From NCBI GenBank assembly GCA_027021085.1, contig JALUVB010000307.1:1-19046 (forward strand): DNA of 19,046 nt, in the 5' to 3' direction. The notes beneath the pieces were generated by a model, which was not told the origin of the DNA, made no database searches, and saw only the letters and a program-made list of their open reading frames with translations. Shown here in pieces: positions 1 to 19,046 of the stretch. Source of the DNA: a bacterium. Its GTDB lineage: Bacteria; CAIJMQ01; JAADFP01. The position numbers and the translations under genes are program-made. Within the stretch, counting starts at the first letter, position 1. Every line of letters begins with the position of its first letter.

Positions 1-110
1 CTATTCAGGAATACCATCAATACTAATTTGATGTCAAAGATATAGTTTTCTAATAACGCTATGTGTGACTTTTGATGGATTTAGTAGCGGGTAGCGAGGG
101 GAGCATATTA

Positions 111-145
111 GACTTTAGACCATAGACCTTAGACGTTAGACTGGG
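111..145 (+). repeat. Degenerate tandem heptamer array, GAC-type
   Basis: Five consecutive 7-nt units (GACTTTA, GACCATA, GACCTTA, GACGTTA, GACTGGG) keep exact 7-base phasing of GAC. The same unit type, on either strand, appears at 7712-7742 and 7836-7870. The sequence just upstream at 83-99 (AGTAGCGGGTAGCGAGG) resembles the second heptamer type of 7571-7627 in reverse complement. Confidence 0.75.
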
Positions 146-153
146 AAGCGGCC

Positions 154-186
154 TGCCCCGCCTGCTTCCGAAGGGCAGGCGGGGCA
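154..186 (+). terminator. 12-bp GC-rich hairpin, terminator-like or repetitive palindrome
   Basis: A perfect 12-bp stem (154-165 with 175-186, arm TGCCCCGCCTGC) encloses a 9-nt loop and is followed by TTTT at 187-190. By form it could end transcription on the plus strand. No plus-strand gene is visible upstream in the window, and the core CCTGCTTCCG recurs in a second hairpin at 7878-7897. A dispersed palindromic repeat (REP-like) is therefore at least as likely as a dedicated terminator. Confidence 0.55.
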
Positions 187-371
187 TTTTCTGGACAGTC
201 AACCTTAAAAGTTGCACAGGGGGTTAAGTAACAAAATAAATTAAAGCAAAGATTTTGCTTTTTCTTCCCTGTTTTTGTTGCTTTCTTATCTTTGTCTCTT
301 TCTATATATTTGATGTCAAATCTGTATAAAAACCAAGCTCAGTTCTTCACATTTGAGGTGGGGAAGAGTTA

Positions 372-1550
372 TCAGCTATCAGTTCTGAGTTTTTTCTGAT
401 GAATAGCGGGGTGAATCTTGCCCTCTCCTGCTATCGCTGCTCTATAGACCTCTTTTAAAGGCAGGTTTCTTTTTGCAGCTACCCTTTTGCAGCTTTCGTA
501 TTCAGGAGAAATACTCATTACCTTTCCCCTGTACTTACCTATTTTTACCTCCACTTTCCCATATTCTGTATTGACAGTCTTTATGTATCTTTCTAATTCC
601 ACCCTTTCCGGGTGGAAGATACGCACCCCCGTAGTGCTGGTTTCCCGGAAAATTATCTCCACAAGCTTTTCTTTCTCTCCTTCCCGGCATAAACAGGAGA
701 GGAGTATTCCCGGCCTGTTTTTCTTCATATGTACAGGAGTGAGGTAAACATCCAGTGCTCCATGTTTAAATAAATTTTCCATTACATACTCATAAATTTC
801 GGGGTTTAAATCGTCAATGTTGGTTTCAATAAGAATTTTCCTCGCCTCTATACTCTCCCCTACCCCCAGGTAAACTCTCAATAGGTTGGGTAAATTTTTA
901 ATGATTTTTCCTCCGGCACCGTATCCGATACTTTCTATTTTTATCTCCGGCATCCTGAATTCATCCACAAATTCCGAGAGCAGCAAAGCACCGGTAGGAG
1001 TCACCAACTCCGAGGTTACTCCCGTGGAATAAACAGGTATGCCTTTTAAAAGTTCCACAGTGGCAGGAGCCGGGACAGGTACGGTTCCATGCTCCGTATT
1101 TACAAATCCTTCCCCTACATTTACCTTGCCGGCAAATACTTTCTCCACATTTAAAATCTTTAAGCCCACAATGGCACCCACCACGTCCACGATTGTATCC
1201 AGCAACCCCAGCTCATGAAAAGTATGCACTCTGCCATGTATCTTTTTCTCCACAGCATGCAACCTCTTAAACATTTTCACTGCTTTCTGCTTAACCTCTA
1301 CTTCAAGCTTGCTTTTATTTATTATCTCTACGATTTCCTTCAGTCCCCGTTCTGTTTTTTCTTCTTTGACCACGAGCCTGGTGGCAGTTATCCCGTTTCG
1401 TTTGACCCCTGTAACTTCTATCTCAAAGTCTGCATCTAATTTACCCAGTTCTGCTTTAAGAAGTTCAAAGGACAGCCCGGCATCTAAAAGCGCTGACAGA
1501 AACATATCTCCGCTTATCCCCGCAAAACAGTCCAGGTAAAGTATTTTCAT
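372..1550 (-). CDS. larC: LarC, nickel insertion protein for the nickel-pincer nucleotide cofactor
   Basis: LarC is the CTP-dependent nickel chelatase that finishes the pyridinium bis-thiocarboxylate mononucleotide (NPN) cofactor used by lactate racemase LarA and its relatives. The protein begins MKILYLDCFAGISGDM, the family hallmark, and carries a His-rich stretch HGRVHTFHELG followed by DTIVDVVGA, plus EHGTVPVPAPAT and a C-terminal PEYESC...PLKEVYR block. It has 392 residues from this start, close to full length. The ATG at 1550 overlaps the larB stop as ATGA. An in-frame start five codons earlier (1565) exists but would lengthen the overlap and precede the conserved N-terminus. In Lactiplantibacillus plantarum LarC is made by programmed frameshifting of two ORFs; here the frame is continuous. 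The last few codons run into repeat-like sequence (CTATCAG motifs), so the extreme C-terminus may be non-conserved. It is last in the larE-larB-larC unit. Confidence 0.93.
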   Translation of the reverse strand: MKILYLDCFAGISGDMFLSALLDAGLSFELLKAELGKLDADFEIEVTGVKRNGITATRLVVKEEKTERGLKEIVEIINKSKLEVEVKQKAVKMFKRLHAVEKKIHGRVHTFHELGLLDTIVDVVGAIVGLKILNVEKVFAGKVNVGEGFVNTEHGTVPVPAPATVELLKGIPVYSTGVTSELVTPTGALLLSEFVDEFRMPEIKIESIGYGAGGKIIKNLPNLLRVYLGVGESIEARKILIETNIDDLNPEIYEYVMENLFKHGALDVYLTPVHMKKNRPGILLSCLCREGEKEKLVEIIFRETSTTGVRIFHPERVELERYIKTVNTEYGKVEVKIGKYRGKVMSISPEYESCKRVAAKRNLPLKEVYRAAIAGEGKIHPAIHQKKLRTDS

Positions 1551-2293
1551 GTTTTTCTCTGGCAAATTAACGCAGCAAAGTAACCTGCGCCGTAGCCATT
1601 ATCAATATTCACCACTACTACACCCGGTGCACAGGAGTTAAGCATGGTTAACAAGGGCGAAATACCCTGGAAATTAGCTCCATACCCCACACTTGTAGGA
1701 ACAGCAACCACAGGCCTACTGAACAACCCTGCCACCACACTTGGCAGAGCACCATCCATTCCCGCCACCACAATAATAACCTCTGCCCGCTTTATTTCTT
1801 CCTTGCAACTTCCCAGCCTGTGAATTCCTGCCACCCCCACATCAAATATCGGCCTTACCTCAACGCCCATTGCCCTGGCCACAATCATAGCTTCCCTGGC
1901 TATTGGTATATCACCTGTGCCCCCGGTGAGAACCACAGCTTTCCCTCCCTCAATCTCAGGATATTCACCCAGGTATATTATCCCGGCATCTTTGTATATT
2001 TTCGCCCCGGGAAATTTCCGGGCAATTATTTCCATGATTTCAGCTGATGCTTTTGTGGCCAGAACATTCGCCTTACCCTCCATCTCGGAGAATATATTCA
2101 CTACATCTTCCGGCGTTTTACCTAAGCAGAGAACAGTCTCCGGAAGACCTTTTCTTATTTCCCGGTGGTAATCTATTTTTGCAAAACCCAGGTCTTTAAA
2201 GGGAAGGTCTTTCAAGCGCTGGAAAGCTTCCTCCAGAGAAACTTCTCCCTGGCTCAAACTATAGAGTATCTTGTAAATTACTTCTTCCTTCAC
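1547..2293 (-). CDS. larB: LarB, nicotinate adenine dinucleotide carboxylase/hydrolase of NPN synthesis
   Basis: LarB carboxylates nicotinic acid adenine dinucleotide and hydrolyses it, the first step of nickel-pincer cofactor synthesis. The C-terminal half is a PurE-like (AIR carboxylase) fold: TGGTGDIPIAREA, VRPIFDVGVAGIHRL, VVAGMDGALPSVVAGL, PTSVGYGA and NSCAPGVVVVNIDNGYGAG. The start is re-assigned. A TTG-initiated frame reaches 2314, but the GTG at 2293 lies 8 nt after a strong AAAGGAG (2302-2308, minus strand), giving a 248-residue protein. With that start the cysteine of NSCAPG is residue 221, the position I recall for the reactive Cys of the L. plantarum enzyme (about 246 residues). 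It overlaps larC by 4 nt and lies 77 nt after larE. Confidence 0.93.
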   Translation of the reverse strand: MKEEVIYKILYSLSQGEVSLEEAFQRLKDLPFKDLGFAKIDYHREIRKGLPETVLCLGKTPEDVVNIFSEMEGKANVLATKASAEIMEIIARKFPGAKIYKDAGIIYLGEYPEIEGGKAVVLTGGTGDIPIAREAMIVARAMGVEVRPIFDVGVAGIHRLGSCKEEIKRAEVIIVVAGMDGALPSVVAGLFSRPVVAVPTSVGYGANFQGISPLLTMLNSCAPGVVVVNIDNGYGAGYFAALICQRKT

Positions 2294-2370
2294 CTCTGAA
2301 TCTCCTTTTTCCAAACTCCGAGCACAAAGCTCAAAACCAACCTGCTTACTCTCTTCTCAGAGCAAACCCC

Positions 2371-3177
2371 TCATTTTCCTAAGGGTTCATTCATGCTCCC
2401 GGTCCTGTATCCCTCCAGGTCCAGGGTAATGTAATTGAAGCCGAGTTGTTTAAACTTGCCTACCACCTCTTCTCTTACTCTAATCAGCTTCTGGAAATCA
2501 CCAGGTTCAACCTCGAGTCTTACAATATTGCCATGGAACCTCGCCCTCACCTGCCTTAACTTGTATTTCCTTAAAAATTCTTCTGCCGCCTGGATCTTTC
2601 TCAGTTTCTCCTCGTCAATAGTCTCCCCATAGGGAAACCTGGAGGCAAGGCAGGCATAAGATGCCTTATCCCAGGTGGGCAACCCCATCTTTTTACTCAG
2701 TATCCTTATCTCATTCTTTGTAATTCCGGTTATTTTAAGAGGGCTCACCACTCTTAGTTCTTCTGCCGCCCTCATTCCCGGCCTGAAGTCATTTGTATCA
2801 TCGGCATTTGTTCCGTCAGCTACATGCTTAAAACCCTTTTCCCGGGCAATCTCTTGCAATTTACTGAAAAGCTCAGATTTACAGTAGTAGCATCTATCCG
2901 GCGGGTTTTTCCTGAAATCTGCCAAGGCAAGCTCCTCAGATTCAATCCACATCCAGTTTACATCCAGTTTTTCTGCTATATTTTTTGCTTCCTCAAATTC
3001 ATGTTGTGCATAGGTTTCCGATTTTGCCGTTACCGCCAGAGTATTTTCCTTGCCGAGTGTGTCACGGGCAACTTTAAGAAGGAATGTGCTATCCACGCCC
3101 CCGGAAAATGCCACCACCAGGGAGCCAAGTTTTTCTATTTCTTTTTTCAATTTTTCTAATTTTGCTTCTGGCTTCAT
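2371..3177 (-). CDS. larE: LarE, sulfur transferase of NPN synthesis (tri-cysteine type)
   Basis: LarE is an ATP-dependent PP-loop enzyme that converts the two carboxylates of the LarB product to thiocarboxylates. The PP-loop SGGVDST lies at residues 25-31, followed by AKSETY, the block DGTNADD (121-127) and KASYACLASRFPYGE. Three cysteines are positioned as C96 and C99 (DRCYYCKSE) and C176. Residue 176 matches the single sacrificial cysteine of the L. plantarum enzyme. A three-cysteine arrangement is known from LarE proteins that carry a 4Fe-4S cluster and recycle sulfur catalytically, so cluster-type chemistry is the likelier mode; this is inference from the residue pattern. The length of 268 residues is normal. 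It is first gene of the lar unit and divergent from priA, with only 42 bases between start codons. The ribosome binding site is weak. Confidence 0.93.
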   Translation of the reverse strand: MKPEAKLEKLKKEIEKLGSLVVAFSGGVDSTFLLKVARDTLGKENTLAVTAKSETYAQHEFEEAKNIAEKLDVNWMWIESEELALADFRKNPPDRCYYCKSELFSKLQEIAREKGFKHVADGTNADDTNDFRPGMRAAEELRVVSPLKITGITKNEIRILSKKMGLPTWDKASYACLASRFPYGETIDEEKLRKIQAAEEFLRKYKLRQVRARFHGNIVRLEVEPGDFQKLIRVREEVVGKFKQLGFNYITLDLEGYRTGSMNEPLGK

Positions 3178-3219
3178 CTTTTTAAGTTTATCATGGTAGA
3201 GTAAAATAGAGAAGAGAAT

Positions 3220-5103
3220 ATGTCTAAGAAAGCAGCTAAGATTCTTATGGAGTACGGAGTCTATTCCTATGCCATCCCGGACTCTCTTCTAAAAAAGCTG
3301 GAAATAGGAATGCGGGTAAGAGTGGAAGTAAGAAAAAGGCTAATGTGGGGAGTGGTGGTTGGCAAAGAAGAAGCCAGGGAGAACAAATTAAAACCCATCC
3401 GGGAACTCATAGACGAAGCTCCGCTATTCTCCTCTTCCTATCTCTCTTTTGCCCGGGAAGTGGCCCACTATTATGCCAGCAACTGGTTCGAGATACTTAA
3501 ACTCTCCATGGGGGGGAAGGAAGGCCAGAGTTTCTCCCTGCATGAAAGACCGGAAGTGAAACCAGGCAAAAGAGGTGTACGTGCGCGGGGTAAATTCACT
3601 CCTTATTTATGCCTTTTCCCCTCCTGTGAGCAGCGATGGAAAAAATATCTTGCTCTGCTGGAAAAGAATATAGCCGAGGGCAAAAATACACTTCTTATCT
3701 TTCCCGAATGGGAATCGTATTCTTTGCTCAGAGAAAAGGTAGCCTCCTCTTTTCCTGAGAAAACAGTATTTTTTTCTTCTGCTTTAACTCCCCGCCAAAG
3801 ACGGGAAAACTTGCGAAAAACCATATGCGGGGAGGCAAAAATAATTGCCGGGACAAGGTCCGCCTTCTGGCTGCCTATTAATAACTTAGGAATGATAATT
3901 ATGGAAGATATCCATTCTTCCTCCTACAAGAGCCCATCCCATCCTCGCTATTTCCTCCCCGAAGCAGCTTTAATCAGGGGAAAAGAAGAAAAAATACCGG
4001 TCATTCTCTCCTCCCCTGTACCTCCCATAGAATACATTTACCTTATGGAAAAAGGCAAAATCAGGGAATTTACTATCAACGGCATATTCCTTCCTCCTCA
4101 GGTTACGCTGATTAACATGCGCAGAGAAGAGAGAAGAATGAAAAGCAAGGGGCTCAGCAAATACCTGCTGGACAAAATAGAAGAAAGACTGGAGAAAGGA
4201 GAGAGTGTAGCCCTCCTGGTCAACAGAAGGGGATTTGCCGGCTACCGTGTATGCAAAGTTTGCCGATATATCCAGAAATGCAAAGAATGCTCCATTCCCC
4301 TTTCCTACCATAAACCAGATATAATGTTATGTCACCAATGCGGCAGTGTGGAAGAAGTGGAAGAAATATGTCCCCGCTGCCAGGTATCCTACACTAAAAT
4401 GAGGGCTACCGGCACTCAAAAGACAGAAGAGACTTTAAAGAAAATTTTCCCTGCCGTGCCAATAATCCGGTGTGACAAGGACACGGGGAAAAAGGGAATG
4501 GTAATAGACATAAAGAAGTTCCCATTTATTCTGGTAGGTACCAAGATGTTAAGAAGGATTTTTCTCCCGGGCCAAATAAGGCTCCTGGGAATAGTTAATG
4601 CTGACACCCATTTATTTCGCCCGGATTTCCGCTCTTCCGAAAAGACTTTCCAATTCCTGGGCGAATGGATATCCCTCATGGAGGGAAAGGATAAAGAAGT
4701 TATCATTCAGAGCTACCAGGGAGAAGACCCTTCCATAAAACTTGCCCTTAATCTGGACTGGCGGGAATTCTACAGAGAAGAGCTGGAAAAACGCAAAGAG
4801 CTTTTTTATCCTCCCTTCTCTCACATTTTCTACCTGATTATAACCGCTCCAGATTCACAGGAGGCGCAAAAAGCAGCAAGTCAGCTCAAGGAAATAATAC
4901 AATCCAACTTCGCGGAGAATATTTATTGCCTGGGGCCTCTTCCCACGCAGAAAAGGGGGAAGAAGTTTTCTACCCAGTTGATGATTAAATCCTCCTCCCG
5001 GGAAATTTTACTAAATTCACTCACCTCTCTTAAAAAACAAATAGCAAGTTTTGGCAGGAAAAAAATACGGGTTATATTTGACCTATTTCCTCTTCAGACT
5101 TGA
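3220..5103 (+). CDS. priA: PriA-like replication restart protein with degenerate ATPase motifs
   Basis: PriA reloads the replisome at stalled forks and is normally a DEEH-box superfamily 2 helicase. The fold is clear: an N-terminal 3'-DNA-binding domain (about 1-95), GTRSAFWLP at 211-219, eight zinc-binding cysteines (C345, C348, C354, C357, C371, C374, C384, C387), PDFRSSEKTFQ (468-478) and a PriA C-terminal domain. The ATPase residues are gone. Aligned on flanking LLIFPE, the Walker A position (residues 133-140) reads FPSCEQRW, the DEEH box reads EDIH (229-232), and the motif VI GRAGR region is replaced by WISLMEGK. The segment between residues 96 and 125 is also too short for the usual winged helix, and 627 residues is short for the family. 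The frame is intact, so it is unlikely to be a pseudogene. Actinobacterial PriA proteins are likewise described as lacking helicase motifs. The pilM gene follows 33 nt downstream. Confidence 0.85.
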   Translation: MSKKAAKILMEYGVYSYAIPDSLLKKLEIGMRVRVEVRKRLMWGVVVGKEEARENKLKPIRELIDEAPLFSSSYLSFAREVAHYYASNWFEILKLSMGGKEGQSFSLHERPEVKPGKRGVRARGKFTPYLCLFPSCEQRWKKYLALLEKNIAEGKNTLLIFPEWESYSLLREKVASSFPEKTVFFSSALTPRQRRENLRKTICGEAKIIAGTRSAFWLPINNLGMIIMEDIHSSSYKSPSHPRYFLPEAALIRGKEEKIPVILSSPVPPIEYIYLMEKGKIREFTINGIFLPPQVTLINMRREERRMKSKGLSKYLLDKIEERLEKGESVALLVNRRGFAGYRVCKVCRYIQKCKECSIPLSYHKPDIMLCHQCGSVEEVEEICPRCQVSYTKMRATGTQKTEETLKKIFPAVPIIRCDKDTGKKGMVIDIKKFPFILVGTKMLRRIFLPGQIRLLGIVNADTHLFRPDFRSSEKTFQFLGEWISLMEGKDKEVIIQSYQGEDPSIKLALNLDWREFYREELEKRKELFYPPFSHIFYLIITAPDSQEAQKAASQLKEIIQSNFAENIYCLGPLPTQKRGKKFSTQLMIKSSSREILLNSLTSLKKQIASFGRKKIRVIFDLFPLQT

Positions 5104-5136
5104 CTTACCTCTCTTTTTTAAGTATAAATAGTAGAA

Positions 5137-6675
5137 ATGGCAAAAAGCAAACATATAGTAGCAGCGGATATCGGTAACTACTCTGTAAAGCTTGTAGAAA
5201 TCAGAGGCAGCCAGGTCATAAACTTTGGTTACCGGGAGATAGACCCTTCCCTGGAAGGGGAGGACCGCAGAATAGCCTGGAGACAGAGTCTTGCCAGCAT
5301 CCTGGAGGTTATGAGGCCCAAGACTCGCCTCCTGATACTTTCCTTCTCCTCTCCCAATATATACATCCGGAATCTGACTTATCCTCCCATTCCAGAAGAA
5401 GACCTCTGGATAGTGATGGAGAAAGATGCGCACCTGCACCTTCCTCCTTCTCACGAAGAAGTCGTATTTGATTTCCTGCTAAAAAAGGAAAAACAGGAAG
5501 AAAGGGAGTACCAGGTTGTTTACTGCAATGCGAACGAGGTAGCAGAAAAGGTACACCTACTTGAAGAGCTTGGGTTCAAAATACTTTCCATTGTGCCCTA
5601 TCCGTATGCACTAAGCTATTCTACATTATACAAAAAGATTGCGGAGGGAAGAGCTATTCTGGACATCGGGGCAAATTTCTCCACCCTGGCATTAGCCAGG
5701 AATAAGGAGCTGCAGATAGGTGTCCAGATTCCCATCGGGGGCAGCGCATTTACGCGTGTAATTGCCGGCTCTTTAAATATCCCCTTCCTCCAGGCAGAAG
5801 AATTAAAAAAGAAAGAGGATTTTCTCTCTCCTTCTTCCCGAGTTTTCCCCTCCCTGAGCAAGGTAGTGGAACAACTGGGAGAAGAAATAAACCTGAGCAT
5901 CAGTTATTATTCCCAGCAATCCCGGGGGGAAAGAATAGAGGAGGTATTCTTCACGGGAGGAGGGAGTAAACTCAAAAATTTAGACTCATTACTGCAGGAA
6001 AAACTGGGGATTAAATTTAACACGGTAGATACTCTGGAAAACGTTGATACATCTTCCCTTCGCCTGGAGAAAAAAGAGTATCTCCATAACCTATCCTCAC
6101 AATTCTCAGGCCTTTTTGGTGCTGCCATAGGTTATAAGGAGTTACCAAATCTACGCAGAAGAAGCGAGGAAAAAAGGAAAAAAGAGGAAAAAGCCCGCTT
6201 AGGAGTGCTTCTCTTCATATTGGGGCTTATCTCAGTTACTGTTCTTTCCTTTACTCCTCTCCTGATAAAGAGTTTTCAATGGAACCAGGAAATTAAGATA
6301 AACAAGGAAAGAATTCAAAAACTTCTTCCTGTAATGGAAGAGGTGAAAAGGGTAGAAAGAGAAAAGCAAACAGTGGATGACAAAATAGCCTACATCAAGA
6401 AAGCTCTCCAGAATAAAGGCATTTCCTGGGAAAAGTTTGCTTCAGACCTGAGCCTAACCATTCCGGAAGGTGTCTGGATAAACCGTATGGAATACAGCGG
6501 TGACAAAAAAATTACACTATGGGGCTCTTGTTTTTCCGGGGAAAAGGTTGCTACATGGCTGGAAAAATTCACTGCGAAGTCTCCCAATACAAGCTCCCGT
6601 ATTATTACCCTGGAGAAAAGGAAGGGAGGAAATATCTCTGACTTCCAGATAGAGATTGTTTTGAACAATGGATAG
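5137..6675 (+). CDS. PilM-PilN fusion, type IV pilus inner-membrane alignment subcomplex
   Basis: In most type IV pilus operons PilM (cytoplasmic, actin-like ATPase) and PilN (single-pass membrane protein) are separate and bind each other through the PilN N-terminal INLLP motif. Here one 512-residue ORF holds both. Residues 1-335 are PilM, with phosphate 1 DIGNYSVKLVEI (11-22), phosphate 2 LDIGANFSTLAL (175-186) and the adenosine motif FFTGGGSK (271-278). A basic linker (about 336-354) leads to one transmembrane helix (about 355-377), a coiled coil (about 385-425) and a PilN-type ferredoxin-like periplasmic domain to 512. The sequence ELPNLRRR at the junction stands where INLLP would be. No strong Shine-Dalgarno sequence precedes the ATG. 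The gene overlaps pilO by 8 nt. I assign the fusion by domain pattern; a lost stop codon is the simplest origin. Confidence 0.85.
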   Translation: MAKSKHIVAADIGNYSVKLVEIRGSQVINFGYREIDPSLEGEDRRIAWRQSLASILEVMRPKTRLLILSFSSPNIYIRNLTYPPIPEEDLWIVMEKDAHLHLPPSHEEVVFDFLLKKEKQEEREYQVVYCNANEVAEKVHLLEELGFKILSIVPYPYALSYSTLYKKIAEGRAILDIGANFSTLALARNKELQIGVQIPIGGSAFTRVIAGSLNIPFLQAEELKKKEDFLSPSSRVFPSLSKVVEQLGEEINLSISYYSQQSRGERIEEVFFTGGGSKLKNLDSLLQEKLGIKFNTVDTLENVDTSSLRLEKKEYLHNLSSQFSGLFGAAIGYKELPNLRRRSEEKRKKEEKARLGVLLFILGLISVTVLSFTPLLIKSFQWNQEIKINKERIQKLLPVMEEVKRVEREKQTVDDKIAYIKKALQNKGISWEKFASDLSLTIPEGVWINRMEYSGDKKITLWGSCFSGEKVATWLEKFTAKSPNTSSRIITLEKRKGGNISDFQIEIVLNNG

Positions 6676-7186
6676 GAAAAAGACCGGGTTCATCATTTTA
6701 ACCGTTCTCTATATAGTAATTGTCTACCAGTTTGCTTTTCACCCTCTACTGATTCGCATACGAAAACTCAAGGACAACCTACAGCAGGTAAAGCTTCAAT
6801 TGATAGCCGTGCAACAAACAGTAAATAAACTGGCCGAACTTCAACGAGAACTGAGGATTGAGAATGAAGTACGGGCAAAACTGGAAACCCGTCTTTTCTC
6901 TCCCACAGAATTCAATGATTTTGTTACTAACTTTACTTCCTGGGTTAAAGAACTGGGAGTAGAAACAGTTTCCATTAATTTCCAGGATGACCAAAGCAAT
7001 ATTTATCCCAATAAGGTTCTGGAAATATTTTTAAGGGGTTCTTTCCGGGACATTTCCAGGCTTTTACAGCAGGTGGAAAAGATGGAAAAGCTCGGCATTA
7101 TAAAAAGTTTCTACCTGGAAAGAGTTTCTTCCCAGCCGGTAACTATCCTGGGCAAAATAGAGATAGAGATTGTTGTAAAGGAATAA
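6668..7186 (+). CDS. pilO: PilO-like type IV pilus alignment protein
   Basis: PilO dimerises with PilN in the periplasm and links PilM to PilP and the secretin. The 172-residue protein has a short cytoplasmic N-terminus, one transmembrane helix (about 7-28), a coiled coil (about 32-75) and a compact alpha/beta domain beginning FSPTEFNDFV and running to the end, as in PilO/GspM proteins. Sequence identity in this family is low, so the call rests on topology, size and its position between pilMN and pilP. The start overlaps the pilMN stop by 8 nt, indicating translational coupling. Confidence 0.8.
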   Translation: MDRKKTGFIILTVLYIVIVYQFAFHPLLIRIRKLKDNLQQVKLQLIAVQQTVNKLAELQRELRIENEVRAKLETRLFSPTEFNDFVTNFTSWVKELGVETVSINFQDDQSNIYPNKVLEIFLRGSFRDISRLLQQVEKMEKLGIIKSFYLERVSSQPVTILGKIEIEIVVKE

Positions 7187-7189
7187 AAA

Positions 7190-7558
7190 ATGAAAATTAT
7201 CACACTTTTACTTATCTTTATGGTTACAACATTTTCCCTCTCTTTCCCTGTTTTTGCCCAGGAATGGGGCAGAGACCCTTTCCAGCCACCGGAAGAGGAA
7301 AGCAAAATAGCCCCTCCCCCTCCCACAACTGCCGAAGAAGAGGAGGTAGTCTCCGAGCTCAAGCTTTCAGGCACCCTGACTTCTCCCAAGAAAGCAATAG
7401 CCATAATAAATGAAAAAATAGTCAGAGAAGGTGACAGTATCGGCGGATTCAAAGTATTCAAAATAGAACGGAAGAGAGTCGTCCTTACCCGCGAAGGTAA
7501 AAGCTATTCCCTTTACCTGGGACAGAAAAGAGAAGTCAAAGAAAAAAACAAGAAGTAA
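7190..7558 (+). CDS. pilP: PilP-like periplasmic type IV pilus protein
   Basis: PilP bridges the PilN/PilO heterodimer to the outer-membrane secretin. The 122-residue product has a signal peptide with a hydrophobic core and an apparent signal peptidase I site (VFA-QEW near residue 23), then WGRDPFQPP, the R/K-DPF element typical of PilP and GspC-like proteins. A proline-rich linker and a small beta-rich domain follow (LKLSGTLTSPKKAIAIIN, VREGDSIGGFKVFKIE). Classical PilP is a lipoprotein, but no lipobox cysteine is present here, so this one would be soluble in the periplasm. It starts 3 nt after pilO and is the last gene of the set; pilQ would usually follow but is not in this window. Confidence 0.78.
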   Translation: MKIITLLLIFMVTTFSLSFPVFAQEWGRDPFQPPEEESKIAPPPPTTAEEEEVVSELKLSGTLTSPKKAIAIINEKIVREGDSIGGFKVFKIERKRVVLTREGKSYSLYLGQKREVKEKNKK

Positions 7559-7573
7559 GACGCGAATAGCCCT

Positions 7574-7627
7574 CACTACTATCTACTCGCTACTAACTAC
7601 TGTTCACTATTTACTGGTTACTACTTT
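7574..7627 (+). repeat. Degenerate heptamer array, CTAC/TCAC-type
   Basis: The dinucleotide AC recurs with exact 7-base spacing at 7578, 7585, 7592, 7599, 7606, 7613 and 7620, within units such as TATCTAC, TCGCTAC, TAACTAC, TGTTCAC and TATTTAC. The variable positions differ in nearly every unit, so this is an old or diversity-tolerant array, not a simple microsatellite. It leads into TTTCCCGG and then two GTCTAAn units (7632, 7639). Confidence 0.75.
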
Positions 7628-7656
7628 CCCGGTCTAACGTCTAAAAGAGTTGTGAG

Positions 7657-7674
7657 TCCCGACATATGTCGGGA
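7657..7674. repeat. 18-bp perfect palindrome TCCCGACATATGTCGGGA
   Basis: This is a perfect self-complementary sequence embedded between two imperfect copies of GAGT/GAGTCCTGAGT. It could be a dimeric protein binding site, a cruciform or a dispersed palindromic element. No T-tract follows, so a terminator is unlikely. Confidence 0.6.
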
Positions 7675-7711
7675 GTCCTGAGTTGTTAGTTCCACCTATG
7701 CCCCCATGTTA

Positions 7712-7870
7712 GACTATATACATCAGACTTTAGACATTAGACGGGAAATACACATGATACAGGGACCCAAATCACTATTTACTATCTTCCCTCACTACTC
7801 ACTACTATCTACTCGCTACTGTTCATATTCTCCCGGTCTATAGTCTAAAGTCTACGGTCTAAAGTCTAAA
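7712..7870. repeat. Inverted arrangement of GAC- and GTC-type heptamer arrays
   Basis: GAC occurs at 7712, 7726, 7733 and 7740 on the plus strand in 7-base phase. GTC occurs at 7836, 7843, 7850, 7857 and 7864, also in exact 7-base phase. The arm AGACTTTAGACATTAGACGGGA (7725-7746) is a close inverted match to sequence at about 7831-7857, so the two arrays could pair across roughly 90 nt. That loop itself contains CACTACT-type heptamers. Confidence 0.65.
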
Positions 7871-7877
7871 ATCCTGG

Positions 7878-7897
7878 ATGCCTGCTTCCGCAGGCAT
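7878..7897 (+). repeat. 8-bp hairpin with TTCC loop
   Basis: ATGCCTGC pairs with GCAGGCAT around a TTCC loop. The core CCTGCTTCCG is identical to that of the hairpin at 154-186, and both sit directly after a heptamer array. It is followed by GACATACG, not a T-tract, so it looks like a dispersed palindromic repeat. Confidence 0.65.
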
Positions 7898-7945
7898 GAC
7901 ATACGAGCAAAAAACCAGGATACTAAGATACCGGGAAACCAATTC

Positions 7946-7988
7946 ACCGTTCACTACTTACTGTTCACTGTTTACTATTGACTATCTT
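7946..7988 (+). repeat. Degenerate heptamer array, TTCACTG-type
   Basis: AC recurs at 7946, 7953, 7960, 7967, 7974 and 7981, an exact 7-base period, in units like CACCGTT, CACTACT, TACTGTT, CACTGTT, TACTATT and GACTATC. Further CACTACTGTTCACTATC sequence continues almost to the end of the ATPase gene at 8037. Confidence 0.75.
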
Positions 7989-8036
7989 CCCTCGCTACTC
8001 ACTACTGTTCACTATCCTTCCAGTCTACAGTCTTTC

Positions 8037-10712
8037 TTATAGCAAGATTCCGGGAATCTCAATATAGTTAACCCTGCCGCTGTCGATATCCTCGCCTAAG
8101 GCCTTTTTAATTTCTTCTTTTGCGCTGAAGTAGATAATCTGCCAGCCCCAGGCAAAAATCTTTTTCAAAACTTCCACCTGTCTTCTTAATCTTTCGCTAT
8201 CAGCCTTTATAAAGGGGTCATCCAGGATAAAAAATCCTTGCTTGCCTTTCATAAGTTTCCCCCCCAGGGTAAGCCGGATAGCAAGGTAGAGCTGGTCATA
8301 GGCACCACCGGACAGCTTACTTGCTTCCAACCTGTGCCCATCTTTGCGTAATACTTCTATCCTCTCCTTCTCCTGGTTAAAGAGCACCTCACGATAAAGC
8401 CCCCCGGTTACTTCGGAGAAATAATCTGAAACAGGACTATCCTTGCCAAAAAGCTCTGAAATTCTTTTTTGCTCTTCTCCTTCTATTCTTTCAAATATTT
8501 CCATCACTTTTAATACGTTTTCCCGGTTCTCCCTGTGCTTCCGAACAAACTCCTCAAGTCTCCCCCTAACAACTTTTAAGTCTCCACAAGTTTTACAGGA
8601 GATATAATCTTCTTCTGGAGACAGTATCATATTTGCTTCTCTTTCTATATCCTCCAGCTCCCTTTGCAACTGCCTCATCTTTGCTTGCAAAGCTTCTAAT
8701 TTACTTTCCTCATTATTTAATTCTTCTTTTAGCCGGGCAGAAATTTTATCATCGTATTCTATCCCCCGGCATTTATCTCTGTATTTTTCCCGTGCGAAGA
8801 TTTCTCTCTCCCAGTGAGAAATCATTTCTTGCAGAGGCAAATCTTTATCTCCGGGGGTAAAAAGATTTTCCAGAATACTCCTGCACCTTTTCCCTTCCTC
8901 CAGCTTTTCACGTTTCAAGCTCACTTTCTGCAGGTATTCTTTAAGGTGCTCCTCTCCCGATTTCTTTTTTATCTCCTCTATTTTTGCCTTTGCTTCCTTT
9001 ATAGCTTTCTGAATTGCCGGAATTCTTTCCTCCTTTAACTCCTTAATCGCCTGCTCAAGAGCTTGTTTATCAGCAATCAGAGTTCTTAATTTACTACTTT
9101 CTTCCTGGTACGCTTCTTTAAGTTGTCTTATATTAGAAAAATATTCTTTCACATCTTCTCTCTCCCACCCCAGAGATCCGGAAAGCTCGCTGATTTTGTT
9201 CCTGCTTTCTTGCATCCTATCTTTCAGGAATCTAAATTCGCTCTCTTTTTCACTCTTCTCTTTCCGCATTCTTTCCAATTCTTCCTTCAATAAAGCATGC
9301 TCTTCTTCCAGCTGCTGGATATTAACAGATATTTCTTCAACCCCCTCTCCAGGTAAAGCGAATTTCTTTCCTTCCATTCGCAATGATTTCATTAGTTTAT
9401 TCAGTTCGGCATCACGCCTGGTGCTTTGAAACTTAAGTATCCAGAAAACAAGTGAAACTATAAGGAATAACCCGGAAAAAAAATGAAAGATAAGCAGGTT
9501 CCTGATTAGACTTCCTGCCAGTGATATTCCCAATAAAAACAGGGAAGCAAGGAGAGAACGAGTAAAAAAGGCATTCCCGGGCTCTTGCAGAGCCAATGTC
9601 TCTTTTCTTCTTTTGTATTCTTCTATATATGGTTTAAGCTCCCTATCTATTGCTTCCTTTCTCTTTTCCCGCAGCCTGAATGCCCTTTCCTTCTCTTCTG
9701 ATTCTCTTGTTATCTTCTCCAGGGCTATTTTCTTTTCCTCATACTCAGGCTCTCTTTTTATAATCTCCTTTACTTCTCTTTCTATTTCTTCCGCTATCCT
9801 TTTTTTCTCCTCTGTTATCTGAAAACCTCTTTCCTTTTCATTCAATTTATCTTTTATCTTTTTTAATTCAGCTTCTTTGTCCTTGATGTCAGCCGTAAGT
9901 TCATCTTTACTTTTCATATATTCCTGCATTTTCCTCTGGTTTTCCCTCCATACCTGCCCTTCTTCCTCGGTGTATATTTCCAGCTCCTGGTAATCCTTTA
10001 AGGCTTTTCTGAGTCTGTTTAATGCTTCTTTCCCTTTCTCATAAATTTCCCTTTGCCTGGCAGTTTCCAGGCTTGTTTGCTCCTGTTTCAACCTTTCTAT
10101 TTCTTCCCTTACATTGGCCGATTCTATTTCCAGTTCATCAAATTTTTCTCTCTGCAATTCTTCCTGAAACTCATGTATTCTTTTAATCAGATTACTTGCC
10201 TTTTCCATCCTGAGTTTAATATACCCGAACTCCTTACTGCCGGATAATCCACCTCTGCTATCGGCTCTGGTTAATTTCCCTATCTTCTGCAATTCTTTTT
10301 TTATAGAGGCTATCGCTTCTGTCCGCAACCCTGTAAGACGGTCTGTTATATTTGTGTAAAATGAAATTTCATCTCTGCCAATAGAAAGCTCGCTATTTCG
10401 TATAATAAAAATATTCCTGCATTCTTCCGGGGATAACCGGGCAATTTTTGCCAAGTCTCCTTTCTCCGGAAGCTTAAGTTCTTTCCCCTCCTCGTTTTCT
10501 ACCACCACATAACCGGTCGGCCTTTCCTCTACGCGGTCTATGTTTTCAAATTCCTTGACGTTTTTGAGCAGCATTTTAACCAGGGCATCTATGGTCAAAG
10601 TTTTACCATCCTCGTTTTTGCCAAAGAATAGGTTAAAGTTCTTTAGTCTGAATGGCCCTGCATTATGCAGGGGGCCGTAGCGGGTAATGAAAAACTCTTT
10701 TATTTTCATCAT
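8037..10712 (-). CDS. YhaN-like AAA/SMC-type ATPase with a central membrane hairpin
   Basis: This 891-residue protein is a Rad50/SbcC relative. Walker A is GKNEDGKT (31-38), the ABC signature LSGGAYDQ (800-807) and Walker B FFILDDPF (827-834). Long coiled coils run from about 165-375 and 430-700. At the coil apex, where Rad50 has its zinc hook, there are instead two hydrophobic helices (about 384-402 and 405-427), which should anchor the apex in the cytoplasmic membrane with both heads inside the cell. This matches my recollection of Bacillus YhaN, partner of the SbcD-like YhaO, and the neighbour here is of that type. Two oddities stand out. A CxxC (C706, C709) sits near the C-terminal head, not the apex. 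The H-loop position after Walker B reads YFSAKEE, without the usual histidine. The ATG overlaps the nuclease stop as ATGA. Function is unproven; DNA end processing at the membrane is a guess. Confidence 0.8.
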   Translation of the reverse strand: MMKIKEFFITRYGPLHNAGPFRLKNFNLFFGKNEDGKTLTIDALVKMLLKNVKEFENIDRVEERPTGYVVVENEEGKELKLPEKGDLAKIARLSPEECRNIFIIRNSELSIGRDEISFYTNITDRLTGLRTEAIASIKKELQKIGKLTRADSRGGLSGSKEFGYIKLRMEKASNLIKRIHEFQEELQREKFDELEIESANVREEIERLKQEQTSLETARQREIYEKGKEALNRLRKALKDYQELEIYTEEEGQVWRENQRKMQEYMKSKDELTADIKDKEAELKKIKDKLNEKERGFQITEEKKRIAEEIEREVKEIIKREPEYEEKKIALEKITRESEEKERAFRLREKRKEAIDRELKPYIEEYKRRKETLALQEPGNAFFTRSLLASLFLLGISLAGSLIRNLLIFHFFSGLFLIVSLVFWILKFQSTRRDAELNKLMKSLRMEGKKFALPGEGVEEISVNIQQLEEEHALLKEELERMRKEKSEKESEFRFLKDRMQESRNKISELSGSLGWEREDVKEYFSNIRQLKEAYQEESSKLRTLIADKQALEQAIKELKEERIPAIQKAIKEAKAKIEEIKKKSGEEHLKEYLQKVSLKREKLEEGKRCRSILENLFTPGDKDLPLQEMISHWEREIFAREKYRDKCRGIEYDDKISARLKEELNNEESKLEALQAKMRQLQRELEDIEREANMILSPEEDYISCKTCGDLKVVRGRLEEFVRKHRENRENVLKVMEIFERIEGEEQKRISELFGKDSPVSDYFSEVTGGLYREVLFNQEKERIEVLRKDGHRLEASKLSGGAYDQLYLAIRLTLGGKLMKGKQGFFILDDPFIKADSERLRRQVEVLKKIFAWGWQIIYFSAKEEIKKALGEDIDSGRVNYIEIPGILL

Positions 10713-11773
10713 GTTCTTGCTTTCATCATGGCAGAAATCGCTATATGCCGCAGATGTTTTTTCTTCTCTTCCTCATAACCCATCTCATCCAATTTTTCTA
10801 AAAACCTTTTAAATAGCTCATCTTTCAATATTGCATGGATATCTTTAAATTCAATATAGAGATTATCCACGTTTTTATTTTCTGTCATCTTCTCTATTTT
10901 TTTTGCTAATTCCGGCTCATCCATCCTGATTGCTTCAGCATTTATATAACCTTTCACGCTGAGTACAAGCTTTGCATAGGAGGGAACACTTTCTATACGT
11001 TCCCTGATTAACTTTAGAGGGTTTTTGTCTGTAAAAGGATTCAGTTCTACTGCCACTTCCTCGTAGTACGGTGTATCAAGTAAATACTCCCGGGGAGGAG
11101 CACCTAACTCAAATATATTGACTTTCCTTCTTCCCGTCTCCCGCCTGGTTACAGAGACAGGAGAACCAGGATAGACAAAAAATCTTCCTTCTTCCACTTC
11201 CCAGGAATCAAAGTTTTTATGAAAATGACCGGATAGTATGTAATCAAAAGGTAAATCCCTAAAGTAGGAAAGCTTCACCGGCATATAAGTTTTTTCCCCT
11301 TCTTCACCGAAATCCTTCCGAGAAAAAAATGCGTCAAGCAGCTCCCCATGATAAAGTAAAATGTTTTTCTTTTCCCGGGAAATACTCCTCTTTATTAAGC
11401 GCAGAGCACTCAGAACTTCCTCTCCTTCCAGCGAGGAGAAAGGCAGTCCCCATATTACTGCCTCTTTATAGCTAAAAGGCTGCTCAAGGCGGGTTAGAAT
11501 AGTGGCATTCTGTCCGAAGAACATACCCGGAGAATAAGAATCCACATCATGATTACCAGGAATAATTAGCATCCGAAAGGGAACCCCGGAGAAAACTTCC
11601 CGCAATTTAGGCCTTAATTCTTCTGCATGAATACCTTTATCGAAGAGGTCACCGCTTATTACAAAAACTTCAATTTTCTCTTCCTTCCCTATTCTAATTA
11701 GCTCTTTTAACGCCTGCCATCTCTCATCTTCATAGGCAGTTAAATGTAAATCAGCTGTATGGAGTATCTTCAT
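10709..11773 (-). CDS. SbcD/YhaO-like metallophosphoesterase (DNA repair nuclease family)
   Basis: This is a 354-residue calcineurin-like phosphoesterase of the Mre11/SbcD branch. The metal-binding motifs are complete: D8-x-H10 (HTADLHL), GD at 41-42 (SGDLFD), GNHD at 74-77, H142 (YHGEL) and GHFH at 182-185. A C-terminal cap region (about 225-354) follows. The pairing with the Rad50-like ATPase downstream, overlapping by 4 nt, argues for a nuclease-ATPase complex and against a nucleotide phosphatase. AAGGG lies 7-8 nt before the ATG, and a good promoter (TTGAAA-16-TATAAT) lies about 90 nt upstream. It could equally be called sbcD; I avoid that symbol because the partner is YhaN-like and not a true SbcC. 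Confidence 0.85.
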   Translation of the reverse strand: MKILHTADLHLTAYEDERWQALKELIRIGKEEKIEVFVISGDLFDKGIHAEELRPKLREVFSGVPFRMLIIPGNHDVDSYSPGMFFGQNATILTRLEQPFSYKEAVIWGLPFSSLEGEEVLSALRLIKRSISREKKNILLYHGELLDAFFSRKDFGEEGEKTYMPVKLSYFRDLPFDYILSGHFHKNFDSWEVEEGRFFVYPGSPVSVTRRETGRRKVNIFELGAPPREYLLDTPYYEEVAVELNPFTDKNPLKLIRERIESVPSYAKLVLSVKGYINAEAIRMDEPELAKKIEKMTENKNVDNLYIEFKDIHAILKDELFKRFLEKLDEMGYEEEKKKHLRHIAISAMMKART

Positions 11774-11864
11774 CTAGGTTTCCCTTCTTTGAGCTTTTGC
11801 GGATACAGGTATAAATTTATCACCGTACGAGAATTAATCTTTCCCAAAAGATAAGTATAGAATG

Positions 11865-11892
11865 ATTATACGTAATTCCTGCCGTTTTTCAA
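11865..11892 (-). promoter_or_regulatory. Sigma-70-type promoter for the nuclease-ATPase operon
   Basis: On the minus strand TTGAAA (11892-11887) is followed after 16 bp by TATAAT (11870-11865), a consensus -10 element. The predicted start site near 11858 leaves a leader of about 85 nt before the nuclease ATG. It lies back to back with the plus-strand sigma-gene promoter at 11919-11948. Confidence 0.6.
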
Positions 11893-11918
11893 GCTGCCCT
11901 CCTTCCTGGAGATTGTTC

Positions 11919-11948
11919 TTGACAAAAATAATTATATTATGCTATACT
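11919..11948 (+). promoter_or_regulatory. Strong sigma-70-type promoter of the sigma-like gene
   Basis: TTGACA (11919-11924) and TATACT (11943-11948) are separated by 18 bp. The -10 is preceded by TGC, making it an extended -10 as well. Transcription should begin near 11955, so the RNA starts just before the first leader hairpin (11960-11978). A near-consensus promoter combined with a leader terminator fits control by attenuation and not by initiation. Confidence 0.7.
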
Positions 11949-11954
11949 TCTGCA

Positions 11955-12020
11955 ACACAGAGCACAAGGTTAGTGCTCAGGAAAGAACGAAGGGACGTTC
12001 GGAAGCGCGTCCCTTTTTTT
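11955..12020 (+). promoter_or_regulatory. ANTAR-type tandem-hairpin leader with overlapping intrinsic terminator (sigma-like gene)
   Basis: Hairpin P1 is GAGCAC/GTGCTC (11960-11978) with loop AAGGTTA. Hairpin P2 is GAACG/CGTTC (11985-12000) with hexaloop AAGGGA. Each loop has A at position 1 and G at position 4, the signature of RNA targets of ANTAR-domain antiterminators. The 3' half of P2 is also the 5' arm of a terminator: AAGGGACG (11990-11997) pairs with CGTCCCTT (12008-12015), followed by T-rich sequence to 12026. P2 and the terminator are therefore mutually exclusive, as required for antitermination. The P1 loop is 7 nt unless one A is bulged. Motif logic is established for ANTAR systems; its use here is inferred, and no ANTAR protein is encoded in the window. 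Confidence 0.65.
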
Positions 12021-12041
12021 GTTTTTATAGGGGTAAGGAAA

Positions 12042-12560
12042 ATGGATTTTAAAACCCTGTACGAAAAAGTCTCTCCCAGATTAAGAAAAATAGCTCTCAG
12101 GTATAGGGGGTGTGGCTATTTTATTGATAGTGATGACCTCTACCAGGAAATGTGTATGCATTTATGGGAAAGATTTAAAAACGGCATGCCAGAAGGTGTA
12201 AATGAAGCTTATGTAATCAAGGGATGTGAATTTTACATATTAAACTTTCTCAGAAAGACAAGAGACAAAGCAATGGTATTAAGCCTGGATAACCCCTTTA
12301 ATGAAGATAGTGATACACTGAAAGATATTCTCCCGGATACGGGAGAATCCCTGGAAAGGAACTTAGACAGGAAAATGCTCTTAGACAAAATAAGAAATAA
12401 TGGTTTAAGCAGGCGGGAAAGGGAAGTATTTTTACTATTGCTGAAAGGTTATACCTTAAGAGAGATCGGAAAGGAACTGGGTATTTCACATGTAATGGTG
12501 AATAAATTAAAAAAAAGAATAATCAAAAAGTGGCAAAAAAAGTTGGAGGTTACCAAATAG
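12042..12560 (+). CDS. Small sigma-70-family (ECF-like) RNA polymerase sigma factor
   Basis: The 172-residue product has a region 2-like segment DSDDLYQEMCMHLWERF (about 29-45) and a C-terminal region 4 helix-turn-helix (about 121-165: LSRREREVFLLLLKGYTLREIGKELG then ISHVMVNKLKKR), the layout of ECF-type sigma factors. No anti-sigma gene is adjacent. The start is set at the ATG of MDFKTLYEKV, because the longer frame reaching 11862 would translate through the promoter and leader terminator. AGGGG lies 8 nt upstream of this ATG. The gene sits 168 nt before glnA and shares with it a leader element and the sequence GTTTTTATAGGG just after the terminator, so a role in nitrogen-responsive gene expression is suggested. 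It could alternatively be a helix-turn-helix regulator with sigma ancestry. Confidence 0.78.
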   Translation: MDFKTLYEKVSPRLRKIALRYRGCGYFIDSDDLYQEMCMHLWERFKNGMPEGVNEAYVIKGCEFYILNFLRKTRDKAMVLSLDNPFNEDSDTLKDILPDTGESLERNLDRKMLLDKIRNNGLSRREREVFLLLLKGYTLREIGKELGISHVMVNKLKKRIIKKWQKKLEVTK

Positions 12561-12604
12561 CGCCTCTTTTTACTTAATACTATGAGGACTTTTAAGTGCA
12601 AAAG

Positions 12605-12613
12605 TGATATTAT
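12605..12613 (+). promoter_or_regulatory. Probable extended -10 promoter of glnA
   Basis: TGATATTAT (TG-N-TATTAT) is an extended -10 element whose predicted start site, near 12620, falls just before the leader motif, the same geometry as at the sigma gene. No good -35 box is visible. No sigma-54 GG-N10-GC element was found in the intergenic region. Confidence 0.4.
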
Positions 12614-12639
12614 ATCTATATTGTGTTTGAGCTGTATTA

Positions 12640-12697
12640 AGGAGAGGACAAAAGGACGTTCAAAAAACTTGTGATTTTGGGCGTCTTTTTTTGTTTT
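12640..12697 (+). promoter_or_regulatory. glnA leader: P2-like hairpin overlapping a 15-bp terminator
   Basis: The block 12640-12661 aligns without gaps to the sigma-gene leader at 11979-12000. P2 is GGAC/GTTC (12646-12649 with 12658-12661), enclosing AAAGGA as a hexaloop with A1 and G4 if the A-C apposition at its base is counted as the closing pair. The overlapping terminator is strong: 12651-12665 pairs with 12675-12689 over 15 bp, including three G-U pairs, around the loop AACTTGTGA, then a T-tract interrupted by one G. A P1 hairpin is not convincing here; only a weak TTGA/TTAA stem (12627-12640) occupies its place. The arrangement supports transcription attenuation of glnA, probably relieved by the same factor as the sigma gene. 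Confidence 0.62.
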
Positions 12698-12728
12698 TAT
12701 AGGGTAACTATAGATAAAGGAGGGAGAG

Positions 12729-14060
12729 ATGAGTAAGAAGAGTAAAGAAGATATTGTAAAGATAGTTAAAGAACAGGATGTAAAGTTCATCAGGTTATGG
12801 TTTACAGATATCTTAGGCCAGGTCAAGAGTTTCGCCATTACTGACAGAGAACTGGAAGGAGCATTGGAAAACGGGATGGGTTTTGACGGCTCCTCGATTA
12901 CAGGTTACCAGTCAATCGAAGAAAGCGACATGATAGCATTGCCCGACCCATCCACATTCCAGATTCTGCCCTGGAGGCCTCAGGAAAAGAAGGTGGCCAG
13001 GATGATATGCGATATTTTAACTCCTGACCGCAAGCCATACGAGGGGGATCCCCGGTATGTTTTAAAGAGAGCTTTAAAGCGTATGAAAGATATGGGATTT
13101 GACCATTATTACCTGGGACCTGAGTTAGAATACTTCTACTTTAAAAGCGACCAGGTTACAGAAATACTGGATAGGGGTGGTTACTTTGATTTAACTACTC
13201 TGGATGTAGCCAGCGACCTGCGCAGAGACACAATTCTTGCCCTGGAAAACATGGGGATACCCATTGAGTACTCACATCACGAGGTAGGGCCAAGCCAGCA
13301 CGAAATTGACATGAGATACGGTGATGCTCTGGAGATGGCTGACCATGTAATTACTTACCGGATAGTGGTTAAAGAGATAGCCCAGAAATTTGGTGTATAT
13401 GCTACATTTATGCCCAAACCTTTATTTGGCGAGAACGGAAGTGGTATGCATACCCACCAATCTCTTTTCAAAGGAGATAAGAATGTTTTCTTTTCTCCTG
13501 AAGCCAAATATAACCTATCTGACGTAGCCAAGAAATTTATTGCCGGACAACTTGCCCATGCACGGGAAATGAGTGCCATTTTTGCACAGTGGGTAAACTC
13601 CTACAAAAGACTGGTTCCCGGTTATGAAGCACCGGTTTACATTGCCTGGTCCAAGAGGAACCGCTCAGCCCTTATCAGGGTTCCCATGTACCATCCGGGC
13701 AAAGAAAATGCCACAAGAGCAGAGCTCAGATGTCCCGATCCGGCCTGTAATCCATACCTCACTTTTGCAGTAATGCTGCAGGCAGGATTGGAAGGGATAG
13801 AGAAAAACTACCCATTATCCGACCCCATGGAAAAGAACCTCTATCATCTATCCAACGAAGAAAGAAAAGCACTGGGTATTGAATCCCTGCCAGACAGCCT
13901 GGGAGAAGCCGTACTCGTTACTGAACAAAGCGAACTGGTCAGAAAAGCCCTGGGGGAACACGTTTTCACCAGGTTCATTGAGCTAAAGAAAAATGAGTGG
14001 GAAGATTACCGCATACAGCTTACAAAATACGAGTTAGACAAATTATTGCCCATATTGTAA
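12729..14060 (+). CDS. glnA: Glutamine synthetase, type I-alpha
   Basis: GlnA makes glutamine from glutamate, ammonium and ATP, the entry point of ammonium assimilation. At 443 residues without the roughly 25-residue GSI-beta insertion it is the alpha subtype found in Bacillus and Thermotoga. Family motifs are present: GFDGSSITGYQSIEESD (51-67), GPELEYF, SHHEVGPSQHEID, FMPKPLFGENGSGMH, NSYKRLVPGYEAP and RCPDPACNPYL. A tyrosine (Y372, NLYHLSNEE) occupies the adenylylation position, but alpha enzymes are generally not adenylylated. Residue 62 is Ser where Bacillus GS has Arg62, which is needed for glutamine feedback inhibition. AAAGGAGG lies 5 nt before the ATG. Expression is probably governed by the leader terminator upstream, and a 22-bp hairpin separates it from amt. 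Confidence 0.97.
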   Translation: MSKKSKEDIVKIVKEQDVKFIRLWFTDILGQVKSFAITDRELEGALENGMGFDGSSITGYQSIEESDMIALPDPSTFQILPWRPQEKKVARMICDILTPDRKPYEGDPRYVLKRALKRMKDMGFDHYYLGPELEYFYFKSDQVTEILDRGGYFDLTTLDVASDLRRDTILALENMGIPIEYSHHEVGPSQHEIDMRYGDALEMADHVITYRIVVKEIAQKFGVYATFMPKPLFGENGSGMHTHQSLFKGDKNVFFSPEAKYNLSDVAKKFIAGQLAHAREMSAIFAQWVNSYKRLVPGYEAPVYIAWSKRNRSALIRVPMYHPGKENATRAELRCPDPACNPYLTFAVMLQAGLEGIEKNYPLSDPMEKNLYHLSNEERKALGIESLPDSLGEAVLVTEQSELVRKALGEHVFTRFIELKKNEWEDYRIQLTKYELDKLLPIL

Positions 14061-14071
14061 AAGTCCATTGG

Positions 14072-14121
14072 AAATAAAGGCGTTTTACTGCGGAATGCCC
14101 CGCGGTGAAACGCCTTTATTT
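14072..14121 (+). terminator. 22-bp hairpin between glnA and amt
   Basis: Sequence 14072-14093 pairs with 14100-14121 over 22 bp with only two G-U pairs, around the 6-nt loop AATGCC. The descending arm ends in CTTTATTTA, a weak U-rich tail, so partial termination or mRNA processing and stabilisation between glnA and amt is likely. The arms start and end with AAATAAAGGCG and its complement, so the structure would also form on the opposite strand. The hexaloop happens to have A1 and G4, the ANTAR loop rule, although the long stem is unlike P1 or P2. Confidence 0.7.
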
Positions 14122-14149
14122 ATCAGCAAAATCAGGAAAGGAGTGCAGG

Positions 14150-15484
14150 ATGTGTAAAAAAACTTTTGGATTAATGCTGTTTTTTATAGTAGCTACTCTC
14201 TTCTTCCCAATTCTGGCTTCTGCCGAGACTAAAATATTATATGCCACTCAAGTGGGGGTAGATACAGTCTGGGTGCTTATCGCAGCATTTCTGGTGTTTT
14301 TTATGCAGGCAGGATTCGGTATGGTAGAAGCCGGCTTCATCCGAGCCAAGAATACCTGTAACATATTAACCAAGAATTTCCTGGACTTTTGTATGGCTTC
14401 TATAGGTTTCTTTATGTTCGGCTATGCTATTATGTTCGGGTTGGGGAACGATTTTATAGGATTAAAGGGGTGGTTTTTGAGTGGAGCCCAATCAGGAGCA
14501 AATGTACCTCTCTATGCTTTCTGGTTATTTCAGGCAGCTTTCTGTGGAGCTGCGGCTACAATTGTAGCAGGAGGCATGGCAGAGAGAATGAAATTTTCTG
14601 CTTATATCATCTACTCTTTTATTATCTCTGCACTCATCTACCCATTGGTAGGTCACTGGATATGGGGAGGAGGATGGCTGGCCAAATTAAATTTTGCTGA
14701 TTTTGCTGGTTCTACTGTAGTGCACGTTGTAGGAGGATTTGCCGCACTTATCGGGACAATGATATTGGGCCCCAGAATAGGAAAATACAATGCTGATGGA
14801 AAAGTCAATGCTATCGAAGGGCATTCCATCCCCCTGGCTGCCCTGGGAGTCTTCATCCTCTGGTTCGGCTGGTTCGGATTTAATCCGGGGTCTGCCCTGG
14901 GAGTCAGTAACGGCAACCTCATTGCCAGAGTAGCTATAAATACCAACCTGGCTGCCGCCATGGGAGGAATCACTGCTATGCTGATTGTCTGGAAGCTGTT
15001 TGGCAAACCAGATTTATCCATGGCTATGAACGGGGCCCTGGCCGGGCTGGTAGCTATCACTGCTCCCTGTGCGTTTGTAGAACCATGGGCAGCAATTGTT
15101 ATCGGGGGAATCGGAGGGATTATTGTTGTGCTGGGAGTCATGCTGCTGGACAAATTAAAGATTGACGACCCAGTAGGAGCAGTGCCCGTGCATGGCTTCA
15201 ACGGGATATGGGGAACATTATCCATTGGTTTGTTTGGGCAAGCATCATTGGGGCTGGCAAATAACGGGTTGTTTTATGGAGGGGGGTTGAAACAACTCGG
15301 CATTCAGCTTTTGGGAGTAACTGCTGTAATTGTTTTTATCCTGATTAGCATGGGACTTGTTTTTAAATGTATTGATAAACTGATAGGATTAAGGGTCAGC
15401 CGGGAGGAAGAATTGCGAGGTTTAGATATTGGGGAACACGGCATGGAATCTTATGCCGGGTTCCAGATATTTACTACCCAGTAA
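14150..15484 (+). CDS. amt: Ammonium transporter Amt
   Basis: Amt is a trimeric inner-membrane ammonium channel. From this start the protein has 444 residues: a cleavable signal peptide (1-25, ending ILASA-ET) and 11 membrane helices. Pore residues are in place: D184 (NFADFAGS), twin histidines H192 (STVVHVVGG) and H348 (GAVPVHGFNGIWG), and EGHSIPLAALGVFILWFGWFG. The conserved C-terminal tail GLDIGEHGMESY, which contacts PII, is present. The start is moved from a GTG at 14105, which lies inside the intergenic hairpin, to the ATG at 14150, which has AAAGGAG 6 nt upstream and begins exactly at the signal peptide. Its PII partner follows 18 nt later, and GlnK-type PII is expected to plug this channel when nitrogen is plentiful. 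Confidence 0.96.
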   Translation: MCKKTFGLMLFFIVATLFFPILASAETKILYATQVGVDTVWVLIAAFLVFFMQAGFGMVEAGFIRAKNTCNILTKNFLDFCMASIGFFMFGYAIMFGLGNDFIGLKGWFLSGAQSGANVPLYAFWLFQAAFCGAAATIVAGGMAERMKFSAYIIYSFIISALIYPLVGHWIWGGGWLAKLNFADFAGSTVVHVVGGFAALIGTMILGPRIGKYNADGKVNAIEGHSIPLAALGVFILWFGWFGFNPGSALGVSNGNLIARVAINTNLAAAMGGITAMLIVWKLFGKPDLSMAMNGALAGLVAITAPCAFVEPWAAIVIGGIGGIIVVLGVMLLDKLKIDDPVGAVPVHGFNGIWGTLSIGLFGQASLGLANNGLFYGGGLKQLGIQLLGVTAVIVFILISMGLVFKCIDKLIGLRVSREEELRGLDIGEHGMESYAGFQIFTTQ

Positions 15485-15502
15485 TAGAAAGGAAGGAGAG
15501 TT

Positions 15503-15844
15503 ATGAAACTTATTATTGCCATGATACAGCCGCACAAACTGCCCGATGTGAAGAAGGCTCTTTACGAGGCAGAGGTTTTCAAGATGACAGTTACAAATGC
15601 CCTGGGGTGCGGACAGCAGAAAGGATTCACGGAAACCTACCGGGGAGTCATACACGAGGTTAACCTGCTCAAGAAAGTAAGGCTCGAAATAGCAGTAAAC
15701 GAAGACTTCGTAGAGCCCACCATAGAAGCCATCATAAAAGGGGCAAAGACAGGGAAAATCGGGGATGGCAAGATATTCGTCCTCGACCTGGCTGAGTGCA
15801 TAAGAATCAGGACAGGTGAACGCGGTCCTGAGGCTATTGGATAG
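15503..15844 (+). CDS. glnK: PII signal protein (GlnK type), no Tyr51
   Basis: This 113-residue trimeric PII protein senses ATP/ADP and 2-oxoglutarate and is expected to gate the adjacent Amt channel. Motifs: GCGQQKG with Q39, TYRG at 45-48 in the T-loop, [11 protein letters not shown] (55-65), and [11 protein letters not shown] (83-93) followed by RIRTGE. The T-loop reads [11 protein letters not shown], so position 51, the uridylylated tyrosine of E. coli GlnB/GlnK, is His, and position 49 (Ser in cyanobacteria) is Val. Regulation must therefore be by ligands alone or by another modification. It is placed directly after amt with AAGGAAGGAG upstream, the usual amt-glnK pair. The stop is 3 bases from the convergent queA stop, so there is no room for a terminator before the queA gene body. 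Confidence 0.95.
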
Positions 15845-15847
15845 GAC

Positions 15848-16864
15848 TCAGATAATTAGCATAGCATCGCCGAAAGAATAAAACCTGTATTTTCTCTTCA
15901 CAGCCTCTCTGTATGCCTTAAGTATTGTTTCCCTCCCTGCAAATGCACAGGCCAGAAGTAGCGGAGTAGAAGAAGGAAGGTGAAAATTGGTCAGAAGCAC
16001 ATCTATAATTTTAAATTTATAACCCGGTATTATAAAAATGCCTGTTTTCCCCTGCACCGGGTAAACCTTCCCGTTCTCAGCCACTGTTTCCAGTGTACGC
16101 ACCACCGTAGTCCCTACTGCCACCACCCTACCCCCTTTCTCCTTGCTTCTGTTTATGATTCGGGAGGTTTCTTTACTCACTTCAAAGTATTCTTCTTCCA
16201 TACGATGCTCTTCTATGATGTCTGTCTTTATGGGCAAGAATGTTCCTGCTCCCACGTATAAAGTAAGAAAGGCAATGCTTACTCCTTTATCCTGCAGCTG
16301 CTTGAGAATACTTTCAGTGAAATGAAAGCCTGCCGTGGGAGCGGCTATGGCTCCTTCTTTCCTGGCATAGACTGTCTGGTATTTTTTGAAACTACGCTTA
16401 GTGGGATTTTTTATATAGGGGGGAAGAGGGACCTCGCCAATTTCCTGCAATATTTTACGCAGGAGAAAAGGAGCTTTGAATCTCACTACTTTTCTTGCTC
16501 CCAAATCATGTATTACTTCTGCTTCAACTTCTCGCGGGAAAATAATTCCTGCCCCTTCCTTAAGTTTTCTCCCTTTTGCCAATACTTCCCAGATATTTTC
16601 ATCCTTTTCTTTCAACAACAGGATTTCTACTTTTCCGCCCGTCCCTTTTTTCTCTCCTTTTAACCGCGCAGGGATAACCTTCACATCATTAAGCACTATC
16701 ACATCCCCTTCCTGCAAGAACTCCGTTATCTCACGAAATGTTTTATCTGCTACCTTTCCCGTTCTTTTCTCTACCACCATCATGCGGGAAAAACCACGCC
16801 GGGCTGGCGGTTCCTGAGCAATTAATTCAGGAGGCAGATAAAAATCAAATTCACTTCTTCTCAT
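15848..16864 (-). CDS. queA: QueA, S-adenosylmethionine:tRNA ribosyltransferase-isomerase
   Basis: QueA transfers and isomerises the ribose of S-adenosylmethionine onto preQ1 at position 34 of tRNA, giving epoxyqueuosine. Hallmarks: MRRSEFDFYLPPELIAQEP at the N-terminus, VLNDVKVIPARLKG, KGRKLKEG, PLPPYIK, QTVYARKEGAIAAPTAGFHFT, LTLYVGAGTF, EEHRMEEEYFEV, VGTTVVRTLE and TNFHLPSSTPLLL. The 338 residues match the family. The ATG at 16864 is preferred over a TTG at 16882, because it sits at the conserved N-terminus and has GAGG upstream. It overlaps the SpoIID-like gene by 14 nt, so the two are translationally coupled. The usual neighbour tgt is absent, since glnK converges here. Confidence 0.96.
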   Translation of the reverse strand: MRRSEFDFYLPPELIAQEPPARRGFSRMMVVEKRTGKVADKTFREITEFLQEGDVIVLNDVKVIPARLKGEKKGTGGKVEILLLKEKDENIWEVLAKGRKLKEGAGIIFPREVEAEVIHDLGARKVVRFKAPFLLRKILQEIGEVPLPPYIKNPTKRSFKKYQTVYARKEGAIAAPTAGFHFTESILKQLQDKGVSIAFLTLYVGAGTFLPIKTDIIEEHRMEEEYFEVSKETSRIINRSKEKGGRVVAVGTTVVRTLETVAENGKVYPVQGKTGIFIIPGYKFKIIDVLLTNFHLPSSTPLLLACAFAGRETILKAYREAVKRKYRFYSFGDAMLII

Positions 16865-17921
16865 AATTGGAAACCTCGGCAAATGGATAATAAAATTTCA
16901 ATATTTCTTTGTAGGAATACCCCAACTCTCCCATCTTTTTTGCTCCCCATTGACACAGGCCTACCCCGTGTCCCCAGCCCTTGCCGGAAAATGTTATAAA
17001 AAACAACCCTGTTTTGAAAGTAAAAAGTGTGCTGCGCAGGCGGGAATAGCCGATCATTTTCCGGAAGGTATTTCCTGCAAATACCCTGGCTTCCTCTCGT
17101 CCCATAACTTTTATTTCGTTCACCCTTCCGGAAGGAGTAAAACTGATAATCTCCATGTTTCTTACCCCCTTAACCCCCAGATAACGCGATAAAGCACTTT
17201 TGCTTATTTTCAGTTTCCAGCGATAATAGGGAGAATCCTTACAGAAAGGGCAGGATACACCCACAAAATACTCTGGCGCACTTTTCCATACCCAGCTTGC
17301 CCACTCAGTACGTCCGCCGGCACAGGCAGAAAAATACCCGGGAACCACTTTCCCTTTCCTCAGCAATATTTCTCCCTTCGTTTCCTTTATCGCTTTATCT
17401 ATTCTGGCATCCTCCCAGTAAATACCTCCATAAACCATATCACCTGTTCCCGCCGCCAAATCAAAAAGTTTCTTTCCGGTCATGGAATACACAGCATAGG
17501 AGCGAGCCGCCACTATCTGTGCCTTCAGTGTTTCGCGGGGCCAGGAGGGAGAAATCTCTCCCTTTATAACTCCCCGCAAGAAATCTTCTATGTCTAAATA
17601 ATTTACCGGTATTATTTGATTCCCGCGCAAATAAATCTTTAAAAATCCCCGATATTTCCTCTTTCCCCACTGGAAGACTTTATCCCTGGGTAAAAACTCC
17701 ATGCTGTCTCCCCAATTTCTGCCCCGGTAAATTAAACTGTTGTTTTTTGTCCGCAGGTTGCCGGAAGGAGAGTAAATAATTTTATTTTTACCCGCCCCTT
17801 TTATTACCACCTCATTCCTGGCAGAAAGAAGCTCTTCTCTGGGAAGCCTTACTCTTATCTCGAGAGCATAAAGGGGAAAGACATAAAAGAAAAAGGGGAG
17901 TAAAAGAAGAAGCCTTATCAT
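16851..17921 (-). CDS. SpoIID/LytB-domain protein (probable peptidoglycan lytic transglycosylase)
   Basis: The 356-residue protein starts with a signal peptide or signal anchor (MIRLLLLLPFFFYVFPLYA) and continues into a SpoIID domain: LDIEDFLRGVIKGEISPSWP with the likely catalytic Glu in KGEI, ETLKAQIVAARSYAVY, then VVPGYFSACAGGRTEWAS and the C-terminal KGWGHGVGLCQWGAKKMGELG followed by YKEILKFYYP. In endospore formers SpoIID trims peptidoglycan stem-less glycans during engulfment. Homologues are common in non-sporulating lineages, where they probably act in cell-wall turnover. The start at 17921 overlaps the DUF2905 stop as ATGA; an in-frame start at 17999 would add residues ahead of the signal peptide and overlap the upstream gene by 82 nt. 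The neighbours DUF2905 and queA are a grouping I recall in other deep-branching bacteria. Confidence 0.9.
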   Translation of the reverse strand: MIRLLLLLPFFFYVFPLYALEIRVRLPREELLSARNEVVIKGAGKNKIIYSPSGNLRTKNNSLIYRGRNWGDSMEFLPRDKVFQWGKRKYRGFLKIYLRGNQIIPVNYLDIEDFLRGVIKGEISPSWPRETLKAQIVAARSYAVYSMTGKKLFDLAAGTGDMVYGGIYWEDARIDKAIKETKGEILLRKGKVVPGYFSACAGGRTEWASWVWKSAPEYFVGVSCPFCKDSPYYRWKLKISKSALSRYLGVKGVRNMEIISFTPSGRVNEIKVMGREEARVFAGNTFRKMIGYSRLRSTLFTFKTGLFFITFSGKGWGHGVGLCQWGAKKMGELGYSYKEILKFYYPFAEVSNYEKK

Positions 17922-18148
17922 CTGCCGCGAAATATCAGAGTTAAAACAAGGGAAAGGATAATACTTAAGAGAATAGAAGTAGCAATGGGAAAGTAACAAG
18001 TGAAATTTTTCCTCTGGATAAAAATATCGCCGGGTAATCTACCCAGACCAGGGATCTTAGTTAATAAAAAAATTATCCCTCCTGCTACTATCAGAAGAAT
18101 ACCTGCAATTATTAAAAAGCGCCAGAATAAGTCCAGGGGATTATTCAT
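17918..18148 (-). CDS. DUF2905 family small membrane protein
   Basis: This 76-residue protein has two transmembrane helices (about 8-30 and 52-73) separated by a loop with IPGLGRLPGDIFIQRKN and FPIATSILLS, the DUF2905 signature. The family has no known function. The stop overlaps the SpoIID-like start by 4 nt, and the tRNA-Leu gene lies 35 nt upstream, so mRNA and tRNA may come from one primary transcript. The recurring proximity to spoIID-like and queA genes is the only clue to its role. Confidence 0.88.
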   Translation of the reverse strand: MNNPLDLFWRFLIIAGILLIVAGGIIFLLTKIPGLGRLPGDIFIQRKNFTCYFPIATSILLSIILSLVLTLIFRGR

Positions 18149-18183
18149 GTGCTAAGTTATAGCCTTGCAAAACCAAAAAATCC

Positions 18184-18269
18184 TGGTGCCGGGGGCGGGA
18201 CTTGAACCCGCACGGGATATACCCACAAGCCCCTCAAGCCTGCGCGTCTTCCTATTCCGCCACCCCGGC
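18184..18269 (-). tRNA. tRNA-Leu (anticodon GAG)
   Basis: On the minus strand the acceptor stem GCCGGGG pairs with CCCCGGC, discriminator A, and an encoded CCA. The T arm contains GGTTCAAGTCC. The anticodon loop TTGAGGG lies between stem CAGGC and GCTTG, giving anticodon GAG (reads CUC/CUU). A long variable arm (GGGTATATCCC) makes it class II, as expected for Leu. The gene lies between the FHA-PilZ gene and DUF2905. Confidence 0.95.
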
Positions 18270-18309
18270 AAATTAGAACACTACAATGCCCGATTTACAT
18301 TGCCTCCAC

Positions 18310-18339
18310 ATTTTACCAGAGAAATCACATAATTTTCAA
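18310..18339 (-). promoter_or_regulatory. Probable promoter for tRNA-Leu and the downstream DUF2905-spoIID-queA unit
   Basis: On the minus strand TTGAAA (18339-18334) and TAAAAT (18315-18310) are spaced 18 bp, and the -10 is preceded by TGG, making an extended -10. The predicted start is about 35 nt upstream of the mature tRNA. It lies immediately after the FHA-PilZ stop codon. Confidence 0.5.
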
Positions 18340-18348
18340 AAGAAGTTA

Positions 18349-19029
18349 TTATTCTTCCATCTTTTGAATGATAAGTTTTTCTAATCTTTTCTTTGCTTCC
18401 TCGGAGAGCTCAATAAACTCCATGCCTACAAGATACTTTGTTTTATCAGGCAGGATGGGCTTTATCCATCTGACTACTCCCAGCCCCTTGATTATAGTAC
18501 TATCAAAAGAAATTTGATACTCTAATACACCTTCCAGGGGCAGCCTGGCATGGGCCTCGAATTTCACTCCTCCCAGGCTTATATCCCGGGTTACACCGGA
18601 GAAGGACTCATCGGGCTTGGAAAGGATAGAACACTCAAGGGGAACATTAATCCTGAGATGTTTCCTTCTTTCCTCAGCATCCTTCGGCAGGCACTCAAAA
18701 ATAAGTATAGTCCTGCCTATTTTTATCTTGTCCCCGTTTTCGAGCTTCTTTTTCAGGACTTTTCTGCCGTTAACTTTTACCCCCGAGTCACTGGCTAAGT
18801 CATAAAGGATATACCCTTCCTCCTCAGGTCTTATTTTTGCATGTTCCCAGGATATCTTTTTATCCTTAATAGCTAAATCACAATTAATTGTACCCCTTCC
18901 TATAAGGAATTCCCGGTTCCGGGGTAGCTCTCTCCTCTCTATACTCTGATGCCCTCTCCCAATAAAGTATATTGTTGCAGAGGATAAGTTTGATCCGTCA
19001 ACCTTTCCCTTCGGTATGTTTTTTAACAT
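18349..19029 (-). CDS. FHA-PilZ two-domain signalling protein
   Basis: This 226-residue soluble protein joins a phosphothreonine-binding FHA domain (about 18-112: FLIGRGTINCDLAI, KKISWEHAKI, YDLASDSGVKVNGRKV) to a PilZ domain (about 120-226). The PilZ c-di-GMP motifs are intact: RKHLR (RxxxR) and DISLGG (D/N-x-S-x-x-G). It should therefore couple Ser/Thr phosphorylation to c-di-GMP. Targets are unknown; PilZ proteins often act on pili or secretion, and a pil operon lies in the same window. The ATG at 19029 is directly preceded by AAAGGGAG with almost no spacer, so translation initiation may be weak, but I see no better downstream start before the FHA core. Confidence 0.85.
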   Translation of the reverse strand: MLKNIPKGKVDGSNLSSATIYFIGRGHQSIERRELPRNREFLIGRGTINCDLAIKDKKISWEHAKIRPEEEGYILYDLASDSGVKVNGRKVLKKKLENGDKIKIGRTILIFECLPKDAEERRKHLRINVPLECSILSKPDESFSGVTRDISLGGVKFEAHARLPLEGVLEYQISFDSTIIKGLGVVRWIKPILPDKTKYLVGMEFIELSEEAKKRLEKLIIQKMEE

Positions 19030-19046
19030 CTCCCTTTTTCTGTTTT

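Follow-up and report, generated by a model that had tools for sequence, protein, structure and literature searches.

An ANTAR-type attenuator before an ECF-type sigma factor gene and similar leaders on its putative nitrogen-assimilation targets: a probable coherent feed-forward loop in Omnitrophota and a second, small phylum

The window, that is, the whole stretch of 19,046 nucleotides analysed here, contains a sigma factor gene which is separated from its own promoter by an intrinsic terminator and is followed by glnA, amtB and glnB. This raises the question of how such a gene is expressed, and of what its product has to do with the nitrogen genes beside it. A sequence-only reading had proposed an ANTAR-type antitermination leader and, through the sigma factor, a regulatory cascade. 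From the comparative analysis of sequences alone it is now considered probable that nitrogen assimilation is controlled by a coherent feed-forward loop, made up of an ANTAR attenuator on an ECF sigma gene and of like attenuators on the targets of that sigma factor. The wider claim, that in Omnitrophota and in the window's small phylum ANTAR gates both the ECF sigma gene and most of its transcripts, a serial AND gate on ammonium assimilation, is regarded as likely.

The gene described earlier as sigma-like (12042-12560, + strand) encodes an ECF-type sigma factor of 172 amino acids with regions 2 and 4, its product matching the Sigma70_r2 and Sigma70_r4 profiles above cut-off and scoring 81.4 bits with TIGR02937 (cut-off 42.9). 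Orthologues are present in three relatives of the window's phylum and in 110 of the 384 Omnitrophota-side genomes. On its 3' side lie, in this order, all on the + strand and identified by profile match, glnA for a type I glutamine synthetase (12729-14060), amtB for an ammonium transporter (14105-15484) and a gene for a glnB-type P-II signalling protein (15503-15844).

A sigma70-type promoter precedes the sigma gene at 11919-11948 (+), with TTGACA at 11919-11924 and TATACT at 11943-11948, an 18-nt spacer and an upstream TG that makes the latter an extended -10 element. The gene upstream of the leader is divergent, so the intrinsic terminator at 11990-12020 (+) stands between a promoter and the gene which that promoter would serve. 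The terminator stem pairs 11990-11997 with 12008-12015 (arms AAGGGACG and CGTCCCTT), with a T-tract at 12014-12020. Two small hairpins are found ahead of it: P1 (11960-11978, +; GAGCAC-AAGGTTA-GTGCTC) closes a heptaloop with 6 bp, and P2 (11985-12000, +; GAACG-AAGGGA-CGTTC), the putative antiterminator, closes a hexaloop with 5 bp. Both loops have A at position 1 and G at position 4 (A1/G4), and a linker of 6 nt joins the hairpins. In an ANTAR leader a short linker is expected between two hairpins whose stems have 3 bp or more, which P1 and P2 provide, and P2 should overlap an intrinsic terminator, as it does here and in homologues. A1/G4 hexaloops are expected in both hairpins; the P2 loop fits, while the P1 loop has A1 and G4 but measures 7 nt rather than the canonical 6. 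The 3' arm of P2 is part of the 5' arm of the terminator, and the two structures are mutually exclusive. The tandem A1/G4 hairpins and the bases that P2 shares with a terminator, both claimed from the letters of this stretch alone, are borne out by the sequence and by folding. The minimum free energy fold of 11958-12002 is P1 plus P2 (-14.2 kcal/mol, z -4.1, equalled by 1 of 200 shuffles), while that of 11985-12016 is the terminator (-15.7, z -3.2), which beats nearly all shuffles; for the entire leader z is -3.2, with none of 200 shuffles as good.

Leaders of this type also precede the sigma orthologues of three genomes of the window's phylum (G005, G003 and G001) and of an Omnitrophota MAG (L007). 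The feature is, on these comparative grounds, not a product of chance, because sigma orthologues in Omnitrophota and in a further family of the window's phylum have it at the same place. An alignment of 25 homologous sigma-gene leaders allowed covariation to be assessed, the lack of which in P1 and P2 had been named beforehand as grounds for rejecting the ANTAR reading. RNAalifold recovers P1 from this alignment unaided; compensatory changes are seen in 5 of its 6 pairs, pairing holds in 95% of cells, and none of 500 shuffles reaches the covariation score. In the P1 loop G4 is invariant and A1 is present in at least 90% of the 25 leaders, with loops of 6 and 7 nt mixed, A1/G4 heptaloops being common among the homologues. 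The terminator stem covaries too. P1 therefore passes the check; for P2, covariation is not supported within the 25-leader alignment. Some of these leaders carry a P2 hexaloop and others an apparent octaloop, and the absence of covariation is attributed to a 3' arm fixed by the terminator and to the use of these two registers.

Support for P2 comes instead from its position. An A1/G4 P2 hexaloop overlaps 87 of 169 terminators upstream of sigma genes, against 18.5 overlaps expected when 5' flanks are exchanged between loci, and only 4 of 96 terminators on the antisense strand. Of 106 P2 hexaloops closed by at least 4 bp, 87 have G at position 4. P2 is hence supported, as a predicted structure, through the flank-swap control and not through alignment covariation. 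Furthermore, many Omnitrophota sigma leaders contain two or three terminators in tandem, with hexaloop hairpins such as GGAT-AATGAA-GTCC and AAGAC-ACAGAA-GTCTT in these modules. Searches with the Rfam covariance models returned no family matching the leader at gathering score; at relaxed thresholds the trpB motif, PyrR and others matched weakly below gathering score and were judged chance. The L007 leader has two copies of a repeated element, ATCCCGAGC...GCGAGGGAT, next to it (about 262-325 and 412-460), and the element is found again ahead of the L032 sigma gene. Its L007 copies have no Rfam match, and it could be a mobile or regulatory repeat.

The sequence-only reading called for an ANTAR protein in the same genome. 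The window's genome (G000; 1.93 Mb in 307 contigs) encodes exactly one, on contig piece L001, a GAF-ANTAR protein of 252 amino acids above the Pfam cut-off. Together with the covariation of P1, the invariant G4 and the flank-swap control, this single protein upholds the interpretation of the leader as ANTAR-type. Alignment to EutV (6wsh, whose chain numbering runs two above the paper's) shows that R142, E160 and Y164, which make contact with the flipped G4, are kept, along with M172, R168 and R175, while K147 is changed to R, N173 to K and R177 to P; the roles of the RNA-contact residues follow PMC8934654. Seven of 8 genomes examined, among them the window's own, have the ANTAR protein in a single copy. 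An ANTAR domain is present in 284 of 384 Omnitrophota-side genomes, comprising 105 of the 110 with the sigma factor and 179 of the 274 without it (Fisher p 3e-11; the co-occurrence p-values treat genomes as independent and ignore phylogenetic kinship). ANTAR must have other work in sigma-lacking genomes, because 179 of them possess it. Many relatives encode the ANTAR protein close to the sigma factor, 0.15-2.3 kb upstream of its gene; at the one locus of this kind that was read (G345/L018) glnA is situated between the two genes.

The GAF domain of this protein resembles the GAF of NifA-type regulators, and from this likeness a nitrogen or carbon-nitrogen balance signal is plausible but unproven as its input; nitrogen limitation, sensed for example through 2-oxoglutarate, is no more than a guess. 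The GAF-ANTAR gene (L001:1414-2172, - strand) follows rpoN, the gene for sigma54, after a gap of about 10 nt (region L001:1414-3097, G000 C33). A gap of this size suggests that rpoN and GAF-ANTAR, two regulators of nitrogen type, are cotranscribed.

A promoter for the sigma factor itself is proposed at 12549-12575 (+), where the element GTTACC-N16-TACTT overlaps the 3' end of the sigma gene and reads into glnA; the proposal is based on co-occurrence and fixed spacing. Regions downstream of sigma genes carry GTTACCA...TTTACTT at the 3' end of the gene or just beyond. GTTACC and TACTT occur together in 93 of 114 such loci, at a spacing of 16 in 91, where shuffles lead to an expectation of 0.02, and the consensus over 166 sites is GGTTACCAAAA-N7-TTTTTACTTGTA. 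The stricter pattern GTTACCA-N15-TACTT is present in 103 of 110 genomes with the sigma factor and in 38 of 274 without (p 1e-51). Its matches number 241 in the former group and 47 in the latter, against 15 and 81 for a reversed-pattern control, and remain at 155 against 47 (p 3e-45) once copies adjacent to the sigma gene are left out. In the window's phylum four sigma-positive genomes have 3, 3, 2 and 2 sites, and three sigma-negative ones have none. The element is placed as a promoter would be, with a leader hairpin beginning a few tens of nucleotides downstream. That the sigma factor reads GTTACC-N16-TACTT is the simplest inference, because the presence of the element tracks the sigma gene at a promoter-like place and at fixed spacing; it rests on co-occurrence and position, with no binding data.

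Upstream of the sigma gene a different promoter is the rule, TTGACA/TGnTATAnT-like sequences being found in 84 of 114 homologous loci, a count that depends on the score threshold set in this analysis. Autoregulation of the sigma gene was considered and dropped, a GTTACC-type promoter preceding it in none of the 114 loci.

The window's genome holds three GTTACCA-N15-TACTT sites, all upstream of nitrogen genes: that at 12549-12575 before glnA-amtB-glnB, one (L128) before a porin-amtB operon and one (L133) before a gene for a class-II glutamine amidotransferase of glutamate-synthase type. Relaxed to GTTACCN{12,18}TACTT, the pattern yields 12 matches in this genome and 5 in the reversed control, and nine of the 12 have other spacings and look like background. 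In relatives, most of the genes behind such sites code for nitrogen functions or outer-membrane porins; they include those for glutamine synthetases I and III, glutamate synthase, P-II, ammonium transporters, porins, an amino-acid permease, a hybrid-cluster-type protein and a NifH-family protein. This tally is not a random sample, because 60 of the distal promoter sites were hand-picked from the list and some were skipped. One distal site in a relative, L172, before a gene read as kdpA and without a leader, was judged chance. The cascade inferred earlier from the sigma gene alone is in this way strengthened by a sigma-type promoter element that stands before nitrogen genes and co-occurs with that gene. 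In two relatives (L202 and L207) the GAF-ANTAR gene is itself preceded by an ANTAR-type leader and the sigma-type promoter, an arrangement that would amount to positive feedback.

The earlier reading contained neither the promoter of the sigma factor nor the ANTAR-type leaders on its targets, that of glnA included. This second leader (12610-12692, +) is matched at 12610-12690 (E 0.011) by the covariance model R1, which was built only from sigma-gene leaders. It comprises a P2-like hairpin, GGAC-AAAAGGAC-GTTC (12646-12661, +), and a terminator (+) pairing 12655-12665 with 12675-12685 before a T-tract at 12686-12692 (fold z -3.5). No convincing P1 was found in the window's glnA leader, where the region folds no better than shuffles; the sequences considered near 12588-12608 and 12627-12640 fail the A1/G4 requirement. 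At E of at most 1, R1 has exactly four matches in the window's genome, namely the sigma, glnA, L133 and L128 leaders. Three of these are weak (E 0.01-0.15), and they convince mainly because the promoter pattern found the same places independently; G005 has the same four-fold pattern. The P1 and P2 stems of the L128 and L133 leaders are, by eye, weak or partly mismatched. Of 168 promoter-linked leaders, 138 have an A1/G4 hexaloop hairpin with a stem of 4 bp or more (43 in shuffles), and 78 have two (6.5 in shuffles).

Two observations concern single leaders. The porin-amtB leader (L128, about 1380-1300, - strand) has a second hairpin/terminator-like module, GTACAAGGGTAAGTAC ... GGCAGACATCGCCGTCTTTTT, after the first. 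In addition, a relative without the sigma gene contains a strong leader match (L240; G004 C33:483-586; E 4e-7), located, like the leaders of G003 and G001, behind a gene resembling glutamate dehydrogenase; the place of the sigma gene is taken by what reads as guaA (GMP synthase).

Other explanations of the leader and of the element have to be weighed against this reading. The terminator might be unregulated and only insulate the sigma gene from upstream transcription, intergenic intrinsic terminators being common; this is hardly tenable here, where the upstream gene points away, the terminator separates a strong promoter from its gene, P1 and P2 are conserved with P1 covarying, and two or three terminators with overlapping hexaloops stand in tandem in many homologues. 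The hairpins could also form a metabolite riboswitch or a protein-binding attenuator unrelated to ANTAR, and an unknown RNA class is possible, as Rfam holds no matching family. Such an attenuator is nevertheless rated very unlikely, given A1/G4 loops with an invariant G4, a dual hairpin with P2 over the terminator, and a single ANTAR protein that keeps the G4-contact residues and is often encoded beside the sigma gene.

An unlikely but more serious objection accepts the leader as an ANTAR target and assigns the GTTACC element to another activator or another sigma factor, leaving two separate, neighbouring nitrogen controls. Promoter recognition by the sigma factor lacks direct demonstration, and a few sigma-negative genomes have convincing sites (L156/L197 of G158, L208/L209 of G339 and L225/L226 of G126). 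These exceptions may however represent incomplete genomes or homologues under the E-value limit, which is unconfirmed. The element tracks the sigma gene (103/110 against 38/274 genomes, and 4/4 against 0/3 in the window's phylum), its -35/-10-like fixed spacing is typical of sigma promoters, and it occupies the place of a promoter, the leader hairpin following within a few tens of nucleotides.

In the preferred reading, with ANTAR acting on the sigma gene and again on the targets of the sigma factor, the sigma gene would be transcribed from its housekeeping sigma70-type promoter and RNA polymerase would stop by default at the terminator (11990-12020). Active GAF-ANTAR protein is predicted to bind the P1 and P2 loops, whereupon P2 would take the 5' arm of the terminator and permit read-through into the sigma gene. 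The sigma factor would then direct polymerase to the GTTACC-N16-TACTT promoters of the three target loci, whose transcripts are each inferred to start with a hairpin/terminator leader. These leaders are of the same kind, and therefore the ANTAR protein would be needed a second time, at each sigma-dependent operon. It thus appears, as far as sequence comparison can tell, that nitrogen uptake needs the sigma factor and antitermination together, most target genes carrying an ANTAR-type switch. Architecture, conservation and co-occurrence are established by comparison; default termination, antitermination, ANTAR binding, promoter recognition and the double need for ANTAR are only inferred.

The individual parts of this circuit have precedents. 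Dual-hexaloop leaders are established targets of ANTAR proteins (EutV on eut, NasR on nasF, AmiR on ami), with regulons predicted by Ramesh et al. (2012; PMC3369931), and the link of dual-hairpin ANTAR leaders to nitrogen genes is already known (PMC3369931, PMC8934654, PMC8164766). The present leaders resemble those of EutV, NasR and AmiR in their two small A1/G4 hairpins, in a P2 over an intrinsic terminator and in an ANTAR protein encoded in the genome, and the nitrogen targets, including P-II, ammonium transporters and glutamine and glutamate synthases, resemble known ANTAR regulons. Unlike in those systems, a sigma factor gene is among the targets, P1 loops often have 7 nt, the sigma leaders of relatives have tandem P2/terminator modules, and targets lie behind a dedicated sigma-type promoter. 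Like ECF sigma factors (TIGR02937), the sigma factor is a two-domain member of the sigma70 family with regions 2 and 4 and a putative two-part promoter of fixed spacing, but its gene is apparently gated by leader antitermination. As with NtrC/sigma54 on glnA and amtB, a special sigma factor would drive nitrogen-assimilation genes; here it is of ECF type and is joined by ANTAR antitermination and a GTTACC...TACTT element. The window's genome also has rpoN, beside the ANTAR gene. In Geobacter sulfurreducens, GnfK/GnfR includes an ANTAR response regulator within a nitrogen-fixation cascade, which is phosphorelay-controlled and is not known to gate an ECF sigma gene. GnfK is the nitrogen-fixation sensor kinase and GnfR its response regulator (PMC7962754).

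No sigma-factor target is named in the main text of PMC3369931, supplementary tables aside, and none emerged from main-text passages and term searches of PMC3369931, PMC8934654 and PMC8164766. A search for literature on ANTAR with ECF sigma factors, or on nitrogen control in Omnitrophota, found nothing relevant, subscription literature and supplementary tables being excluded. ANTAR leaders are known but no sigma-factor target was found for them; within the literature searched, what is new here is therefore a combination of known parts that was not found described. Control by ANTAR antitermination has been described for single operons and for nitrogen regulons; no account was found in which ANTAR gates a sigma factor, or in which the same operons are subject in series to an ECF sigma factor and to antitermination. 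Should it hold, the circuit would put a name to the nitrogen-control logic of uncultured bacteria, and its promoter signature would make the regulon readable in any MAG. It would also represent a natural coherent feed-forward loop, with two controls at the level of RNA polymerase, that can be rebuilt in a laboratory host, while the definition of an ANTAR target would be widened by heptaloops and tandem modules.

Elsewhere in the window, at 372-3177 (- strand), three adjoining genes resemble, by eye, larC, larB and larE of the nickel-pincer cofactor.
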